Part shown: in pieces, positions 1-64,000 of the stretch | Position numbering within the stretch: the first letter of the stretch is position 1 | Layout of the letters: each line of letters starts with the position of its first letter | NCBI GenBank assembly: GCA_947629545.1 | Contig: CANREE010000001.1 | Location: 1-64,000 of the forward strand | DNA from: an uncultured Lachnospiraceae bacterium | GTDB taxonomy: Bacteria > Bacillota > Clostridia > Lachnospirales > Lachnospiraceae | Length of the DNA stretch: 64,000 nucleotides | Direction of reading: 5' to 3' | Notes under the pieces: model-generated | The model's input: only the letters and a program-made list of their open reading frames with translations | The model's database searches: none | Told to the model about the DNA's origin: nothing | Program-made: the position numbers and the translations under genes

Positions 1-345
1 GCGGGGGAATGGATCGTTTTTATGCTGCTTTCCCTGTATTTATCCGTGGGATCTATCAGGCAGGGAATATGGGACCGACGCCTGAAACCGGATGTGTCGT
101 CGAACGTCGTCTATTCTCTGATAACCGCGTTTGCTATGGGAATCCTGGGCTTCGTTCGTACAGTCAGACGATTCCCGGACAAGATATTAGGTTCCATGGC
201 TGCCGGAATCGTATATGCGCTCATGGCATTCGTCGTCTGTTTTGTGTTAATGCAGTTATTTGCCAGCCAGTTTAAGAGGAAACAGTCTAAACTGGAAGAA
301 GAACCGTCGGAGGGTGGGGAAAATGATAAAGCAGATGTTTTATGA
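1..345 (+). CDS. Hypothetical membrane protein, 5' end outside window
   Basis: Frame is open from base 1 (AGEWIVFMLLSLYLSVG...), hydrophobic segments, charged C-terminal tail. Confidence 0.55.
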   Translation, partial: AGEWIVFMLLSLYLSVGSIRQGIWDRRLKPDVSSNVVYSLITAFAMGILGFVRTVRRFPDKILGSMAAGIVYALMAFVVCFVLMQLFASQFKRKQSKLEEEPSEGGENDKADVL

Positions 346-365
346 TGAATATCGTACGGTCAAAT

Positions 366-394
366 TTGACATTTTTTCGGCAATACGGTATAAT
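366..394 (+). promoter_or_regulatory. Sigma-A promoter with perfect consensus TTGACA-N17-TATAAT
   Basis: ttgaca 366-371, 17-nt spacer, tataat 389-394. Confidence 0.85.
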
Positions 395-465
395 TAATTC
401 GAGTGGAGGAGCTGGAGTTGATGGCGTAATTTGACGATACAGAATGGCAGAGAGTGTTGTGCCTG

Positions 466-510
466 AAACGTTGGCGTTTTTGATAAAATGCAAAAATGCC
501 AACGTTTTTT
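466..510 (+). terminator. Intrinsic terminator/attenuator hairpin in the MFS gene leader
   Basis: aaacgttggcgttttt (466-481) pairs with aaaaatgccaacgttt (492-507), followed by a T run. Confidence 0.75.
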
Positions 511-589
511 GAAATCATCATCAGAGTATAGCATCCGCTTTAACAGCAAAAAGAAAGAAGCAAAATCAGATTTGAAGGAGGAGAACCAT

Positions 590-1741
590 ATGGCTGACAG
601 AAAAAACACAGGAGTCTTGAAATGCGCGATTCTTACCATGTCGTTTGTTCAGATGGGAACCAATGGGATCGCGCCGATTCTTGCGCAGATCGCCGCTGAA
701 TTTCCGTCGGCGTCGTCGTCCGCGATCCAGTTTCTGATGACGTTTCCAAGTATTTTCTGTGTGATATTTACGATGCTTGCCGCGCTGCTGTCAAACCGGC
801 TGCCGAAGAGGATCCTTGCCCTGGCCGGTCTGTCCATTGTAGCGGCGGGCGGCATTCTGGCATGTCTTTTCCACGGAAGCCTTGCGATCTTATTTGTGTG
901 GGCCGCGTTTCTGGGCATAGGTATCGGGATGACAGCCCCGATCGCGCCTTCGCTGATCAATGAACTGTTCAGCGGTGCAGAACGGCAGACGCTTTTGGGA
1001 CTGCAGAACAGCGCGGCTAATGTCGGAAGCATGCTTATGACGTTTCTGGGAGGCTTTCTCGCCGCTGCGGGCTGGAATTTCGGATATCTGGTTTATCTTC
1101 TGGTAATCCCGGGAATTCTTTTCACGCTGAAGGGGGTTCCCGCCCGGACGGTATCCGCGAAAGACGCCGGAGAGGTCCGGCGTCCTCCGTTCCGACTTGT
1201 GATCCTTCCGGAGATGCTGATCGCGTTTGTATTTCTGATGCTGTTCAGCTCCGGTCCGGCAAATCTCTCCATGCTGGTAGAAGAGAGAGCGCTGGGCGGG
1301 ACTGCGGTGTCCGGCGTCATGTCCACCCTGTTTTTGCTGGGCGGCACGATAGCCGGTATCCTGTATGGCAGGATAGCTGGAAAGCTTGGCGAGAAAACCA
1401 TTCCGCTGGGCGGAATTCTGCTGGCCGTCGGCGCGCTGCTCATCAGCGCGGCGGGAAATGTCTTTGTACTTTCGGCGGGATGCCTCATCGCGGGTTCGTC
1501 CATCAGTCTGGTAATGCCCAGCTGTATGGGCGCGGCTTCCAGGCTTCCGGGGTATGAGACGCTTTCGAGCGCTATGATCCTCAGCAGCTCCAATGTCGGG
1601 GTTTTCATCATGCCGCTTCTGACCTCCGTGACCGCTGTGATAACCGGAAGCGGGGCGACTTCTTATCGTTTCGTGGCGGTCGCTTTGATTGCCGCCGTAC
1701 TTGCGGTCATAACTGCGTTGCCGCGGCGAAAAGCTTGCTGA
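590..1741 (+). CDS. MFS transporter
   Basis: Multi-TM protein with MFS-like repeats; ATG at 590 preceded by gaaggaggagaacc; the ORF-track start at 488 lies inside the hairpin region. Confidence 0.88.
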   Translation: MADRKNTGVLKCAILTMSFVQMGTNGIAPILAQIAAEFPSASSSAIQFLMTFPSIFCVIFTMLAALLSNRLPKRILALAGLSIVAAGGILACLFHGSLAILFVWAAFLGIGIGMTAPIAPSLINELFSGAERQTLLGLQNSAANVGSMLMTFLGGFLAAAGWNFGYLVYLLVIPGILFTLKGVPARTVSAKDAGEVRRPPFRLVILPEMLIAFVFLMLFSSGPANLSMLVEERALGGTAVSGVMSTLFLLGGTIAGILYGRIAGKLGEKTIPLGGILLAVGALLISAAGNVFVLSAGCLIAGSSISLVMPSCMGAASRLPGYETLSSAMILSSSNVGVFIMPLLTSVTAVITGSGATSYRFVAVALIAAVLAVITALPRRKAC

Positions 1742-1810
1742 GATGTGAAGGGTCTGGGAAATAAATTCATTTTTTTCGGGGAGAATAGAGGAAAATCGGG
1801 AGATATTGGC

Positions 1811-2335
1811 ATGGTCTACTATGATAACAATGGAATTGTAATTCGGGATCTGCGGCAGAGCGACGCCCAGATCATTACAGATGAAGAAATCGCGCAGGGC
1901 TGGGATGCGGCAATCGATAAATACGAAATGAGACTGAGACACCAGGCCGAGGGCAAAGCGGTCGCATTGGCTGCCGAATGGAACGGCAGTATCGCCGGAT
2001 ACATTAACGTTTATCCCGATGCCAAAAGCGGCGCGTTTGCGAATCGGGGCTATGCAGAGATCGTTGACTTCGGCGTTCTGGAGAAATACAGGCGCAGAGG
2101 AATCGGCAGCAGGCTCATGGATGTTGCGGAGCAGATCGCATTTTCTTATTCGGACGTGGTATACCTCGGAGTGGGGCTGCACAGCGGATACGGAAGCGCC
2201 CAGCGGATGTATGTCAAGCGCGGATACATTCCGGACGGGAGCGGCGTCTGGTATAAAGATCAGATCTGCGAGCCGTATCGTGACTGCTGTAATGACGATG
2301 ATCTGGTATTATATTTATCGAAACACAGAAAGTAA
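1811..2335 (+). CDS. GNAT family N-acetyltransferase
   Basis: GNAT-like core FGVLEKYRRRGIGSRLMDVAEQIA; internal ATG at 1811 preferred. Confidence 0.85.
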   Translation: MVYYDNNGIVIRDLRQSDAQIITDEEIAQGWDAAIDKYEMRLRHQAEGKAVALAAEWNGSIAGYINVYPDAKSGAFANRGYAEIVDFGVLEKYRRRGIGSRLMDVAEQIAFSYSDVVYLGVGLHSGYGSAQRMYVKRGYIPDGSGVWYKDQICEPYRDCCNDDDLVLYLSKHRK

Positions 2336-2537
2336 AATCCTGTTGTATGGAGACCGGAAATGAATGCTATCAAGCTGCGCCGGCCGAAAGCCAATCCGAA
2401 AGTGGATGCCAAAAGGAAGCCGGGCATTCTCTGGCGGCCGGAGCTGGCGCGGATTGATGGTATACGGTGGCCACAGGTGTGACGACATTATGGCACAGTG
2501 AAGAAACAAAGTAAGGGTGCCGGCAGGAATAAAACTG

Positions 2538-2567
2538 TTGCAAGGCATCCGCCTGTTGGAGTATAAT
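2538..2567 (+). promoter_or_regulatory. Putative promoter TTGCAA-N18-TATAAT
   Basis: Motif and spacing upstream of the AGE-family gene. Confidence 0.5.
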
Positions 2568-2642
2568 AAACCCTATAAAAACGAGATCGTGCATTCTCAG
2601 ATGCCTGGTTCCTGAACTTTCACAAAAAGGAGGTAAGCAGAT

Positions 2643-3899
2643 ATGAAAACAGAGGCGAAGTATCAGATCGATACGGCCGAGAACCGTTCATTTTTAAAGG
2701 AGGTCGGGGAAGGAATCCTGAAGTTCGGAAGGAAGTTCCCTTCTCCCGGAGGCTCGTCTTACTATCTGGGCGATGATGGCACTCCCTGGGTGGATAGGCC
2801 CAGAGAGACCTGGATCACCTCCCGCATGGTTCATGTGTACAGCATTGGGCATATGTTGGGATTCGAAGGCAGCGGTGCGCTGGCGGATGCCGGGCTTAAG
2901 GGGCTTACAGGCGAGCTGCATGATGGTGTAAATGGAGGATGGTATGCGGGACTGACCGAGGATGGCGCGTATTTGCCGACCAAGCAGTGTTATGCCCATG
3001 CGTTTGTGATCCTGGCGGCGACTTCCGCGCTTCTGGCGGGGCGGGAAGGCGCAGAGAGCCTGCTGGAGGATGCCTGCAGGCTGTACGATGAGAAATTCTG
3101 GAATGAGGACGAGGGACTGTCCTGTGACACATGGAATACCGAATTTACCGAGTTGGATACGTACCGTGGGCTGAACGCCAATATGCATACAGTGGAGGCG
3201 TTTCTGGCGGCGGCCGATGCCCTGAAGGACGAGAAATACCGGGTCCGTGCCGGACGGATCATCGACCATGTGCTTGTCTGGGCGCAGGAGAATGACTGGC
3301 GGCTGCCGGAGCATTTCTCCAGCGATTGGGTGGCGGATCTGCAGTGTAATAAGGAGAGGCCGGACGACCCGTTTAAACCCTATGGCGCGACGCCTGGGCA
3401 TGGAATCGAATGGGCGAGACTGATCGTTCAGTGGGCAATTTCCACATATGGTACGGATTACGAAAAGAGCGGGAAATATCTGGATACGGCGAAGAACCTG
3501 TACCGTCGGGCCGTCTCGGACGCCTGGAACTGCGACGGGGCGCCGGGGATCGTGTATACGACGGACTGGAAGGGGAAGGCCGTGGTCCATGACAGGATGC
3601 ATTGGACGCTGGCGGAGGCCATCAATTCTTCGGCGGTTCTGTACCGGCTGACCAAAGAGGAGGAATATGCACGGGATTATGCAGCGTTCATGGAATATCT
3701 GGATACCGTGGTGTTAGATCATGTCTGTGGTTCCTGGTTCCATCAGCTGGATGAGAAGAACCGTCTGAAAGGTACGGTGTGGCCCGGCAAGTCGGATCTG
3801 TATCACGCATTTCAGGCGACGTTGATTCCGTATAATGAGCGGATCGGTGTGTCGATCGCGCCGGCTGTGAAGGAGGCCGCAGGATATAAGAATATGTGA
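2643..3899 (+). CDS. AGE (N-acylglucosamine 2-epimerase) family epimerase/isomerase, YihS-like
   Basis: RETWITSRMVHVYSIGHMLG, repeated Trp/His-rich alpha-toroid motifs, aaaggaggt RBS. Confidence 0.82.
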   Translation: MKTEAKYQIDTAENRSFLKEVGEGILKFGRKFPSPGGSSYYLGDDGTPWVDRPRETWITSRMVHVYSIGHMLGFEGSGALADAGLKGLTGELHDGVNGGWYAGLTEDGAYLPTKQCYAHAFVILAATSALLAGREGAESLLEDACRLYDEKFWNEDEGLSCDTWNTEFTELDTYRGLNANMHTVEAFLAAADALKDEKYRVRAGRIIDHVLVWAQENDWRLPEHFSSDWVADLQCNKERPDDPFKPYGATPGHGIEWARLIVQWAISTYGTDYEKSGKYLDTAKNLYRRAVSDAWNCDGAPGIVYTTDWKGKAVVHDRMHWTLAEAINSSAVLYRLTKEEEYARDYAAFMEYLDTVVLDHVCGSWFHQLDEKNRLKGTVWPGKSDLYHAFQATLIPYNERIGVSIAPAVKEAAGYKNM

Positions 3900-3907
3900 A
3901 GTTGACC

Positions 3908-3937
3908 GGCCGGAGAATTATTTTCCGGCCTTTTTCA
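3908..3937 (+). terminator. Rho-independent terminator
   Basis: ggccggagaattattttccggcc followed by ttttt. Confidence 0.8.
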
Positions 3938-3972
3938 TAGATTGGTATTGAAAATGATTTTGTGGGAGCGCC

Positions 3973-5736
3973 ATGCAGGATCAGAAGATGGAGACCATCC
4001 TGAGTCTGGCACTGTCGGCTGCGGCGGAAGAACGTGCCGCGTCGCCGTCGCTGACGGCAGGTTACAACGGCAAGGAGCGAACCTGGGAGTTGATCGTAAG
4101 GCATTTCGGACCGCTTGCGGGCATGCTGGAAGAGCTGAACGGTGGCGGCTCGAAGGAAACAGGATCGGCCGGGCCTGCGAAGGTGGAGGAACTTCTGGAT
4201 AATTATGCGATCCTGACTGTGCCGGAATCCCAGGTGATGGCGGCCGCGGCGTATCCGCAGATTGTGTATGTGGAAATGCCGAAACGGCTGTATTTTGCTG
4301 TGAATCAGGTGCGGTCAGCGTCCTGTATCCCCGCAGGACAGGCGGTTGGGACAGGGAGCGTTTACGGACCGGCGCTGACCGGCCGGGGCGTGTTGGTGGC
4401 GGTTCTGGATTCCGGTATTGATTATTTCCATGAGGATTTCCGCAACGAAGACGGAAGCACGCGGATCGCGCTTTTGTGGGACCAGACGCTCGGAAAAATA
4501 TTTACAAAAGAAATGATCAATGAAGCCCTGGCGGCAGGGAACCGTCAGGACGCCGGGCTGTATGTACCGTCAGAGGACGGCAGCGGGCATGGAACAGCGG
4601 TGGCGGGGATTGCCGCAGGCAATGGCCGGGAGAGCGGGGGTCGGTATCGCGGCATAGCTTATGAGAGCGAACTTCTGGTGGTGAAGCTGGGGACGGCGGA
4701 TCCGCTGGGTTTTCCGCGGACCACCCAGCTGATGCGGGGGCTGGACTTTGCAGTCCGTTATGCGGCGGCCGTTGGAAAGCCTTTGGCTGTAAATCTCAGT
4801 TTCGGAAATACTTACGGTTCCCATGACGGTACCGGTCTTCTGGAGACATATATCAACAGCGCCGCCTTGTATGGGCGTACATCTATCATAATCGGAACCG
4901 GTAATGAAGCTGCGCGCGGCGGGCATATTTCCGGTGTGCTTACAGGTCACGGGCCCGTGGAAATAGAACTGACGGTTTCTGATTACGAAACCGGGTTGAA
5001 TGTTCAGTTATGGAAGCATTATGCAGATGAGTTCGGCATCATGCTGATCGCTCCGGACGGCCGCCGGCTGGGGCCGCTGCCTCCTGTGATCGGGCCGCAG
5101 ACGCTGGAATACGGGGGTACGAGGATCCTGATATATTACGGTGAGCCAAGTCCTTACAGCGCGGCGCAGGAGATTTACTTTGATTTCCTGCCGCGGGGCG
5201 GGGATTATATGGCGGCTGGCATCTGGAAATTCCGCCTGATACCGGAAAGGATCGTATGGGGGCGGTATGACCTGTGGCTGCCGCCGTCGTCGGTCCTGAA
5301 TCAGGCGACCCGTTTTCTGGGCGCGACGCCGGATACGACACTGACGATTCCCTCGACGGCGCGGGCCGCGATCTCCGTCGGGGCCTATGACAGCGCTTAT
5401 CAGTCTTACGCTGATTTCTCCGGTCGGGGATTTACCCGGACAAATGAACAGGTGAAGCCTGAACTGGCGGCACCGGGCGTGAACCTGACGGCCCCGCGGG
5501 CCGGCGGAGGCTATGCGAAGGTGACCGGGACGTCCTTTGCCGCACCGGTTGTCAGCGGCAGTGCGGCCCTTCTGATGCAGTGGGGGATCATTGACGGCAA
5601 TGATCCGTATCTCTACGGCGAGAAACTGAAAGCCTTCCTGATCCGCGGCGCCAGACATCTGCCCGGCTATGATTTCTGGCCGAATCCGCAGTTGGGCTGG
5701 GGCGTGCTGTGTGTGCAGGACAGTCTGCCCCGTTAG
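3973..5736 (+). CDS. S8 (subtilase) family serine peptidase, Csp-like
   Basis: Asp (VLDSGIDY), His (SGHGTAVAGIAAG) and Ser (GTSFAAPVVSG) motifs all present. Confidence 0.92.
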   Translation: MQDQKMETILSLALSAAAEERAASPSLTAGYNGKERTWELIVRHFGPLAGMLEELNGGGSKETGSAGPAKVEELLDNYAILTVPESQVMAAAAYPQIVYVEMPKRLYFAVNQVRSASCIPAGQAVGTGSVYGPALTGRGVLVAVLDSGIDYFHEDFRNEDGSTRIALLWDQTLGKIFTKEMINEALAAGNRQDAGLYVPSEDGSGHGTAVAGIAAGNGRESGGRYRGIAYESELLVVKLGTADPLGFPRTTQLMRGLDFAVRYAAAVGKPLAVNLSFGNTYGSHDGTGLLETYINSAALYGRTSIIIGTGNEAARGGHISGVLTGHGPVEIELTVSDYETGLNVQLWKHYADEFGIMLIAPDGRRLGPLPPVIGPQTLEYGGTRILIYYGEPSPYSAAQEIYFDFLPRGGDYMAAGIWKFRLIPERIVWGRYDLWLPPSSVLNQATRFLGATPDTTLTIPSTARAAISVGAYDSAYQSYADFSGRGFTRTNEQVKPELAAPGVNLTAPRAGGGYAKVTGTSFAAPVVSGSAALLMQWGIIDGNDPYLYGEKLKAFLIRGARHLPGYDFWPNPQLGWGVLCVQDSLPR

Positions 5737-5752
5737 GAGGACTTCCCAAACA

Positions 5753-5764
5753 GAACAAACGTTC
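5753..5764. promoter_or_regulatory. LexA/SOS-box-like palindrome GAACAAACGTTC
   Basis: GAAC-N4-GTTC 9 bp upstream of a putative -35 (5773). Confidence 0.5.
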
Positions 5765-5772
5765 GAAAACGG

Positions 5773-5801
5773 TTGCATTTTCCGAAAATCTGTGTTATCC
5801 T
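5773..5801 (+). promoter_or_regulatory. Putative promoter TTGCAT-N17-TATCCT
   Basis: Motif and spacing upstream of the glycosylase gene. Confidence 0.5.
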
Positions 5802-5875
5802 AAAAATATTCGTACAGGCAGCAGGCGGGAACATGACAGGATAAGAGAAGCGTAGTGTGAAAGGGGGCGGCGGCC

Positions 5876-6406
5876 ATGTCGGAGCGGGCGCATCAGGTTC
5901 ATCCGTTCGGGCCGGTCTGCGATGGACATTCGAAGATTTTGATCCTTGGTTCTTTCCCTTCCGTGAAGTCCCGTGAGAACGGCTTTTTCTATGGTCATCC
6001 GCAGAACCGTTTCTGGAGGGTGCTGGCGGCAATAACAGGAAAGGCGGTTCCCGGGACGGTGGAAGAGAAGAGGGCGTTTCTTCTGGACGTCCATATCGCG
6101 GTGTGGGACGTGATCGCCTCCTGTGATATCGCCGGATCCAGCGATGCCAGTATCACAGACGTGGTTCCCACGGATATCCGGCGCGTTCTTGCGGCGAGTC
6201 CTGTTGAGCGGATTTATGCGAATGGTACGACGGCGAAGCGGCTGTACGATACTTATCAGCGCGCACAATGCGGAAGGGAATGTATTCTGCTGCCGTCTAC
6301 CAGTCCGGCCAATGCCGCCTGGACCTTTGAACGGCTGACTGCGCGCTGGGCCGAACTGCTTGACTACGACGCCCTTTTTGAGGGTCGTGATCCGAAGACA
6401 CCTTAA
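5876..6406 (+). CDS. DNA-deoxyinosine glycosylase (uracil-DNA glycosylase superfamily)
   Basis: ILILGSFPSVKSRENGFFYGHPQNRFWRVLA and LLPSTSPANA motifs. Confidence 0.85.
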   Translation: MSERAHQVHPFGPVCDGHSKILILGSFPSVKSRENGFFYGHPQNRFWRVLAAITGKAVPGTVEEKRAFLLDVHIAVWDVIASCDIAGSSDASITDVVPTDIRRVLAASPVERIYANGTTAKRLYDTYQRAQCGRECILLPSTSPANAAWTFERLTARWAELLDYDALFEGRDPKTP

Positions 6407-6469
6407 TTGCATACCGCAGAGATTTTTACATTTTCCCAAGGAAATAGATGCGTCATAGAGAATTATATG

Positions 6470-6703
6470 GTATAATCTCGGTAGAGATTATACCGCGCCG
6501 GTTCGGAGTCCGAACGAAGTGAGGACAAAACACCGGACTGAACCGTGCGCATCCCCCGGAGGGAACATGTCCGGAGGACATGGTATAATCTCAACAGAGA
6601 TTATACCCGCGCCGGTTCGGAGTCCGAACGAAGTGAGGACAAAACACCGGACCGAACCGTGCGCATCCCCCGGAGGGAGCATGTCCGAAGGACATGATAT
6701 AAT
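6470..6703 (+). repeat. Two tandem 113-114 bp palindrome-rich units plus start of a third
   Basis: gtataatctc..gagattatac-gcgccggttcggagtccgaacgaagtgaggacaaaacaccgga.. repeats with near identity; TATAAT at 6471, 6584 and 6698. Confidence 0.9.
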
Positions 6704-6855
6704 ATCGAGGAAAGCACTGATGGCGCTTGCGCCGATCGGTGTTCGACGAGTATCGCCGTCGAGACGGGTAATGCGCCGCTTTAATGTCCGATATGCGCAT
6801 ATGTCTGTCGTAAAATGATGAGGTGGAAAATATACATAGAACAGGGGGCGTTCTG

Positions 6856-7866
6856 ATGCTGGTCAGGGAAATGCTGGAAGAGATGGAAGCGGAAACCTTA
6901 AGCCCTTACGCTGCCTTAAGCCGCAATACCAGGGGAAGGGACAAGCCGGAGCAGTTGTGCGATATGCGTCCGGAGTACCAGAGGGATCGCGATCGGATCC
7001 TGCACTGTAAGTCCTTTCGCAGGCTGAAGCATAAGACGCAGGTGTTTCTGGCGCCGGAAGGCGATCATTACCGGACGCGTCTGACCCATACACTGGAGGT
7101 ATCGCAGATTGCCAGAACGATCGCCAAAGCCCTCCGATTGAATGAAAGCCTGACAGAGGCCATTGCCCTCGGTCACGATCTGGGACATACACCGTTTGGG
7201 CATTCCGGCGAGTATGTGCTGAATCGGATCTGCGAAGACGGCTTTGTTCACGCGGTTCAGAGCGTCCGTGTCGTGGAAGTGCTGGAGAAGGATGGGCAGG
7301 GCCTGAACCTGACGAAGGAAGTGAGGGACGGCATTCTGAACCATCGCACATCGGGCAGACCGGAGACGCTGGAGGGGTGTATTGTGCGCCTTTCCGACAA
7401 GATCGCCTACATTAACCATGATATTGACGATGCGATCCGCGCGAGGCTTTTTACTGAGAGGGATCTTCCGGCAGCGTACACGGAGGTTCTCGGCTCCAGT
7501 GTGCGGGATCGTCTGAATAATATGATCCATGACGTGATCATCCAGAGTATGGACAGGCCGGAGATTCGGATGTCGCCGGATATGGAGAAGGCGATGGCCG
7601 GTCTGCGCGTCTGGATGTTCGAGAATGTCTACAGCGGCAGCGCAGCCAAAAGCGAGGAGAAGAAGGCGCAGCAGCTGGTTGAGACATTGTATCGGTACTA
7701 TATCGACCATGAAGAGGAATTGCCGAAGGAGTACCGGCGGCTGATGCGTGAGTGCGGGGAGAAGAAGTCGCGCGTGGTCTGCGATTATATTGCCGGTATG
7801 AGCGACAGCTATGCGATCGACCGCTTTGAAGAGTTGTTTGTGCCGAAGGCCTGGAAAGACTATTAA
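6856..7866 (+). CDS. dgt: Deoxyguanosinetriphosphate triphosphohydrolase (HD domain)
   Basis: RDRILHCKSFRRLKHKTQVF, HTLEVSQIARTIAKALRLN, GHDLGHTPFGHSGE. Confidence 0.9.
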   Translation: MLVREMLEEMEAETLSPYAALSRNTRGRDKPEQLCDMRPEYQRDRDRILHCKSFRRLKHKTQVFLAPEGDHYRTRLTHTLEVSQIARTIAKALRLNESLTEAIALGHDLGHTPFGHSGEYVLNRICEDGFVHAVQSVRVVEVLEKDGQGLNLTKEVRDGILNHRTSGRPETLEGCIVRLSDKIAYINHDIDDAIRARLFTERDLPAAYTEVLGSSVRDRLNNMIHDVIIQSMDRPEIRMSPDMEKAMAGLRVWMFENVYSGSAAKSEEKKAQQLVETLYRYYIDHEEELPKEYRRLMRECGEKKSRVVCDYIAGMSDSYAIDRFEELFVPKAWKDY

Positions 7867-7923
7867 GGCGGTGCGGACGAAAGAAGCGGAAAAATACTGC
7901 GCATGGAGGAAGGGGGTGTTCTC

Positions 7924-9789
7924 ATGTACTATCCGGATGATGTTGTGGAGGAAGTGCGTTCCAGAAATGATATCGTGGACATTATCTCCGGGTATGTGAA
8001 GCTGCAGAAGAAAGGAAGCAGCTATTTCGGACTTTGTCCCTTCCATCATGAGAAATCGCCGTCGTTTTCCGTTTCGCCGAACAAGCAGATGTATTACTGC
8101 TTTGGCTGTGGCGCCGGTGGGAATGTGATCACTTTCCTGATGGAATATGAGAATTACAGCTTCCCGGAGGCGTTGAAGGCATTGGCGGACCGGGCCGGGA
8201 TCGAACTTCCGAAACAGGAAATGTCGAAGGAGGCCAGGGCGCAGGCGGATCTCAGGGCGACGCTTTTGGAGATCAATAAGCTGGCTGCCAATTATTTCCA
8301 TTACCAGTTAAAGCAGCCCCATGGACGGATAGGATACGAATATCTGACAGGACGTGGGCTGAGCGATGATACGATCCGGCATTTCGGGCTCGGTTATTCC
8401 AATAAGACCAGCGATGACCTGTACCGCTATCTGAAGGGCAGAGGCTACAGTGACAGTATTCTGAAGGAATCGGGACTTTTCACGATTTCCGAGAAGGGGA
8501 CGTGGGACAAGTTCTGGAACCGGGTCATGTTTCCGATCATGGATATCAATAACCGCGTCATCGGATTCGGCGGCCGCGTCATGGGGGACGGGGAGCCAAA
8601 GTATCTCAATTCTCCGGAGACGAAGTTGTTTGATAAGAGCCGGAATCTGTATGGCTTGAATTTTGCCAGGTCGTCGAGAGAGAAATATTTCCTGATCTGC
8701 GAGGGATACATGGACGTGATCGCCATGCACCAGGCGGGGTTTACGAACGCAGTGGCGTCGCTGGGGACGGCGTTTACTACTCAGCATGCATCGCTTCTGA
8801 AGCGTTATACCAGTCAGGTGATTCTGACCTACGACAGTGACGGCGCCGGAATCAAGGCTGCCCTGCGGGCGATTCCGATCCTGAAGGAAGTGGGGATCTC
8901 CTGCAAGGTGCTGAATATGAAGCCGCATAAAGACCCTGACGAATTCATCAAGAATCTGGGTGCAGACGCTTTCCGGGAGAGGATCGCGGAGGCGAAGAAC
9001 AGCTTTCTCTTCGAGATTGAGGTGATGAAGCAGGGGTATGATCTGGAGGATCCGGAGCAGAAGACGGATTTTTATACGGCGGTGGCGAAGAAGCTTCTGG
9101 AGTTTTCGGATGCCTTGGAACGGGACAACTATCTTCAGGCCGTCTGCCGGGAGCAGTTTATCAATTATCAGGATCTGAAACAGCTGGTGAGCCGGACGGC
9201 GGCGCGGCTCGGACCTGCCTGGGCTGAGACAGCACGGACGGCGGGACGGTATGGCGCAGCTTCCCTGACGGCAGGAGGGGCGGCTGTCCAGGGCGGATCA
9301 TACTATGATCCGAGAGGGGAGAAGGTAACGGACGGGACCGGGAGAAGGCCGGGAGCCGGGAGACGTGAGAAAGATGACGGCGCGAAGCAGTCCCAGAGAC
9401 TTCTGCTGACCTGGCTGATCGAGGAACCACGGCTGTTTGACAGGATCCGCGGTATCATTACGCCGGATGATTTCAGGGATGGTCTCTATCATCAGGTGGC
9501 GGAGATGGTGTTCGCGGGCCATGAAAACGGCAGTCTGTCGCCGGCAGCAATCCTGAATCATTTCATAGATGATGAGACGCAGTACAGGGAGGTGGCGGCG
9601 CTCTTCTCTGCCAGCTTAAAGGAACCGCTTGAAAGCGAACAGCAGAAGAAGGCGTTTGCGGAGACAGTGATAAAGGTGCGCAGGCACAGTCTGGATGAAG
9701 CCAGCAGGTCGGCCGCGGATATTGGCCAGCTTCAGGAGATTATCAAGGCGCAGAGCGCACTTAAGACCCTGCATATTTCCTTTGATTAG
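7924..9789 (+). CDS. dnaG: DNA primase
   Basis: CHC2 zinc finger CPFHHEKSPSFSVSPNKQMYYCFGCGAGG; TOPRIM EGYMDVIAMHQAGF. Confidence 0.96.
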   Translation: MYYPDDVVEEVRSRNDIVDIISGYVKLQKKGSSYFGLCPFHHEKSPSFSVSPNKQMYYCFGCGAGGNVITFLMEYENYSFPEALKALADRAGIELPKQEMSKEARAQADLRATLLEINKLAANYFHYQLKQPHGRIGYEYLTGRGLSDDTIRHFGLGYSNKTSDDLYRYLKGRGYSDSILKESGLFTISEKGTWDKFWNRVMFPIMDINNRVIGFGGRVMGDGEPKYLNSPETKLFDKSRNLYGLNFARSSREKYFLICEGYMDVIAMHQAGFTNAVASLGTAFTTQHASLLKRYTSQVILTYDSDGAGIKAALRAIPILKEVGISCKVLNMKPHKDPDEFIKNLGADAFRERIAEAKNSFLFEIEVMKQGYDLEDPEQKTDFYTAVAKKLLEFSDALERDNYLQAVCREQFINYQDLKQLVSRTAARLGPAWAETARTAGRYGAASLTAGGAAVQGGSYYDPRGEKVTDGTGRRPGAGRREKDDGAKQSQRLLLTWLIEEPRLFDRIRGIITPDDFRDGLYHQVAEMVFAGHENGSLSPAAILNHFIDDETQYREVAALFSASLKEPLESEQQKKAFAETVIKVRRHSLDEASRSAADIGQLQEIIKAQSALKTLHISFD

Positions 9790-9827
9790 GGCTACAATAT
9801 ATGCAGACTGCGGAAAGGTAGGACCGT

Positions 9828-10961
9828 ATGGACGAGAAAGGATTGGGATTTGAGGAAAAGCTGCAGCAGCTTCTGGCGGAGGCCAGGAAGAAGCGGAATA
9901 CCCTGGACAGTCAGGAGGTCGAGGCTTTTTTTGCCGGAGACGACCTGGATTCGGATAAGTGGGATGCAGTCTATGATTTTCTGGACTCGAATCAGGTAGA
10001 TGTCATCCATATGGGCGGGGGAGATGATCTGGATCTTGATATGGATCTGTTCCTTGATGAAGAGATGGATCTGGACAGTGAGGAAGAGATCGATCTGGAG
10101 AAAATTGACCTGTCCGTGCCGGAGGGAGTGGGGATCGAGGATCCCGTCCGGATGTATCTGAAGGATATCGGCAAGATTCCGCTTCTTACGGCAGAAGAAG
10201 AGATCGAGATCGCCAAGCGGATTGAACTGGGGGACGAGAGTGCGAAGAAACGGCTGGCGGAAGCCAACCTTCGGCTGGTAGTGAGCATCGCAAAGCGTTA
10301 TGTAGGGCGCGGTATGCAGTTCCTTGATCTGATTCAGGAGGGGAATCTGGGACTGATCAAGGCCGTGGATAAGTTTGACTATACCAAGGGATATAAATTC
10401 AGCACTTATGCCACCTGGTGGATCCGGCAGGCCATTACGCGGGCCATTGCCGACCAGGCGAGGACGATCCGCATTCCGGTTCATATGGTGGAGACCATCA
10501 ACCGTCTGATCCGCACTTCCAGACAGCTTCTGCAGGAGCTGGGGCGCGAGCCGTCCCCGGAAGAAATTGCGGCGCAGATGGAGATGCCGGTGGACCGTGT
10601 GCGGGAGATCATGAAGATTTCTCAGGAGCCGGTGTCGTTAGAAACGCCGATTGGAGAGGAAGAGGACAGCCATTTGGGCGATTTCCTTCCGGATGAACAT
10701 GTGGCTGTGCCTGTGGATGCAGCAACCTATACATTGCTGCATGAGCAGCTGTTGGAAGTACTGGAGACTCTGACTGACAGGGAACAGAAAGTGTTAAAGC
10801 TCCGTTTTGGGCTGGACGACGGCCGGCCGAGGACGCTGGAAGAGGTCGGACGGGAGTTTAACGTGACAAGAGAGCGAATCCGTCAGATCGAGGCGAAGGC
10901 GCTGCGGAAGCTGCGTCATCCCAGCAGAAGCAAGAAACTGAAGGATTATTTGGACGAGTAG
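9828..10961 (+). CDS. rpoD: RNA polymerase primary sigma factor (sigma-70/sigma-A)
   Basis: Regions 1.2-4.2, e.g. [33 protein letters not shown] and [21 protein letters not shown]. Confidence 0.98.
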
Positions 10962-11039
10962 GAAGACGGCGCGCATTGCGGCGCGGGAGATGCCGGGATT
11001 GCCACTGCCGGCGTCATGCAGGGGAAGGACAGATCGCGG

Positions 11040-11735
11040 ATGGACGTAAGGCTCTCGGAGAGGCTGGAGACAGTGGTTTCCTTTGTGATTCCCGGCAGCA
11101 GCGTAGCCGATGTGGGGACGGATCACGGCTATGTGCCGATCGCGCTTGTGCGGCGGGGGCTTGCAAAACATGTGCTGGCGATGGATCTGCGGGAAGGACC
11201 GCTGGCCCGCGCCAGGGAGCACATGAAACGATGTGGCCTTGACGGGCAGATCGAGCTTCGTTTAAGCGATGGCGTTTCCGCTCTTGCGGCAGGGGAGGCA
11301 GACACGGTAATCGCCGCCGGTATGGGTGGGGAGCTGATTATGCGTATCCTGCAGGATGGGAGGAGGCTGTGGGATACAGTTGCGCATTGGATCCTGTCGC
11401 CGCAGTCGGAGTGGGAGAAGGTCCGTGTGTACCTGCAGGAGAATGGATTTGCGATTATCGACGAGAAGATGCTTGCAGAAGACGGCAAGTATTATGTGGT
11501 GATGGATGTGATGCGCGGGGAGATGGAGCCGCTTGGCATGGCGCAGGCCGTCTACGGTCCGTGTCTGATCCGCAGGCGCGATCCGGTGCTTTTGGAATTC
11601 CTGAAAAGGGAGGAGCATGTACTCTCACAGATCCTATCGGGACTTGCGGGCCAGACGGGGAAGGGTGCTTCGGCGCGAAGGCTGGCGCTTGCGGAAAGGC
11701 TGGCGTGTGTGCGCCGGCTCCTCGGAGAGTGGTAA
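11040..11735 (+). CDS. trmK: tRNA (adenine(22)-N(1))-methyltransferase, TrmK family
   Basis: SerXXX-type SAM motif VADVGTDHGYVPIALV; position after rpoD. Confidence 0.85.
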   Translation: MDVRLSERLETVVSFVIPGSSVADVGTDHGYVPIALVRRGLAKHVLAMDLREGPLARAREHMKRCGLDGQIELRLSDGVSALAAGEADTVIAAGMGGELIMRILQDGRRLWDTVAHWILSPQSEWEKVRVYLQENGFAIIDEKMLAEDGKYYVVMDVMRGEMEPLGMAQAVYGPCLIRRRDPVLLEFLKREEHVLSQILSGLAGQTGKGASARRLALAERLACVRRLLGEW

Positions 11736-11777
11736 GCGGGAAGGCGGATGCGCGGTATACATGAGGGAGGAAGGACG

Positions 11778-12575
11778 ATGAGATGCAGTGAGTGGATTGC
11801 GGAACTGAATAAACTGGCGCCGGAGGAATATGCCTGCGACTGGGATAATCCGGGCCTTCTTGCCGGACAGTCGGATAAGGAGATCGGTAAAGTCCTGATA
11901 GCGCTGGACGCCACGGATGAGGTGGTGGAACAGGCGGTTAAGGGGAAGGCGGATCTTCTGCTGACACACCACCCATTGATTTTTGCGCCGGTGAGGCATG
12001 TGAATGATAGTGATTTTATCGGCAGAAGGCTCCTGAAGCTGATTCGAAATGAGATTTGCTGCTATGCGATGCACACGAATTTTGACGCGGCTCCCGGCTG
12101 CATGGCGGATCTGGCGGCCGGAAGGCTTCATCTGCTGGACGCGCAGCCGCTGGAAGTGATGGGGGAGGCGGATGGAACGCCTTACGGCATTGGCAGGGCG
12201 GGGATTCTTCTGGAAGCGGTAAGCCTCAGAGAACTGGCGGAACAGGTGAAGGAGGCTTTTGGCCTGCCCTGTGTGGCCGTTTACGGAGCGGCCCGGACAA
12301 GGGATCTCATCCGGCGTGCGGCAATCTGTCCCGGTTCCGGAAAGGGAATGGCGGCGGCTGCGAAGAAGGCGGGCGCTCAGGTACTGATCACAGGGGACAT
12401 TGGCCATCATGACGGTATCGACGCGGCGGCGGACGGCGTAGCGGTCATTGATGCCGGACACTACGGACTGGAACATATTTTTATTGATTTTATGGCAGAA
12501 TACTGCCGGGAAAAGATCGACAGAGGAGCGGTGATCGAGAAGGCGCCGCCGGCATTCCCGGCAGAGATCTGGTAG
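11778..12575 (+). CDS. Nif3-like dinuclear metal center hexameric protein
   Basis: DWDNPGLLAGQ, LLTHHPLIF, CYAMHTNFDAAPGGC-like, TGDIGHHDGIDAAADGVAVIDAGHYGLE. Confidence 0.9.
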   Translation: MRCSEWIAELNKLAPEEYACDWDNPGLLAGQSDKEIGKVLIALDATDEVVEQAVKGKADLLLTHHPLIFAPVRHVNDSDFIGRRLLKLIRNEICCYAMHTNFDAAPGCMADLAAGRLHLLDAQPLEVMGEADGTPYGIGRAGILLEAVSLRELAEQVKEAFGLPCVAVYGAARTRDLIRRAAICPGSGKGMAAAAKKAGAQVLITGDIGHHDGIDAAADGVAVIDAGHYGLEHIFIDFMAEYCREKIDRGAVIEKAPPAFPAEIW

Positions 12576-12592
12576 GAAGGGACGGATAAGAC

Positions 12593-14248
12593 GTGGTAAA
12601 GGTATGGATCGAAGAAGAGGAGAAAGCCTATGAGGCAGGGACGCGGCTTTATGAGATCACAGGAGAATTCCAGCCGCGGTATCCTTATGACATTATTCTG
12701 GCGTCTGTGGACGGCAAGCTGACGGAATTACATAAGAAAGTCAGGGACGGGAGTCATATCCGTTTTCTGACCACGGCGGAGAAACCGGGGATGCAGACAT
12801 ACCAGAGAAGCGCCACGCTGATCATGCTGAAGGCATTCCATGAAGTGGTGGGGACAGAGCGGATCCGAAAGCTGGCCGTGGATTTTTCCGTTGGAAAGGG
12901 ATTTTTTGTGGATGCCCGCGGAGACTTTACGATCACGGATGAGCTTTTGGATCGGATAAAGGCAAAGATGCAGGAATATGTGGATCGGAAGATTCCGATC
13001 ATGAAGAGGAGCGTGAATACCCGGGAGGCTGTCGAACTGTTTGAGAAATACGGAATGTATGACAAGGCCCGCCTTTTTTCTTATCGGAGGGTATCTCGGG
13101 TGAACCTCTACAGTCTGGACGGCTTCGAGGACTATTTCTACGGTTATATGGCGCAGAACACCGGATATATCCGGTACTTTGGTCTGATACCTTATGAATA
13201 CGGTTTTGTCCTGATGCTGCCGACGGTGTCGGATCCTGCGTCGATCCCGGAATTTGTCCCCAGCAGGAAGCTGTTTGAGGTGTTTAAGGAGTCGGCCGAG
13301 TGGGGCGAGAAGATGGAGATCACAGACGTTGGCGCCTTAAATGAGAAGATCTGCGGGGGCGGCGGCAACGAGCTGATCCTGATTCAGGAAGCGCTTCAGG
13401 AGAAGCGTATCGGTCAGATTGCGGAGATGATCGCTACGCAGCCGGAAAAGAAATTTGTCATGATCGCCGGACCTTCCTCATCGGGCAAGACTACATTTTC
13501 ACACAGGCTTTCGATCCAGCTCCGTGCGCTTGGATTAAAGCCGCATCCGGTTGCGGTGGATAATTATTTTGTGAATCGGGTGGACAGCCCCCGGGACGAA
13601 GACGGCAATTATAATTTCGAAAGTCTGGGAAGTCTGGATGTGAAGCAGTTTAATGCGGATATGCTGCGGCTTCTGGATGGCGAGACCGTGGAGATGCCCA
13701 GATATAATTTCGTGACCGGCGAGCGGGAGTATAAGGGAGATTTTCTGACGCTTGGGCCGGAGGATATTCTGGTCATTGAAGGGATCCACTGCTTAAACGA
13801 CCAGCTGTCTTACAGTCTGCCGAAGGAGAGCAAGTTCAGGATCTATATCAGTGCGCTGACGCAGTTAAATATCGACGAGCATAACCGGATCCCCACGACG
13901 GACGGGAGGCTTTTGCGCCGCATGGTGCGGGACGCAAAGACCCGGGGGATCACGGCGCGGGAAACGATCGCGCGGTGGCCGTCGGTGCGCCGCGGCGAGG
14001 AGGAGAATATTTTCCCGTTTCAGGAGGAAGCGGACGTAATGTTTAATTCCGTTCTGGTCTACGAGCTGGCAGTGCTGAAGCAGTACGCGGAACCGCTGCT
14101 GTTCCAGATCCCGACAGACTGCGAGGAGTATGCGGAGGCCAAACGTCTGTTGAAATTCCTCGATTATTTTCTGGGAATCGACAGCGAGTTCATTCCGCAT
14201 AATTCCATCGTCAGGGAATTCATCGGCGGAAGCTGTTTCCCGGTGTAG
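12593..14248 (+). CDS. Nucleoside (uridine) kinase with N-terminal TGS-like domain
   Basis: P-loop IAGPSSSGKTTFSHRLSIQL; uridine-kinase-like core; GTG start. Confidence 0.88.
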   Translation: MVKVWIEEEEKAYEAGTRLYEITGEFQPRYPYDIILASVDGKLTELHKKVRDGSHIRFLTTAEKPGMQTYQRSATLIMLKAFHEVVGTERIRKLAVDFSVGKGFFVDARGDFTITDELLDRIKAKMQEYVDRKIPIMKRSVNTREAVELFEKYGMYDKARLFSYRRVSRVNLYSLDGFEDYFYGYMAQNTGYIRYFGLIPYEYGFVLMLPTVSDPASIPEFVPSRKLFEVFKESAEWGEKMEITDVGALNEKICGGGGNELILIQEALQEKRIGQIAEMIATQPEKKFVMIAGPSSSGKTTFSHRLSIQLRALGLKPHPVAVDNYFVNRVDSPRDEDGNYNFESLGSLDVKQFNADMLRLLDGETVEMPRYNFVTGEREYKGDFLTLGPEDILVIEGIHCLNDQLSYSLPKESKFRIYISALTQLNIDEHNRIPTTDGRLLRRMVRDAKTRGITARETIARWPSVRRGEEENIFPFQEEADVMFNSVLVYELAVLKQYAEPLLFQIPTDCEEYAEAKRLLKFLDYFLGIDSEFIPHNSIVREFIGGSCFPV

Positions 14249-14351
14249 GCAGGGCGCCGGAGGGTTTCGCGCCGGCTTATCAGAAAAACGTAAGAATAAA
14301 TCAGTAAAAATAAATAGGAAAAATGATATACATATGCTATACTAAGAACAT

Positions 14352-14693
14352 GAGCAAGACAGGTGATCGCTGCCGTGTATGCCGAAAGGCTGCGGGAGAG
14401 GAAAGTCCGGGCTTCATAGGGCAGGATACCAGATAACGTCTGGCGGAGGTGACTCCAGAGACAGTGCAACAGAAATATACCGCCGGCTTAGGCCGGTAAG
14501 GGTGGAAGGGCAGTGTAAGAGACTACCGCCCGGGTGGTAACATCCGGGGCATATGTAAACCTTATCCGAAGCAAGACCGAACAGAAAGCATAAGGCGGCC
14601 CGTCTGCTTTCGGGTAGGTCGCTTGAGCCTGACGGTGACGTCAGGCCTAGATAGATGATCACCCACGACATAACCCGGCTTATCGTCTTGCTC
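14352..14693 (+). ncRNA. rnpB: RNase P RNA
   Basis: gaggaaagtccgggc, agaccgaacagaaa and tagatagatgatcaccc...acataacccggcttat conserved blocks; P1 gagcaagac/gtcttgctc pairs the ends. Confidence 0.96.
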
Positions 14694-14746
14694 ATTTCCC
14701 AATCATTAATCTGCGGTCAGGGAGCCGCGGCGGAAAGGAGATTATT

Positions 14747-15955
14747 ATGAAAATGAAACGGCTGATGGCAGTTCTTATGGCCTGTATCCTTTGTATGGCG
14801 GTGAAGATGCCCGCCTCGGCGGCCGGCAGGGTAGCCGCTGTGTATCTGTCCCTTGTTTCAGATGACGACTACTATGACCTGACGCCGGGGACCAGTGCTG
14901 ACGGCATGATACCGTCTGAGACGGACGATGATTATTATATCTTCAGTTACGATGTTTCTTATCTGAATTCCGGCGTTATTGCCTATACGCTGGATATACA
15001 GGCGTCCTCAGGCTGCAGCTTCGACGAGAATACGATGGTGTCCGTCTACGGCGCCTATGATGTTTCGGTTTCGCTGCGGACCCTGACCCATCTGCGGGTG
15101 ACGGCTCGGATGTATCCGCTTCAGGTGCTGGCAGAGACGAGACCTGTGATCGACGTTGGTGCGAAGAATGCGACCTGGGCTCCTGTGGACGGCGCAAAAT
15201 CATATTCGGTGATTATCTGTTATATGGATAACCGCGGATATACCCATCGCGTGACAAAAAGCGTAAAGGGAACTTCCGTCGACCTTTCCAATTATGTGGG
15301 CCGTTATGAGGAAGTGGACGTGGCGGTCAGGCCTGAGAAGGGTACAGGAACGAGAAGCAGATATGTGGCAGTGCCGAATTATGTCAGTGCCTATGGAACC
15401 CTGTATGATGAGGACTATTATATGGATTCCTATGAATTTAATCTTCCCACAGCTACTTATGGTTCCGTTTCCGGCGGCACATACGTCCAGAATCCGTATA
15501 ATTCCGGCGTGGTATCCGGCAACCCATTGCCTTCCGGCCCGCTGGGAAGCCAGACAGGCGGAACGGCTAATTCTACGTCGGGCGGCGGCCCGTTAGGCGT
15601 CGGAAGCAGTCCGGCGGTATCCGCAGGCAGCTGGATGGGCAGCGGCGATCTCTGGTATTATGTGAGAAATGGCTCACCTGTCACCGGCTGGCTGTCGCTT
15701 ACATCGGATGAATGGTATTATATGGATCCTGCTACCGGCTATATGAAAGCGGGCTGGTTTAGTGACGGCACGTCGGTTTATCTGCTGAATCCGAATCATG
15801 ACGGCACCTATGGGAAGATGCTGACCGGATACCAGACCGTAAGCGGGCTGACATACTATTTTAATGAACTGCACGACGGGACATACGGTGCCATGTACCG
15901 CAGCCGCTATACGCCTCAGGGCCGTTGGGCGGATGAGAATGGAATTGTCCATTGA
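14747..15955 (+). CDS. Secreted protein with C-terminal cell-wall (choline-binding-type) repeats
   Basis: Signal peptide; WYYMDPATGYMKAGWFSDGTSVYLLNP and TYYFNELHDGTYGAMY repeats. Confidence 0.8.
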   Translation: MKMKRLMAVLMACILCMAVKMPASAAGRVAAVYLSLVSDDDYYDLTPGTSADGMIPSETDDDYYIFSYDVSYLNSGVIAYTLDIQASSGCSFDENTMVSVYGAYDVSVSLRTLTHLRVTARMYPLQVLAETRPVIDVGAKNATWAPVDGAKSYSVIICYMDNRGYTHRVTKSVKGTSVDLSNYVGRYEEVDVAVRPEKGTGTRSRYVAVPNYVSAYGTLYDEDYYMDSYEFNLPTATYGSVSGGTYVQNPYNSGVVSGNPLPSGPLGSQTGGTANSTSGGGPLGVGSSPAVSAGSWMGSGDLWYYVRNGSPVTGWLSLTSDEWYYMDPATGYMKAGWFSDGTSVYLLNPNHDGTYGKMLTGYQTVSGLTYYFNELHDGTYGAMYRSRYTPQGRWADENGIVH

Positions 15956-16012
15956 TACATGACCTGGTTGAGGCGTCTTTGGCTGAAAGACCAAAGAACA
16001 GAAAGGCATAAG

Positions 16013-16052
16013 GATACCCCGGAAGCTTCGTCAAAGGAGCCGCCGGGGTATC
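16013..16052. terminator. Bidirectional terminator between convergent genes
   Basis: ataccccgg...ccggggtat stem. Confidence 0.65.
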
Positions 16053-16067
16053 TTGCATTGTCACCAT

Positions 16068-16493
16068 TTACTTTCCATATTTTTCATCGCAGTAGAGACA
16101 GCGGTAGGTCTCCGTCTTCGCATCCGACAGATAGAAGATGTCGGGCAGCTCCTGTTCGATCGAGGTAATGCAGCGGGGATTCTTGCAGTGGATCACATTG
16201 GTGATTTTCTTCGGAAGCTTCAGCCGCTTTTTCTCTACGATCTTATCGTCGCGGATAATGTTCACGGTAATATTATGGTCAATGTATCCCAGAACCTCCA
16301 GATTCAGGTTTTCCATGGGACCTTCGATCTTAATGATATCTTTACGCCCCATCTTATTGCTGCGGGCGTTTTTGATGATGGCGACCTGACATTCCAGCTT
16401 GTCCAATCCCAGATGATAGTAGATTTCAAGGCTTCTCCCGGCCTGAATGTGATCCAGAACAATGCCCTCGTTTAATCCGCTGATATTCAGCAT
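16068..16493 (-). CDS. pyrI: Aspartate carbamoyltransferase regulatory subunit
   Basis: Zinc ligands CKNPRC and CLYC; overlaps pyrB. Confidence 0.95.
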
Positions 16494-17410
16494 GGCTTTT
16501 CCACCTCCAGTAAAGTCATAATCAGTGCCATCCGCACATACACTCCGTATTGGACCTGTTTAAAATAGGCGGCCCGGGGATCTTTGTCCACTTCCACGGA
16601 AATTTCATTGACACGTGGCAGGGGATGCAGGACAAACATATCGTCCTTTGCCAGCTTCATTTTGGTCCGGTCAAGAATATAGGAATCTTTCAACCGGATA
16701 TAGTCTTCTTCATTAAAGAAACGTTCCCTCTGTACACGGGTCATGTAGAGGATATCCAGTTCCGGCATGGCCTCGTCCAGATTCCAGACCTCCTTGTATT
16801 CGATTCCGTTGGCATCCAGCACGTCCTTTCGGATATAACCGGGAACACGCAGTTCCGGCGGTGAGATCAGGATGAATTTGATGCCGGAATAGCGGACAAG
16901 GGCGTTGATCAGTGAGTGGACCGTGCGGCCGAACTTCAAATCGCCGCAGAGACCAACGGTCATGTGGTCCAGCCGTCCTTTCAGGGAGCGGATGGTCATC
17001 AGGTCTGTAAGCGTCTGGGTCGGATGCTGATGGCCGCCGTCGCCGGCGTTGATGACCGGGATCGAGGAGTTGTTTGCCGCCACCAGAGGCGCGCCTTCTT
17101 TGGGATGACGCATGGCGCAGATGTCAGCGTAGCAGGAAATGATGCGGATCGTATCGGCCACGCTTTCTCCTTTCGCCGCGGAACTTGAATCGGCAGAAGA
17201 AAAGCCAAGGACACTTCCGCCCAGGGATAACATGGCGGATTCGAAACTCAGGCGAGTTCTGGTGCTTGGCTCATAGAATAATGTGGCTATTTTTTTGCCC
17301 TCGCAGACATGGGCGTATTTGGGAAGATTATGCTCAATATCGACAGCGAGGTCGAGCAGCCGGTCAATCTCCTCGACGGAGAAATCCAGCGGGTTAAGAA
17401 GGTGTCTCAT
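16487..17410 (-). CDS. pyrB: Aspartate carbamoyltransferase catalytic subunit
   Basis: [40 protein letters not shown]. Confidence 0.97.
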
Positions 17411-17614
17411 ACGTTTCTCCTTTGGCTCAGATATAATTACCGTTCCTTATTATAGCGGATTTCCCGACGGATTTCTACACCTTTTTGGAAAAGATCAGGC
17501 AAAAAAGCGGTGTTTAAGGAAATCGTAATAAACATTAAGAATATAACTATAGGAAAAAAAACGAAGGCAATGTAAACTGTTATATTAGAAAATTCTCGGG
17601 AGCGGAGGCATATT

Positions 17615-18439
17615 TTGGTTGACAGAGGAAACCCAATCATTCAGGTGAAGAACCTGTATAAGATCTATCGGGTCGGCGATACCAGGGTCCATGCTCTGGA
17701 CGGTGTGGATTTCACCGTATATAAGGGGGAATTCTGCGCTATCGTTGGTCCTTCCGGTTCCGGTAAGTCTACGCTCCTGAATATGTTGGCCGGCCTGGAG
17801 AAGCCCACGAAAGGGCAGATCGTCATTGATAAGATTCATATTGAAGATATGACGGAGAATCAGCTGGTGGAATTCAGACGGAAGCGGGTCGGGTTCATTT
17901 TTCAGTCCTATAATCTTCTTCAGACGATGAACGCCGTGGAGAATGTGGCGCTGCCGCTTTCCTTCAGGGGCGTGCCGAAGAAGAAACGGAATGAGATCGC
18001 GGTCAGATATCTGAAACTGGTCGGGCTGGAGAAACAGATGAAGCATATGGCCAACGCCATGTCAGGCGGGCAGCAGCAGCGTGTGGGCATTGCCAGAGCA
18101 CTGGCGGTGAATCCGAAGATCATTTTCGCGGACGAGCCTACCGGAAATCTGGATTCGAAGACTACGTTAGAGATCCTGAAGCTGATGCGGCAGGTGGTGC
18201 GGGAACAGAACCAGACGCTGGTGATGGTTACCCATGATAACAATCTGGCTGCCTATGCGGACCGGCAGTTCCATATCGTGGATGGAAAGATCGTGAGGAT
18301 TGTGGAGAAGGCGGAGGCGGACAGGATGTCGGGCGGGACCGCCGCGGATGAGAGAATGGTCGGCGGGACGCTGGATATGACGGCGGAGTTGCCGGAGGAA
18401 GCTGTGGAAACGGCAGAATTTAGCGCCTCGCCGCGTTAG
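17615..18439 (+). CDS. ABC transporter ATP-binding protein (MacB/LolD-like)
   Basis: Walker A GPSGSGKST, signature MSGGQQQRVGIARAL, Walker B IIFADEPTGNLDS; TTG start. Confidence 0.93.
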   Translation: MVDRGNPIIQVKNLYKIYRVGDTRVHALDGVDFTVYKGEFCAIVGPSGSGKSTLLNMLAGLEKPTKGQIVIDKIHIEDMTENQLVEFRRKRVGFIFQSYNLLQTMNAVENVALPLSFRGVPKKKRNEIAVRYLKLVGLEKQMKHMANAMSGGQQQRVGIARALAVNPKIIFADEPTGNLDSKTTLEILKLMRQVVREQNQTLVMVTHDNNLAAYADRQFHIVDGKIVRIVEKAEADRMSGGTAADERMVGGTLDMTAELPEEAVETAEFSASPR

Positions 18440-18573
18440 GCGGAAACTGAGGGCAGCGAGAAAGCTGCGTGCGGCGGCGGGAAAGCGCAGGAAGCTGCAG
18501 ATAAGGATGGGGAAAGGAAATCGGCGGCGTCCGGGATAAACGGACGGAATATAGAAGCGGAGGGAGAAAAGGA

Positions 18574-20442
18574 ATGAATGGTTTGTGGAAGAGGATGGCT
18601 CCATTTGTGATGGCGGCGCTGTGTGCGATATCGGCAGCAGTGACGGCGAGAGCTGATCTGTGGGACACTTCGGGCAATGAATATGTAAAGCAGAGCGCGA
18701 TTTCCAGAGGCAAGATCGGAAAAAGCATGAACGTAACCATGCAGATCTGCAATCCCTACGGCCCTGACTGGAAGGACGTCTATGTAAAGATCGATACGTT
18801 TTTCAATACGGAAGGCGGCTTCCTTCCGGGGGCGGATAATGAATATCGGGAAGAGGTATTTCCGTTTGAAGCTCCTGCCGGCAAGATGGTGAGCGGAGGA
18901 ATACAGACCGGTAAGAGCAAAACCATATCGATCCCGGTTAAGGTAAGGGCGGATATCCCGGAAGGTTATTACCGTGTGAAGGTGCAGGTGTATCAGGACT
19001 GGAGCAGGAATGCCGATTCATCCGGGGAGGGCGGCATACCGGCTGCACCGGAAGAGTACATTAATGTCTATGTTTCCCCTGCCGCCGCAGGCGATACGGA
19101 TGATACCCAGGATATCAACAAACAGATTGTTTTCACCCTGGGCGAGGGTCAGCCGACACCTTACGGCATTTATCCGAATGTGCTGAATTACAGCATCAAT
19201 ATGCGTAATTCCGGGCTGTCGGACGCGCGGGATGTGACCGTGGAGATGGTGCTGAGCGCGAAAAGCGAAGAGTTCCCGTTTGACATTAACGACGGCAGCT
19301 ATGACCGCTATTTTGAGACGGTCGCCGCCGGAGAGACGGTGCAGCTTCCCTACAGCATGGCGATCCGCGAGGATACATACAGCGGTTTCTATGAACTGAA
19401 GTTCAAGATCCATTACCGGGAGACCGCCACCGGAGATATGAAGGAGCAGGAAGAAAGCTTCTGGGTGCGGATCAAGAATAAGGAGCATGAGGAGGAGAAG
19501 TCAAGCCAGAGCGCTAACGAGAATAACCGGTCATATGCCAGGATCGTTGTGGACAGTTATGAGACGATACCGGAAACGATCATTGCAGGGGAGCCGTTTC
19601 AACTGGTTTTGCGCATGAAGAACGCATCATCCGATATTCCTGCAACCAATATTCTGCTTGATCTGGAGTCTGAGGCGGCGACATCCGGCGGAGGCGCTGT
19701 CTTTACGACGTTGTCCGGTTCCTCTTCTTATGTGGTCAATTCATTGAAACCAGAGGAAATATCTGAACTCAGACTGGATATGCAGGCGACTGCCGGGATC
19801 GACCAGAGAACATATTACCTGAAGATAAAGGAGACCTATGACAGTCCGGAATTTAAGAACGCCAAGGCCGAGACCAGCATTAATATCCCTGTCCGACAGG
19901 TCGCCCGCCTGAATACCGGTACGATCGAAGTGGAACCGGGGAATATCATCGTTGGGGCTGAGAGTTATGCCGGCTTTCAGATCAACAATACCGGCAAGGT
20001 GCTCCTTTACAATGTGACGGTGGCCTTTGAGGCGGATTCTATTGTGCCGACAGATTATTATGTGGGCAATATCGAACCCGGAAAATCCGGTACTGTGGAC
20101 TGTCCGCTGACAGGCGCGGCCCCTACAACGGACAACGGCAAGGTGAAAATCATTATTACCTATGAGGATGAAAACGGCGAAGTGCAGGAACCGGTGGAGA
20201 AGGAACTGACGCTGATGGTTTCGGAGCCTGTTGAAGAGAATTATGAAGACGCATTTGCGGGGCAGGATTTCGATATGTCGCAGGAGCAGCCTTCCTTTGT
20301 TCAGCAGTATTTTAAGTATCTGGCCGCCGCTGCGGCGATCGTGGCCGTGATTCTTGTCGTAAGCCTGACAGTGATGAGACGGAAACGGAAAGTGAAGAAA
20401 GAACTTGAGGAGTTAGAGGGATCGGACGATGAGATTTCTTGA
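18574..20442 (+). CDS. Secreted, C-terminally membrane-anchored COG1361-like (CARDB-type beta-domain) protein
   Basis: Signal peptide, repeated beta-sandwich-like segments, C-terminal TM plus basic tail; between ABC ATPase and permease. Confidence 0.75.
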   Translation: MNGLWKRMAPFVMAALCAISAAVTARADLWDTSGNEYVKQSAISRGKIGKSMNVTMQICNPYGPDWKDVYVKIDTFFNTEGGFLPGADNEYREEVFPFEAPAGKMVSGGIQTGKSKTISIPVKVRADIPEGYYRVKVQVYQDWSRNADSSGEGGIPAAPEEYINVYVSPAAAGDTDDTQDINKQIVFTLGEGQPTPYGIYPNVLNYSINMRNSGLSDARDVTVEMVLSAKSEEFPFDINDGSYDRYFETVAAGETVQLPYSMAIREDTYSGFYELKFKIHYRETATGDMKEQEESFWVRIKNKEHEEEKSSQSANENNRSYARIVVDSYETIPETIIAGEPFQLVLRMKNASSDIPATNILLDLESEAATSGGGAVFTTLSGSSSYVVNSLKPEEISELRLDMQATAGIDQRTYYLKIKETYDSPEFKNAKAETSINIPVRQVARLNTGTIEVEPGNIIVGAESYAGFQINNTGKVLLYNVTVAFEADSIVPTDYYVGNIEPGKSGTVDCPLTGAAPTTDNGKVKIIITYEDENGEVQEPVEKELTLMVSEPVEENYEDAFAGQDFDMSQEQPSFVQQYFKYLAAAAAIVAVILVVSLTVMRRKRKVKKELEELEGSDDEIS

Positions 20443-21778
20443 TCTGCTCGGCATGAGCGTGAGCAATCTGAAGCGGCGTAAGATGCGGACATTCCTGACC
20501 GTGCTGGGCGTCATTATCGGTACCGCTTCGGTAGTCATCATGGTGTCCCTGGGGATAGGTCTGAACGGCCTGATGATGGAGCAGTACTCGTCCTACGGGG
20601 ATATGACGATGGTCACAGTAAATTCCAACACTTATTACGGCGGCGGGCAGGATGTGGACGAGAGCCAGTTCCTGACGGATGATACGATGAAACAGATTGC
20701 CGTTTTAGATCATGTGACCAATGTGTCACCGGTGCTGCGGGCCGATGTGGTTCTGAAGCAGGGGCTTTATTACTGCAGCCAGAGTATCACTGGCGTGTCC
20801 AGAGATTATTTGGAGAAAATTCCGCTGGGACAGGGGGAGCTTGCGGCGGCAGATGACAACGAGCTCAAGTTCTATTACGGCAATCGTGTGATTATGTGGT
20901 TCAGCAATGAGAAGACCGGCGCCGGTTATGGGGATAATGAAGAACTGCCGCCGGTAGATTTCATGGGGAAGCCCATGTTCGTTATCTTTGATACCAATGC
21001 TTACTGGCAGACCCGCGGGAACAACACGGAGTCGTCTGTCAAGCCGCCGAAGAAATACCTGATCGGGACCGGCGGGGTAGTAGAGGGGACATTTCGGGAT
21101 TATAATAATTATTCCTACGACATTTACTGTGATGCGGAACTTCTTAAGCAGCAGCTGAAGACGATCTTCAGGAAGAATCCCATCCCCGGGCAGCCGACCA
21201 ACCGCAAGGGAAAGCCGTATCCGTATTTTGTTTATAGTCAGCTCATGGTTTTTGTGGACGATATGGAGAATGTCACCGACGTTCAGAAACAGCTCTCCGA
21301 TATGGGATATCAGACCAACAGCCAGATGGAGTGGATCGAGCAGGCCCAGCAGACGTACGGCATGGTGCAGCTGGTCCTTGGCGGGATCGGCGCGGTCAGT
21401 CTGTTCGTAGCGGCCATCGGCATCGCCAATACGATGATGATGTCCATCTACGAGCGGACCAAGGAGATCGGCGTCATCAAGGTGCTGGGCTGCGATATGC
21501 GCAACATCCGCAATATGTTCCTTCTTGAGTCGGGGTTTATCGGATTTATGGGCGGCGTAGTGGGCTTATGCATCAGCTATGGCGTCGGCTACGCGATGAA
21601 CCATTTCCTGTCGCTGGGTCAGATGATGATGGGCGTGGACGGCGATATTTCGCGGATTCCTTTCTGGCTGGCCGGAGGCGCCATTGTCTTTGCAATTCTG
21701 GTGGGTATGCTCGCCGGGTTCTTCCCCTCGCTTCGGGCGATGCACCTGAGCCCGCTGGCGGCAATCCGAAACGAATGA
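20429..21778 (+). CDS. ABC transporter permease (MacB/FtsX family)
   Basis: RRKMRTFLTVLGVIIGTASVVIMVSLG; C-terminal SIYERTKEIGVIKVLG and LSPLAAIRNE. Confidence 0.92.
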   Translation: MRFLDLLGMSVSNLKRRKMRTFLTVLGVIIGTASVVIMVSLGIGLNGLMMEQYSSYGDMTMVTVNSNTYYGGGQDVDESQFLTDDTMKQIAVLDHVTNVSPVLRADVVLKQGLYYCSQSITGVSRDYLEKIPLGQGELAAADDNELKFYYGNRVIMWFSNEKTGAGYGDNEELPPVDFMGKPMFVIFDTNAYWQTRGNNTESSVKPPKKYLIGTGGVVEGTFRDYNNYSYDIYCDAELLKQQLKTIFRKNPIPGQPTNRKGKPYPYFVYSQLMVFVDDMENVTDVQKQLSDMGYQTNSQMEWIEQAQQTYGMVQLVLGGIGAVSLFVAAIGIANTMMMSIYERTKEIGVIKVLGCDMRNIRNMFLLESGFIGFMGGVVGLCISYGVGYAMNHFLSLGQMMMGVDGDISRIPFWLAGGAIVFAILVGMLAGFFPSLRAMHLSPLAAIRNE

Positions 21779-21850
21779 CATGGTCTTGCGGGAATAGGCA
21801 GGAAGAAAGCCGTTCCGTCAGGACGTACAATATGAAATGTGCGTGAAAAA

Positions 21851-21880
21851 GAAAAAGTCCCGAATCTTCGGGACTTTCTC
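21851..21880 (-). terminator. Rho-independent terminator for tRNA-Leu
   Basis: Minus strand reads aaagtcccgaagattcgggactttttctttttc. Confidence 0.8.
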
Positions 21881-21882
21881 TA

Positions 21883-21966
21883 TGCAGAAGATGGGAGTCG
21901 AACCCACAAGGTATTGCTACCACACGGACCTGAACCGTGCGCGTCTGCCAATTCCGCCACTTCTGC
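21883..21966 (-). tRNA. tRNA-Leu, anticodon CAG
   Basis: Minus strand gcagaagtggcggaattggcagacgcgcacggTTCAGGTccgtg...gggttcgactcccatcttctgca; long variable arm; CCA not encoded. Confidence 0.93.
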
Positions 21967-21979
21967 ACGAACAATAGGG

Positions 21980-22008
21980 ATTATAACCCACTTTCATGCG
22001 TCTGTCAA
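21980..22008 (-). promoter_or_regulatory. tRNA-Leu promoter, perfect TTGACA-N17-TATAAT
   Basis: Reverse strand ttgacagacgcatgaaagtgggttataat directly upstream of the tRNA. Confidence 0.85.
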
Positions 22009-22107
22009 CACTTTTTTTCAAAAAAATATCGCTCGAAATCCTGACGGGCACCTGACGATGCGAAGCCAATATATCATAACCGGAGGAGGAATACAATAAG
22101 CCGATAT

Positions 22108-22548
22108 TTATTTTGTACGCGCCTTTTCAACGGCCGTTTCGATGGCGCCGAGTACCGCCTGAGACGTGTAGCGTGTTTCCATCGGATAGGAAAGATCCGT
22201 GAGGGATTGGCTGCTCAGGATCTGGGCGGCCAGGTCGTCCATGACAGGCTGCATCAGCGGGTACATTGTAGTGACGGACTCGTCTAAGGAGACGAAGGAG
22301 ATGGAATTGATCCGTTCTGCGTCCACAGCGACCTCAACGTTCACGTTGCGGTTGCCTACGGTCAGGGAAGCCGTGTAGACACCGGGAACATAAGCGGAGG
22401 CGGGATTGGAATCGGGCGAGGCAGTCCCGTGTTTCGGGCGGAACATGATCAGAAGCAGCGTGACAAGCAGTATGGCAAACCCGATAAAGATGGCTGTGTA
22501 GATGATCTCCTTCATTTTCAGTACAACGATCTTGGTTTTGGAGCTCAT
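22108..22548 (-). CDS. Membrane-anchored protein, possibly FMN-binding-domain-like
   Basis: N-terminal TM; YVPGVYTASLTVGNRNVNVEVAVDAERINSISF pattern. Confidence 0.6.
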   Translation of the reverse strand: MSSKTKIVVLKMKEIIYTAIFIGFAILLVTLLLIMFRPKHGTASPDSNPASAYVPGVYTASLTVGNRNVNVEVAVDAERINSISFVSLDESVTTMYPLMQPVMDDLAAQILSSQSLTDLSYPMETRYTSQAVLGAIETAVEKARTK

Positions 22549-22700
22549 GGCAGACCTCCGGGGAAATTGGTTTGGTACAGTGTATTAGGCCGGTTGGGAA
22601 AATATGCTGGCGGTGCCGTGGATTTCGGTGTATAATTGAAAGCAGGAAATCTTCCGGCGCGCCGAAAGCGCGGCCGGCAGGGGAAGGACGTAAGATTGTC

Positions 22701-25700
22701 ATGTCGCTTCAGTTCATCATCGGGAGTTCCGGCTCCGGCAAGACATACAGACTTTATAAGGATCTGATCGAGAGGTCCCTGCGGGAACCCCGTTCCTCTT
22801 TTATTGTGATCGTGCCGGAGCAGTTCACGATGCAGACGCAGAAGCAGATCGTGTCCATGCATCCGGATCACGGGACCATGAATATTGATATCGTCAGCTT
22901 CAATCGGCTGGCGTATCGGGTGTTTGAGGAACTGGCGGTGGAGCATCCGGCAGTCCTGGACGATATGGGCAAATCCATGGTGCTTCGGAAGGTGGCGGCG
23001 GAACAGAAGAAGAACCTGAAGCTTTACGGAGGCCATTTGAACCAGACCGGCTTTATCAATCAGATGAAATCTATGCTGTCAGAGTTATATCAGTATGGGA
23101 TCCGGCCGGAGGTACTGGACGAGGTGGCCGGAAAGGCCGAAAGCGCCCTTCTTAAGGCCAAATGCGAGGATCTCGCGGTGATGTTCCGCGCCTTTTTGGA
23201 GGCGATTGACCGGCGTTTTATTACGGCAGAAGAAATATTGGATGTGCTGTGCCGGGTACTTCCGGAGTCGGAACTGATAAAGCGCAGTGTGATCGCGCTT
23301 GACGGTTATACGGGTTTTACCCCGGTGCAGTATCGTATTCTGGAGTTGTTGATGATGAATGCCAGGCAGGTGACGGTGACCGTCGGTATGGATCCGGCCG
23401 CAGGTCCGTATCAGCGGGGGAGATACCAGAACCTGTTCTATATGGGTAAGGAAATAGTCGGTAAGCTTACGGAACTGTCTGCGGCGCATGGAGTGGAGCG
23501 GAATGCGGATGTGCTGTTGGGGATGGCGGGACCAGCGGAGCCGAAAGCGGCCGGCGGGGAAAGCGGCCGGCGGAAAAGCGCCTCGGAAGCGGACGGATGT
23601 GTCGGGGCTCTGTGGAGATTCAGGGACAGCCCTTCGATTGCGTATATCGAGAAACATCTCTACCGCTACGACGGCGCGGCGGACTGGGAGCCGGAGGAGG
23701 TAGAAGTCTGGCGGACGCCGGATCCTTCGGAGGAGGTGGCGTCCGTGGCGTCGCAGATCTGCGCTCTGGTACGCCAAAAGGGTGTCCGATACCGGGAAAT
23801 AGCCGTGATCACCGGTGATCTGGCCGGATACCGGCATGAGATCGTTAACCGGTTTCATATGGAAGGGATCCCGTTTTTCATGGACAGCAAGAAGAGTATT
23901 CTGGAGAACGCGATGGTGGAGTTCATCCGCGCCGGACTGGAAACGGTGCGGCGGGATTTCGATTATGAGAGTATGTTTCGGTATCTGAAAACCGGACTGG
24001 TACTGGAAAACCGGGAGGAGTGGGACGGACAGGAGGAACTGGATCGTCTGGAGAATTACTGTATGGCGTTGGGGATCCGCGGCTTTAAACGCTGGAGCGA
24101 GACCTGGGAGAGTACATACCGGGGCGCAGGCAGCCTGAATCTGGATCAGCTGAACGCGTTTCGCAAGGAGATCATGAAGCCGATGGAAGCGCTCAGGGAT
24201 GCCATGCGGCGGGAAGACCGAACAGTGCGGACGATGAATGAGGCGGTGATCGCCTGGCTTGAGGCGTGCTGCGTAGAAGAGAAGCTTAATTGCTGTCGGG
24301 AAGGGTTCGAACGGGACGGACAGTTTGGTCTGGCGAAGGAATATGCACAGATCTACGAGAGGGTAACGGAACTTTTCGACAGGCTGACCGGACTTCTGGG
24401 CGATGAGAAGTTGACATTGAAAGAGTATATGGAAGTCCTTGATGCCGGATTTTCAGAGATTCGGGTCGGTGTGATCCCGGCTACGGTGGATCGGGTGACG
24501 GTGGGGGATATTACGAGGACCAGACTGGATCAGATCCGGATTTTGTTCTTCATAGGTGTCAATGAGGGTGTGGTTCCGTCGAGGAAAGATTCTCAGAGCC
24601 TTCTTACGGATATGGACAGGGAGGTGTTCCGACGTTTCCGGGTTCAGCTGGCGCCTACGACGAAGGAGGATACGTTCACTCAGAGGTATTATCTGTATCT
24701 GCTGCTGACGAAGCCGTCAGAGAGGCTGATCCTGTCTTATTCCCTTTTAGATGCGGCGGGGAAAAGCCGCAGGCCGTCCGGGCTGATCGGAGAGCTTGTT
24801 CGGATGTTTCCGCGGCTTACCGTTCGGGAGATAAAAGCGGATCCCGGGCAGATCGTGTCGAAGACCGCAGGAAAGGAACTTCTGATCCGGGGACTGCGGG
24901 CGTACGCGGCGTCCGATTCTGAGCCGGAATACGGGGAGGGGGCAGTCGGTGCAGGTTTCTTCACGCTGTACCGCTGGTTTGCTGCAAACCCGGAATATGC
25001 CGGGATGATAAAAAGGCTGACGGACGCGGCTTTCTATTCTTATGAGGAGCGTGGGATCAGTAAAACGGCGGCCCGGGCTTTGTACGGTTCTGTACTTCAG
25101 GGAAGCGTTACGAGACTGGAGCAGTATGCAGCCTGTGCTTACGCCCATTTCTTAAGTTACGGTCTGGAACTAATGGAACGTCAGGAGTACCGGATCGCCG
25201 CGGCGGATATGGGCAATCTGTTTCATGGCGCCATAGATCTCTGCTTTAAGGAAATGGACGCGCGGGGGATCCGGGCGGTTCAGATGAATGAGGAGCAGAG
25301 AAAGGCTCTGGTACGGGAATGTGTCGGGAAGGTAACGTCGGAATACGGCAATACGATCCTTTTCGATTCCGCCCGCAACCGATATCTGGCAGAACGAATT
25401 GAGAGGATGACGGAACGGACGATCTGGGCGCTGACGGAACAGCTCCGGAAGGGAGATTTTGAACCGGCCGGCTATGAAGTGTCTTTTTCGGCGATTGACA
25501 ATCTGAAAGCGATGAAGATCCGTCTCTCGGACAATGAAGCGCTGCATCTTCGGGGACGCATTGACCGGCTGGATCTGTGCGAGGACGGACAGCAGGTGTA
25601 TGTGAAGATCATTGATTATAAATCTGGCGGGACGCAGTTTGACCTGGCGGCGGTGTATTATGGTCTTCAGCTTCAGCTGGTGGTCTATATGGATGCCGTG

Positions 25701-26267
25701 GTGGAACTGACGGAGCGCAGCCATCCCGGGAAGAATGTGGTACCGGCAGGCATTTTCTATTACAATATTAAGGATCCGATGATTGACAGGGAAATCGGAC
25801 AGACGCCTGAGGATGTGGACGCAGAGATCCTGAAAGCGCTGCGGATGAATGGTCTGGTCAACAGCGATCCGGAAGCGATCCGTCATCTGGACAGTCAGAT
25901 CCGGGAGAAATCAGATGTGATCCCTGTGGCGATGAAGGACGGATTGATCCAGGAGGGACGGTCATCTGTGACCGGCAGCCGGGGGTTTGAACTGCTGCGG
26001 CAGTTTGTGCGGGGACAGTTAAAGAGAGACGGCCATGAGATCCTAGACGGACGGATCAGCGTACAGCCGCAGAAAAGCGGCGGGCATACGGCCTGCGTGT
26101 ACTGTCCTTACCACGGCGTCTGCGGATTTGATACGAAGATCACCGGCTATCGATATCGCAGATTTGCGCCGGTAGACGTGCCGCAGGTGTGGGAGGAGAT
26201 GGAGAATTCCCTGACCGGCGGCAACGGCTCAGGAGAGAGGGGAGGCGCGTCAGATGCAGTGGACTGA
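22701..26267 (+). CDS. addB: ATP-dependent helicase/nuclease subunit AddB
   Basis: GSSGSGKTYRLY N-terminus, VIIDYKSGG-like nuclease motif (KIIDYKSGG), C-terminal Cys cluster CVYCPYHGVC; adjacent addA. Confidence 0.93.
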   Translation: MSLQFIIGSSGSGKTYRLYKDLIERSLREPRSSFIVIVPEQFTMQTQKQIVSMHPDHGTMNIDIVSFNRLAYRVFEELAVEHPAVLDDMGKSMVLRKVAAEQKKNLKLYGGHLNQTGFINQMKSMLSELYQYGIRPEVLDEVAGKAESALLKAKCEDLAVMFRAFLEAIDRRFITAEEILDVLCRVLPESELIKRSVIALDGYTGFTPVQYRILELLMMNARQVTVTVGMDPAAGPYQRGRYQNLFYMGKEIVGKLTELSAAHGVERNADVLLGMAGPAEPKAAGGESGRRKSASEADGCVGALWRFRDSPSIAYIEKHLYRYDGAADWEPEEVEVWRTPDPSEEVASVASQICALVRQKGVRYREIAVITGDLAGYRHEIVNRFHMEGIPFFMDSKKSILENAMVEFIRAGLETVRRDFDYESMFRYLKTGLVLENREEWDGQEELDRLENYCMALGIRGFKRWSETWESTYRGAGSLNLDQLNAFRKEIMKPMEALRDAMRREDRTVRTMNEAVIAWLEACCVEEKLNCCREGFERDGQFGLAKEYAQIYERVTELFDRLTGLLGDEKLTLKEYMEVLDAGFSEIRVGVIPATVDRVTVGDITRTRLDQIRILFFIGVNEGVVPSRKDSQSLLTDMDREVFRRFRVQLAPTTKEDTFTQRYYLYLLLTKPSERLILSYSLLDAAGKSRRPSGLIGELVRMFPRLTVREIKADPGQIVSKTAGKELLIRGLRAYAASDSEPEYGEGAVGAGFFTLYRWFAANPEYAGMIKRLTDAAFYSYEERGISKTAARALYGSVLQGSVTRLEQYAACAYAHFLSYGLELMERQEYRIAAADMGNLFHGAIDLCFKEMDARGIRAVQMNEEQRKALVRECVGKVTSEYGNTILFDSARNRYLAERIERMTERTIWALTEQLRKGDFEPAGYEVSFSAIDNLKAMKIRLSDNEALHLRGRIDRLDLCEDGQQVYVKIIDYKSGGTQFDLAAVYYGLQLQLVVYMDAVVELTERSHPGKNVVPAGIFYYNIKDPMIDREIGQTPEDVDAEILKALRMNGLVNSDPEAIRHLDSQIREKSDVIPVAMKDGLIQEGRSSVTGSRGFELLRQFVRGQLKRDGHEILDGRISVQPQKSGGHTACVYCPYHGVCGFDTKITGYRYRRFAPVDVPQVWEEMENSLTGGNGSGERGGASDAVD

Positions 26268-29200
26268 GAAACAGAAGCAGGTCATTGAGACAGGAAACTG
26301 TAATCTTCTGGTTTCTGCTGCTGCCGGGAGCGGAAAGACGGCGGTCCTTGTAGAGAGAATCATCCGTCTGATCAGCGACGGGGGCAAGCCTCTGGATATT
26401 GACAGGCTGCTGGTGATGACATTTACCAATGCGGCTGCGGCTGAGATGCGGGAGCGGATCGCGCTGGCGATCGAGAAGAAGCTTTCAGAGCAGCCGGACA
26501 ATGAGCATCTGCAGGCGCAGGCGGCTCTGGTTCCCTATGCCCAGATTATGACCATCGACAGCTTTTGTCTGAGCCTGATCAGGGATCATTTTAACGTGCT
26601 GGATATCGACCCGGCGTTTCGGATCGGCGACGAGGGGGAACTGAAGCTTTTGAGGGCTGACGTGATGGAGGAGATGCTGGAGGAGTATTATGCTGCGGGG
26701 GACGCGGCGTTTGAAAAATTTGTGGACAGTTACGCCTCCGGCAAATCGGACAGCGGAATTGAGGATTACATCATGCAGGTGTATACCTTTGCGCAGAGCA
26801 ATCCGTTCCCGGAACAGTGGACCGGCCGGTGCCGCACAGAAATGGAACAGATGGAAGCCGGGAAACTGCAGGATGCCGGCTGGATGCGGTTTTTGATGGA
26901 AGATGCGGGACGGCAGCTGCGGGAAATGATAAGCCAGTATGAAATGGCCGCAGACCTCTGCCGTGAGCCGGATGGGCCGGAGGCATATCTGCCGACGCTG
27001 CTGGAAGAATGCGCTATGCTTCGCACCCTGGCGGATGCAGAGACGTATGACGCCCTGTATGGGGGCCTGAGCCGCGCGGAGTTCGGCCGTCTTAAGGCGG
27101 TCCGCAGCGGAGACGTTGACCCGGCGAAAAAGGCGGTGGTCGTGGAATGCAGAAACCGGATCAAGAAAGCGGTGGGTGACCTGAAGGCGGCCTACGGCAC
27201 GCAGACGGGGGCGGAGGCTTCGGCGGACCAGATGGCGACGAAGGATGTGGTATTAAAGCTTCTGGAACTGGCGGATGAATTTGCCGGAAGATATCAGGCG
27301 GCAAAGAAGGACAGGAATCTGGTTGATTTTAATGATCTGGAGCATTATGCGCTGGAAATTCTGGTGGCAAAACCGCATATATCTGCGGCCGGGCCGGACA
27401 GCGTGCTGACGAACCTGGAGTATACGGAGACGGCTGACCAGTTGAGCAGCCGGTACGCGGAGATCCTGGTGGACGAATATCAGGACAGCAATTATGTGCA
27501 GGAAACGCTGATCCGGGCGCTCTCCGGCGAACGCTTCGGACGTCCGAACGTGTTTATGGTCGGCGACGTCAAACAGAGTATCTACAAATTCCGTCTGGCC
27601 CGGCCGGAACTTTTTATGGAGAAATATGAAACTTACACAAAAGAACAGGGAACAAATCGGAAGATCGAACTTCATCAGAACTTCCGCAGCCGCGTTACCG
27701 TGCTTCATAGCGTTAACCGGATCTTTTACCAGATCATGACAAAGAACCTTGGCAATGTGGATTATACGGAAGAGGCTGCCCTTCATCCTGGAGCCGTGTT
27801 CGCCGAAGGCGCGCGCTGCGGGACGCCGACAGAACTGCTGCTTTTGGATCCCGGGAAGGAATCCATGGGCGCGCTTGATGAGGAAACGGCGGATTACACG
27901 GCCCGGGAACTGGAAGCAAAGCTGATTGCGCGGCGGATGCGGGAGCTTACGGATCCGCAGAAAGGCCTTCAGGTCTGGGACAAGGAAAAGGAAGCCTACA
28001 GACCTGCCGTTTACGGCGACATGGTGATCCTTCTGCGGAGTATGTCCGGCTGGAGCGAGACTATTCTGCAGGTACTGACGCGTGAGGGAATTCCGGCTTA
28101 CGCAGAAACAGGCACCGGGTATTTTGATTCGATTGAAGTGGAGACGGTGTTGGCAATGCTGGCGGTCATTGACAATCCGATTCAGGACATTCCGCTGGCC
28201 GCAGTGCTGCGCTCTCCGATCGCAGGATTGGATGAGGAAGAACTGGCCTGGATGATGGCCGCATACCGGCAGGCGGCAGAACACAGGCAGGACCGGGGTA
28301 TCTATGGGGCGTTTCGATATCTGACAGAGATGCAGCCGGAAGAATATGCGGCGCATTTAAGCGGCGCGCTGCCGAAACTGCGCCGCTTCGGACAGCTGCT
28401 TGCAAATTTCCGTGCGCAGGCAGTTTATTTGCCGATCCATGAACTGATTTATCAGGTTTACGAGCAGACCGGTTATTACGATTATGTATCCGCAATGCCG
28501 GCGGGCCAGACCCGCCGGGCCAATCTGGATATGCTGGTCGAGAAGGCGTCGGCATTTGAGAAGACAAGCTATAAGGGCCTTTTCCGATTTATCCGCTATA
28601 TTACGCAGCTTAAAAAATATGAAACGGATTTTGGAGAAGCGTCCGCCGGACAGCATGGGAATATGGTGCGCGTCATGAGCATCCATAAGAGCAAGGGGCT
28701 GGAATTTCCTGTCGTCTTTCTGGCAGGGCTGGGTAAACCATTTAATAAACAGGATGTGCGCGGAAAGCTGCTCATTGATTCTGATCTGGGAATTGCCACA
28801 GATTTTCTGGATCTGGATATGCGCGTCAAGGGTCCGACGCTTAAGAAAAATGTGCTGAAACGAAAAATGGATCTGGACAATCTTGGCGAGGAGCTGCGGG
28901 TCCTTTATGTGGCCATGACCAGGGCAAAGGAGAAGCTGATCCTGACCGGCGCAGACCGATCCCTGGGAAAGAAAAGGGAGAAGTGGGAGAACGTGGAATG
29001 GGGACGTGTAAATGACGGTAACGGCGCATCGGCTGTCCGTCCCCCGCAAATTCCGTACACGATTCTTGCGACAGCCGGGTCTTATCTGGACTGGGTGCTG
29101 ATGGCCCATCCTGACAGGGAAGCGGGGATTGCGGTCAGTCAGGTGCCGGTGGAAACGCTTATCGGCGAGGAAGTGGCACGGCAGATCAAAAAGCGGGCCG

Positions 29201-29994
29201 GGAAGGAGGAGCTGGCACGGATGGCCGGCGATGCCGTAGCGAAGAAGGGGCACGCGGAAGATACGGCGGAAGGCGCTGCTGCAGAGGATCCTGCGGGGGC
29301 CTTGCTGAAGCAGTTGGACGCCTGCTTTGGTTATCGGTATCCGTATCGTGTCGATATCGGCCTTCATACGAAAATGACGGTTTCTGAACTGAAGAAACTG
29401 GGACAGGAAGTCGATGATTTTACCGGATTGATTCAGGCGTCTTCGGCGAAGTATCTGGATGGCGCCGATATACGGGAGAAGGCTGCCAGCCGCGGAACCG
29501 CGTATCACCGGGTGCTGGAACTGCTGGATTTTGCCGATACGAAGAACTGCGCGGATGTTGAGAAACAGATAACGGTGATGGCGGATCAGCACCGTATCGG
29601 CGTGGAGGCTGTCGGAATGGTTCGGCCTTATCCGATCTGGCGTTTTGCGGCGTCGGCGCTTGGGGCTCGCGTACGCCGCGCGCAGGAAAGGGGGCAGCTG
29701 CATCGGGAGCAGCAGTTTGTCCTCGGTATCCCTGCCAGAGAGATGGGGCTTGCCGATTCGGATGAGCTGGTGCTGGTGCAGGGAATCATTGACGCTTATC
29801 TGGAAGAGGAAGACGGGCTGGTGCTTCTGGATTATAAGACGGACCGAGTGGCAGAAGGCCAGGGAGAGATGCTGGCAAAGCGTTATCGGGTTCAGCTGGA
29901 TTACTATCAGCGGGCGCTGGAGCAGATGACGAAGAAAAATGTGAAGGAGCGGTATATTTACTCGCTGTCCCTTATGGAGGTCATATCGGTGTAA
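26254..29994 (+). CDS. addA: ATP-dependent helicase/nuclease subunit AddA
   Basis: MQWTEKQKQVIETGNCNLLVSAAAGSGKTAVLVERI, VDEYQDSN, MSIHKSKGLEFPVVFLAG, LLDYKTD nuclease motif. Confidence 0.97.
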   Translation: MQWTEKQKQVIETGNCNLLVSAAAGSGKTAVLVERIIRLISDGGKPLDIDRLLVMTFTNAAAAEMRERIALAIEKKLSEQPDNEHLQAQAALVPYAQIMTIDSFCLSLIRDHFNVLDIDPAFRIGDEGELKLLRADVMEEMLEEYYAAGDAAFEKFVDSYASGKSDSGIEDYIMQVYTFAQSNPFPEQWTGRCRTEMEQMEAGKLQDAGWMRFLMEDAGRQLREMISQYEMAADLCREPDGPEAYLPTLLEECAMLRTLADAETYDALYGGLSRAEFGRLKAVRSGDVDPAKKAVVVECRNRIKKAVGDLKAAYGTQTGAEASADQMATKDVVLKLLELADEFAGRYQAAKKDRNLVDFNDLEHYALEILVAKPHISAAGPDSVLTNLEYTETADQLSSRYAEILVDEYQDSNYVQETLIRALSGERFGRPNVFMVGDVKQSIYKFRLARPELFMEKYETYTKEQGTNRKIELHQNFRSRVTVLHSVNRIFYQIMTKNLGNVDYTEEAALHPGAVFAEGARCGTPTELLLLDPGKESMGALDEETADYTARELEAKLIARRMRELTDPQKGLQVWDKEKEAYRPAVYGDMVILLRSMSGWSETILQVLTREGIPAYAETGTGYFDSIEVETVLAMLAVIDNPIQDIPLAAVLRSPIAGLDEEELAWMMAAYRQAAEHRQDRGIYGAFRYLTEMQPEEYAAHLSGALPKLRRFGQLLANFRAQAVYLPIHELIYQVYEQTGYYDYVSAMPAGQTRRANLDMLVEKASAFEKTSYKGLFRFIRYITQLKKYETDFGEASAGQHGNMVRVMSIHKSKGLEFPVVFLAGLGKPFNKQDVRGKLLIDSDLGIATDFLDLDMRVKGPTLKKNVLKRKMDLDNLGEELRVLYVAMTRAKEKLILTGADRSLGKKREKWENVEWGRVNDGNGASAVRPPQIPYTILATAGSYLDWVLMAHPDREAGIAVSQVPVETLIGEEVARQIKKRAGKEELARMAGDAVAKKGHAEDTAEGAAAEDPAGALLKQLDACFGYRYPYRVDIGLHTKMTVSELKKLGQEVDDFTGLIQASSAKYLDGADIREKAASRGTAYHRVLELLDFADTKNCADVEKQITVMADQHRIGVEAVGMVRPYPIWRFAASALGARVRRAQERGQLHREQQFVLGIPAREMGLADSDELVLVQGIIDAYLEEEDGLVLLDYKTDRVAEGQGEMLAKRYRVQLDYYQRALEQMTKKNVKERYIYSLSLMEVISV

Positions 29995-30063
29995 AATAAT
30001 GGATTACGGCGGCGGATGGCCGTATGGGAAGGCTGTCTGCGGCAGAAAGGCGGTTTTACTTTT

Positions 30064-30456
30064 ATGTTTTTTATTATGGGAATCAATCAGGGCATGAAGG
30101 AGCTGGCGTACAACGCCTCGCTCTTTATCTGCGACCGGTGCGGCCGCTACGGCCGTTATCAGGTCTACATGACGTACACTTATCTGTCGCTGTTTTTTAT
30201 CCCTGTATTCAAGTGGGGAAAACGGTACTACGCAAAGACGAGCTGCTGCGGAACCGTCTATGAGCTGCCGCAGGAGACCGGCCGCCGTCTCGCCCGCGGC
30301 GAAGATCTGACGCTTACGCCGGAGATGCTGACAATGGTATCGGCCGGAAACGCTGCGGCTGCATGGCATCCCGCGAAGCGCTGCGCAAACTGCGGCTACG
30401 AGACGACGGAAGATTTTGAATACTGTCCGAAGTGCGGGCAGAGATTTACACATTAA
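30064..30456 (+). CDS. Zinc-ribbon domain protein
   Basis: CDRCGRYG...CC and [22 protein letters not shown]. Confidence 0.7.
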   Translation: MFFIMGINQGMKELAYNASLFICDRCGRYGRYQVYMTYTYLSLFFIPVFKWGKRYYAKTSCCGTVYELPQETGRRLARGEDLTLTPEMLTMVSAGNAAAAWHPAKRCANCGYETTEDFEYCPKCGQRFTH

Positions 30457-31543
30457 ACCGGAAGAGGATCACGTCGCCGTCCTGCACCACGTAGTCCTTG
30501 CCTTCCAGCCGCACCAGACCTTTATCGCGGGCGGCGGCGTAGGCGCCGCAGTCGAGAAGATCCTTATAGTTGACCACTTCGGCGCGGATGAAGCCCCGCT
30601 CAAAATCGGAGTGGATCTTACCGGCGGCCTGGGGAGCTTTCGTTCCCTTCTTAATGGTCCAGGCACGGGTCTCGTCTTCGCCTGAGGTCAGGAAGCTTAA
30701 AAGCCCCAGCAGATCATAGCTTGCGGCGATCAGCTTCTCAAGACCGGATTCTTTAAGCCCCAGGTCTTCCAGGAACATGGCCTTCTCGTCGTCGTCCAGT
30801 TCTGCGATCTCTTCCTCGATCTGGGCGCAGATCACGAACACCTGAGAGCCGGTCCCGGCGGCAAACTCACGAACTTTCTGCACATGAGGATTGGAAGCGC
30901 CGTCATCGGCCAGATCGTCTTCTCCTGCATTGGCGGCGAAGATCACCGGCTTATAAGTAAGAAGATTAAGACTTCCAAGGATCGCCAGCTGATCCTCGTC
31001 GTCGCAGACATAGGTACGCGCGGCCTTCCCATCTTCCAGATGCGCTTTCAGCGCCTTTAAAAGCTCCACTTCTTTCACCAGCGACTTGTCGTTAAACGCG
31101 CTCTTGGCCGTCTTGGAAAGCCGTCGCTCCAGAACCTCCAGATCGGCAAAAATCAGTTCCAGATCAATGGTCTCTATGTCCCTCAGCGGATCGACGCTGC
31201 CGTCAACATGGATCACGTTGCTGTCCTCAAAGCAGCGGACTACATGAACAATGGCATCCACTTCGCGAATATGCGAGAGAAACTGATTGCCCAGTCCCTC
31301 GCCCTTCGACGCGCCCTTCACCAGTCCCGCGATATCCACGAATTCGATCACCGCAGGCGTCACCTTCTTCGAATGATAAAGGTCGCCCAGCAGCTTAAGC
31401 CTTTCATCCGGAACCGCCACCACGCCCACGTTGGGATCGATCGTGCAGAAGGGATAATTCGCCGACTCTGCCCCCGCTTTGGTCAGGGAATTAAATAACG
31501 TACTTTTGCCTACATTCGGCAGACCAACGATTCCTAATTTCAT
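30446..31543 (-). CDS. ychF: Redox-regulated ATPase YchF (Obg-like GTPase family)
   Basis: [40 protein letters not shown]-type C-terminus; true start inside the longer ORF-track call. Confidence 0.97.
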
Positions 31544-31687
31544 ATATGATAACCTCTCTCTAAAATGTTCGGTTCTGTGACTGCGCACTTCCCGTCGTTT
31601 ACGTGGAGTATAGCATATCTCCCCAGGAAAAGAAAGTCTTATTTTCCCCTTTGTCGAAGCATGGCGCAAACTGTCGCTCGAATAAGA

Positions 31688-31716
31688 TTGCATTTTTGGG
31701 TGTTTAGAGATAAAAT
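31688..31716 (+). promoter_or_regulatory. Putative lgt promoter TTGCAT-N17-TAAAAT
   Basis: Motif and spacing upstream of 31751. Confidence 0.5.
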
Positions 31717-31750
31717 GAAGAAAATGATCAGAAGAAAGGGGCAGTTGCCT

Positions 31751-32623
31751 ATGACCGCACCGGCTGACATCCGATTCCCGCATCTTGGGATCACCATTGA
31801 GCATTTACGAAACAGCGTTTCCATATTTGGTTTCCGCATCGCCTTCTACGGCATTATTATCGGCATCGGCATGATCGCCGGTATCCTCGTTGCCCAGTCC
31901 GATGCGAAGAGGAGGGGGCAGGATCCGGAACTTTATCTGGATTTTGCCATTTTTGCCATCATATTCGCCATTATCGGGGCGAGGGCCTACTATGTGATCT
32001 TTGACTGGGATAATTACAAAGATGACCTGATCCAGATCTTTAATATCCGCGCCGGCGGGCTGGCCATCTACGGCGGCGTCATCGGCGGCGTCCTGACGCT
32101 TATCTGGTTTGTGAAGACCAGAAAGCTTTCTTTCTTTTCCATGGCGGACACCGCCTGTCTCGGTCTGATCACCGGCCAGATCATCGGGCGCTGGGGGAAT
32201 TTCTTCAATTGCGAGGCCTTCGGCGGCTACACGGACGGTCTTCTCGCGATGCGCATCCGGCGTGAAATTGTCAATGTGAACATGATATCCCGGGAACTTC
32301 TGGATCATCTGATCGTGGAGGACGGCGTGGAGTATATCCAGGTCCACCCCACCTTCTTTTATGAGTCCATGTGGAATCTGGGGGTTCTGATATTTATGCT
32401 CTGGTTTCGAAAGAAAAAACGTTTTGATGGTCAGGTGTTTTTGATCTACCTGTTGGGCTATGGTTTGGGACGGACGTGGATCGAAGGTCTGCGGACGGAT
32501 CAGTTAAAATTCTTTGCGACAGACGTTCCGGTGTCGCAGGCATTATCCATGGTACTGGTAATTTTGGCTGTTCTGGCGCTTATCATCGGTGGCAGGAGGG
32601 CAAGACTTGCAGAAGGAGGGTGA
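31751..32623 (+). CDS. lgt: Prolipoprotein diacylglyceryl transferase
   Basis: GGLAIYGGVIGG, GQIIGRWGNFFNCEAFGG signature. Confidence 0.96.
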   Translation: MTAPADIRFPHLGITIEHLRNSVSIFGFRIAFYGIIIGIGMIAGILVAQSDAKRRGQDPELYLDFAIFAIIFAIIGARAYYVIFDWDNYKDDLIQIFNIRAGGLAIYGGVIGGVLTLIWFVKTRKLSFFSMADTACLGLITGQIIGRWGNFFNCEAFGGYTDGLLAMRIRREIVNVNMISRELLDHLIVEDGVEYIQVHPTFFYESMWNLGVLIFMLWFRKKKRFDGQVFLIYLLGYGLGRTWIEGLRTDQLKFFATDVPVSQALSMVLVILAVLALIIGGRRARLAEGG

Positions 32624-32625
32624 CA

Positions 32626-32784
32626 ATGGATAAACTTACCAGGGACGAGCTGGTTGCAAAAATCGAATCAGCCCGTAAAAAACTGAATCAAAGCATCGAT
32701 GAGAAGAGACGGTACGATGAGATTTATGAAGACAGTTTACGCTTGGATGAATTGATCGAACAATATATTGTGGCCGGATTTTGA
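32626..32784 (+). CDS. Spo0E-like aspartyl-phosphate phosphatase
   Basis: 52-aa protein MDKLTRDELVAKIESARKKLNQSI...SLRLDELIEQYI with the Spo0E-type LDxLIxxY motif; RBS gaaggaggg. Confidence 0.75.
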   Translation: MDKLTRDELVAKIESARKKLNQSIDEKRRYDEIYEDSLRLDELIEQYIVAGF

Positions 32785-32801
32785 CGATGGACTAGATTTT
32801 G

Positions 32802-32842
32802 AGGCAATTACGGAAAAGCCCGTAATTGCTTCATTTTTTTGG
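32802..32842 (+). terminator. Rho-independent terminator upstream of the dcw cluster
   Basis: gcaattacgg-aaaag-cccgtaattgc followed by a T run. Confidence 0.85.
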
Positions 32843-32861
32843 ATTTTTTCTAAAAAAAACC

Positions 32862-32890
32862 TTGCTTTTTTCTGAATCATGTTCTAGAAT
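32862..32890 (+). promoter_or_regulatory. Putative mraZ promoter TTGCTT-N17-TAGAAT
   Basis: Motif and spacing immediately upstream of the MraZ boxes. Confidence 0.55.
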
Positions 32891-32901
32891 AAGAATACGA
32901 A

Positions 32902-32946
32902 GTGGAGATTTGTGGTGGTTTGTAGGAGACTGTGGGTAAAAGTGGT
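32902..32946 (+). promoter_or_regulatory. MraZ operator, five 10-bp-spaced GTGGN-like boxes
   Basis: GTGGA 32902, GTGGT 32912, GTAGG 32922, GTGGG 32932, GTGGT 32942. Confidence 0.8.
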
Positions 32947-32981
32947 TGACTTATCACAAAAGGTTCGGTTAGGAGTAAGGC

Positions 32982-33410
32982 ATGGGATTCATCGGTGAAT
33001 ACAACCATACGGTTGATGCAAAAGGCAGGGTCATCGTCCCATCCAGGTTCCGTGAGATATTGGGCGAGGAGTTCATTGTCACGAAGGGCCTGGATCACTG
33101 CCTCTGCGCCTATGAGAACTCCGCGTGGCAGGCTTTCGAGCAGAAACTGGCCGACCTTCCGACCAACACCCGCGAGAACCGGCAGCTGACCCGCTTCTTT
33201 CTTTCGGGAGCCACGTCCTGTGAGGTGGACAAGCAGGGGAGGATCCTGCTTCCGGCGGTTTTGCGCACGTTTGCCCAGATCGAGAAGGATGCTGTGCTGG
33301 TAGGCAACGGCAACCGGGTCGAGATCTGGAGCAAGGACAGATGGGATGCGGCCAATAATTACGACGACATCGAAGATATTGCCGAAAGCCTGGAAGGGTT
33401 CAGCATATGA
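32982..33410 (+). CDS. mraZ: Transcriptional regulator MraZ
   Basis: [21 protein letters not shown] and [14 protein letters not shown] double AbrB-like repeats. Confidence 0.97.
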
Positions 33411-34342
33411 TGTTTGAGCACAAGTCCGTTCTGCTTCGTGAGACCATTGACAGCCTGCAGGTAAAACCGAACGGGATCTATGTGGACGGTACGTTGGGAG
33501 GCGGCGGACATGCCGAAGAACTTTTGGGCCGTCTTGGTCCGAAAGGGAGACTGATCGGGATCGATCAGGACGGGGATGCCATTGCGGCGGCCGAAGAGCG
33601 GCTGGAAGCATATCGAAATCAGGTTACGGTGGTCCGAAGCAACTATGCGGATATTGAAGAAGTACTTGACGGACTGGGCATTGGCCGTGTGGACGGCATA
33701 TATCTGGATCTGGGCGTTTCGTCCTTCCAGTTTGACGCGGCGGATCGGGGATTTTCCTATAGGGAAGATGCGCCGCTGGATATGCGGATGGACCGCAGAC
33801 AGGGACTGACGGCGGCAGACATCATTGCGGAATACGATGAGGAATCGCTGCATCGTATCATCCGGGATTACGGTGAGGAGAGATACGCGGCTGCGATTGC
33901 CCGGCAGATCGTCAAACGCAGGCAGATATGTCCCATAGAAACGACAGGACAGCTGACAGATGCGGTCAGGGCGGCCCTTCCTGCGAAGGCTCTTGCCGTT
34001 CAGGGCCATCCGGCCAGAAGAACCTTTCAGGCGCTTCGGATCGAGGTGAACCGGGAACTGGAGGTTCTGGAACGGTCGATCGATATCATGATCGGACGGC
34101 TCGTACCAGGAGGACGTCTTTCAATCATCACTTTCCATTCCCTGGAAGACAGGATCGTGAAGAACCGATTCCGGGAAAATGAAAATCCCTGCATCTGCCC
34201 GCCGGATTTTCCGGTGTGTGTATGCGGAAGGAAGAGCAAAGGCAAAGTGATCACCCGCAGGCCGGTTATACCGACGGCGGAGGAGATAGAAGCAAACAGG
34301 CGCAGCAGAAGCGCGAAACTCAGAGTGTTTGAAGCGTCTTAA
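33407..34342 (+). CDS. rsmH: 16S rRNA (cytosine(1402)-N(4))-methyltransferase
   Basis: [43 protein letters not shown]. Confidence 0.97.
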
Positions 34343-34365
34343 GAAAATGCGGAAAGGAGACCGAT

Positions 34366-34890
34366 ATGGCGGCCACGAGAACATCGCAGATGAGAACGGC
34401 ACGTAGAAATACGGGACGGCCATCAAGGGAAGAGATGTATATCCACGGCAATACCGTGAGGAAACTGGCGCCGGCGGAGAAGCCTGCCGCGAGGCCGGAG
34501 AAGGAACGGCAGCATCGGGAACAGCAGCGTCACGATTATACGGTCAGAAGGAATCAGGAGAAGGCGCTGCAGCTGGATCTGCCGTATCTGCTGATGCTTG
34601 TGGCAGCAGCCTGTGTCACATTGTACTTTTGCGTGAGCTATTTAAACCTGCAGTCTGTGATGAGCGCCCGCGTGGATAACATTAAGGCTCAGGAGCAACA
34701 GCTGGAGACATTAAAGAGCGATAACGATGCCTTGGAGACCCGTATCAATACAAGCATTGATCTGGACCATATCTACCGCGTGGCGACAGAGGAGCTGGGT
34801 ATGGTATATGCAGGCAGAGATCAGGTTCTTCTGTATAATAAGACAGAAAGCGAGTACGTAAGGCAAAATGAAGACATCCCGCAATACTAA
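34366..34890 (+). CDS. ftsL: FtsL-like cell division protein
   Basis: Single TM followed by coiled coil; position between rsmH and PBP. Confidence 0.7.
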   Translation: MAATRTSQMRTARRNTGRPSREEMYIHGNTVRKLAPAEKPAARPEKERQHREQQRHDYTVRRNQEKALQLDLPYLLMLVAAACVTLYFCVSYLNLQSVMSARVDNIKAQEQQLETLKSDNDALETRINTSIDLDHIYRVATEELGMVYAGRDQVLLYNKTESEYVRQNEDIPQY

Positions 34891-37120
34891 GGAGGATGCG
34901 CGCCGCGGCGCACCAAGGAAGAAAATTCTTAAACGATATATGCAGGAGAAGCTGGCAGTCACTGTCGTTGTGATCATGCTGGCTTTACTTGCGCTTATCG
35001 GGGTGCTCTATCATATTATCGACACGAACAATGAAGACTATACGAGGGTGGTTCTGACCCAGCGTTCCAGCTATGACAGCCGCACGATCCCTTACCGCCG
35101 CGGAGACATTGTTGACCGTAACGGGACGTATCTGGCGACCAGCGACAGGGTCTATAATCTGATCATCGATGCAAGTCAGATTTTTTATGATGAAGATACG
35201 GAAGCGAAATACCTGCAGACGACGGTAGACGCGTTGGTACAGTGTTTCGGCTATGACCGGCAGGAGCTTCTTGATACGATCAACAGCCGTAAGACATCCC
35301 CTTATATCCGTTACGAGCGCCGCATTTCGCATGATAAGAAGGAAGAATTTGAGAAGCTTGCGGAGGAGATCAACACAGCCAACAGCAAGACCGGGAAAGA
35401 CGATCCGCGTCATGAGGCCCGTGTTTACGGCATCTGGTTTGAGGAGGAATACAAGCGGCTTTATCCGTACAACAGTCTTGCCTGCAATGTGATCGGATTT
35501 TCCAGCAGCGACGGGACGACCGGCAGCGGCGGCATTGAGCAGTATTATAATGACATGCTGATCGGCAATAACGGCCGTGAATATGGCTATCTGAACAATG
35601 AATCCAATAAGGAAATTGTCATCAAACCTGCTCAGAACGGCTATAAGGTGGTGTCCACCATTGATGTGAATGTCCAGACGATGGTGGAAAACCGCATCGA
35701 CCAGTGGATGGCGGAGACGGGGAGCGAGCATATCGGTATCATTGTCATGGATCCCAATAACGGAGAGATTCTGGCGATGGCCGATGAGAAGGATTACGAT
35801 TTGAATAATCCGCGCGACTTAAGTGGCCAGTACTCAGAGGAACAGATCGCACAGATGACCGATGAGGAAAAGGTGGATGCGATGAGCCGTATGTGGCGCA
35901 ACTTCTGCGTCAGCGACACCTTTGAGCCGGGATCCCCTTCCAAGATACTGACCGTGGCCACAGCGCTGGAGGAGAACGCGATCAATACCAACAGTTATTT
36001 TTATTGTGACGGTCTGCAGCATGTCGGCGGGTTCGACATTAAATGTACCGCTTATAGGAAGGGCGGTCACGGGGAACTGAGCCTGACGGAAACCATCATG
36101 CAGTCCTGCAACGACGCGATGATGCAGATCGCGGCCCTGAGCGGTAAAGAGAGCTTCTATAAATACCAGTCGATGTTTAATCTCGGTGCAAAGACCGGGA
36201 TCGACCTGCCGGGTGAGGCGTCTGCATCCACGCTGGTCTATCGTCTGGACAACACGGTGCCTTCGGCTCTGGCGACCAACGCTTTTGGCCAGAACTATAA
36301 CTGCACCATGGTGCAGATGGCGGCGGCTTTCGCTTCCTGTATCAACGGCGGATATTACTATGAGCCTCATGTAGTGAAGCAGATTGTAAACGAGAGCGGT
36401 TCCATTGTTCAGAAGAACGACGGGGTACTGGTACGGGAAACCGTATCGGATGCGACCAGCCGTTTTCTGCGGAACGCCCTCCTGATGACAGTGGAAGAGG
36501 GAACCGGCGCGGCAGCGAAGGTGGAGGGATATGCCATCGGCGGCAAGACCGGTACGGCTGAGAAAGTCGGACGTAACCATCAGGATTATGTGGTGTCGTT
36601 CTGCGGCATTGCGCCGACCGACGATCCGCAGGTGCTTGTCTATGTGGTCATTGACCAGCCCCATGTGGAGGATCAGGCCCACAGTACCTTTGCCAGCGGC
36701 GTATTCGCGCAGGTAATGGGCGATATACTGCCGTATCTGAATGTATTTCCGACCGGGGACGTGCAGGTGGTGACGCCGATCCGTCCGTCCGGCGAATATG
36801 TGACGAATCCGGATGGAACAGATCCGAACGGGCAGACGGGATCAGAAGGAAGCGCAGCGGGCGAAGGTACAGGCGAGCCCGGCGGTGAAAACAAGACCGG
36901 AAATGAAGACGGGGATGGAAACCTGCCGGAGGATCAGAGCCAGCCGGAGGGCGAAGAGCAGACCGCAGGCGAAGACCGCGGCGGAACCGCAGCCGGCGGT
37001 TCGATCGCCCCGTTCCCCTATGATACGGAGGAGTCCATACCGCAGGAATACGGCGAAGACGGCAGCGTGCTGCCTTCCGATCTGCCGGATATGCTGCCTT
37101 CGGATGTTTCCGAAGAATGA
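34868..37120 (+). CDS. Class B penicillin-binding protein (FtsI/SpoVD-like) with acidic C-terminal extension
   Basis: SxxK (EPGSPSKILT), SCN and KTGT motifs; PBP dimer domain. Confidence 0.93.
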   Translation: MKTSRNTKEDARRGAPRKKILKRYMQEKLAVTVVVIMLALLALIGVLYHIIDTNNEDYTRVVLTQRSSYDSRTIPYRRGDIVDRNGTYLATSDRVYNLIIDASQIFYDEDTEAKYLQTTVDALVQCFGYDRQELLDTINSRKTSPYIRYERRISHDKKEEFEKLAEEINTANSKTGKDDPRHEARVYGIWFEEEYKRLYPYNSLACNVIGFSSSDGTTGSGGIEQYYNDMLIGNNGREYGYLNNESNKEIVIKPAQNGYKVVSTIDVNVQTMVENRIDQWMAETGSEHIGIIVMDPNNGEILAMADEKDYDLNNPRDLSGQYSEEQIAQMTDEEKVDAMSRMWRNFCVSDTFEPGSPSKILTVATALEENAINTNSYFYCDGLQHVGGFDIKCTAYRKGGHGELSLTETIMQSCNDAMMQIAALSGKESFYKYQSMFNLGAKTGIDLPGEASASTLVYRLDNTVPSALATNAFGQNYNCTMVQMAAAFASCINGGYYYEPHVVKQIVNESGSIVQKNDGVLVRETVSDATSRFLRNALLMTVEEGTGAAAKVEGYAIGGKTGTAEKVGRNHQDYVVSFCGIAPTDDPQVLVYVVIDQPHVEDQAHSTFASGVFAQVMGDILPYLNVFPTGDVQVVTPIRPSGEYVTNPDGTDPNGQTGSEGSAAGEGTGEPGGENKTGNEDGDGNLPEDQSQPEGEEQTAGEDRGGTAAGGSIAPFPYDTEESIPQEYGEDGSVLPSDLPDMLPSDVSEE

Positions 37121-37220
37121 GATGCCAAACGGTACCGTACGGACGCAACAGGCTGTCTGTACAGGAATAAAACATGGAGCGGTTCATATATTATAGCAAT
37201 AATGACGTCCAGACAGGCAT

Positions 37221-38987
37221 ATGAACCGTAGTTTGACCACCCATAAGACCAGAACGCTCGTTGTGTTTCTGGCGGCCAGTTTACTGATGCTTGTAATGAC
37301 CGGACGGCTGGATTATCTGATGCTTTGCCGGGCGGATCATTATGGCCGGATGGCAGAGGAGCTGCACCAGCGGGAACGGACGATCAAGGCCGCCCGCGGG
37401 CGGATCCTGGACCGCAACGGAACCGTGCTTGCCGACAACCGCACGGTCTGCACCGTTTCCGTGATCCATAACCAGATTCAGGAGCCGGAACGGGTGACGG
37501 AAGTTTTGTCGCAGGAACTGGGGATCCCTGCGGACGGAATCCGGACAAAGGTGGAGAAATACAGTGCCCGCGAGATCATAAAGACAAATGTGGACAAGGA
37601 GACGGGCGACCGTATCCGGGCGCTCCGTCTGGCCGGCGTAAAAGTGGATGAAGACTATAAAAGGTATTATCCTTATGACAGTCTGGCTTCGAAGGTATTG
37701 GGTTTCACCGGCGGGGACAATCAGGGCATCATTGGTCTGGAGGTCCGTTATGAGGAGTACCTGAAGGGACAGAACGGGCTGATCCTGACAATGGCAGACG
37801 CCGCAGGCGTGGAACTGGAGAATGCATTCGAGGATCGGATCGAGCCGGTGGCAGGCGCGGATCTGACGGTAAGCCTGGATGTGAATATCCAGACCTATGC
37901 CCAGCAGGCGGCACTTACGGTCATGGAGGAGAAGAACGCGAAGAAGGTATCCGTGATCATCATGGATCCCCGAAACGGTGAAATTCTGGCGATGGTCAAT
38001 GTGCCGGAGTTCAACTTAAATGACCCGTTCACATTGAATATAGAGCCGGAGGAAGGAAGCGCCGTTTCGAAACAGGATCTGTTAAACCAGATGTGGCGCA
38101 ACCCATCCATTAACGATACTTACGAACCCGGATCCACGTTTAAGGTCATTACCGCCTCGGCAGGACTGGAAGCGGGCGTAGTGGGAATTAACGACCATTT
38201 TTCCTGCCTGGGATTTCGTATAGTGGAGGATAGAAAGATCAGATGCCATAAGGTTGGCGGTCATGGTGGGGAAACATTCCTGCAGGCTACGATGAATTCC
38301 TGTAATCCGGTGTTTATCGATGTGGGACAGCGGCTTGGGGTGGAGAGGTATTATGATTATTTCACCCGGTTCGGGCTATTGGGAAAAACCGGCGTGGATC
38401 TGCCTGGAGAAGCGGCAACCATCATGCATCAGAAGGAGAAGATGGGTCTTGTGGAGCTGGCCACCGTGTCCTTCGGCCAGTCCTTCCAGATTACGCCGCT
38501 GCAGCTGATCACGACAGTGTCCTCCCTGATCAACGGAGGCACGCGGGTAACGCCCCATTTCGGAATCCGCTCGGTCAGTGCCGATGGAGAGAGCGTCCAT
38601 ACGTTTACTTATCCGGTGAAAGAGGGAATCATTTCCGCGGAAACCAGCGAGACCGTACGTTATCTGCTGGAGCAGGTGGTAGCGGAAGGCGGCGGCAGGA
38701 AGGCGGCCGTCGAGGGATATCGGATCGGCGGCAAAACAGCCACCTCTGAAAAACTTCCGCGAAGCCTTAAGAAATACATTTCCAGTTTCTTAGGCTTCGC
38801 GCCGGCAGACGATCCGCAGGTCATCGCGCTGATCACGATCGATGAGCCGGAAGGCGTTTACTACGGCGGAACCATCGCCGCGCCGGTCATCGCAGATATT
38901 TACAGGAATATCCTGCCATATCTGGGGATTGAAGCCGGGGAAGTTGCGGTTGATTATTCCCGCAAAAAGACGTATACTAATCCGTGA
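37221..38987 (+). CDS. Second class B penicillin-binding protein (FtsI/SpoVD-like)
   Basis: STFK (EPGSTFKVIT), SCN and KTAT motifs. Confidence 0.93.
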   Translation: MNRSLTTHKTRTLVVFLAASLLMLVMTGRLDYLMLCRADHYGRMAEELHQRERTIKAARGRILDRNGTVLADNRTVCTVSVIHNQIQEPERVTEVLSQELGIPADGIRTKVEKYSAREIIKTNVDKETGDRIRALRLAGVKVDEDYKRYYPYDSLASKVLGFTGGDNQGIIGLEVRYEEYLKGQNGLILTMADAAGVELENAFEDRIEPVAGADLTVSLDVNIQTYAQQAALTVMEEKNAKKVSVIIMDPRNGEILAMVNVPEFNLNDPFTLNIEPEEGSAVSKQDLLNQMWRNPSINDTYEPGSTFKVITASAGLEAGVVGINDHFSCLGFRIVEDRKIRCHKVGGHGGETFLQATMNSCNPVFIDVGQRLGVERYYDYFTRFGLLGKTGVDLPGEAATIMHQKEKMGLVELATVSFGQSFQITPLQLITTVSSLINGGTRVTPHFGIRSVSADGESVHTFTYPVKEGIISAETSETVRYLLEQVVAEGGGRKAAVEGYRIGGKTATSEKLPRSLKKYISSFLGFAPADDPQVIALITIDEPEGVYYGGTIAAPVIADIYRNILPYLGIEAGEVAVDYSRKKTYTNP

Positions 38988-39065
38988 ATGTGCGCGGCCT
39001 GTCCGCGCGGACCCGGCGGCGGGAAGCGCCGCAGGCGATCATTACATAAGAGTCCGAGGTGCGAT

Positions 39066-40034
39066 ATGATCAATGAAACCATATTGGCGATAATCATTGC
39101 CTTTGCCATTAGCGCGGTGCTGTGTCCTATCGTGATTCCGTTTCTGCACAGGCTGAAATTCGGCCAGCAGGTCCGGGAAGACGGGCCGCAGACCCACCTT
39201 AAGAAAGCAGGGACGCCCACGATGGGCGGCTTGATCATCCTGTCCGGCATTGTTGTTACGTCGGTATTTTACATTCCGGAATACCCAAAGATCATTCCGG
39301 TGTTATTCGTGACCGTGGGCTTCGGTATTATCGGTTTTCTGGATGATTACATTAAGATCGTTATGAAGCGGTCGGAGGGACTGAACCCGAAGCAGAAGAT
39401 GGCGGGGCAGATTCTGATCACGGCGATCTTTACTTACTATCTGATGAATTCCGGCGACGTGGGTACCCGGATCCTTGTACCGTTTACCGGCGGCTTTGAT
39501 GGCGGGATATGGCTTGATCTGGGGTATCTTTACATTCCGTTCGTGTTTGTTGTGATGCTGGGCACCGACAACGGCGTGAATTTCACGGACGGCCTTGACG
39601 GTCTGTGTACGAGCGTGACAATCCTGGTGGCTACGTTCATGACGATCATTGCGCTGGGGGAAGGAAACGGCATCAGCCCGATCACAGGGGCGGTAGTGGG
39701 AAGCCTCCTGGGCTTTCTGCTGTTCAATGTTTATCCGGCCAAGGTGTTCATGGGCGATACCGGTTCGCTGGCGCTCGGCGGCTTTGTGGCGGCCAGCGCC
39801 CTGATGATGCAGATGCCGCTTTTTATTCCGATCATCGGATTCATCTATCTGATCGAGGTACTGTCTGTCATTATTCAGGTGACATATTTTAAGAAGACAG
39901 GCGGCAAGCGGATCTTTAAGATGGCGCCGATCCATCATCATTTTGAGCTGTGCGGCTGGTCGGAGACCAGGGTTGTGGCGGTATTTTCCATTGTCACGGC
40001 AATCCTGTGCCTGACGGCGTATCTGGGAATATGA
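39066..40034 (+). CDS. mraY: Phospho-N-acetylmuramoyl-pentapeptide-transferase
   Basis: DGPQTHLKKAGTPTMGG, NFTDGLDGL, KMAPIHHHFELCGWSE. Confidence 0.98.
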   Translation: MINETILAIIIAFAISAVLCPIVIPFLHRLKFGQQVREDGPQTHLKKAGTPTMGGLIILSGIVVTSVFYIPEYPKIIPVLFVTVGFGIIGFLDDYIKIVMKRSEGLNPKQKMAGQILITAIFTYYLMNSGDVGTRILVPFTGGFDGGIWLDLGYLYIPFVFVVMLGTDNGVNFTDGLDGLCTSVTILVATFMTIIALGEGNGISPITGAVVGSLLGFLLFNVYPAKVFMGDTGSLALGGFVAASALMMQMPLFIPIIGFIYLIEVLSVIIQVTYFKKTGGKRIFKMAPIHHHFELCGWSETRVVAVFSIVTAILCLTAYLGI

Positions 40035-40082
40035 CGCACAGGAATCGTAATCAGGAAGAAATAACTGCAGGAGGAAGATTAC

Positions 40083-41441
40083 ATGAGCCAGAGTCAGAAA
40101 GTTCTGGTAGCGGGTGCAGGTAAGAGCGGGATTTCATCCGCGCGGCTGCTTCTTGCGTTGGGGGGAGAGGTCGTGCTTTATGACGGCAATGCGACGCTTC
40201 ATGCCCCGGCGCTTATGGAAAATTTTGAAAATGGAGCCGCTGTCAGCGTTGTACTGGGCGAACTGCGCCCGGAGGCGCTTACAGACGTATTGCTCTGCGT
40301 GATCAGCCCGGGAATCTCGCTGGAGGAGCCGTTTGTGGAATTGATCCGCTCGGCGGGTATACCGATCTGGGGTGAGCTGCAGCTGGCTTACCACTGCGCA
40401 AAGGGTCGGCTGGCGGCCATCACCGGTACCAACGGCAAGACGACGACCACGGCCTTAGTCGGAGAGATTCTGAAGGCGTATGCCGGAGAGGTCTATGTGG
40501 TAGGCAATATCGGTATCCCCTACACGGACGTTGCGCTGAAAACCACCGACCGAAGCGTTACGGTCGCCGAGGTTTCCAGCTTTCAGCTGGAGACGCTGAT
40601 GGATTTCCATCCGAATGTCAGCGCAATCCTGAATATTACGCCGGATCACCTGAACCGGCACCATACGATGGAATGTTACATAGAAGTGAAGGAAAGCATC
40701 ACCGCGAACCAGACGGAGGAAGACACCTGTGTTTTGAACTATGACGATGAGGTGCTTCGTGCCTTTGGAAAGAGGGATGACCTGAAGCCTCAGACCGTGT
40801 TCTTCAGCAGCAGAAATCAGCTGTCGGACGGTTATTACATGAAAGGCTATGAGATCATGCAGGCGGCAGGCGGCAGGGCCAGGCCGCTCATGGATGTGCG
40901 CGACATGAACCTTCTGGGACGTCATAATTATGAGAATGTGATGGCGGCCATTGCCGTCGCCACGGCTATGGGGGTTCCGATGAATACGATCCTCAGGGTC
41001 GTGAAGGGGTTTAAGGCTGTGGAGCATCGGATCGAATTTGTGCTGGAGCGGCTGGGCGTCCGTTATTATAACGATTCCAAGGGAACGAATCCGGACGCGG
41101 CCATTCAGGCCGTGAAGGCCATGCCCGGCCCGATCATCCTGATCGGGGGCGGCTATGACAAGGGCTCCTCTTATGACGAGTGGATCGAGTCCTTCGGGGG
41201 AAATGTAAAGTATCTTGTCCTGATCGGACAGACCCGGGATAAGATCGCGGAGTGCGCGCGGAAGCATGGATTCACCAATATCATGTATGCGGAGGATATG
41301 ACGGAGGCCGTGAACGTGTGCGCTTATTATGCCGAAAGCGGAGACTGCGTACTGCTGTCGCCGGCCTGCGCCAGCTGGGGGATGTTTAAGGATTATGAAG
41401 AGCGGGGCAGGATCTTCAAGGAGTGTGTGAGAAACCTGTAA
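40083..41441 (+). CDS. murD: UDP-N-acetylmuramoylalanine--D-glutamate ligase
   Basis: ITGTNGKTTTTALVGEIL, EVSSFQLE, NDSKGTNPDAA. Confidence 0.97.
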   Translation: MSQSQKVLVAGAGKSGISSARLLLALGGEVVLYDGNATLHAPALMENFENGAAVSVVLGELRPEALTDVLLCVISPGISLEEPFVELIRSAGIPIWGELQLAYHCAKGRLAAITGTNGKTTTTALVGEILKAYAGEVYVVGNIGIPYTDVALKTTDRSVTVAEVSSFQLETLMDFHPNVSAILNITPDHLNRHHTMECYIEVKESITANQTEEDTCVLNYDDEVLRAFGKRDDLKPQTVFFSSRNQLSDGYYMKGYEIMQAAGGRARPLMDVRDMNLLGRHNYENVMAAIAVATAMGVPMNTILRVVKGFKAVEHRIEFVLERLGVRYYNDSKGTNPDAAIQAVKAMPGPIILIGGGYDKGSSYDEWIESFGGNVKYLVLIGQTRDKIAECARKHGFTNIMYAEDMTEAVNVCAYYAESGDCVLLSPACASWGMFKDYEERGRIFKECVRNL

Positions 41442-41526
41442 CCGAAGGACAGGCGGAAGGCGCGCGGACAGGAAGTATTAAGCGCGCGGAAGCTGTGTAT
41501 AACCGGGAGAGAAGGAGGAAGACGTC

Positions 41527-42672
41527 ATGGCGCAGGAGAAAAGGAAACGTTCGCAGCGGTTTTATGATTACAGCCTGCTGTTTGCCATCGTCTTTCTGAC
41601 GATATTCGGACTGATTATGATCTACAGTGCCAGTTCCTATAAGGCACAGATCGACCATGGAAATGCGGCATATTTCATGATCCGTCAGGGCGCGGTTGCA
41701 GCCGTGGGTCTGGTGATCATGATCATTATTTCCAAGATGGATTATCACTGGTACGCGAAGGTATGGAAACTGGGGGCGGCGATCGTATGGATCCTGATGA
41801 TCCTGGTGACTTTTACGCCTCTGGGCCGCGAATATAACGGCAAGAAGCGCTGGCTGGGCTACAGTTCCTTTAGTTTTCAGCCGTCGGAGCTTGTGAAGAT
41901 CCTGGTCATTGTGGCCCTGGCTGCCATTATTGTCCGCTGCGGCAGGGACATTGACCGTTTTGCGGGGAAATTCCGCGCTATGGTTCTGGTGCTGCCGCTG
42001 GCGTTTATTGTCGTTCTCAATAACTTAAGCACCGGCATTATCATTGTCGGCATCGGTTTCGTGATGATGTTTGTGGCCAGCCGTGAGAAATGGCCTTACG
42101 TCCTCTGTATTGTTGCGGCCGGACTGGTGCTGGCTTTTGCGGGACCCATCAGCAAGGTACTGACCGGAATAGGGCTCCTCCAGAAATACCAGCTGGGTCG
42201 TATCAATGTCTGGCTGGATCCGGAGGCCTATGCCCAGCAGGGCGGTTTTCAGGTGCTTCAGGGACTTTACGCCATCGGTTCCGGCGGGCTCTTCGGCAAA
42301 GGACTGGGACAAAGCATCCAGAAAATGGGTTTTGTGCCCGAAGCCCAGAATGATATGATCTTTTCGATCATCTGCGAGGAACTGGGGCTTTTCGGCGCCA
42401 TTTCCCTGATCCTGATCTTCATGTTTATGATCTATCGGTTCATGGTTATTGCCAGCAATGCGCCGGATCTGTTCGGTTCCATGCTGGTGGTGGGGGTCAT
42501 GGGCCACATCGCGATCCAGGTGCTTCTGAATATCGCCGTGGTGACAAATACGATCCCCAATACGGGCATTACGCTGCCGTTCATCAGTTACGGCGGCACG
42601 TCCGTTTTGTTCCTTCTGATCGAGATGGGCATGGTACTGAGCGTGTCCAATCAGATAAAACTGGAAAAATAG
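41527..42672 (+). CDS. ftsW: FtsW/RodA/SpoVE family glycosyltransferase
   Basis: SEDS family, e.g. GKKRWLGYSSFSFQPSELVKI and TGITLPFISYGGTSVLF. Confidence 0.93.
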   Translation: MAQEKRKRSQRFYDYSLLFAIVFLTIFGLIMIYSASSYKAQIDHGNAAYFMIRQGAVAAVGLVIMIIISKMDYHWYAKVWKLGAAIVWILMILVTFTPLGREYNGKKRWLGYSSFSFQPSELVKILVIVALAAIIVRCGRDIDRFAGKFRAMVLVLPLAFIVVLNNLSTGIIIVGIGFVMMFVASREKWPYVLCIVAAGLVLAFAGPISKVLTGIGLLQKYQLGRINVWLDPEAYAQQGGFQVLQGLYAIGSGGLFGKGLGQSIQKMGFVPEAQNDMIFSIICEELGLFGAISLILIFMFMIYRFMVIASNAPDLFGSMLVVGVMGHIAIQVLLNIAVVTNTIPNTGITLPFISYGGTSVLFLLIEMGMVLSVSNQIKLEK

Positions 42673-42741
42673 TCTGGGTCGGGCAGCCACAGCTTTTCCG
42701 TAAGCATACCATAAGATATGTAGATTTCGGGAGGAAACGGG

Positions 42742-44001
42742 TTGTCTGGAATAGAAATAGAAGGACTGCGTCCCCTTGAAGGGGAAGTGACGGTCCAGGG
42801 TTCGAAGAACGCGGTGCTGCCGATGATGGCGGCAGCCGTTCTGAATAGAGGAACGACAGTTCTGCATAATGTCCCGCGTATCCGGGATGTGTTCTGTATG
42901 CTGGATATCCTGCGCGCCATGGGCTGCGAATGCCGTCTGGAAGGGCATACGCTGGTTATCGACGCACGGACTGTCAGCCGCATTGCGGTTCCCAGAGAAT
43001 ATGTGGCCTCGATGCGTTCGTCCATTGTGCTTCTTGGGACTTTCCTTGGGCGCTGCGGCGAGGCGGCCACCTTCTATCCGGGCGGCTGCGTCATTGGAAG
43101 CCGCCCCATTGATATCCATCTGGATGGGCTTAGGAAGCTTGGGGCGGTTATTGAAAACAGCGGCGAAAAGATCGTTGCAAGGACCGCGGGGCTTTCCGGC
43201 GGGCGGATCCATTTTCCGTATCCAAGTGTCGGCGCCACGGAAAATGTGCTTCTGGCGGCGGTGACAGCCCACGGTACGACCGTGATCGAAGGCGCAGCCA
43301 GAGAACCGGAGATCGCGGGCCTTTGCCGGATGCTTGTCGGCATGGGTGCGAAGATATCCGGGATCGGGGAAGGGACGCTTACCGTAGAGGGCGTCAGTAC
43401 GCTTTGTGATTCGGAGTATACGGCTCCGGGAGACCGGATCGTGGCGGGAACCTATCTGTCCTGTGTCGTGTCGGCGGGCGGAAGATCATATCTGAAAGGC
43501 GTAAATGCGCAGGAACTGAAGGGCGTGCTGAAAGTCCTGCGGCGCATGGGCGCTGACATTGAGACAGCGCCGGCCGGAATCCGCGTGTATATGGGACGCC
43601 GGCCGGGACCGGCCGGAATCAAAACCGCGCCGTACCCCGGATTTCCTACGGATCTCCAATCGCCGTTTCTGTCCCTTCTGTCGGTCAGCGACGGCTGCGG
43701 ATGGGTATGGGAGACGGTATTTGAGGAGCGGTTCGCCACGGCTGAAGAGCTCAGACGGATGGGCGCCGATATTGAGATCGCCGGCAGAAAGGCGCGCGTA
43801 CACGGCAGATATCCGCTGCATGGAACGACGGTCACGGCCCCGGATCTTCGGGGCGGTGCGGCGCTTGCGGTGGCGGCGCTTGCGGCGGAGGGCAAGACAG
43901 AGATCTGCGGCTGCAGCCACATCCTGCGGGGATATGAGGATCTGTGCGGGGATTTAAAATCACTTGGCGCGAAGATCCGTCAACAGCCTGGAGGTGCATG
44001 A
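42742..44001 (+). CDS. murA: UDP-N-acetylglucosamine 1-carboxyvinyltransferase
   Basis: VQGSKNAVLPMMAAA; active-site loop PGGCVIGSRPIDIHL; TTG start. Confidence 0.95.
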   Translation: MSGIEIEGLRPLEGEVTVQGSKNAVLPMMAAAVLNRGTTVLHNVPRIRDVFCMLDILRAMGCECRLEGHTLVIDARTVSRIAVPREYVASMRSSIVLLGTFLGRCGEAATFYPGGCVIGSRPIDIHLDGLRKLGAVIENSGEKIVARTAGLSGGRIHFPYPSVGATENVLLAAVTAHGTTVIEGAAREPEIAGLCRMLVGMGAKISGIGEGTLTVEGVSTLCDSEYTAPGDRIVAGTYLSCVVSAGGRSYLKGVNAQELKGVLKVLRRMGADIETAPAGIRVYMGRRPGPAGIKTAPYPGFPTDLQSPFLSLLSVSDGCGWVWETVFEERFATAEELRRMGADIEIAGRKARVHGRYPLHGTTVTAPDLRGGAALAVAALAAEGKTEICGCSHILRGYEDLCGDLKSLGAKIRQQPGGA

Positions 44002-44091
44002 GATCCGAAACGGAGATGCCGGTGCACAGGGGCGATATACCGGGACGGAGGCGGACGCCGGTCGGCGAGAAATGTCTGATCTGGAGGAACT

Positions 44092-44826
44092 ATGGGAGAC
44101 TTCATGGGCAGAAAAACGCATATGGGACTGTTCATTTTCGTTGTAGCCGTCATTTCCGCTGCGGTGGTCCTTATGTCCGTTAATGTGAGGGAAGTCACGG
44201 TCACCGGCAACAGCCGGTATACGGAAACGGAGATCGCGGACATGATCTTCCGGAAAAAAACAGACTGGAACAGCGCCCTGCTTTTCCTGCGCGAGAAGAC
44301 GCAGGAGCACATCAGCATCCCGTTTGTAGAGGATTATCAGCTGGATTTCGAAAGTCCGACGCATGTGGATGTGATCGTCCATGAGAAGAGCGTGGTCGGA
44401 TATGTCTCCTACATGGGCAGCAATATGTATTTCGATAAGGACGGTATTATTGTCGAGAGTACAGGGGAGACCCTCTCCGGCATTCCGGAGGTATCCGGCC
44501 TCAAATTTGGCCAGATCGTGCTGCACCAGCCGCTTCCGGTAGAAGACAGCCGGGTCTTTGAAGAGATCCTGAACCTGACCCAGCTGTTGTCCCTGCGAAA
44601 GCTTTCGGTAGACGGGATCCGGTATAATGCAAAGGGGGAGGCGAGCCTGTATATCAATAAAGTGGAGGTGGTACTTGGGGACGGTTCCCAGATGGACGGC
44701 AAGATTTCCCTGCTTGCGAATATGATGCCCCAGATCCAGGATCTGGACGGCACGCTCTATCTGGATAATTATGATGAAAATAAGGAAGATCTGGTTTCGA
44801 CTTTCAAGAAGGATTTTAAGGATTAG
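44092..44826 (+). CDS. ftsQ: Cell division protein FtsQ/DivIB
   Basis: Single TM followed by POTRA-like VREVTVTGNSRYTETEIADM; position before ftsZ. Confidence 0.85.
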   Translation: MGDFMGRKTHMGLFIFVVAVISAAVVLMSVNVREVTVTGNSRYTETEIADMIFRKKTDWNSALLFLREKTQEHISIPFVEDYQLDFESPTHVDVIVHEKSVVGYVSYMGSNMYFDKDGIIVESTGETLSGIPEVSGLKFGQIVLHQPLPVEDSRVFEEILNLTQLLSLRKLSVDGIRYNAKGEASLYINKVEVVLGDGSQMDGKISLLANMMPQIQDLDGTLYLDNYDENKEDLVSTFKKDFKD

Positions 44827-44848
44827 CGAAAATTAATTAAAAAAATGG

Positions 44849-44877
44849 TTGATATTTTGCATGAAATCAAATATGAT
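44849..44877 (+). promoter_or_regulatory. Putative ftsZ promoter TTGATA-N17-TATGAT
   Basis: Motif and spacing in the AT-rich ftsQ-ftsZ intergenic region. Confidence 0.65.
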
Positions 44878-44955
44878 ATTAGTTAGGGCAGAAATACAGC
44901 AGGTCAGGAGAGAAAAATACGTGGGGGATGCACGTAGAAAAAGGAGGATACGGTC

Positions 44956-46149
44956 TTGCTTGAGATTAAAATAAACGAGGCGGAGAGTTCCGCCCGGATT
45001 ATCGTGGTAGGCGTAGGCGGTGCAGGTAATAATGCTGTGAACCGTATGATCGATGAGAATATTGCGGGCGTGGAGTTTGTCGGTATTAATACGGACAAGC
45101 AGGCGCTGCAGTTCTGTAAGGCACCGACCGCCATGCAGATCGGTGAGAAGCTGACCAAGGGGCTGGGCGCGGGCGCCCGTCCGGAGGTGGGCCAGAAGGC
45201 GGCTGAGGAGAGTTCCGAGGAGCTGGCGCAGGCGCTGCGGGGCGCCGACATGGTTTTCGTTACCTGCGGTATGGGCGGCGGTACCGGTACCGGTGCGGCT
45301 CCTGTGATCGCAAGGATTGCCAAGGATATGGGTATCCTGACCGTCGGCGTGGTGACCAAACCTTTCAAATTTGAGGCAAAGACCCGTATGACGAACGCTG
45401 CGCAGGGTATTGAGCGCCTGCGCGACAACGTGGACACACTGATCGTGATCCCGAATGATAAGCTTTTAGAGATCGTTGACCGCCGTACGACGATGCCTGA
45501 CGCCCTCAAGAAGGCCGACGAGGTCCTTCAGCAGGCTGTTCAGGGTATCACGGATCTGATCAATGTTCCCGGACTTATCAATCTGGACTTTGCCGATGTG
45601 CAGACTGTTATGATCGACAAGGGCATCGCCCATATCGGTATTGGACGGGCCAAGGGCGACGAGAAAGCGCTGGAGGCTGTGAAGCAGGCCGTATCCAGCC
45701 CGCTTCTTGAGACTACGATCGAGGGCGCCTCCCATGTGATTATTAATATTTCCGGCGACATCAGCCTGATCGAGGCGAATGAAGCTGCAAGCTATGTACA
45801 GGAACTGGCAGGCGACGATGCCAATATCATTTTCGGCGCGATGTATGATGAGAATGCCCAGGATGAGGCGACGATCACCGTGATCGCCACAGGGCTTGAC
45901 GAGCATGCAGGCGGCTCTGTTTCCAAGACCATGAGCGGTATGGGAACCGGATTTGGTTCCTACCGGCCGATGAAGCCGGCCGGCAGTGCCGAGGCGGCTG
46001 CAGCATCGACGACCCCGGCATCCCCGTCTTCCTTCGGAACGCGCACCACTCCGACGGGAGGTCTGACAGGTCCGACCGGACAGTCTTACCGCCCGACGGC
46101 GAATATGAAGGATATCACGATCCCTGACTTTTTGAAGAATAAGAGATAA
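44956..46149 (+). CDS. ftsZ: Cell division protein FtsZ
   Basis: [30 protein letters not shown]-terminal [15 protein letters not shown] start. Confidence 0.99.
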
Positions 46150-46154
46150 TGAAG

Positions 46155-46182
46155 GCGTCCCTTAGCAGGGACGCTTTTGTTT
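46155..46182 (+). terminator. ftsZ terminator
   Basis: gcgtccc-ttagca-gggacgc followed by tttt. Confidence 0.85.
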
Positions 46183-46378
46183 CCATGCGAACAGAGCACC
46201 GTTGACGCTCTGTTCGTATTAAGAAAGACGACCCATTCTCCGTAAATCATGTCCCCAATATGCCGCAGCCCCGCCTGTCCCGCTGTGTTGCCACATGCGG
46301 AAACCGGAGAAAAGTTTTTGCATGTTATGCAGCGCGATATGCGGTTTGTGCTATTGTCCCCCAGCTCCCGGAAGAACC

Positions 46379-46601
46379 AGCGCAGGAAGCCTGCTCCTCC
46401 TGAGGTGAATTTTGTGAGCGGCTGAAAAGTCTTGGTGAACAGAGATTTGCGTTGGTACGAAAAATGGGAGGACCAGGAAACTCAACTTATGGATGCACAC
46501 ACGCTGGTCCCATTTTTCGTACCGCTTTTAGCAAATCGCTGTGAACTTAGACTTTTCCCGCGAGCAAACCTGAACCGCAGGAGGAGCAGGCTTCCTGCGC
46601 G
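46379..46601. repeat. Long imperfect inverted repeat (foldback element), ~98-bp arms
   Basis: 46379-46476 aligns with the reverse complement of 46504-46601, including gcgcaggaagcctgctcctcctg and ggtacgaaaaatggga blocks. Confidence 0.88.
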
Positions 46602-46716
46602 TACCTTCCGCACCCATGTGCGCATACATTTCAAAGTATAAAACAACACTACAGCACATGTGACAACGAGCAAACGAAACAGCAGTCATAACATTCAAAA
46701 TCCCCCGCGAAAACGG

Positions 46717-46745
46717 TTGACTTATGCCACCAAATTACGTATAGT
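46717..46745 (+). promoter_or_regulatory. Putative purL promoter TTGACT-N17-TATAGT
   Basis: Motif and spacing 75 bp upstream of the purL start. Confidence 0.7.
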
Positions 46746-46819
46746 TAGTGTGACATAAAAACCCCCGGGATACCGCACCCCGCGCGGGTGCAGACACGAG
46801 CGAGAGCAGGAGGAATAAC

Positions 46820-49800
46820 ATGAGCGTAAGACGGATCTATGTAGAGAAGAAGCCCGCGTACGCGGTGAAGGCGAAGGAACTTCTGGCTGAGATCGGCAGT
46901 TACCTTGGCATCGGCACGGTGGAGAATGTGCGGGTGCTGATCCGCTATGATATCGAAAATTTGTCCGAAGGCGCGTATCGGGCGGCGCTGGCGACCATTT
47001 TCTCGGAGCCGCCGGTAGACGAGATTTATGAGGAGACATTCCCCAAGGGAGAGAATGATACAGTATTCTCCGTGGAATACCTGCCGGGACAGTTCGACCA
47101 GCGGGCGGATTCAGCGGAGCAGTGCGTAAAGCTCTTAAGCGAGGAAGAGGAGCCGGTGATCCGCTCGGCCACCACTTATGTGATCTCCGGGAAGCTGACG
47201 GCGGAGCAGGCGGCGGCCATCAAGTCTTTCTGCATCAATCCGGTGGACAGCCGGGAGACGGACGAGACCAAGCCCGCGACGCTTTTGACCGTGTTCGATA
47301 CGCCGGCGGATGTGGCGGCCTTTGCGGGCTTTGGCGGATTCACGGAGCCGGAGCTTAAGGCGCTTTACGATTCGCTGAACCTGGCGATGACATTTAAGGA
47401 TTTTCAGCATATTCAGAACTATTACCGGACGGAAGAGCGCCGGGAGCCGACCGTGACGGAGATCCGGGTCCTTGATACCTACTGGTCGGATCACTGCCGC
47501 CATACCACGTTCTCGACGGAGCTTAAGGACGTGACGATCACCGACGGCGCGTACAGGGCGCCGATTGCGGCCTCATACGAGCAGTATCTGGCGGACCGCG
47601 AGGCGCTTTATAAAGGGCGGGACGACAAGTTCGTCTGCCTGATGGATCTGGCGCTTCTGGCGATGAAAAAGCTGCGGGCGGAAGGGAAGCTTGCCGACCT
47701 GGAGGAGTCCGAGGAGATCAACGCCTGCAGCATCGTGGTGCCGGTGGAGATCGACGGCGTCACCGAGGAGTGGCTGGTGAATTTTAAAAATGAGACCCAC
47801 AACCATCCGACGGAGATCGAGCCCTTCGGCGGCGCGGCCACCTGTCTGGGCGGCGCGATCCGCGACCCGCTGTCCGGGCGCACCTACGTCTATCAGGCCA
47901 TGCGCGTGACCGGTGCGGCGGACCCGACGAAGCCGATTTCCGAGACGCTTAAGGGCAAGCTCCCCCAGAGGAAGCTGGTCAATGGGGCCGCCGACGGCTA
48001 CAGTTCCTACGGCAACCAGATCGGGCTGGCGACGGGCTATGTAAAGGAGATCTACCATCCGAACTATGCGGCGAAGCGCATGGAGATCGGCGCGGTCATG
48101 GGCGCGGCTCCGAGAAAATATGTGAAGCGCCTGACCTCCGATCCGGGGGATATCATCGTGCTTCTTGGCGGCAGAACCGGCCGCGACGGCATCGGCGGCG
48201 CCACCGGTTCGTCCAAGGTCCACACGGAGGCGTCCATCGAGGTCTGCGGCGCGGAGGTGCAGAAGGGCAATCCGCCGACCGAGCGGAAGATCCAGAGGCT
48301 GTTCCGCCGCCCCGAGGTGTCTTCGATCATTAAGAAATGCAACGATTTCGGCGCTGGCGGCGTGTCTGTGGCCATCGGCGAGCTGGCGGCTGGCCTGACC
48401 ATCGATCTGGACAAGGTCCCGAAGAAGTACGCCGGTCTGGACGGCACGGAGATCGCGATCTCCGAGTCCCAGGAGCGCATGGCGGTGGTGCTTGCCCCGG
48501 AGGACGTGGACAAGTTCCTGGGATATTCGGCGGAGGAGAACCTGGAGGCGATCCCGGTGGCGGTGGTGACCGAGGAGCCGCGCCTGGTGATGAACTGGAG
48601 AGGGAAGACCATCGTCGATATCAGCAGGGCGTTTCTGGATACCAACGGCGCCCATCAGGAGGCGTCGGTGGTGCTTGAGACGCCGGGACGCGAGGGAAAT
48701 CCGTTCGCGGCGGCCGGCGTGAGCGCAGATATCAACAACGCAGGCGCGATCCGCGAAAAATGGCTCTCCGTCCTGTCCGACTTAAATGTCTGCTCCCAGA
48801 AGGGCCTGGTCGAGATGTTCGACGGCTCCATCGGCGCGGGCTCTGTCTTCATGCCCTACGGCGGCAGATACCAGCTGACCGAGACCCAGGCCATGGTGGC
48901 CAAGCTCCCGGTCCTTCGCGGGCACACCGACACGGTGACGATGATGAGCTACGGCTACGATCCGTATCTTTCCAGCTGGAGCCCCTACCACGGCGCGGTC
49001 TACGCGGTGGTGTCCTCCGTGGCGAAGATCGTGGCGAACGGCGGCGAGATGGATAAGATCCGCTTCACGTTCCAGGAATATTTTAAGAGAATGACCGACG
49101 ATCCCACACGGTGGGGTACGCCGTTTGCGGCGCTTCTCGGCGCCTACAGCGCCCAGCTGGGCTTCGGCCTGCCGTCCATCGGCGGCAAGGACAGCATGTC
49201 CGGAACCTTCAACGACGAGCATCACGGCGAGATCAATGTACCGCCGACGCTGGTATCCTTCGCGGTGGATATCGCCCGCCACGGCGATATCATTTCCCCG
49301 GAGCTTAAGAAGGCCGGAAATAAGCTGGTGGAATTTGAGATCCAGCGGGACGCCTACGATCTGCCGGTCTATGAGCAGATCATGGACGGCTACCGGAAGC
49401 TTCACGCGGACATCGCCGCGGGCCGGATCATTTCCGCCTACGCGGTGGAGGGGCATGGCCTGGCCGAGGCGGTCAGCAAGATGGCTTTCGGCAATCAGCT
49501 TGGCGTGAAGATCGAGCATAATCTGGACCCGCGGGACTTCTTCGCGCCGGCCTGGGGCAATATTGTCTGCGAGGTGCCGGCGGACAAGGTAGGTGAGCTG
49601 ACCGTTTCCTACCGGCTGATCGGCGAGGTGACGGGGGACGGCACGCTTCGCTACGGCGCGGCGGCGATCTCCCTGAAGGAAGCCCTTTCCGCCTGGACCG
49701 CGACCCTTGAACATGTATTCCCGACCGTCTCCGGCGTGGAGCAGACGGAGGTCCCGAACCAGGTGTATCACGCAAAGAATGTGTATGTCTGCAGAAATAA

Positions 49801-50605
49801 AGTGGCGAAGCCGCATGTATTTATCCCGGTATTCCCGGGCACCAACTGCGAGTACGACAGCACGAAGGCGTTTGAGCGCGCGGGCGCGGAGGTGACCACG
49901 AGGGTGTTCCGCAACTTAAGCGCCAATGATATCCGCGAGTCCGTGGACGAGTACAAAAAGGAGATCGAAAAGGCCCAGATCGTCATGTTCCCCGGCGGCT
50001 TCTCAGCCGGCGACGAACCCGAGGGTTCGGCCAAGTTCTTCGCGACCGTGTTCCGCAACGCGGCGATCAAGGAGGAGATCGAGAAGCTCCTGCATGAGAG
50101 GGACGGCCTGATGCTGGGTATCTGCAACGGCTTCCAGGCGCTTGTAAAGCTGGGCCTGGTGCCGGAGGGAACCATCGCCCCGCAGCGCGCCGATTCGCCG
50201 ACGCTGACGATGAATACCATCGGACGCCATGTGTCCAAGATGGTCTACACCAAGGTGGTCACCGACAAGTCCCCGTGGCTTGCGCTGGCCCAGCCCGGCG
50301 GCGTCTACTGCAATCCGGCTTCCCACGGCGAGGGACGTTTTGTGGCAAGCGACGAGTGGCTCAGGAAGCTGTTTGCGAACGGTCAGGTAGCGACCCAGTA
50401 TGTCAATGACAAGGGAGAGCCTACGATGGATGAGTTCTGGAATCCCAACGGCTCCTACATGGCCATCGAGGGCATTACAAGCCCCGACGGACGGATCCTG
50501 GGCAAGATGGCCCACTCCGAGCGCCGCGGAGAAGCGGTTGCCGTAAATATTTACGGCGAGCAGGATATGAAGATCTTCGAGGCGGGCGTGGCGTATTTCA
50601 GATAA
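46820..50605 (+). CDS. purL: Phosphoribosylformylglycinamidine synthase (single-chain)
   Basis: ATP-binding/AIRS-like domains plus C-terminal GATase (FPGGFSAGDEP, LGICNGFQALVKLGL). Confidence 0.96.
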   Translation: MSVRRIYVEKKPAYAVKAKELLAEIGSYLGIGTVENVRVLIRYDIENLSEGAYRAALATIFSEPPVDEIYEETFPKGENDTVFSVEYLPGQFDQRADSAEQCVKLLSEEEEPVIRSATTYVISGKLTAEQAAAIKSFCINPVDSRETDETKPATLLTVFDTPADVAAFAGFGGFTEPELKALYDSLNLAMTFKDFQHIQNYYRTEERREPTVTEIRVLDTYWSDHCRHTTFSTELKDVTITDGAYRAPIAASYEQYLADREALYKGRDDKFVCLMDLALLAMKKLRAEGKLADLEESEEINACSIVVPVEIDGVTEEWLVNFKNETHNHPTEIEPFGGAATCLGGAIRDPLSGRTYVYQAMRVTGAADPTKPISETLKGKLPQRKLVNGAADGYSSYGNQIGLATGYVKEIYHPNYAAKRMEIGAVMGAAPRKYVKRLTSDPGDIIVLLGGRTGRDGIGGATGSSKVHTEASIEVCGAEVQKGNPPTERKIQRLFRRPEVSSIIKKCNDFGAGGVSVAIGELAAGLTIDLDKVPKKYAGLDGTEIAISESQERMAVVLAPEDVDKFLGYSAEENLEAIPVAVVTEEPRLVMNWRGKTIVDISRAFLDTNGAHQEASVVLETPGREGNPFAAAGVSADINNAGAIREKWLSVLSDLNVCSQKGLVEMFDGSIGAGSVFMPYGGRYQLTETQAMVAKLPVLRGHTDTVTMMSYGYDPYLSSWSPYHGAVYAVVSSVAKIVANGGEMDKIRFTFQEYFKRMTDDPTRWGTPFAALLGAYSAQLGFGLPSIGGKDSMSGTFNDEHHGEINVPPTLVSFAVDIARHGDIISPELKKAGNKLVEFEIQRDAYDLPVYEQIMDGYRKLHADIAAGRIISAYAVEGHGLAEAVSKMAFGNQLGVKIEHNLDPRDFFAPAWGNIVCEVPADKVGELTVSYRLIGEVTGDGTLRYGAAAISLKEALSAWTATLEHVFPTVSGVEQTEVPNQVYHAKNVYVCRNKVAKPHVFIPVFPGTNCEYDSTKAFERAGAEVTTRVFRNLSANDIRESVDEYKKEIEKAQIVMFPGGFSAGDEPEGSAKFFATVFRNAAIKEEIEKLLHERDGLMLGICNGFQALVKLGLVPEGTIAPQRADSPTLTMNTIGRHVSKMVYTKVVTDKSPWLALAQPGGVYCNPASHGEGRFVASDEWLRKLFANGQVATQYVNDKGEPTMDEFWNPNGSYMAIEGITSPDGRILGKMAHSERRGEAVAVNIYGEQDMKIFEAGVAYFR

Positions 50606-50805
50606 TGGATACAGGCAGGGCGTCACTGGCGCTCTGCTCGCATGGAAATACGAGGACGGCGCGGCGGACCGGAAGCCGGGCCGTTCCTTTAAATCTGCGG
50701 GATATTTGCCGGCCCCGCCGCAGGATCCTGAGATACCGAAGAATCAGGATATTTCCGGCGCTATGACTGCGGCGGGAAAGAAGCATATGGGGGAGGAAGT
50801 GCTTT

Positions 50806-52143
50806 ATGGAAACTCAGAATTACAGAGAGGAACTGGAGCAGATGCGCGGGGATCTGGCCCGCGCCGGTTTCGGCAGCTTTCTGATTATTCCGTTAAAATA
50901 CGAACCGGGAGAAGTAAATACGGTCTGGCTTCAGGAAAACTGCGTAAGACAGCCGATCTCCACGATGGATATCAATGAAGCTGTCAAGGACAATCTCAAT
51001 TCTGACGACGGCATCAGGATCCTTGAGCGATATTATATATCAGGCGAAGTCCTGAAGAGGATCCTATTTGGAGATGCCGTATCAGAACCGTTCAGGCTGT
51101 ATGCCTGCGAGCAGAATGAACAGCCTGATGAGGCAGCGGAGCAGAAGAGTATGTTTGGGCTATTTTCGGCGTATTTCTATCTCTTCCATACGCAGACGGC
51201 GTTCCTTTGTCTCGGGATCACGTATTCTGACATCGCTGTTCTGGAGCGCATCTGTAATCTGGGATACGCGGACAGCCGCGCTGCCTATTACTATCGGGAT
51301 GGCAGCGGACTGTATGAATTTTCTCTTGATGATAAACTGAGGGAAGTTTGCGCCCTGGCAGGACTGGAATGCTTCTTTCAGGCAGGATCCTCGCTTTTCC
51401 TGGAGAGCTATATCTACACGCTGGCCGTTGTCCCGAGGCGCTTCCACTATCTGGAAAGCGTCCGCCGTCTCACGTTCAATTTGCATCAGATGCTCCCGCT
51501 GGGGACAGAGATGGACGACGATTCGGAAGGTGACGTTTACTATGTTTACTCGGTGAAATCGCAGGAGCTTGACAGCTACCGCTGGGGCTGCTGCGTAACC
51601 TCCCAGACGATCTGCTATGTGGTCGCGGACGAGACGATGAATCTGGAGGAAGAGCTTTGCAGTCAGGCGGAAGACGGGCTTCCGGTCGTGCTTCTCGCCC
51701 TCTATGAGAAATACAGCTGCCTGCGGTTTGCGCAGCTTCTGGTCACTGTGGACAAGCGAAAGCTGCGTCTGTTGCGCAGGCTGAACCGGCAGATGCTGGA
51801 ATTCCGCGCCTACGGCACGGTTCATCCCAGCCATATTTCCCGCTGGTACAATGTAAGGCAGATCTATCAGTACCTGATCGAGACGAACGGCATCGATGCG
51901 GCCATTGAAGATGTGAATAATAAATTGGGCGTTCTGGCTGAGCACCAGAAGGAAGTGGAAGCCAGTACGAACGAGGCCGTGATGGGTCTGATCACGCTTT
52001 TCGGCATTGTTTCCATCCTCGCCTCGCTGCTGACCATTATCCAGATTCTGCAGGGCGGCGACTACTGGATGATCACGATCGTCGCGCTGCTGCTGATCGT
52101 CGCCGGTGCGGCGCTGGTGGCGCTCTGGCGCAGCCGGGAGTAG
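50806..52143 (+). CDS. Uncharacterised protein with CorA-like topology (large cytoplasmic N-terminus, two C-terminal TMs)
   Basis: C-terminal LITLFGIVSILASLLTIIQILQGGDYWMITIVALLLIVAGAALVALW; no GMN motif. Confidence 0.6.
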   Translation: METQNYREELEQMRGDLARAGFGSFLIIPLKYEPGEVNTVWLQENCVRQPISTMDINEAVKDNLNSDDGIRILERYYISGEVLKRILFGDAVSEPFRLYACEQNEQPDEAAEQKSMFGLFSAYFYLFHTQTAFLCLGITYSDIAVLERICNLGYADSRAAYYYRDGSGLYEFSLDDKLREVCALAGLECFFQAGSSLFLESYIYTLAVVPRRFHYLESVRRLTFNLHQMLPLGTEMDDDSEGDVYYVYSVKSQELDSYRWGCCVTSQTICYVVADETMNLEEELCSQAEDGLPVVLLALYEKYSCLRFAQLLVTVDKRKLRLLRRLNRQMLEFRAYGTVHPSHISRWYNVRQIYQYLIETNGIDAAIEDVNNKLGVLAEHQKEVEASTNEAVMGLITLFGIVSILASLLTIIQILQGGDYWMITIVALLLIVAGAALVALWRSRE

Positions 52144-52218
52144 ACAGGTGGGAGTGAATTATGACACAGTGTGTCCTGGATTTTCAGAACAGATCGCAGG
52201 AAAAGATCACAGTCGCAT

Positions 52219-53553
52219 TCACCCTCGCAGATACCTCCTGCATTCCCTCAGACAAAAGACAACCGACGGCACCGTGGCGAGGCACCAGCCGACGGGCCAG
52301 GCACACCAGATCCCGACGGCGCTTCCGGTCAGGCCGGACAGGATAAAAGCCAGCACGACCCGCAGGGTCAGGTCCGCGAAGGTGGCGGCCATGAACTGGC
52401 GCATCGCGCTGAGTCCCCGCAGGATGCCGTCCGCCACCAGTTTGACGGACACGACGAAATAGAACGGCGACAGGATCCACAAGAACTGCCGTCCGGTCAG
52501 CAGGGCCGCGTCGGAACCCTCCTCCATAAACAGAAGGAGCAGGTATTTTCCGAAGAAGAAATAGAGGATACAGAACGGGACGCAGAAGCACCAGACCATT
52601 TTGATTCCGGCAGAAAAGCCGTCCCGGATCCGCTGGTATTTTCCGGCGCCCAGGTTCTGGGCCGAATAGTTGGAGATGCCGTTGCCAATGGTCGTAAACG
52701 ACGTGATGACCAGATTGTTCAGCTTCACTGCGGCGGAGTAGCCGGCCATCACGGAAGTGCCGAAGCTGTTGATGACGCTCTGGATCAGGATATTTCCTAC
52801 GGAAATGAAGCTCTGCTGGAGGATACTCGGGACGGCGACCAGCATGATCTTTTTGAGCAGCATTTTGTCAAACAGCGCAGGCTTTTCCGCGCAGCGGATC
52901 TTCCGCAGACGCGACCATACCGTAAGCATAGCCAGGATGCAGCTGGCGCCCTGGCACAGAAAGGTGGCCCAGGCCACGCCCGCGACGCCCATGCGAAACG
53001 CCTTGACGAACAGAATGTCGACGGCGATGTTCGACGTGGACGAGACCGCAAGGAAGCAGAAGGGCGTCCTGGAATCTCCCAGGGCAGAGAAGATTCCGTT
53101 GGCGATATTGTAGAAGAATACGAACGGAAGGCCCAGGATATAGATCTGCAGATACAGCTCCGAGTCCGCGAATACCTCCTTCGGCGTCTTGATCAGATGA
53201 AGCAGCGGACCGCCGCCGGCGAGTCCGATTAGCATCAGCGCCGCGCAGATGACCCCGCTGAAGATACAGGCGGTCGATACCGCGGTCTTCAGCCGGCTGT
53301 GTTCTCCCGCGCCGAACAGTACAGAGACCACGACGGAACAGCCGATGTTGCAGCCGAAGGCGAACGCGATGAAAATCAGGGTGATCTCGTAGCTGTTGCC
53401 CACGGCGGCCAGGGCATTTTCTCCGATGAATTTACCGGCTACCAGGCTGTCCGCGATATTGTAAAGCTGCTGGAAAACGATGCTGCCGAACAACGGCAGG
53501 CAGAATTTCCAGAGCACGGTTTCCGGTTTTCCTACAGTCAGATCTTTATTCAT
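52219..53553 (-). CDS. MATE family efflux transporter
   Basis: Multi-TM; LPLFGSIVFQQLYNIADSLVAGKFIGENALAAVGNSYEI typical MATE N-terminus. Confidence 0.93.
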   Translation of the reverse strand: MNKDLTVGKPETVLWKFCLPLFGSIVFQQLYNIADSLVAGKFIGENALAAVGNSYEITLIFIAFAFGCNIGCSVVVSVLFGAGEHSRLKTAVSTACIFSGVICAALMLIGLAGGGPLLHLIKTPKEVFADSELYLQIYILGLPFVFFYNIANGIFSALGDSRTPFCFLAVSSTSNIAVDILFVKAFRMGVAGVAWATFLCQGASCILAMLTVWSRLRKIRCAEKPALFDKMLLKKIMLVAVPSILQQSFISVGNILIQSVINSFGTSVMAGYSAAVKLNNLVITSFTTIGNGISNYSAQNLGAGKYQRIRDGFSAGIKMVWCFCVPFCILYFFFGKYLLLLFMEEGSDAALLTGRQFLWILSPFYFVVSVKLVADGILRGLSAMRQFMAATFADLTLRVVLAFILSGLTGSAVGIWCAWPVGWCLATVPSVVFCLRECRRYLRG

Positions 53554-53699
53554 AAAATGATGTCCTTTCAGTTTGCTCGGCATTCGGAGAGCATTATACT
53601 CCGGTTTCTGCGATATGGGAAGTATGAAAAGTGACAGAAATCATCTGCTGATCCGTTATGGAGATTGTTCCAAAATGCTTCTAAATACTATGAGTCTGC

Positions 53700-53727
53700 T
53701 TGAAATTCCTGTGATTTGGAGTATAGT
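53700..53727 (+). promoter_or_regulatory. Putative promoter TTGAAA-N16-TATAGT
   Basis: Motif and spacing upstream of a short hairpin-terminated segment. Confidence 0.55.
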
Positions 53728-53751
53728 AGAAACATGTCAAGGGGAGGAGAT

Positions 53752-53785
53752 AACCTGTTGGCAAACGATGCCGTCAGGTTTTTTC
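53752..53785 (+). terminator. Intrinsic terminator hairpin
   Basis: aacctg-tt-ggc-aaacgat-gcc-gt-caggtt followed by T run. Confidence 0.7.
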
Positions 53786-53792
53786 TATAGGC

Positions 53793-53821
53793 TTGAAACT
53801 TCTGTCAGAATATGGTAGTAT
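53793..53821 (+). promoter_or_regulatory. Putative toxin mRNA promoter TTGAAA-N17-TAGTAT
   Basis: Motif and spacing. Confidence 0.6.
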
Positions 53822-53894
53822 TTTTTTGGTGCCATCAAGATGGTGGACGGCTGGCCCTCTCCGGAGGGACTGTGTTCTACACTTCGTTTCGGTC

Positions 53895-53933
53895 GGCGCA
53901 AAACCTGCGTCCACCGGACGCAGGTTTTGCGCC
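53895..53933 (+). other. 39-nt hairpin with 18-bp perfect arms and 3-nt loop, in 5' leader
   Basis: ggcgcaaaacctgcgtcc-acc-ggacgcaggttttgcgcc. Confidence 0.9.
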
Positions 53934-53992
53934 CCTCCGTTCATGTACATAGAGACCCGCAAGGGAATCCTGTGAGAAGGAGGGCTGAAGCT

Positions 53993-54115
53993 ATGTTGAC
54001 GATTGAAGGGCTTTTAGCAGTGCTCAGTTTTGGTCTGGCCTGTTTTAGTGATACGCCATCGGACGCAAAGATAACACTAAGACACAGATATAGCCGCCCC
54101 GACCCGGAAAGTTGA
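53993..54115 (+). pseudogene. Small hydrophobic holin-like type I toxin ORF, apparently frameshifted
   Basis: RBS aaggaggg; MLTIEGLLAVLSFGLACFS in the ATG frame, then YAIGRKDNTKTQI-stop (54052-54093) in another frame, ending right before a GC-rich hairpin. Confidence 0.5.
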
Positions 54116-54177
54116 GCGGCTCATCTGAAGTTGAACAATTGATCGGGCCAGCCGTCTATCGGTGGCACCTTCTTTTG
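54090..54177 (-). ncRNA. Putative antisense antitoxin RNA (3' boundary uncertain)
   Basis: Downstream of a reverse-strand promoter at 54183-54211; overlaps the toxin mRNA 3' region. Confidence 0.5.
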
Positions 54178-54182
54178 TCTTT

Positions 54183-54211
54183 ACTATAACATAAATTTCC
54201 GATTGATGCAA
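54183..54211 (-). promoter_or_regulatory. Antisense promoter TTGCAT-N17-TATAGT
   Basis: Reverse strand ttgcatcaatcggaaatttatgttatagt. Confidence 0.65.
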
Positions 54212-54294
54212 GCCCCATGTTTTTTAAACAACCATTTTTAATTTGCGGATAAGCAAAAACTGAGACATTATTTATAATCTGGGAGGAACGCATT

Positions 54295-54831
54295 ATGAAT
54301 GCAAAGAAGATTCTGATCGTGATCGATATGCAGAAGGACTTTATCGATGGCAGTCTCGGCACGCCGGAGGCGCAGGCCATTGTGGAAAATGTGGTCGGCC
54401 TGATCGACGGTTTCGACGGGGAAGTGCTGTATACGCTGGATACGCATTTTGAGAATTACATGGAGACGCTGGAAGGGAAGAAACTGCCGGTCATGCACTG
54501 TATCCGGGGAACGGGAGGGTGGCAGGAGGAGCCGCGGGTTCTGGCTGCTCTTAAGCGGAAGAACGCGAAATGTTTCGAGAAGCCGACGTTCGGTTCCTAT
54601 GATCTGGTCGATTATGTGTATGGGGCTGTGTGTGGCGATGATGCGGCCGCAGAGATCACCCTGGCCGGTCTCTGCACTGACATCTGCGTGGCTTCCAACG
54701 CGATTCTTCTTCGCGCCAAGCTGCCGAATACAGTGATTCGTGTGAAAGAGGACTGCTGTGCCGGGGTGACGCCCGCGTCCCATCAGGCGGCTCTGACGAC
54801 GTTATCCATGTGTCAGATGGATGTCATCTGA
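54295..54831 (+). CDS. Cysteine hydrolase (isochorismatase/nicotinamidase-like)
   Basis: VIDMQKDFIDGSLG (Asp), VKEDCCAGV, GLCTDICVASNAI (Cys). Confidence 0.88.
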   Translation: MNAKKILIVIDMQKDFIDGSLGTPEAQAIVENVVGLIDGFDGEVLYTLDTHFENYMETLEGKKLPVMHCIRGTGGWQEEPRVLAALKRKNAKCFEKPTFGSYDLVDYVYGAVCGDDAAAEITLAGLCTDICVASNAILLRAKLPNTVIRVKEDCCAGVTPASHQAALTTLSMCQMDVI

Positions 54832-54910
54832 CCTTGTATGCGCAAGACAGACAGGACGCGGCATATTGCGTCGCGTTCGCTTAGTGGTGTGGCAGGAGGA
54901 AGAACGCAGA

Positions 54911-56011
54911 ATGATAGAGAAGAATATGCAGCCGCTGGATTACGCGCAGGCGGCGGTGGACACGATGATGAGGAAATTCCCGGCGGCAGATCTGCCGCCG
55001 AAGGGACGTTTCCATTACCATCAGGGCGTATTTCTGTCCGGCGTGTATCAGACATACCGGCTGTGCGGGAGAGAGGAATATTTTCAGTATATCAGAGACT
55101 GGATCGATGCGGTTATCGACGCGGACGGACGCATTCTGGATTACGACCCGGGACAGCTGGACGATATCCAGCCGGGGATTCTTCTGTTTCCGTTATATGA
55201 AGCGACCGGCGAGGAACATTACCGGAAGGTTCTGGATGAACTGGCGGAGATCGTGGAGCATTTCCCGAGAAACGCGGTGGGCGGATTCTTCCATAAGAAA
55301 GGGTGTCCGAATCAGATGTGGCTGGACGGCCTGTACATGGGCGGCCCCATTATTGCCGAATACGGGGCCCGGTTCGGACAGCCGAGATTTCTGGACATCG
55401 TGGCAGAGCAGGCGCTTCTGATGCGGGAGCGGACGGAGGATGAGAAGACCGGGCTGTGGTACCATGCCTGGGACTGCTCGAAGGAAGCGCCGTGGGCGGA
55501 TCCTGAGACCGGGCTGTCGGCAGAATTCTGGGGCCGTTCCATCGGCTGGGTGCCGGTAGCGGTGCTGGATGATCTGGATTTCATCCCGGAGGATTATCCG
55601 AAGCGGAAGGAACTGGAGAAGCTGGTCGTTGATCTTCTAAGCGCGGTGTGCCGTTACCAGTCTGAGGACGGACGCTGGTACCAGGTAGTCAATAAGGGCG
55701 GTCAGGAAGGCAACTGGCTTGAGAATTCCTGCAGCTGCCTGTATACGGCGGCGATCTGCAAGGCGGTCCGCAAGGGGCTGCTTGACAGCAAATATCTGCA
55801 GGCGGCGAAGCGGGGCTATGAGGGCGTGATCCGAAGCCTTACCTGGGACGGCGATGATCTGCAGCTGGGGCATGTCTGCATCGGCACCGGCGTAGGGAAT
55901 TACGCTCACTACTGCGCGCGGCCGGTGTCTGTCAATGACCTCCACGGCATGGGGGCGTTTCTGCTGATGTGTGCGGAGATGACGGAGACGGCCTGGCAGG
56001 GAGAAAGGTGA
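54911..56011 (+). CDS. Glycoside hydrolase family 88/105 (unsaturated rhamnogalacturonyl hydrolase-like)
   Basis: HYHQGVFLSGVYQTYRL, GGFFHKKGCPNQMWLDGLYMGGPIIAEYG, RSIGWVPVAVLDDLDFIPEDYP. Confidence 0.88.
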   Translation: MIEKNMQPLDYAQAAVDTMMRKFPAADLPPKGRFHYHQGVFLSGVYQTYRLCGREEYFQYIRDWIDAVIDADGRILDYDPGQLDDIQPGILLFPLYEATGEEHYRKVLDELAEIVEHFPRNAVGGFFHKKGCPNQMWLDGLYMGGPIIAEYGARFGQPRFLDIVAEQALLMRERTEDEKTGLWYHAWDCSKEAPWADPETGLSAEFWGRSIGWVPVAVLDDLDFIPEDYPKRKELEKLVVDLLSAVCRYQSEDGRWYQVVNKGGQEGNWLENSCSCLYTAAICKAVRKGLLDSKYLQAAKRGYEGVIRSLTWDGDDLQLGHVCIGTGVGNYAHYCARPVSVNDLHGMGAFLLMCAEMTETAWQGER

Positions 56012-56162
56012 TTGCGATATGCTTCCTGAACTAGCTTGTGTGTTTCTATCAGGTTAATCGAATTCTTTTCTGTCTATGTCGAAAGGAAGGTACCTTGCAG
56101 ATCGGTTTTGCCAGAGAGAAAAGCACGGGTTGACTTTCTGCTCTAAAAGGAGTTCTTTTTGT

Positions 56163-56192
56163 ATTGCATATATGATCGATGCTGTAGTATAA
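56163..56192 (+). promoter_or_regulatory. Putative GH5 promoter TTGCAT-N18-TATAAT
   Basis: Motif and spacing. Confidence 0.6.
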
Positions 56193-56236
56193 TGGTTACC
56201 AGTTGCAGGAAGAATTTTCGGCAGTTGGAGGCGAAC

Positions 56237-57955
56237 ATGAAAAAAAGTATCAGCGCTGCGAAAGCAGCGCTTTTGATAGGAATCATGATTCTCTTTGTGG
56301 GCGCTGTTTCTTTGAGCCGCGCGGAGATTTCCACGTACGCGGCGGGGCTGGGAACCGCTTTGGCGGGATCCGGAACCGGTCTTGCAGGTGTCGGAACCGG
56401 TCTGGCAGGCAGCGGAACCGGTCTTGCGGCGCCATCCACATCCGGCGCGCTCCACGTGGAAGGCGCGAAGCTCATGGGAAGCGACGGCCGGCCGGTGCAG
56501 CTTCGCGGCATCAGCACCCACGGCATCGCCTGGTTCCCGGATTATATCAATGAAGCCGCGTTTCGGCAGTTCCGCACCGAGTGGGGCGCCAATGTGGTCC
56601 GTCTGGCCATGTATACGGCGGAGTATGGCGGCTACTCTTCCGGCGGTGATAAGATGCAGCTTAAGAATCTGGTTCGCAGCGGCGTCCGTTATGCCACGGC
56701 TCAGGATCTGTATGTGATCATTGACTGGCACATCCTTTCCGACGGCGATCCGAATACCCATAAGGAAGACGCGAAAGCATTTTTCGCTGAGATGTCGAAG
56801 GAATTCGCGGCGAATAACAATGTGCTCTACGAGATCTGCAATGAGCCCAACGGCGGAACCATCTGGCAGCAGATCAAGTCTTACGCGAACGAGGTGATCC
56901 CGGTGATCCGCGCGAACGACAAGGATGCGGTCATCATCGTGGGAACGCCCAACTGGTCCCAGTATGTGGATCAGGCTGCGGCGGATCCGATCACCGGGTA
57001 TGACAATATCATGTATGCCCTGCATTTTTACGCGGCGACCCATAAGGACGACCTGCGGGCGAAAATGGTGAGGGCGATCCAGAAGGGACTGCCGGTATTT
57101 GTCACGGAGTACGGGATCTGCGACGCCAGCGGAAACGGCGGCATTGATGAGGCCAGCGCGAACCAGTGGATCAATACGATGAACCAGTACGGCGTCAGCT
57201 ATGTGGCATGGAACCTGTCCAATAAGGCGGAGACTTCGGCTATTATCCAGAGCGGAAGTACGAAGAAAAATGGATTTACCGACAGCGATCTGAGCGCTTC
57301 CGGAAAATGGCTCCGCGCCATGCTAATGAACGGCGCCGGTGCGGCGGGAAGTGTGAATGGGGCGGCTGACGCACTGGGTGTGGGACAGAGCAGCGGTCCG
57401 CTCACAAGCGGAGGTCAGAACGGTGTCAACGGTTCATCGGCGAATGGCGTTCAGAATGGCGTCAGAGGTCCGATTACGAACGGCAGTCAGAACGCTGCCG
57501 ATGATTCGAATGGAAGCAACAGTGGAAACACCATCAAGGATTCGTTCGCAAGCGGCGGCCAGAGCAGTACCAATGTTTCGCCTGAAAACAGCGGTCAGAA
57601 CACTGGAAGCAGTTCAGCCGGCAGCACGTCTGCGGGCGACAGCCAGGTCATTCAGAGCGGAAGCATCCGTATCACGGCCACAGTCGTGAACCGATGGACT
57701 TCCGGCGGCAAAGCGTATACGCATTATACGATGAAAATGGAGAATACGTCCGGCTCGCCGGTGAATCAGTGGACCGTCACGATCCCGTTTACGGGAAATT
57801 TCCGCCTTACGGACAGCTGGAACGGAGATTATACGGTGTCCGGGCGTGCGCTGACCGTCACATCCAAGTCATATAACGGAAAGATCCCGGCAGGCGGATC
57901 TGTGTCCGATGTGGGATTCATTGTGGCCGGAGCGGAGATTGCGGACGGCACGTGA
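56237..57955 (+). CDS. GH5 family endoglucanase-like protein with low-complexity linker and C-terminal CBM2-like domain
   Basis: Signal peptide; LRGISTHGIAWFPDYIN, catalytic EICNEPNGG and VTEYGICDASG; Gly/Ser/Asn linker; C-terminal beta domain. Confidence 0.85.
   Translation: MKKSISAAKAALLIGIMILFVGAVSLSRAEISTYAAGLGTALAGSGTGLAGVGTGLAGSGTGLAAPSTSGALHVEGAKLMGSDGRPVQLRGISTHGIAWFPDYINEAAFRQFRTEWGANVVRLAMYTAEYGGYSSGGDKMQLKNLVRSGVRYATAQDLYVIIDWHILSDGDPNTHKEDAKAFFAEMSKEFAANNNVLYEICNEPNGGTIWQQIKSYANEVIPVIRANDKDAVIIVGTPNWSQYVDQAAADPITGYDNIMYALHFYAATHKDDLRAKMVRAIQKGLPVFVTEYGICDASGNGGIDEASANQWINTMNQYGVSYVAWNLSNKAETSAIIQSGSTKKNGFTDSDLSASGKWLRAMLMNGAGAAGSVNGAADALGVGQSSGPLTSGGQNGVNGSSANGVQNGVRGPITNGSQNAADDSNGSNSGNTIKDSFASGGQSSTNVSPENSGQNTGSSSAGSTSAGDSQVIQSGSIRITATVVNRWTSGGKAYTHYTMKMENTSGSPVNQWTVTIPFTGNFRLTDSWNGDYTVSGRALTVTSKSYNGKIPAGGSVSDVGFIVAGAEIADGT
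56351..56434 (+). repeat. Four in-frame 21-bp tandem coding repeats (GTxLAxx)
   Basis: ggaaccgctttggcgggatcc and three variants encode GTALAGS-GTGLAGV-GTGLAGS-GTGLAAP. Confidence 0.85.
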
Positions 57956-58008
57956 TCGTTTTTCTATACAGCGGAAATCGCGTACGGTACGTGATCGCCT
58001 TTCTATAC
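57931..58008 (+). repeat. 39-bp tandem duplication spanning the GH5 stop codon
   Basis: agcggagattgcggacggcacgtgatcgtttttctatac and agcggaaatcgcgtacggtacgtgatcgcctttctatac, 33/39 identical. Confidence 0.9.
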
Positions 58009-58100
58009 GTTTGCTGACGAAAAAGCCGAAGCAGAATCTTCCGTCAGCGCGAAGCGTGGGCATTTGACCGGCAATAATAAGAGAAACCAGGTGTTTTGAA

Positions 58101-59903
58101 ATGGAAACAGATAAGACCAATCATTACGAGGAGATGGGGGAGCGTTTCGTTGAGAGCTACCGCAGACACGGCGGCAATACGATCATGGTGCTTCTCGGGT
58201 TCTACAAGGGACAGTATCACCGCTTCCTGATCTCCACGTTTTTCTTTGTGATCAAGCATTCGCCGGCGCTGTTCACATCGCTTCTTGTGGCCAACGTGAT
58301 CAACGGCGTGATGGCGGGCGGCGATACCGCGGTCCGGGCGATCTACACGAATGTAGGGATCTGGCTGGGTCTTCTGGCGGTCCATCTGCCGGCCAACTGG
58401 CTTTACAGCATGTATAAGAACCGGGTGATCCGCCAGACGGAGGCAGGCCTTCGGGGCGCGCTTGTGAAGAAGCTGCAGGAGCTGTCGATCCCCTATCATA
58501 CGGAGATGCAGTCCGGACGGCTCCAGTCCAAGATCATGCGCGATGTGGAAGCGGTGGAGACGCTTTCCGAGCAGCTGCTGGTCCAGCTGATGAACATTTC
58601 CATCAGCCTGACGATCACGCTCTCGATCACCGCGGTCAAGAACCGGATCATCCTGCTGTTCTTCGTGCTGGTGGCGCCGATCGCCGCTGTGACGGTGGTG
58701 GCGTTCCGCCAGAAGATCCGGGGCGAGAACCGGGCGTTCCGCCGGGAGATGGAGGCGACCAGCGCCAGGGTCATGGAAATGGTGGAGCTGGTGCCGGTGA
58801 CCCGCGCCCACGCGCTGGAGCAGAGCGAGGAGAAGCGGATCTGGGGACAGCTGGAGGAGACGGCGGAGAAGGGCTACCGTCTGGACATGGTGCAGTCCCA
58901 TTTCGGGGCGGTCAGTTGGTGCGTGTTCCAGATGTTTCAGGCTTTGTGCCTCGGATTTTCCGGACTTATGGCGCTTAGGGGACGGATCCTTGTTGGGGAT
59001 ATCACCTTCTATCAGACAAGCTTTACCCAGGTGGTGAACCAGTTCACGTCGTGCATCAATCTGCTGCCGATCCTGACCCGCGGTCTGGAATCCATCACGT
59101 CCATCGGCGAGGTGCTGGCGTCCGACGATGTGGAGGTTAATGACGGCAAGCTGGAGGTCAACAGTCTGGAGGGAAATTATTCCTTCCGCAATGTCCGCTT
59201 CGCCTATCGTGACGCGGAGGATTCGGTGCTTGACGGCTTCAGCCTGGATGTGAAGGCGGGGGAGACCATCGCGCTGGTGGGAGAGTCCGGCGCGGGCAAG
59301 ACGACGGTACTGAATCTGCTGATCGGCTTTATCAAGCCGCTTGACGGACGGCTCCTGGTGGACGGAAAGGATATTAACGACATCAATCTCCGGAGCATGC
59401 GGCGCTTTATCTCGGTAGTGCCCCAGTCACCGATCCTGTTCACGGGGACGATCCGTGACAATATTACCTACGGCATGGAAAATGTCAGCGATGAGGAGGT
59501 CATGCGGGCTGTGGAGGCGGCCAATTTGAAGTCACTGATCGCCCGGCTGCCGAAAGGGCTTGATACGATGCTTGATGAGCACGGGGCCAATCTAAGTGGC
59601 GGCCAGCGGCAACGCATTTCCATTGCAAGGGCCGTTATCCGCAATCCGAAGGTGATCATTCTGGATGAGGCTACCTCGGCTCTCGACACGATCTCGGAGA
59701 AGGAAATTCAGGATGCGCTGGAGAAGCTGATCCGGGGACGGACGACATTCATCGTGGCCCACCGGCTCTCTACTGTGCGGAACGCCGATCGGATCGTCGT
59801 GCTGAATAAGGGACAGATCCGCGAGGAAGGGACGTATCAGCAGCTGATGGATATGAAGGGCGAGTTCTACGAGATGGAAAGCCTGCAGATGGCGCTGCGG
59901 TGA
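58101..59903 (+). CDS. ABC transporter, fused permease/ATP-binding (exporter type)
   Basis: N-terminal TM domain; GESGAGKTTVLNLLIG, NLSGGQRQRISIARAV, VIILDEATSALD. Confidence 0.94.
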   Translation: METDKTNHYEEMGERFVESYRRHGGNTIMVLLGFYKGQYHRFLISTFFFVIKHSPALFTSLLVANVINGVMAGGDTAVRAIYTNVGIWLGLLAVHLPANWLYSMYKNRVIRQTEAGLRGALVKKLQELSIPYHTEMQSGRLQSKIMRDVEAVETLSEQLLVQLMNISISLTITLSITAVKNRIILLFFVLVAPIAAVTVVAFRQKIRGENRAFRREMEATSARVMEMVELVPVTRAHALEQSEEKRIWGQLEETAEKGYRLDMVQSHFGAVSWCVFQMFQALCLGFSGLMALRGRILVGDITFYQTSFTQVVNQFTSCINLLPILTRGLESITSIGEVLASDDVEVNDGKLEVNSLEGNYSFRNVRFAYRDAEDSVLDGFSLDVKAGETIALVGESGAGKTTVLNLLIGFIKPLDGRLLVDGKDINDINLRSMRRFISVVPQSPILFTGTIRDNITYGMENVSDEEVMRAVEAANLKSLIARLPKGLDTMLDEHGANLSGGQRQRISIARAVIRNPKVIILDEATSALDTISEKEIQDALEKLIRGRTTFIVAHRLSTVRNADRIVVLNKGQIREEGTYQQLMDMKGEFYEMESLQMALR

Positions 59904-60164
59904 GCCGGCTATGGTCATAATGGCAAGTCTGGATTCTGGTATCCTTAAGGGAAAGTACGGATGCGCGGTGATGGCCAGAACTGTGAAGGCTTGAATTCGG
60001 TATCTTTAAGGAGAAGTGCAGATGACCGGTGGCCTTGGTGGCGAGTGATTTAGCCGGCTATGTCTGCAGAGATGCGGAAACTTCGGTTGGAAAGTGCTGT
60101 ATTGTGCAGAAATTTATTTTGCGGAAACGTTATTTGAATAACAAAAATTAAGGAGAGGTATGAA

Positions 60165-61307
60165 ATGAGCAGCTATCATCAGATTCTTGCAAACTATGTG
60201 GATCAACTTCTGGACCGTTCCACGCCGCAGGCGCCGGTCTGGAACATCGAGAAGATCCGGCAGGGGGCGAAGCCGTCCTGGAACTATATCGACGGCTGCA
60301 TGATCCATGCGCTTCTGGAACTCTATGGGATCCGGAAGAATGAGAAGTATCTGGAGTTCGCGGACGCGTTCATCGACTATTTTGTCAGCGAGGACGGCCA
60401 GATCAAATCCTACGATCCGATGGAGCACAATCTGGACAATGTGAACGCGGGCAAGACGCTTTTTGAGCTTTACAAATTGACCGGCAAGGAGAAATACCGC
60501 CGGGCCATCGATACCATTTACAGCCAGATAAAGACCCAGCCGAGGACGAAGGAGGGCAATTTCTGGCACAAGAAGATCTACCCGAATCAGGTCTGGCTGG
60601 ACGGCCTCTATATGTGTCAGCCGTTTTACGCCATGTACGAGCTGGAGTACAATGACTGTAAGAATATCGAAGATATTTACAATCAGTTCATGAATGTCTA
60701 CAAGCTGATGCGCAATCCGATGAATGGGTTGTATTACCATGCGTATGATTCGTCCAGAGAGTCCTTCTGGTGCGACAAGGTGACCGGCCTGTCCGGCAAC
60801 GCGTGGCTGCGGGCGCTGGGCTGGTACGCGATGGCGCTGATCGACACCATCGATATCATTTCCGCGAAACCGGAGCTTGCGGAATACCGCGACGGCCTGA
60901 CGAAGAACTACCGGGAACTGATCGACGCCATGCTGCCGTATCAGGATAAGGAGAACGGCATGTGGTGCCAGGTGCCCAATTTCCCGGAGATCCAGAAGAA
61001 TTATCCGGAGACGTCCGGTACGGCGATCTTCGCCTACGCGATCATGAAATCGGTGCGGCTGGGCATCCTGCCGGAGGAGTATTTCGCTACGGGTGAGCGG
61101 GCGTTTGAGGGAACCTGCGAGAAGTACCTGTCCGAGAAGGACGGCGAGCTGCAGCTGGGCGGTATCTGTCTGGTGGCGGGACTCGGCAATAAGCAGATGC
61201 GTGAAGGGACTTACGAATACTACATGCGCGAGCCGGTGGTGGAGAACGAGGCCAAGGGCATTGCGCCGTTAATACTGGCGTATGTGGAGCTTCTGCACAG
61301 GGAGTAG
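60165..61307 (+). CDS. Glycoside hydrolase family 88/105, second paralogue
   Basis: GNFWHKKIYPNQVWLDGLYMCQPFYAMYELEY, GNAWLRALGWYAMALIDTIDII. Confidence 0.9.
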   Translation: MSSYHQILANYVDQLLDRSTPQAPVWNIEKIRQGAKPSWNYIDGCMIHALLELYGIRKNEKYLEFADAFIDYFVSEDGQIKSYDPMEHNLDNVNAGKTLFELYKLTGKEKYRRAIDTIYSQIKTQPRTKEGNFWHKKIYPNQVWLDGLYMCQPFYAMYELEYNDCKNIEDIYNQFMNVYKLMRNPMNGLYYHAYDSSRESFWCDKVTGLSGNAWLRALGWYAMALIDTIDIISAKPELAEYRDGLTKNYRELIDAMLPYQDKENGMWCQVPNFPEIQKNYPETSGTAIFAYAIMKSVRLGILPEEYFATGERAFEGTCEKYLSEKDGELQLGGICLVAGLGNKQMREGTYEYYMREPVVENEAKGIAPLILAYVELLHRE

Positions 61308-61420
61308 TGACTTGCTGCGGCTTCCGGACGGCGCAGCGGCTTCACCGGCGTTTTGCAGTACAGAGAACTGAACGGCAGCCGGAACGGTTATATCGTAAGA
61401 GAACAGTAAGAGTTATCAAT

Positions 61421-61449
61421 TTGCATTTTTCTCCCGGATATGCTATGCT
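61421..61449 (+). promoter_or_regulatory. Putative promoter TTGCAT-N17-TATGCT
   Basis: Motif and spacing upstream of 61492. Confidence 0.55.
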
Positions 61450-61491
61450 AAAGGGAGATTATGTCAATCAGACCATAAAGGCGGTATCGGA

Positions 61492-62121
61492 ATGATCAGA
61501 TTAGAACGCACGAGCGTCATGAACCTGGAGAATGCGATGCGGGGGGCCCGCAACCCGATGAACAGCTGGGCGCGCATGGACAGCGGCTACGATGAGGAAG
61601 GCAATTTTGTCCTGGGGCCCAATGATATGGATCTGGCCTGCCGTCTGCGGCGGGCCGGCAGCGACCACCGCAAGTTTATCCGCCAGATCTTTGTGTCGGT
61701 CGATATCACCGCGCCGCTTTACTGGTGGAAGGAGTACGACACCTATAAAGTGGCGACGGTGGCCAATTCCACCAGCACCATGCATAAGATCCACAGCAAA
61801 CCGTTTTCCATCGACGATTTTTCGCATGACCATCTGACGGAGTCCGGTCTTGCCATTATGGAACGGCTGGTGGATGAGCTGGAGCAGATACGCCTTCGTT
61901 ATATGGAAGGGAAGGATAAAGCGGACTGGTATGATCTGATCCAGCTGCTTCCGTCCAGTTATAATCAGATGCGGACCTGCACGCTGAATTACGAGACATT
62001 GGTGAATATTTACTATGCAAGGCGGAACCATAAGCTGGAAGAGTGGCATACCTTCTGTGCATGGATCGAAACGCTGCCGTACGCAAAGGAACTGATCGTG
62101 GCGGAGGATGAACAGTCATGA
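61492..62121 (+). CDS. ThyX-like (Thy1 superfamily) protein with divergent signature motif
   Basis: Whole-length pattern resembles ThyX (ITAPLYWWKEYDTYKVATVANSTSTMHK at the RHR motif region; LLPSSYNQMRTCTLNYETLVNIYYARRNHKLEEWHTFCAWI at the C-terminus); overlaps DHFR. Confidence 0.6.
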   Translation: MIRLERTSVMNLENAMRGARNPMNSWARMDSGYDEEGNFVLGPNDMDLACRLRRAGSDHRKFIRQIFVSVDITAPLYWWKEYDTYKVATVANSTSTMHKIHSKPFSIDDFSHDHLTESGLAIMERLVDELEQIRLRYMEGKDKADWYDLIQLLPSSYNQMRTCTLNYETLVNIYYARRNHKLEEWHTFCAWIETLPYAKELIVAEDEQS

Positions 62122-62609
62122 ACCTGATCGCGGCGGTCGATAAGAACTGGGCCATCGGCTGCGGGGGACGGCTGCTGGTGTCGATCCCTTCCGACCGGGA
62201 AACCTTTCGGCGGGAAACCGTGGGCCGGGCGGTCATTATGGGGAGAAAGACGCTCGAAAGCCTGCCCGGCGGCCAGCCGCTTGCGAAGCGGACGAATATT
62301 GTTTTGTCGAGGGATCCGGATTTTCGGGCAAAGGGCGCCGTTGTCTGCCGAAGCGTTGAGGAGGCGCTGGCGGCGGCGGACGGATTTGCGGCGGCGGACG
62401 TCTTTGTGATCGGAGGCCGGGAGATTTACGGGGCCTTTCTGCCGTACTGCGACAGGGCGTATATTACTTATATTGATTATGCTTACCAGGCGGATACTTA
62501 TCTGTGTAATCTGGATCTGGATCCAGACTGGATGCTTGAGTCAGAATCCGACGAGCAGACATATTTCAATCTGTGCTATACGTTCCGCAGGTATGTGCGG
62601 AAAAGCTGA
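62118..62609 (+). CDS. folA: Dihydrofolate reductase
   Basis: MNLIAAVDKNWAIGCGGRLLVSIPSDRETFRRETVGRAVIMGRKTLESLPGG; VFVIGGREIYGAFLPYCDRAYITYID. Confidence 0.96.
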   Translation: MNLIAAVDKNWAIGCGGRLLVSIPSDRETFRRETVGRAVIMGRKTLESLPGGQPLAKRTNIVLSRDPDFRAKGAVVCRSVEEALAAADGFAAADVFVIGGREIYGAFLPYCDRAYITYIDYAYQADTYLCNLDLDPDWMLESESDEQTYFNLCYTFRRYVRKS

Positions 62610-62746
62610 CAGGCTGCGAAGCGTCTGTGTCAGTATTTCAGTGGCCGGCACGTCATTGGTGAGAAGGCGCGTCGGCGGGAATGTGGCAGAATGCATAAAA
62701 CGGGATAAAGAGTAAGGGAGAACATCTGAGAAGGAGAGCAGGATAC

Positions 62747-64000
62747 ATGTGCAGGAAGAGGGGAAACAGGAAATTTACTTCAGAAATCCGTCTGGCACTG
62801 TGTGCGGTGCTGGCCTGCGCGCTTGCGGCGCAGCCCCTGCCGGCGCTGGCGACGTCAAACCGCCAGCAGATGGAGCAGGAGCGGGATAAGGCCCAGCAGG
62901 GGTTGAATGAGGCGAATGAGGATGCCCGGGAAGCGCAGGAGAATATTGATCAGGCACAGGGTGTCGTCTCCGGATTGAATGAGGAACTGACGGATTTGCT
63001 TGCGGAACTTGCGCTTCTGGAAGCGGATATTGATGCGAAGGAGATCCAGATCGCGCAGGCCCAGGAGGATTATGAAGCCGCGAAGGCCAGGGAACAGGAA
63101 CAGTATGAAGACATGAAGAAGCGCATAAAATATATGTATGAGAAGGGCGATACAGAGTTTTTGGACGTTCTTCTGAAGGTGCGCAGTATGTCTGAACTCC
63201 TGAACAAAAGCGAGTACATAGAAAATATTTACCGGTACGACAGGACGAAACTTCTGGAGTATCAGGAGACGAAACAGCAGGTTCAGGAGTATCAGGTACA
63301 ACTGGACAATGAAATGAACGAGATGGAGGGCATGAAGCTGGAGTACCAGGAACATCAGGCGAACCTTGAATCCACGATTGCCCAGAAGCGCAGGGAGATC
63401 GCCAATTTTGACGCGCAACTGGCGCAGGCGAAGGCGGCTGCCGAGCAGTATAAAGCAACGATCACAAAGAAGAATGAGGAGATCCGTAAGGCGGAAGAGG
63501 AGGAGCGCCGTCGTCAGGAAGAGGAGCGCCGCCGTCAGGAGGAAGAGAGACGCAAACAGGAGGAAGCGGCCCTGGCTGCGTCCGGACAGGGCGGATCTTC
63601 TTCCGGCAGCAGAACTTCATCCAGCAGCGGCCCGGTCTCTACCAGAAAAACAGGAACGACGATCAAGAGCTCCGGCGGTACGGCGCTTGGACGTGAGATC
63701 GCGGATTACGCCCTGCAGTTCGTGGGTTATCCTTATGTCTATGGAGGGACCAGTCTGACGAACGGAACCGACTGTTCCGGTTTTACAATGAGGGTTTATG
63801 AGCATTTCGGTTATTCGCTTCCGCGGACTTCCGCGGATCAGCGGTCAGCGGGATATGGCGTGGATTACAGCGATGCTCAGCCGGGGGACCTGATCTGTTA
63901 TCCCGGTCATGTAGCCCTGTATATCGGGAATGGGCAGATCGTACACGCCAGCAACGCGAAGAACGGGATCATGGTCAGTTCGGCGACCTATCGGAGTATT
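62747..64000 (+). CDS. Peptidoglycan hydrolase: signal peptide, coiled coil, NlpC/P60 domain (3' truncated by window)
   Basis: Frame open from ATG 62747 to the window end (missing from ORF track); GYPYVYGGTSLTNGTDCSGFTMRVYEHFGYSLPRTSADQ and GDLICYPGHVALYIGNGQIVHAS. Confidence 0.93.
   Translation, partial: MCRKRGNRKFTSEIRLALCAVLACALAAQPLPALATSNRQQMEQERDKAQQGLNEANEDAREAQENIDQAQGVVSGLNEELTDLLAELALLEADIDAKEIQIAQAQEDYEAAKAREQEQYEDMKKRIKYMYEKGDTEFLDVLLKVRSMSELLNKSEYIENIYRYDRTKLLEYQETKQQVQEYQVQLDNEMNEMEGMKLEYQEHQANLESTIAQKRREIANFDAQLAQAKAAAEQYKATITKKNEEIRKAEEEERRRQEEERRRQEEERRKQEEAALAASGQGGSSSGSRTSSSSGPVSTRKTGTTIKSSGGTALGREIADYALQFVGYPYVYGGTSLTNGTDCSGFTMRVYEHFGYSLPRTSADQRSAGYGVDYSDAQPGDLICYPGHVALYIGNGQIVHASNAKNGIMVSSATYRSI

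Follow-up and report, generated by a model that had tools for sequence, protein, structure and literature searches.

A ThyX-fold protein family lacking the ThyX signature is a predicted thymidylate synthase of Clostridia and their phages

Which protein is encoded directly in front of the dihydrofolate reductase gene folA in a Lachnospiraceae genome (83% complete) where neither thyA nor thyX was found, and could it be the one that makes dTMP there? The question is raised by the window, a stretch of 64,000 nucleotides from an uncultured Lachnospiraceae bacterium (contig CANREE010000001.1). The protein is called P hereafter, and the features considered are the following.

61492 to 62121, forward strand: P, ThyX-fold protein of PHROG 6721, predicted thymidylate synthase; 209 aa, ATG start
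61666 to 61668, forward strand: codon of P H59, aligned with H53 of T. maritima ThyX
61741 to 61791, forward strand: P codons 84-100 (TYKVATVANSTSTMHKI), the segment that MAFFT, run without constraints, places against the signature RHRxxSxNExSxR of T. maritima ThyX
62020 to 62022, forward strand: codon of P R177, aligned with R174 of T. maritima ThyX
62118 to 62609, forward strand: folA, dihydrofolate reductase; 163 aa, matched by DHFR profiles

The ORF check showed that the stop codon of the 209-aa ORF overlaps the folA start through ATGA, as stated in the original prediction, and an SD-like GGAGG lies about 10 nt 5' of the folA start. The downstream gene encodes an ordinary DHFR (E 4e-26 with the NCBIfam DHFR models and 1.3e-41 with PF00186). 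The putative promoter proposed at 61421-61449 of the forward strand was not found by the consensus scan, and the element found there by eye, TTGCAT-17-TATGCT with 8 of 12 consensus matches, is weak. P is far from a chance ORF, because 22 of the 26 genomes in the genus have kept it, among them every one of the 11 of high quality. Elsewhere in the window (genome G000), at 56159-57955, we observed the gene of a GH5 cellulase that carries a CBM2 domain and a repetitive linker of Ser, Gly and Asn; two genes further downstream come an ABC transporter and a GH88 gene.

The only curated family that covers P is PHROG 6721, listed as "unknown function" (E 4.7e-73, residues 1-203 on profile positions 7-216 of 218). 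All relatives from this family in named phages (of Enterocloster, Fusobacterium, Clostridioides and Desulfovibrio) are labelled as hypothetical proteins. PHROG 6721 also finds matches in Methanosarcina acetivorans, a control genome that holds ThyA. No earlier description of the protein, or of a third thymidylate synthase family, was found in the open-licence literature, and reviews recognise only two such families, ThyA and ThyX (PMC5954106, PMC9931769). Searched as a single sequence, P matched nothing in NCBIfam or the PDB and nothing meaningful in Pfam, and PF00303 (ThyA) matched neither P nor the host genome.

Profile searches pointed faintly towards ThyX. The Thy1 model (PF02511) reached at best an E value of 4e-4 on members of the P family (alignment A1), and its blind genome search matched five P loci (E 6e-5 to 8e-4, 19.5-23.2 bits); P did not attain its gathering score of 24.8 bits, the window protein giving no match. 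When the P-family profile was compared with the PDB, only two entries stood above noise, both of them H. pylori ThyX (E 0.03-0.04). Since HHalign comparisons of P-family profiles with clostridial ThyX, alone or together with T. maritima ThyX, were not significant, and a combined P+Q profile barely separated real ThyX from shuffled sequences, homology based on sequence only was set aside. The claim that P and ThyX are homologous therefore rests on the fold, with which the sequence evidence agrees but weakly. Judged by its sequence, P is not filed as ThyX because it lacks the signature motif and lies below the Pfam cut-off.

An AlphaFold2 model was built from alignment A4, which contains 107 sequences (that of the window and fetched relatives), and gave a pLDDT of 93 and a pTM of 0.87. 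All of the 50 best PDB matches listed by Foldseek were ThyX, with TM values of about 0.6-0.69; the first was 3ah5 (E 5.9e-8, probability 1.00, TM 0.66). Compared with viral models, P retrieved three uncharacterised relatives first and then proteins named ThyX. The predicted structure thus assigns P to the ThyX fold beyond reasonable doubt. The resemblance to ThyX that the original prediction had drawn from comparison with a Thermotoga ThyX is in this way recovered independently of that comparison, AlphaFold2 and Foldseek having found the ThyX fold instead of its absence.

The T. maritima ThyX sequence was verified against PDB 1kq4, and its alignment with P was reproduced by unconstrained MAFFT; all residue correspondences given here come from this alignment. 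Five T. maritima ThyX residues appear to be kept in P: H53 (H59 in P), P151 (P154), N163 (N166), N169 (N172) and R174 (R177). R177 is invariant in the 107 sequences of A4 and H59 nearly so. In T. maritima ThyX, R174 activates dUMP (PMC8316439) and H53 stacks on flavin or folate (PMC11940539). The peptide blocks quoted earlier for P are all present, and the three ThyX-like ones are among the best-conserved parts of the family. As reported, the arginines and the histidine of the signature are gone, and this holds family-wide, with TYKxATxANxTxT in place of RHRxxSxNExSxR (R78 to T84, H79 to Y85, R80 to K86, E86 to N92, S88 to T94, R90 to T96 and Y91 to M97, from ThyX to P), and further swaps are R147 to I150, R165 to E168 and H178 to K181. 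Flavin binding in the manner of ThyX is doubtful for P, as judged from the alignment, because nine ThyX residues (R78, H79, R80, E86, R90, Y91, R147, R165 and H178) are not kept.

P has a conserved set of its own. More than 30 columns are invariant over the 107 diverse P sequences, many of them polar, ring or basic, and the invariant or nearly invariant residues of A4 include R20, N21, S25, W26, D30, K61, R64, D71, Y77 and Y85, as well as S93, S95, T96, M97, H98, Q159, R161, T162, Y167, H180 and W185. There is no invariant cysteine in the family, which speaks against a ThyA-like nucleophilic catalysis. A distant subfamily with the motif RYHxxDxxSSQSxMHR (L031, L038, L003, L005), found in Fusobacterium and Clostridioides phages, still has the arginine with which the ThyX signature begins.

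The distribution of P was determined in a class sample of 216 genomes, in each of which P, ThyX, ThyA, DHFR and thymidine kinase were looked for. Eighteen of the 20 clear P carriers had neither ThyA nor ThyX, ThyA being present in none and ThyX in two (G054 and G228). ThyA or ThyX was found in 190 of the 196 genomes without clear P, and neither in six (Fisher 3e-19, uncorrected for relatedness). A family sample of 150 genomes, covering 149 genera of the family to which the host belongs, gave the same picture: both enzymes were missing from 24 of the 28 clear carriers as compared to 2 of the 122 others (p 1.6e-21), and two of the 28 carriers held ThyA. Selected related loci were traced to 20 genomes, most of them of named cultured strains, and 19 of these lacked ThyA. 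Broken remnants of P were observed in two ThyX genomes, as a piece of 98 aa in G120 and one of 39 aa in G222. This phyletic pattern is the decisive evidence for reading P as a replacement of ThyA and ThyX. The suggestion that P may be a paralogue or regulator is accordingly not the best view, since its carriers usually lack both enzymes.

Some small-genome bacteria without either synthase live by salvage (PMC1971073), and P carriers might likewise be thymidine auxotrophs that import thymidine while P does something else. This is extremely improbable: the carriers include genomes of 2-7 Mb, and thymidine kinase PF00265 (the one kinase family searched) was absent from 17 of the 18 class genomes whose only candidate is P, which makes thymidine salvage unlikely in them. 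The reading that we prefer is that P is a third thymidylate synthase, of ThyX fold and forming a clade of its own, in which the signature has been lost; its activity is a prediction, and we consider it very probable. In many gut bacteria with neither known synthase, no other candidate for making thymine for DNA is in sight.

None of ThyA, ThyX and P was clear in seven genomes (G029, G036, G063, G112, G114 and G174 of the class sample, and G382 of the family sample), three of which measure 0.8-0.9 Mb and belong to one genus. ThyA and P were seen together at L117 (Hungatella effluvii), about 4 kb apart, and at G268:C1:2001254-2003390, about 1 kb apart; genomes where the two are adjacent are possibly caught between two enzymes. 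One genome (G041, family f19) contained only a distant P member, with the motif RYHFADIVSSQSKMHR, and no ThyA, ThyX or thymidine kinase, so that the RYHxxDxxSSQSxMHR subfamily is its only candidate.

ThyA makes dihydrofolate, while ThyX leaves tetrahydrofolate. In the class sample, PF00186 DHFR was found in 88 of the 89 ThyA-only genomes, in 17 of the 93 ThyX-only genomes and in 6 of the 18 P-only genomes. PF00186 DHFR is thus mostly absent from P-only genomes, in which respect P behaves like ThyX and not like ThyA, and the chemistry of P probably leaves tetrahydrofolate. We infer that the hydride comes from a source other than folate, a flavin being the default guess. The original prediction had put weight on the DHFR pairing, with changed folate or flavin chemistry as one possibility; the pairing does not hold the key to the chemistry of P, because the 12 P-only genomes without PF00186 DHFR show that the pairing is not obligatory. 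A dihydrofolate-producing, ThyA-like reaction was likewise rejected as the default on the basis of DHFR co-occurrence.

P could instead regulate or assist DHFR, with dTMP made by an unrecognised enzyme elsewhere; this would fit its translational overlap with folA, which several relatives share, and the missing ThyX signature. Such a role is hard to reconcile with the same 12 of 18 genomes and with more than 30 invariant columns, as expected of an active site; moreover, the second enzyme would need P's own distribution. We regard this explanation as very improbable.

For the pairing with folA, the genomic context offers another origin. In relatives from the host family, thyA lies directly before folA (G048, G101, G182, G200, G217), and P lies directly before folA in G000 and G234 and in the f11 genomes G066 and G091. 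P therefore occupies the usual place of thyA before folA in two bacterial families, and the pairing looks like the inherited place of thyA in a thyA-folA operon. A DHFR gene is present in 48 of 80 related bacterial P loci, usually directly downstream, and in an f16 genome (G160) P is found directly behind recF-gyrB.

In a tree of 65 P sequences, which contains some long branches and serves as a guide only, the copies on chromosomes of f1, f16, f31 and f37 grouped into one supported clade (98/97), while those of f11 (100/99) and the one of f7 stood apart, which suggests independent replacements. The P copy of the ThyX genome G228 branched among phages, which explains why this genome is an exception holding both P and ThyX.

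The family is abundant in phages, with 587 confirmed viral stretches. Neighbours of phage P include NrdD (13 loci), NrdG (7), dUTPase (7) and MazG (15), which is a deoxynucleotide-supply setting, and in the Enterocloster phage PMBT24 P lies near a deoxynucleoside monophosphate kinase. ThyA-fold enzymes have nucleotide-modifying relatives in phages. By this parallel, and given the abundance in phages and the kinase neighbour in PMBT24, P might be a ThyX-fold modifier of pyrimidine nucleotides, for example a dUMP or dCMP hydroxymethylase, serving modified phage DNA, with the bacterial copies domesticated. The dUMP/dCMP-modifying role raised earlier is indeed possible for phage copies, but it does not explain the bacterial distribution: it gives no account of chromosomal carriers without ThyA and ThyX and mostly without thymidine kinase, of P in the place of thyA before folA or of the broken remnants in ThyX genomes, and the principal chromosomal copies, which sit in housekeeping contexts, group together in one supported clade. 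As an explanation of the family it is very improbable.

If P is a thymidylate synthase, it would convert dUMP to dTMP with methylenetetrahydrofolate as the carbon donor, and would take the place of ThyA and ThyX in numerous Clostridia and their phages; the bacteria include Lachnospiraceae (among them Lacrimispora, Oribacterium and Lachnoanaerobaculum) as well as members of several other families. The invariant R177 (R174 in T. maritima ThyX) may polarise the uracil, so that C5 would attack the one-carbon unit without a cysteine nucleophile. The hydride would then be delivered by a non-folate reductant, probably reduced flavin, and tetrahydrofolate released. Phosphate and cofactor binding, the task of RHR, R90, R147, R165 and H178 in the replaced ThyX set, may have been taken over by the conserved R20, K61, R64, K86, R161, H180 and K181.

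With ThyX (PF02511 Thy1; T. maritima TM0449 and H. pylori ThyX), P shares the fold (Foldseek E 6e-8), apparent counterparts of the five aligned residues, exclusivity with ThyA and frequent occurrence in genomes without DHFR. It differs in lacking RHRxxSxNExSxR, R147, R165 and H178, in its low identity (16-18%), in lying mostly under the Pfam cut-off and in the extra conserved motifs RNPxNSW, SxSTMHK and RRNHKLxEW. With ThyA (PF00303) it has in common the place before folA and the presumed product, but it has no PF00303 match, another fold and no invariant cysteine, and most P-only genomes do without DHFR. P is a member of PHROG 6721, which itself has no assigned function; what differs here is that a function is proposed and chromosomal members are shown.

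A stronger version can be put forward only tentatively, and we lean against it: P may represent a third class, with a chemistry unlike that of ThyX and a cofactor site that is rebuilt or different and may not bind FAD, a class that evolved in phages and became the sole dTMP source in several families of gut Clostridia. If a third thymidylate synthase exists, it would explain DNA synthesis in bacteria without ThyA and ThyX and close a gap in the metabolic reconstructions of common gut anaerobes, where it is the only candidate. A frequent phage protein family, PHROG 6721, would gain a function. P would also be a narrow target for antibacterials, and it would provide a natural experiment on which ThyX residues catalysis truly requires.

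In 38-39 of the 80 bacterial loci (L071-L150), an NfnAB/SudAB-like pair for electron transfer was observed near P, consisting of a protein with Fer4_20 and Pyr_redox_2 and a DHODB_Fe-S protein. The gene order is P-folA-nfnA-nfnB in L235, and in L234 an nfn-like large-subunit gene is also found near thyA-folA.
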